Assembly: GCA_001412365.1 (NCBI GenBank)
Contig: LKUE01000243.1
Coordinates: 1-9,678, forward strand
Source: Desulfuromonas sp. SDB
GTDB taxonomy: Bacteria > SDB-A
Reading direction: 5' to 3'
DNA: 9,678 bases
A program made the translations under genes and the position numbers. Shown here piece by piece: positions 1 through 9,678 of the stretch (position 1 is its first letter; every line of letters starts with the position of its first letter). The notes beneath the pieces were generated by a model. That model saw only the letters and a list, made by a program, of their open reading frames with translations, did no database searches and was not told where the DNA came from.

Positions 1-665
1 TTTCTCATGTCCATCAAAAAAGCAAACCATTCCTGGGGCATAGTATCCAATTCAATTTGAGAAATTGAATCTGAACTTAATCTAATCGGGATTAAAAACA
101 TGGTGGGGAATTTAACCACATTCCCTACTTCAAAATCTTCAAGAGAAAACACTTCATCTCTTATCGGATTAAATAAGTTCTCCCAAGTCAGAGTCTGAAC
201 AGTAGCGTAGTGTTGGTCAACAACCTCGAGGTATACTGAATCAATATGATCCATCAGGGAAACACTGTCGTTATTGTAAACAGCCAGATTTTCTCTGATT
301 TGCTCTGCCTGCAGGGAATCCTGAAAGCCAAATAAAAATAAGTCAATTTTAATTCGGTGATTTTCAACTACCTCCTGCAGAAAAGAATCATCCACAGAAA
401 TTGACTGGTAAAAATACTGACGGAATCCGTAATCATAAAGATTCTCCTGGGCAATAGCCCTCAGGGAAAGGCTTTCCTGCTCTGCGATATTGACATTGGC
501 AGCTTCCAGGGCTAAGAATTTTTGATTTACAAATTCATTAAATCCTCCTCCCGACATCATCTTAAAGGTAAATATGTCATAGCAGTTAACTTCCGTATAA
601 TCAGATGCAGAAATATTCAATCCTAATGATAAGATAATTAAAAACGAAAAGATTATTTTTATCAT
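1..665 (-). CDS. Secreted parvulin/SurA-like protein, degenerate, partial (C-terminus beyond window)
   Basis: My reading of the minus strand gives an open frame from an ATG at 665-663 down to the left edge: 221 complete codons and no stop. An AGGAGG ribosome binding site lies at 675-670, four bases before the ATG. Residues 1-21 form a signal peptide (Lys3, then a run of Ile, Leu and Phe, ending near Ser-Ala-Ser). Residues of about 25-100 resemble the helical N-domain of SurA/PpiC-type chaperones. The next part (IDLFLF, then QAEQIRENL, then LEDFEVGNVVKFPTMFLIPI) follows the strand-helix-strand spacing of a parvulin domain. The usual HIL motif and GG-LG signature are missing, so catalytic prolyl isomerase activity is doubtful; a pure chaperone role in the periplasm is possible. 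Presence of a secreted protein is well supported. The family is a pattern-based guess. It is transcribed divergently from the rpsU operon. Confidence 0.6.
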   Translation of the reverse strand, partial: MIKIIFSFLIILSLGLNISASDYTEVNCYDIFTFKMMSGGGFNEFVNQKFLALEAANVNIAEQESLSLRAIAQENLYDYGFRQYFYQSISVDDSFLQEVVENHRIKIDLFLFGFQDSLQAEQIRENLAVYNNDSVSLMDHIDSVYLEVVDQHYATVQTLTWENLFNPIRDEVFSLEDFEVGNVVKFPTMFLIPIRLSSDSISQIELDTMPQEWFAFLMDMR

Positions 666-687
666 CGTTCCTCCTGATAAATAATAT

Positions 688-716
688 TTAATGAAGATAT
701 TACTTTATTAATGAAG
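688..716. repeat. 9-bp direct repeat, two copies 20 bp apart
   Basis: TTAATGAAG occurs at 688-696 and again at 708-716. The start-to-start distance of 20 bp is about two helical turns, so both copies would face the same side of DNA. The pair lies between the putative minus-strand promoter and the ribosome binding site of the parvulin-like gene, as an operator would. In such AT-rich DNA chance is a real alternative. Confidence 0.3.
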
Positions 717-718
717 TC

Positions 719-751
719 ATTATATATAAAACAAAATTATTATCCTGGCAA
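719..751 (-). promoter_or_regulatory. Candidate promoter for the parvulin-like gene
   Basis: Read on the minus strand, TTGCCA (751-746, one mismatch to TTGACA) is followed after 17 bp by TATATA (728-723). TATAAT (724-719) overlaps it at a 21-bp spacing. This places transcription start near 715, roughly 50 bases before the start codon. It is a pattern match in AT-rich DNA. Confidence 0.4.
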
Positions 752-797
752 CTATTTTACTAAAAAGATCATCAATATAAGAAATTTCAAATTGTAG

Positions 798-825
798 TTT
801 ACAAACAAGTTAAAATATATATAAT
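798..825 (+). promoter_or_regulatory. Candidate main promoter of the rpsU-mutS2-dnaG-rpoD operon
   Basis: TTTACA at 798-803 (one mismatch to TTGACA), a 16-bp spacer and a perfect TATAAT at 820-825. Start of transcription would be near 832, giving a leader of about 105 bases before rpsU. The region 4.2 (VTRERIRQ) and region 2.4 residues of the sigma factor encoded downstream are conserved, so a standard -35/-10 is expected to work here. A second, weaker candidate (TTGCGG at 851-856, 17 bp, TAAATT at 874-879) lies nearer the gene. Confidence 0.55.
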
Positions 826-859
826 ATTTATTTTTACATTTGCCAGTTTATTGCGGTTT

Positions 860-886
860 AAGGATTTTGTTTGTAAATTCCTTTTT
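860..886 (+). promoter_or_regulatory. Weak leader hairpin followed by a short T-run
   Basis: Bases 860-867 (AAGGATTT) can pair with 875-883 (AAATTCCTT) with one bulged T, leaving a 7-base loop; TTT follows at 884-886. Placed in the presumed rpsU leader, this looks like a weak attenuator. Only two G-C pairs support the stem, so it may be incidental. Confidence 0.25.
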
Positions 887-936
887 AATACAGGTTAAAT
901 GAAACAGAAAAACCAGCTAGGAGGTGAGAATAGAGT

Positions 937-1125
937 ATGTCCGTGGGTGTTAAAGTAAAGAACAATGAAAGTTTTGAATCTGCACTTAAGAGATTTAAAC
1001 GGGTATGCGAGCATGAAAGAATACTGAGTGAATACAAAAAAAACGAGAGATTTGAAAAGCCCAGTGAAGAAAGAAAGAAAAAAATGCTTGCGTCAAAACG
1101 GCGTTATCATAAACGACAACCTTAA
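937..1125 (+). CDS. rpsU: Small ribosomal subunit protein bS21
   Basis: The 62-residue product is bS21, a small basic protein on the 30S platform near the anti-Shine-Dalgarno end of 16S rRNA that promotes recognition of natural mRNA. The family pattern is clear along the whole length: an N-terminal [18 protein letters not shown] segment, then a central Cys-Glu-Glu-like helix, [10 protein letters not shown], and an Arg/Lys-rich tail ending RRYHKRQP. Length is normal (family about 58-71). A strong ribosome binding site, TAGGAGGTGA at 918-927, precedes the ATG at a workable spacing. As first gene of the operon it is expected to be made in much larger amount than primase and sigma factor, but there is no space for a terminator before mutS2, which starts 28 bases later. 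Identification is firm. Confidence 0.95.
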
Positions 1126-1153
1126 TGAATTTACCCCAAAAAGGTCAACCAGG

Positions 1154-3448
1154 ATGGATCAAACTACTCTCTCCATCCTCGACTATTATACTCTTCTCCA
1201 CTACCTAAGTGAGAATTGTGGTTTAGAATATTCTAAACAAAAAGCATTAAATCTAGTCCCCGCAAATTGTTCCAGTGAGGTGGAGTATCAACTCCACCTC
1301 ACTGGAGAGTGGATAAAAATCAACGAGAAATATGATTTTTCTTTTTCAGGAATATGCAACTTCCAGGAGATTTACCAAAAAGCAATAAAGCAAGGTCAAG
1401 GATTTTCTCTTGATGACATCTATAAAATTGGGCAGATGATTCAACAATCCGATCAGATTATTGATTGTTCTAAAAATTGGGAAAAACAATATCCTCTCAG
1501 TGCTGATATTATAAATCAAATGCCAAATCTTAAATTAATTGAAAAAAAGATATTCAACGTCATTGATGAAAACAGACAGATAAAGGATCAGGCCACCCCT
1601 CATTTAAAAAAAATCCGCAGGCAAATTGCCCATCATCGTCAGTACCTATTAAAGCATGCTCAAAATTTAACTGAAAAATACAATCAATTTATACAGGAAG
1701 ATTTTACCACTCAGAGAAATAATCGTTTCGTAATTGCGGTAAAAACTGAAAATCAGAACAAAATTAAAGGAATAGTGCACGATGTATCGGAAACCGGAGC
1801 CACTGTATTCATGGAGCCTTTGGAGTTATTAAGCGATAATAACACCATGCAGAAACTGATTAAAGATGAACAATGGGAAATTAATAAAATTGTCACTGAG
1901 TTAACTACCATGATACAGCAGCATAGTCCTGACCTGGAAAATATTTTTGAAAACCTTATCCACCTGGACATTATTCGAGCCAAGGCAAAATTATCCAAAC
2001 AGATCCAGGGGGAATTACCTTCTCCAGGCCCACTTGATCTTCACCAAGCCAGACATCCTCTTTTGCTGTTGATGAAGGGTTTTGAAAATACAGTTCCTTT
2101 GGATATAAAATTTCCTCCTGGCAATCAGGGAATTTTGATAAGCGGTCCCAATGCAGGAGGAAAGACCATTGCACTAAAAACAGTGGGGCTGCTGATTTTG
2201 GCTGCTTATTCAGGCATCCATATACCCATCGGTCTTTCCTCTACGCTCCCTTATGACTTCACCGTAATTTGCGAAGGAGGGGACCAACAGTCCATTGAGT
2301 TGGATGTTTCTACTTTTACCGGCAGAGTCAAACGGTGGAATAAAATATTAAAATCAGCATCAACCGGATGTCTGGTGTTGATAGATGAAATTGGAAGCGC
2401 TACCGATCCTGATAAAGGTTCAGCTCTGGCTGCAGCATTAATTGATAAATTAATTGAACAGGGAGCTCTACTCATTGCCACCACTAATAACATAAAATTA
2501 AAAAAAGAAATTGAATCTGCAGAAAAAGCGATCAATGCTTCTATGGACATGGATCAAAACCTCTTTCAACCAACTTTTCATTTAACTATGGGCTTGCCCG
2601 GTTCCTCCTATACTTTCGAGATAGCTGAAAAATTCGGTATGGATAAATCAATAATCAACAGAGCCCGGTCCAGAATTTCACAAGATGATCAAAGCTATGA
2701 ACATTTAGTTGATCAAACCAAACTAACTCTTGGTCATCTTCAACAACAACAACAAAAATTAGAAGAGCAACTTCAGCAGCAGCAGAATATCAATGAGGAA
2801 TATCAGCAGAAACTAAGCAGATTAAACCAGCAGCAAACTGAATTTGAGCAATCCATTAAAATACAAAAAAAAGAAATATTAACTCAAGCCAGAAAAGAGG
2901 TGGAGAAGATTATCAAAGAAATACGCGAATCCCAAGCTCATCCTGATATAATTAAGAAAGCCAAGAAAATTCTGCATCCTCCTCCCCCCCCCAAGTCCGC
3001 TAAGCACAGTAGTAAAACCTTTTCCCCGGGAGATCAGGTATGGGTTATAAATTTAAATACATCCGGAAAAGTTTTACAAAAAAAAGAATTTCAGTACCAG
3101 GTTCAGGCAGGACCGATTAAGATACTTTGCCCCCCTGAAAATCTAACTCCCCATTCACCCAACTCCCCCCAGAGTAAAACCAAAGGAATAATATTTACCC
3201 AGCCCCGAGAAATCACCTCCACCCTGGACTTGAGAGGAAAAGACTCAGCAACTGCCGCTGAACAATTGATTAAGTTTTTAGATGACGCCCAGCTGGCTCA
3301 ATATCCAATGGTCACCATTATTCACGGCATAGGAACCGGGGTTTTAAAACAAACCGTAACTGAATTCTTAAAATACAGGAATTACCGCTTCAGTACTGCT
3401 GATCCTTCTCAAGGAGGGGCAGGAGCCACCCTGGTATTTTTAGATTGA
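1154..3448 (+). CDS. mutS2: MutS2 family ATPase with C-terminal Smr domain
   Basis: 764 residues. MutS2 proteins are homodimeric DNA- or ribosome-acting ATPases; they suppress recombination in some bacteria and rescue collided ribosomes in others, and do not perform classic mismatch repair. Seen here: core domain with GATVFMEP at residues 215-222; ARHPLL before the ATPase; Walker A GPNAGGKT at 331-338; Walker B LVLIDE with D411-E412; a long Gln-rich coiled coil (about 525-590); a Pro-rich linker; and an Smr nuclease-type domain with LDLRG (691-695) and HGIGTG (724-729). The length is typical. The ATG at 1154 is preferred over an in-frame GTG at 1028 because the upstream stretch overlaps rpsU and shows no family similarity; AAAGG lies at 1140-1144. 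Two ATPase positions deviate: GAGT is GSAT (Ala416) and TTHY is TTNN (Asn445). The neighbourhood with rpsU suits a translation-related role. Confidence 0.93.
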   Translation: MDQTTLSILDYYTLLHYLSENCGLEYSKQKALNLVPANCSSEVEYQLHLTGEWIKINEKYDFSFSGICNFQEIYQKAIKQGQGFSLDDIYKIGQMIQQSDQIIDCSKNWEKQYPLSADIINQMPNLKLIEKKIFNVIDENRQIKDQATPHLKKIRRQIAHHRQYLLKHAQNLTEKYNQFIQEDFTTQRNNRFVIAVKTENQNKIKGIVHDVSETGATVFMEPLELLSDNNTMQKLIKDEQWEINKIVTELTTMIQQHSPDLENIFENLIHLDIIRAKAKLSKQIQGELPSPGPLDLHQARHPLLLLMKGFENTVPLDIKFPPGNQGILISGPNAGGKTIALKTVGLLILAAYSGIHIPIGLSSTLPYDFTVICEGGDQQSIELDVSTFTGRVKRWNKILKSASTGCLVLIDEIGSATDPDKGSALAAALIDKLIEQGALLIATTNNIKLKKEIESAEKAINASMDMDQNLFQPTFHLTMGLPGSSYTFEIAEKFGMDKSIINRARSRISQDDQSYEHLVDQTKLTLGHLQQQQQKLEEQLQQQQNINEEYQQKLSRLNQQQTEFEQSIKIQKKEILTQARKEVEKIIKEIRESQAHPDIIKKAKKILHPPPPPKSAKHSSKTFSPGDQVWVINLNTSGKVLQKKEFQYQVQAGPIKILCPPENLTPHSPNSPQSKTKGIIFTQPREITSTLDLRGKDSATAAEQLIKFLDDAQLAQYPMVTIIHGIGTGVLKQTVTEFLKYRNYRFSTADPSQGGAGATLVFLD
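1271..1306. repeat. Perfect 16-bp inverted repeat (hairpin) inside mutS2
   Basis: Bases 1271-1286 are exactly complementary to 1291-1306, with a 4-base ATCA loop; the core arm is CCAGTGAGGTGGAGT. The stem is much richer in G and C than its surroundings. It sits at codons 40-51 of mutS2, about 145 bases after the rpsU stop. No T-run follows on either strand, so it is not a standard intrinsic terminator. It could be an mRNA processing or stability element between rpsU and the rest of the operon, or a site that slows ribosomes. The structure is certain; its role is inference. Confidence 0.8.
2984..2992 (+). repeat. C9 homopolymer tract within mutS2
   Basis: Nine consecutive C residues encode part of a five-proline run (codons about 610-613) in the linker between coiled coil and Smr domain. 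Two C6 tracts follow at 3130-3135 and 3165-3170. Long C runs are rare in AT-rich coding DNA. Gain or loss of one base would remove the Smr domain, so the tract is a potential slippage site; it may also be a sequencing-sensitive spot. Confidence 0.75.
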
Positions 3449-3452
3449 AAAA

Positions 3453-5093
3453 ATGGATCAAAATTTAATCGAAGAAATTTTAAATCGTCTTTCTCTAGTT
3501 GAAGTAGCTAGTGAATACCTCAAACTTACCCGAAGCGGCTCGGAATTTAAAGCCCTCTGCCCCTTTCATCAGGAAAAAACTCCTTCATTCACCATATCTC
3601 CGACCAAGAACTTGTATTATTGTTTTGGATGCGGAGCAGGAGGTAATCTCATAAATTTCATCATGGAAATGGAGAAATTGGACTTCAACCAGGCATTGGA
3701 ATTTTTAGCCAAAAAAGCAGGCGTTGAAATTACCGGCAAAAATTATCAAACCTGGGATAAATTGTATAAAATAATGGATCAAACTGCTGATTATTATCAT
3801 CGCTTATTAGTCAAAGGCTATGCACCTCAATACAGCCAATACCTTGAAAAGAGAGGAATTGATCAACAAATGATCAAAACATTTAAACTAGGTGCTGCAA
3901 TTAAAAAAGTAGTACCCAAATTTAAAGAAAAAAAAACGGATTTAGCTGATTTAGAGCAAGCAGGTTTAATTATTAAAAAACCACGGCAGACTGTAGAGAG
4001 GTTTTATGACCGGTTAATTTTTCCCATTTTTGATGTTAAAGGAAGAATTATCGCCTTAGGTGGAAGATCGCTGAAGGAAAATACTACCAAATATGTAAAT
4101 TCTCCTCAAACTCCAATTTACTCTAAAAATAGAACCTTATACGGTTTAAACATTGCTAAAAAGCACCTGGATAAAACAAGAAAAGTTTATCTAGTAGAAG
4201 GATACTTAGATCTGATTACCATGCATCAATACGGTTATCCTAATACCGTTGCCTCTTTGGGAACTTCACTGACCTCCAATCAAGCCACATTACTATCACG
4301 TTTTACCGATCAAGTAATCATCGGATACGACAATGATGCAGCAGGAATCAGAGCTACTCAAAGAGCGATATCAATATTGCTTAAACTGGGAATGGAAATA
4401 CTGGTACTAAACCTCGGAAAATACAAGGATCCCGACGATTTTTTAAGAAATAACTCATCCCCGGAAAATTTAAGCCAGCACAGTATTTCCTGGATTGATT
4501 TTATGTTCAATTTGAATCCATTGAATACTCCCGGAGCAAAAAAGAAATTTGCCCATCAAATTAAAGATTTACTATCGGATATTGATGATTCAGTGCTGAA
4601 GATAGAATGGAGTAAGCAAATAGCCTACCGGTTAGGATTAAATCCCAGTTATTTTTATACTCCGGCAAATGTAACAAACCATAAGAATTTGTCAAAACCA
4701 ATTATCAGCTCAGTGAAAAATTCGAAAAATACTGTTTTGACTTTGATAAAAGCGCTGTCCACACGGGATGATCACATCGGAGCGAAGGCAGTTAAATTTC
4801 TAAAGTCATTAAATTTAACCTCGCCGGATAATGAATTTGAGCCGGATTCCTCCCTTCTGGCTGCTTCCAGTCAAAGTTTAAACAAATTTATTCAGGCGGA
4901 GATAAGCAGGTTGGAATTTTGCGATACTGAACTAGCTGAAAAAAGCTTGCAAAAGTACATAAAAAAATACCACGATATGATTAAAAAAGAAAAATGCGAT
5001 CAAATACTTGATCAAATTCGTCAAGCTCAATTACAGGGAAAAGATACCAGGAAATTAGAAATTAAATTAGATAAAATTTTAAGGGAAAAATAG
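3453..5093 (+). CDS. dnaG: DNA primase DnaG
   Basis: 546 residues. DnaG makes the short RNA primers for replication and works at the fork with the DnaB helicase. The CHC2 zinc-binding domain is complete: Cys36, His39, Cys57 and Cys60 (CPFH and CFGC motifs). The catalytic TOPRIM domain shows VYLVEGYLD with Glu249, then YDNDAAG with Asp293 and Asp295 (usually DGD, here DND), and KDPDDFL as the third acidic cluster. The C-terminal 120 or so residues are Lys-rich and helical, fitting the helicase-interaction domain, which is poorly conserved in general. The protein is slightly shorter than the E. coli enzyme (581). The start codon lies four bases after the mutS2 stop and has no good ribosome binding site immediately before it (the nearest AGGAGG is 36 bases upstream), so translation is probably coupled to mutS2. 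Identification is firm. Confidence 0.95.
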   Translation: MDQNLIEEILNRLSLVEVASEYLKLTRSGSEFKALCPFHQEKTPSFTISPTKNLYYCFGCGAGGNLINFIMEMEKLDFNQALEFLAKKAGVEITGKNYQTWDKLYKIMDQTADYYHRLLVKGYAPQYSQYLEKRGIDQQMIKTFKLGAAIKKVVPKFKEKKTDLADLEQAGLIIKKPRQTVERFYDRLIFPIFDVKGRIIALGGRSLKENTTKYVNSPQTPIYSKNRTLYGLNIAKKHLDKTRKVYLVEGYLDLITMHQYGYPNTVASLGTSLTSNQATLLSRFTDQVIIGYDNDAAGIRATQRAISILLKLGMEILVLNLGKYKDPDDFLRNNSSPENLSQHSISWIDFMFNLNPLNTPGAKKKFAHQIKDLLSDIDDSVLKIEWSKQIAYRLGLNPSYFYTPANVTNHKNLSKPIISSVKNSKNTVLTLIKALSTRDDHIGAKAVKFLKSLNLTSPDNEFEPDSSLLAASSQSLNKFIQAEISRLEFCDTELAEKSLQKYIKKYHDMIKKEKCDQILDQIRQAQLQGKDTRKLEIKLDKILREK

Positions 5094-5121
5094 CTAAATT
5101 TATTATTTTTTGTACTTTTCA

Positions 5122-5149
5122 TTTACTTTTTTTCCCTTATCTTTATAAT
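5122..5149 (+). promoter_or_regulatory. Candidate internal promoter for rpoD
   Basis: TTTACT at 5122-5127, a 16-bp spacer and a perfect TATAAT at 5144-5149 lie in the 108-bp gap between dnaG and rpoD. The layout repeats that of the candidate operon promoter at 798-825. Transcription would start near 5156, about 45 bases before rpoD. Internal promoters for the sigma gene are known in this operon type in E. coli and Bacillus. Confidence 0.5.
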
Positions 5150-5201
5150 TATATGTCAAGTTGTGTGGATATTGTCATTTTAAATTAATAGCGGAGGGAA
5201 A

Positions 5202-7052
5202 ATGGGTAGAAAGCCTAAGACCAGTAAATCAAAGTCTAGGGCCTCTAAACGGAAAAAGAGATTGGAAAATCTAAAAATGGTTATGGAGGAACAGAAATTT
5301 TTAGATATAGCCCAAAAAATCGAGATAGTGGCAAAAGCGAAGGAAAATGTGATTTCCTATCAGGAAATGAATAATCTTATACCTGAAACCTGGAATGATG
5401 AAAATATAATTGAAGGAATTTACGCCTTTTTAAAAAAACAAAAAATCACTGTAATCAACAGAAAACGTAAATATACCAAAAAATTAAAACTTACTAAAAT
5501 AGCTTCCATTCGGAATTTCGATGATCCCACCAAGCTGTACATGCAGGAATTAAAAAACACAAAACTAATGAGCAGGCAAGATGAAATTGATGTAGCCAAA
5601 GAGAAAGAATTAGCTGAACGTGAGATTGCAGAAACAATTTTTGCCACTTTACCCGGAATTGAAGCCCTCCTGGACATGGATGAAAACATTGCCAATGCTA
5701 AAAGTCAAAATGTGGGAGATTATTTAAAATTATTTTTCCCTCCGGAAGAAGAAAAAAATCCTCTATTTCCAATGAGATTCATCATCTGGAAAAAAAAGCA
5801 GTTTTTATTGAAAAATATTGAAAAAATTTCAAAAAAATACGACCAACTGAGAAAAACCAGAAGTAAAAGCGGCAAACAGAGATTTCTGGAGCAGATGAGT
5901 AAGATATTAGAACCTTACATTACCGGAGAGCCCAAGGGCAAATCAGACCAGCTGGAAGCCCTGGACCGCCTGCACATGAAGGTGGTGGAAAAATGTGTCA
6001 ATAATTTCACCGATACATTTGATTGTTTCATTGAAGTTAGAAAGCAGCAGGAAAAACTGTGGCAAGATTATCAATTTATAGTTAAATCTGATTACGAACC
6101 TCTTCCTGAAATATCATCGGAATGTAAAAAAGTGGTGATGAAATTAAAGAAAAAAATTACCAAGCGGTTGAGTAAGAGAAACCAGGAAAAAATTAAAATT
6201 GCCTTAGAAGAGTTAAGCTTGCTAACCAGGGAACTGAAAAATCTGGAAGATAAAAATATGCTCACCTATCCCATGCTCAAATCTATCTATCATTCCTTAT
6301 CCCTTTCCAATGCCCGAGTTAATGATGCTAAGAAAAAAATGATTGAAGCAAATGTGAGGTTGGTAATATCCATTGCCAGAAAACACAGTTACCAGGGTCT
6401 GGATTTTTTGGATTTAATTCAGGAAGGTAATGTAGGATTGATGAGAGCGGTGGATAAATTTGACTGGAGAAAGGGATATAAATTCAGCACTTACGCCACC
6501 TGGTGGATAAGGCAGGCTATCAGCAGAGCAATTGCCGATCAAGGCAGAACGGTACGGGTACCTGTGCACATGATAGAAGTAATGCATAAGGTGAGTAAGG
6601 AGATTGCTACTTTTCGGCAAAAAAACGGCAGAGATCCAAGTCCCGAAGAGATTTCTGATTCACTGGAAATCCCCATTGAAAAAATTTATGCAGTGTTCAA
6701 TGTGGGACAGGATACTGTATCCTTGGACCGACCCATTGGAGACAGCGACGATGCTTTATTCGGAGATTTCATCGAAGATGCCAAAGAAGATTCGCCTCTT
6801 CAGGTAGCGGCAAATGTTATGCTTGATGAAAGGCTAAAAGTAGTATTAAATACATTAACGGATAGAGAAAGAAAGGTATTGGAATATCGGTTTGGCTTGA
6901 TTGACGGCTGTCCAAAAACTTTAGAGGAGGTTGGTTTAATCTTCGGAGTAACCAGAGAAAGAATAAGACAAATTGAAACCAAATCCCTGAAAAAACTTAG
7001 ACTGAAAGCCAGATCAAAACAACTTGAACAATTTAGAGAGATGTCTGAGTAG
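5202..7052 (+). CDS. rpoD: Primary sigma factor (sigma-70, RpoD/SigA)
   Basis: 616 residues, close to E. coli RpoD (613). It directs core RNA polymerase to housekeeping promoters. Order of parts: a Lys/Arg/Ser-rich extension (1-25); a region 1.1-like segment (about 27-90); region 1.2 beginning [10 protein letters not shown] at 108; a charged non-conserved insert (about 145-370); region 2 (about 380-460) with [23 protein letters not shown] and the -10-reading Gln438/Ser441 (Gln437/Thr440 in E. coli); region 3 to about 540; region 4 with TLTDRER and the recognition helix VTRERIRQ, where Arg585, Glu586 and Arg589 match the -35-contacting residues. These indicate ordinary -35/-10 promoter use. 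A GGAGGG ribosome binding site at 5193-5198 supports the ATG. The basic N-terminus is odd, as region 1.1 is usually acidic. The stop codon is one base from the next start. Confidence 0.96.
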
Positions 7053-7053
7053 T

Positions 7054-8799
7054 ATGAGTAAAATTTCAATATCTATTAAAACCTATAAATCCAATGCTCA
7101 TGAATTCAATGAAGATCATGCCAGCTGGCAACTGCCTGAGGATCCGGAAAAATTTAATGAATTCGGAGTTCTATTTGTCTTAATTGACGGATACGGAGGC
7201 AGAAAATCCGCAGAAGTATCTTCCAATTATATTGCCCAGAATATTTTTGAGACTTACTTTTCAATAACCGGAAATATAACCACCAAAGATAGATTGATCC
7301 AAACATTTCATCTAGTTAATGAGAAATTCTACCGGAACTGGAAAGAAAATAAAGACCGCAGAGGCATTGGTGCTTCGGTAAGTTTAACCGTTTTAAAGTC
7401 GCATTCAGCGGTTGTTGCCAATGTTGGTGATTCAAGATGTTATCTCATCAGAAACCGCACCCTCAAGCAAATTACTGAAGATCATACTTGGATTGCCGAA
7501 CATCACGATGTCGCCCTTACCGACAGAAGTTTTAAAAATATTTTAACCCGTTCCTTAGGGTCTCAGCCCACGGTTAAAGTTGATGTTCACTCTATTAAAA
7601 TTAATCCTGATGATTTGTTTTTAATGATTACTGATGGAATCTATGATTTTGTAGATCAGCGTGAGGTCAGGGAAACAGCTCTTTACCGCCCTCCCGAAGA
7701 AGCCACTTCTTCGATAATTAATTATGCCATTCGAAATCAAAGTTCTGATAATGCAACCATTATGCTGGTTAAAATACCCGATATTCCTATATCCTACGAG
7801 AGCATACCTCAGAGTAAAATTGGAGCCAAGGAAGTGGAAGATCAGGCGGAAATTGAAAATATTGCCAGTAATCTTCAGCAGAAAACTGATCAAATTGAAC
7901 CTCCTGTTGATGAGGGGCAAGATGAATTTCAACAAACTACCTCTCCGGAAGATAAATCTTTCCCGGTAAAGAAATTTATAGGGGTACTGCTGTTATTTTT
8001 CCTGGCGGTAGTGTTGTTTTTGATATTTAATCCGTTTAGATCTAAAAACCATAGTGCCGGACCCATAGATCAAAATCAGGATACTGTTGTTTCCGCCCCG
8101 GATTCGGTCATCCGGGATTCAACCGGTTCCACCATTTTAAAATCAGACACCTGTTTGGATATCTTTTTAATCAATACCGCAAAAATTCAAGGATTAGCAA
8201 ATTCCTCCTGGAGTTATTTAAATCCTTATTTCTATCATTATGTGGACACTTCAGAAATTAGTTTAAATTATTTCCTTACCAATGGTTTCTCCTTTGACAG
8301 CTTAATCAGTGTCATTTATCAATACCAGCCGGTGGATTCCAACTATTCATATATTGACAGTTTACTGAATATTAATTTCAACGGATTCACCTTCAAAATT
8401 AAACCCCTGCACATTATTCTGGATGTAGGCAACGATCTTGAAAATACAGGTAATTTCATTGCCGATACTATCACTTTGGAAAATATTTATATGGATACGT
8501 TAAATATTGTCATTATCTCTAGATATCCTAATGATTCTGTTTCACTGAGATTAGCTGAACAATTGCAGAATAAAGACTTAAACAATATTTCTGTTAATAT
8601 TGCTGTAGTTATGGATCCAGTAGACACTGTGTTTCAAAATCAAACTAAAATTAGCAGCTCCCAGTATAATAGTATTATTGCACGATCTTTATCTTACTCA
8701 TTAGGATTGAATGCAGAAATGTACACTTGGGTAGATTCAATACCCAAATTGTTCTGGTGTTTAAATCAGGATTTTAGTATTCATCTGGAAAATCAATAA
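7054..8799 (+). CDS. Membrane-anchored PP2C-type Ser/Thr phosphatase with extracytoplasmic C-terminal domain
   Basis: 581 residues. The N-terminal 245 or so form a PP2C (PPM) catalytic domain that removes phosphate from Ser/Thr using two metal ions. Expected motifs are in order and metal ligands are present: NED with Asp21, IDGYGG with Asp45, GIGASV (104-109), NVGDSR (123-128), TEDH (141-144), LTRSLG (164-169), TDG with Asp194, and SDNAT with Asp232. An acidic Gln-rich linker leads to one membrane segment (about 308-327, VLLLFFLAVVLFLIF), then about 250 residues predicted outside the cytoplasm. That part is not recognised with confidence; LDIFLINTAKIQGLA and LNIVIISRY, each followed by a Leu-rich helix and an acidic end, vaguely recall LytR C-terminal domains, possibly twice. 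The ATG at 7054 is chosen over an in-frame TTG at 7024 because it follows the rpoD stop by one base and gives a proper N-terminus. Only a weak AGAGAG precedes it, so coupling to rpoD is likely. No kinase is in view. Confidence 0.88.
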   Translation: MSKISISIKTYKSNAHEFNEDHASWQLPEDPEKFNEFGVLFVLIDGYGGRKSAEVSSNYIAQNIFETYFSITGNITTKDRLIQTFHLVNEKFYRNWKENKDRRGIGASVSLTVLKSHSAVVANVGDSRCYLIRNRTLKQITEDHTWIAEHHDVALTDRSFKNILTRSLGSQPTVKVDVHSIKINPDDLFLMITDGIYDFVDQREVRETALYRPPEEATSSIINYAIRNQSSDNATIMLVKIPDIPISYESIPQSKIGAKEVEDQAEIENIASNLQQKTDQIEPPVDEGQDEFQQTTSPEDKSFPVKKFIGVLLLFFLAVVLFLIFNPFRSKNHSAGPIDQNQDTVVSAPDSVIRDSTGSTILKSDTCLDIFLINTAKIQGLANSSWSYLNPYFYHYVDTSEISLNYFLTNGFSFDSLISVIYQYQPVDSNYSYIDSLLNINFNGFTFKIKPLHIILDVGNDLENTGNFIADTITLENIYMDTLNIVIISRYPNDSVSLRLAEQLQNKDLNNISVNIAVVMDPVDTVFQNQTKISSSQYNSIIARSLSYSLGLNAEMYTWVDSIPKLFWCLNQDFSIHLENQ

Positions 8800-8804
8800 T
8801 TGAG

Positions 8805-8833
8805 TTGACACAGTAGTTTATAAATGATAACGT
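8805..8833 (+). promoter_or_regulatory. Candidate promoter of the lipoprotein-LysM operon
   Basis: A perfect TTGACA at 8805-8810 stands six bases after the phosphatase stop. At a 17-bp spacing lies TAACGT (8828-8833), which keeps the three most conserved -10 bases (T, A and final T); GATAAC (8826-8831) at 15 bp is an alternative. Start would be near 8840. No terminator separates this from the phosphatase gene, so some read-through is possible. Confidence 0.45.
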
Positions 8834-8840
8834 AAACATG

Positions 8841-8860
8841 CCTAAGGGTAATCAATTAGG
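8841..8860 (+). repeat. Short inverted repeat in the lipoprotein leader
   Basis: CCTAA (8841-8845) and TTAGG (8856-8860) are complementary across a 10-base interval. If transcription starts near 8840 the mRNA would begin with this weak stem-loop, a position where 5' hairpins can protect abundant envelope mRNAs. Alternatively it is a repressor site. Five pairs are little evidence. Confidence 0.25.
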
Positions 8861-8887
8861 TTAACTCTTTAAACGAGGAGGTAGTAC

Positions 8888-9148
8888 ATGAAGAAGCATC
8901 TAGCAGCTGTGATTGCTGGGGCAGCACTGCTAGCCACAGTCTCAGTTGGATGTGGTCCCAAAGGAGCTTCTAGAGAAACACTTGCCAGAATGAGAGAAGC
9001 TCAGGCTGAATGTGAAAGATTAAAACAAGAAGAAACTCAGCTTGAAAACCGTAAGCAGAGTCTAATGCAGCAGAAGGCTGATCTTACCGCTGAAATCCAG
9101 AGATTGGAAGAAAGACTCCGTGAACTTCAAGCTGAACGTGGGTTATAA
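8888..9148 (+). CDS. Small coiled-coil lipoprotein (Lpp-like architecture)
   Basis: 86 residues. A short basic start (MKKH), an Ala/Leu/Val-rich hydrophobic core and SVGC give a signal peptidase II site with the lipidated Cys at position 22; Gly-Pro-Lys follow, without an Asp at +2, so outer-membrane sorting would be expected in an E. coli-like Lol system. Nearly all the rest (about 28-84) is one charged heptad-type helix rich in Glu, Gln, Lys, Arg and Leu, predicted to form a coiled coil. The design recalls the Braun lipoprotein, but size and sequence do not identify it, and no C-terminal Lys for attachment to peptidoglycan is present (it ends ERGL). A strong AGGAGGT at 8876-8882 suggests high expression. 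The next gene, five codons' length away, supplies a LysM domain with its own coiled coil, so the two products may pair. Confidence 0.8.
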   Translation: MKKHLAAVIAGAALLATVSVGCGPKGASRETLARMREAQAECERLKQEETQLENRKQSLMQQKADLTAEIQRLEERLRELQAERGL

Positions 9149-9162
9149 AGGAGGTGGAGGAA

Positions 9163-9624
9163 ATGAGATCAAAAGCATTATTAATTAGTATTCTTCTTGG
9201 TCTGTTAGCCTTTTCAACTCTTTTTGCCCAAGAAAATTTAAGTGAAGAAGAAGCTTTGGCAAAGATCGCAGAATACGAGCAGTGCATAGCTGAAAAAACA
9301 CCTATTGTGGAAGCATTACGTGCTGAAGTAGCTGCTTTACAGGCTGAAGTGGATCAGTTGCTGGCCAGAAAAAGTGAATTAAATCGTCAGATAGCTGAAC
9401 TTACCAGAGCCCCTGAATATACTACTTACATAGTAAAAGAGGGTGACTGCTTATGGTGGATAGCTAAAAGAGAATATCAGCCTAGAGGACAGAGATGGTA
9501 CCTCTGGAAGATGATTTATGATGATAACAGAGATGTTATCGGAGCCAATCCCGATTTAATTCTGCCCAAGCAGCAATTCAGACTTAATCAAGATCAGAAT
9601 GTTTGGGAAAGATATCGTCAATAA
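9163..9624 (+). CDS. Secreted coiled-coil protein with C-terminal LysM peptidoglycan-binding domain
   Basis: 153 residues. The signal peptide (1-22) ends LFA, with predicted cleavage before Gln23. Residues of about 26-82 form a Glu/Ala/Leu-rich coiled coil, followed by a LysM module at about 88-141: YIVKEGDCLWWIAKREY, a Trp-containing helix (RWYLWKMIYDDN) and NPDLILPKQQF, matching the usual 'V..GD.LW.IA ... W..IY..N ... P..I.P...' pattern. LysM domains bind N-acetylglucosamine-containing glycans, so this protein probably holds on to peptidoglycan in the periplasm while the coiled coil binds a partner, likely the lipoprotein encoded just before. The ATG at 9163 is chosen over an in-frame GTG at 9154 because AAGGAGGT at 9148-9155 is then correctly spaced and the signal peptide starts properly. 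The ribosome binding site begins at the last base of the lipoprotein stop codon, a tight two-gene operon. Single Cys residues at 41 and 96 are of unknown role. Confidence 0.87.
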   Translation: MRSKALLISILLGLLAFSTLFAQENLSEEEALAKIAEYEQCIAEKTPIVEALRAEVAALQAEVDQLLARKSELNRQIAELTRAPEYTTYIVKEGDCLWWIAKREYQPRGQRWYLWKMIYDDNRDVIGANPDLILPKQQFRLNQDQNVWERYRQ

Positions 9625-9653
9625 CTGGCTAACTAATATCATTACACCCATTT

Positions 9654-9678
9654 AAAAAAAGGGGAGCTTTCTCCCCTT
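9654..9678. terminator. Intrinsic terminator hairpin after the LysM gene (cut by window end)
   Basis: AAGGGGAG (9659-9666) pairs with CTCCCCTT (9671-9678) around a CTTT loop. An A-run (9654-9660) precedes it, so on the minus strand the hairpin is followed by a U-tract; the plus-strand T-run has only its first bases inside the window. It probably ends the lipoprotein-LysM transcript and may work in both directions. Confidence 0.8.

Follow-up and report, generated by a model that had tools for sequence, protein, structure and literature searches.

In Escherichia coli operons whose 5'-most gene is stable, the 3' end usually lies directly after a stable hairpin that lacks a U tract, and 17 of 26 such ends lie within the gene downstream, 107 ± 56 nt into its coding sequence (PMC5927463, Dar and Sorek 2018). 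The unstable genes of E. coli operons carry fewer ribosomes (PMC5927463). In the cip-cel operon of Clostridium cellulolyticum, RNA is selectively processed and stem-loops stabilise it: those located on the 3' side of highly expressed genes fix the proportions in which the operon's products are made (PMC4423207, PMC10311766). The locus described here combines a hairpin that resembles these structures with a version of another well-known system, the rpsU-dnaG-rpoD macromolecular synthesis operon of E. coli (PMC10931766). It lies in a contig of Desulfuromonas sp. SDB, of which the whole stretch analysed (9,678 nt, hereafter the window) encodes on its forward strand rpsU, for ribosomal protein bS21 (937-1125; Pfam PF01165, E 1.5e-19), mutS2 (1154-3448; NCBIfam TIGR01069 mutS2, 666 bits), dnaG, the next gene of the probable operon (3453-5093; Pfam), and rpoD, for the main sigma factor (5202-7052; Pfam), followed by a gene for a PP2C-type phosphatase. 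The three genes of the E. coli operon are thus found in the same order, and the difference is the presence of mutS2 between rpsU and dnaG (PMC10931766).

We compared this genome (G000) with three other genomes of the phylum (G001, G002, and G003), all belonging to one other genus, whose MutS2 proteins are 40-43% identical to that of the window. A Shine-Dalgarno-like AGGAGGTG precedes rpsU (919-926), and an AGGAGG-type site occurs upstream of rpsU in all four genomes. The position of the mutS2 ATG is the same in the three relatives, and no evident ribosome site for mutS2 was found in any of the four genomes. The gap separating rpsU from mutS2 has 28 nt (1126-1153), where neither a terminator nor an evident ribosome site was found, in agreement with the initial annotation, which had judged the two genes too close to accommodate a terminator. 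In E. coli a terminator is located after rpsU, and it has no counterpart in this gap. Further upstream, a promoter-like TTTACA-16-TATAAT (798-825), with 11 of 12 matches, is a candidate promoter of the operon; in the promoter scan as a whole, matches were no commoner than expected by chance. In the three relatives (L004, L005, L006), the spacer from rpsU to mutS2 has a small inverted repeat directly after the rpsU stop (for example, AAGCC-TTTC-GGCTT in G003 and ATCGTTT-CTTA-AAACGAT in G001), which is absent from the window.

Positions 1271-1306, inside mutS2, form a perfect stem of 16 bp closed by a loop of four bases (TCCAGTGAGGTGGAGT-ATCA-ACTCCACCTCACTGGA, -30.7 kcal/mol), exactly as the initial annotation had described, and this is the sole long perfect hairpin of the window. 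The 5' arm (1271-1286) covers codons 40-45 (SSEVE and the first base of Y), the loop occupies 1287-1290, and the 3' arm (1291-1306) covers the last base of Q46 and codons 47-51 (LHLTG), all on the forward strand. The coordinates confirm that the hairpin begins 145 nt past the rpsU stop, which is 117 nt past the mutS2 ATG (1154), so that it spans 117-152 nt into the gene. It is also richer in G+C than its surroundings, as had been noticed (53% vs 39% for the mutS2 gene), and the same holds at third codon positions (GC3 58% vs 36%). The arms are in codon-antisense register, with second codon positions opposite each other, and the facing codons specify Ser-Gly, Ser-Thr, Glu-Leu, Val-His, and Glu-Leu. 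The residues of the 5' arm are variable across the MutS2 family, V43 excepted, and L47, L49, and T50 in the 3' arm are invariant. The sequence downstream of the hairpin, GAGTGGATAAAA, has no T tract.

These features bring the hairpin close to the protective structures embedded in E. coli coding sequences, of the malEFG type (PMC5927463): it is stable and lies in the coding sequence that follows the 5'-most gene, at a depth (117 nt) near the mean of the E. coli cases (107 ± 56 nt), it lacks a U tract, and its downstream gene is, to judge by the ribosome-site context, apparently poorly translated. The operon is a different one, and the lineage is uncultured. The E. coli examples are also defined by RNA ends and half-lives (PMC5927463). 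The cip-cel stem-loops that were analysed are intergenic, with mapped processing sites (PMC4423207, PMC10311766), whereas the present hairpin lies inside a gene.

The initial annotation had held that such a repeat is very unlikely by chance, and this is borne out. Given the protein and the codon usage of the genome, perfect pairing has a probability of about 3e-8. When 467 ORFs of G000 (558 kb) were shuffled synonymously, no perfect in-ORF stem above 12 bp appeared; the real ORFs contain one of 16 bp and one of 14 bp. The 247-nt region folds with a z of -4.7 relative to dinucleotide shuffles, and 66-nt windows across the hairpin reach -8.7 relative to synonymous shuffles, the minimum of mutS2 in G000. 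We sampled coding windows from G000, G001, and G003; the G000 sample amounts to 577 kb, around one-fifth of the genome, and the other samples to a smaller share, all from draft assemblies in which ORF calling was mechanical and gave priority to the longest start. Among the G000 coding windows, the hairpin ranks first of 35,514 sixty-base windows by folding energy and first of 36,721 after correction for G+C. When the 150 windows of lowest energy are ordered by synonymous z, one, in ygiQ, falls below it.

We then have to ask what happens at the same codons in the relatives. The MutS2 of the window aligns with those of the three relatives without gaps up to residue 604, and none of the three has a perfect repeat at the orthologous site. 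Yet in G003, whose MutS2 is 43% identical, the orthologous codons form two hairpins side by side, one of 11 bp and the other of 10 bp, with a folding energy of -32.1 kcal/mol; they include G-U pairs and are made of pairs different from those of G000. This site has the minimum synonymous z of the G003 mutS2 (-5.6) and ranks first of 17,036 sampled coding windows by folding energy and first of 17,597 after G+C correction; two further windows of G003 lie below it when synonymous z is the only criterion. About 4 of the 17,597 windows lie no more than 22 nt from the orthologous site, and, assuming uniform placement, we estimate the chance of the G000-G003 coincidence at a few in ten thousand. Structure is hardly correlated between the two genomes in general (r 0.11 over 4,619 orthologous windows from 60 gene pairs), and the mutS2 site is the extreme joint outlier among these windows. 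In G001 the minimum synonymous z of mutS2 also falls at this site (-4.1), which by raw folding energy is only 370th of 13,995 windows. Its structure consists of the first of the stems seen in G003; the stems of G001 and G003 are therefore related, and only one independent coincidence exists. G002 has no structure at the orthologous site, and its synonymous z there is near 0. The initial annotation had named relatives with an intact mutS2 and no pairing in this segment as evidence against its proposal; G002, whose mutS2 is intact, supplies this part of the counter-evidence. We rejected the idea of a general MutS2 feature, since 26 MutS2 genes from other phyla show nothing special at the site: the minimum of the coding sequence falls there in two of them, where we estimate that about 0.7 would be expected.

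The place of the structure is thus kept while its base pairs are replaced between genera. The E. coli protective hairpins recur in relatives with conserved pairs (PMC5927463); here a structure was seen at the site in G003 and G001 and was absent from G002. The compensatory changes in the two arms that had been proposed as a check did not materialise, the arms not being conserved pair by pair. Pair-level covariation among the four sequences showed no excess over shuffles, whether based on the G003 or on the G000 structure, their consensus fold is weak, and conservation of synonymous sites shows no clear rise across the arms. A fixed place with pairs that turn over argues for selection on the mRNA. 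The strand on which the structure forms is informative in G003, where folding reaches -32.1 on the mRNA strand and -20.1 on its antisense, a bias that points to the RNA level; the two strands are nearly symmetric in G000 because the stem is perfect, and the bias of G001 is only slight. Some selected function of the hairpin in the mRNA is therefore probable. Regarding known classes, an intrinsic terminator is excluded by the absence of a T tract on both strands and of any terminator-like match at the site, and no Rfam RNA family had a match above its gathering score within the window.

Among such functions, we favour a cis-acting structure that would shield the rpsU message from decay, a reading to which we give an even chance, because the position of the hairpin, the missing U tract, the context of the ribosome sites, and the encoded nucleases (PNPase, RNase Y, RNase E/G, and RNase III) all fit it. 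The genes rpsU, mutS2, dnaG, and rpoD would be transcribed together, an endonuclease would cut the transcript somewhere in its mutS2 portion, which is apparently poorly translated, and the hairpin would block 3'-to-5' exonucleases. The rpsU message, now with its end at the hairpin, would be stable and accumulate as the mutS2 mRNA decays, which could allow bS21 to be made in excess over MutS2. The earlier suggestion of a structure separating rpsU from mutS2 expression thereby keeps the backing of the structures at the orthologous site in G003 and G001, of the sense bias in G003, and of the geometry, and loses that of pair-by-pair conservation. Stabilisation of the upstream rpsU fragment is, of the mechanisms listed in the initial annotation, the one that best fits the position and the absence of a U tract, with the unstructured site of G002 and the lack of pair-level covariation standing against it. 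Early hairpins are not a general trait of downstream operon genes in these genomes: we found no enrichment of them and rejected this possibility, a result that also counts against protection.

The strongest alternative is neutral. Polymerase template switching, in which one arm is copied from the other, is documented to turn quasi-palindromes of genes into perfect ones (PMC8604942, PMC8794818), and the repeats so perfected are, like this one, perfect inverted repeats with both arms coding. The 3' arm, with its more conserved residues, would have served as template for the 5' arm, leaving a functionless product. This is a possibility that we regard as rather unlikely, although several observations suit it: selection at the RNA level would tolerate G-U pairs and the stem is perfect, the 5' arm falls on variable and the 3' arm on conserved residues, and long perfect in-ORF stems in G000 exceed those of synonymous shuffles. 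Perfect palindromes with both arms coding also occur in protein-coding genes of nematomorph mitochondria, but there they are numerous and reach 284 bp, whereas here there is a single one of 16 bp and G003 is structured at the same place (PMC6649704). Template switching leaves unexplained why the top sampled coding structure of G003 falls on these very codons with different pairs, some of them G-U, and with a preference for the sense strand, and why the minimum of the G001 mutS2 is found there as well. It may instead be the route by which the stem became perfect.

Less plausible still is that the hairpin acts on mutS2 or on transcription, as an early brake on ribosomes, as an RNase III site, or through factor-dependent termination that lowers mutS2, dnaG, and rpoD. 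The conservation of place in G000, G003, and G001, the length and stability of the stem, and the presence of an RNase III gene are compatible with this, and the three variants share the evidence for rpsU protection, from which they would differ only in the step proposed. Yet translating ribosomes unwind stems, RNase III usually needs longer duplexes, which counts against a site for it at this stem, and G003 shows a pair of shorter stems and no long one. A particular form of such action starts from Bacillus subtilis MutS2, which splits collided ribosomes and carries DLR where the nuclease motif would read DxH (PMC10897456). The SMR domain of the window's MutS2 has the DLR and HGxG motifs of the splitting type. 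The hairpin could then be a roadblock at which MutS2 splits queued ribosomes and so limits its own synthesis as it rises; bS21 would tie into this scheme because, in the B. subtilis disome structure, the place of the MutS2 SMR domain would clash with bS21 (PMC10897456). We hold this to be very improbable, as nothing here favours it over mRNA protection. A DNA-level element, be it an operator, a recombination site, or an inserted palindromic repeat, is the least credible reading, despite a 36-bp dyad symmetric about four bases: the dyad is single in the 3.14-Mb genome, with no second one within three mismatches of its inner 24 bp, which rejects a repeated operator or a dispersed repeat, the gap-free alignment with the three relatives rejects an inserted palindrome, and in G003 the sense RNA strand folds much better than the other.

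If the hairpin does protect the rpsU message, differential decay set by a hairpin inside a downstream coding sequence, known from enterobacteria, would extend to a distant uncultured lineage, where it would act on an operon that links translation, replication, and transcription at the level of their initiation. Elements of this kind would persist by their place while their pairs change, and searches for pair-by-pair covariation would miss them.

Some additional observations concern the same genomes. In about the first 20 codons of mutS2, G003 and G001 (L004 and L006) use identical codons for 15 of 17 shared residues, vs 43% gene-wide, as if this segment were under extra constraint or had been recently exchanged. 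Strong hairpins of G000 include a perfect stem of 14 bp midway along a TIGR03279-like radical SAM gene (L108:3678-3712) and a hairpin in argS, 165 nt into the coding sequence (L048:8703-8762). Four perfect hairpins of 16-18 bp lie outside long ORFs in this genome (L066:2298-2337, L105:3183-3219, L084:13402-13440, and L091:2217-2254), most of them without a clear T tract. Finally, radical SAM genes of the ygiQ family have strong early hairpins in G000 (L111:12905-12964) and in G001 (L165:6369-6443), at nearly the same place and with different pairs, and the synonymous z of the G000 window (-7.7) is the lowest of the sample.
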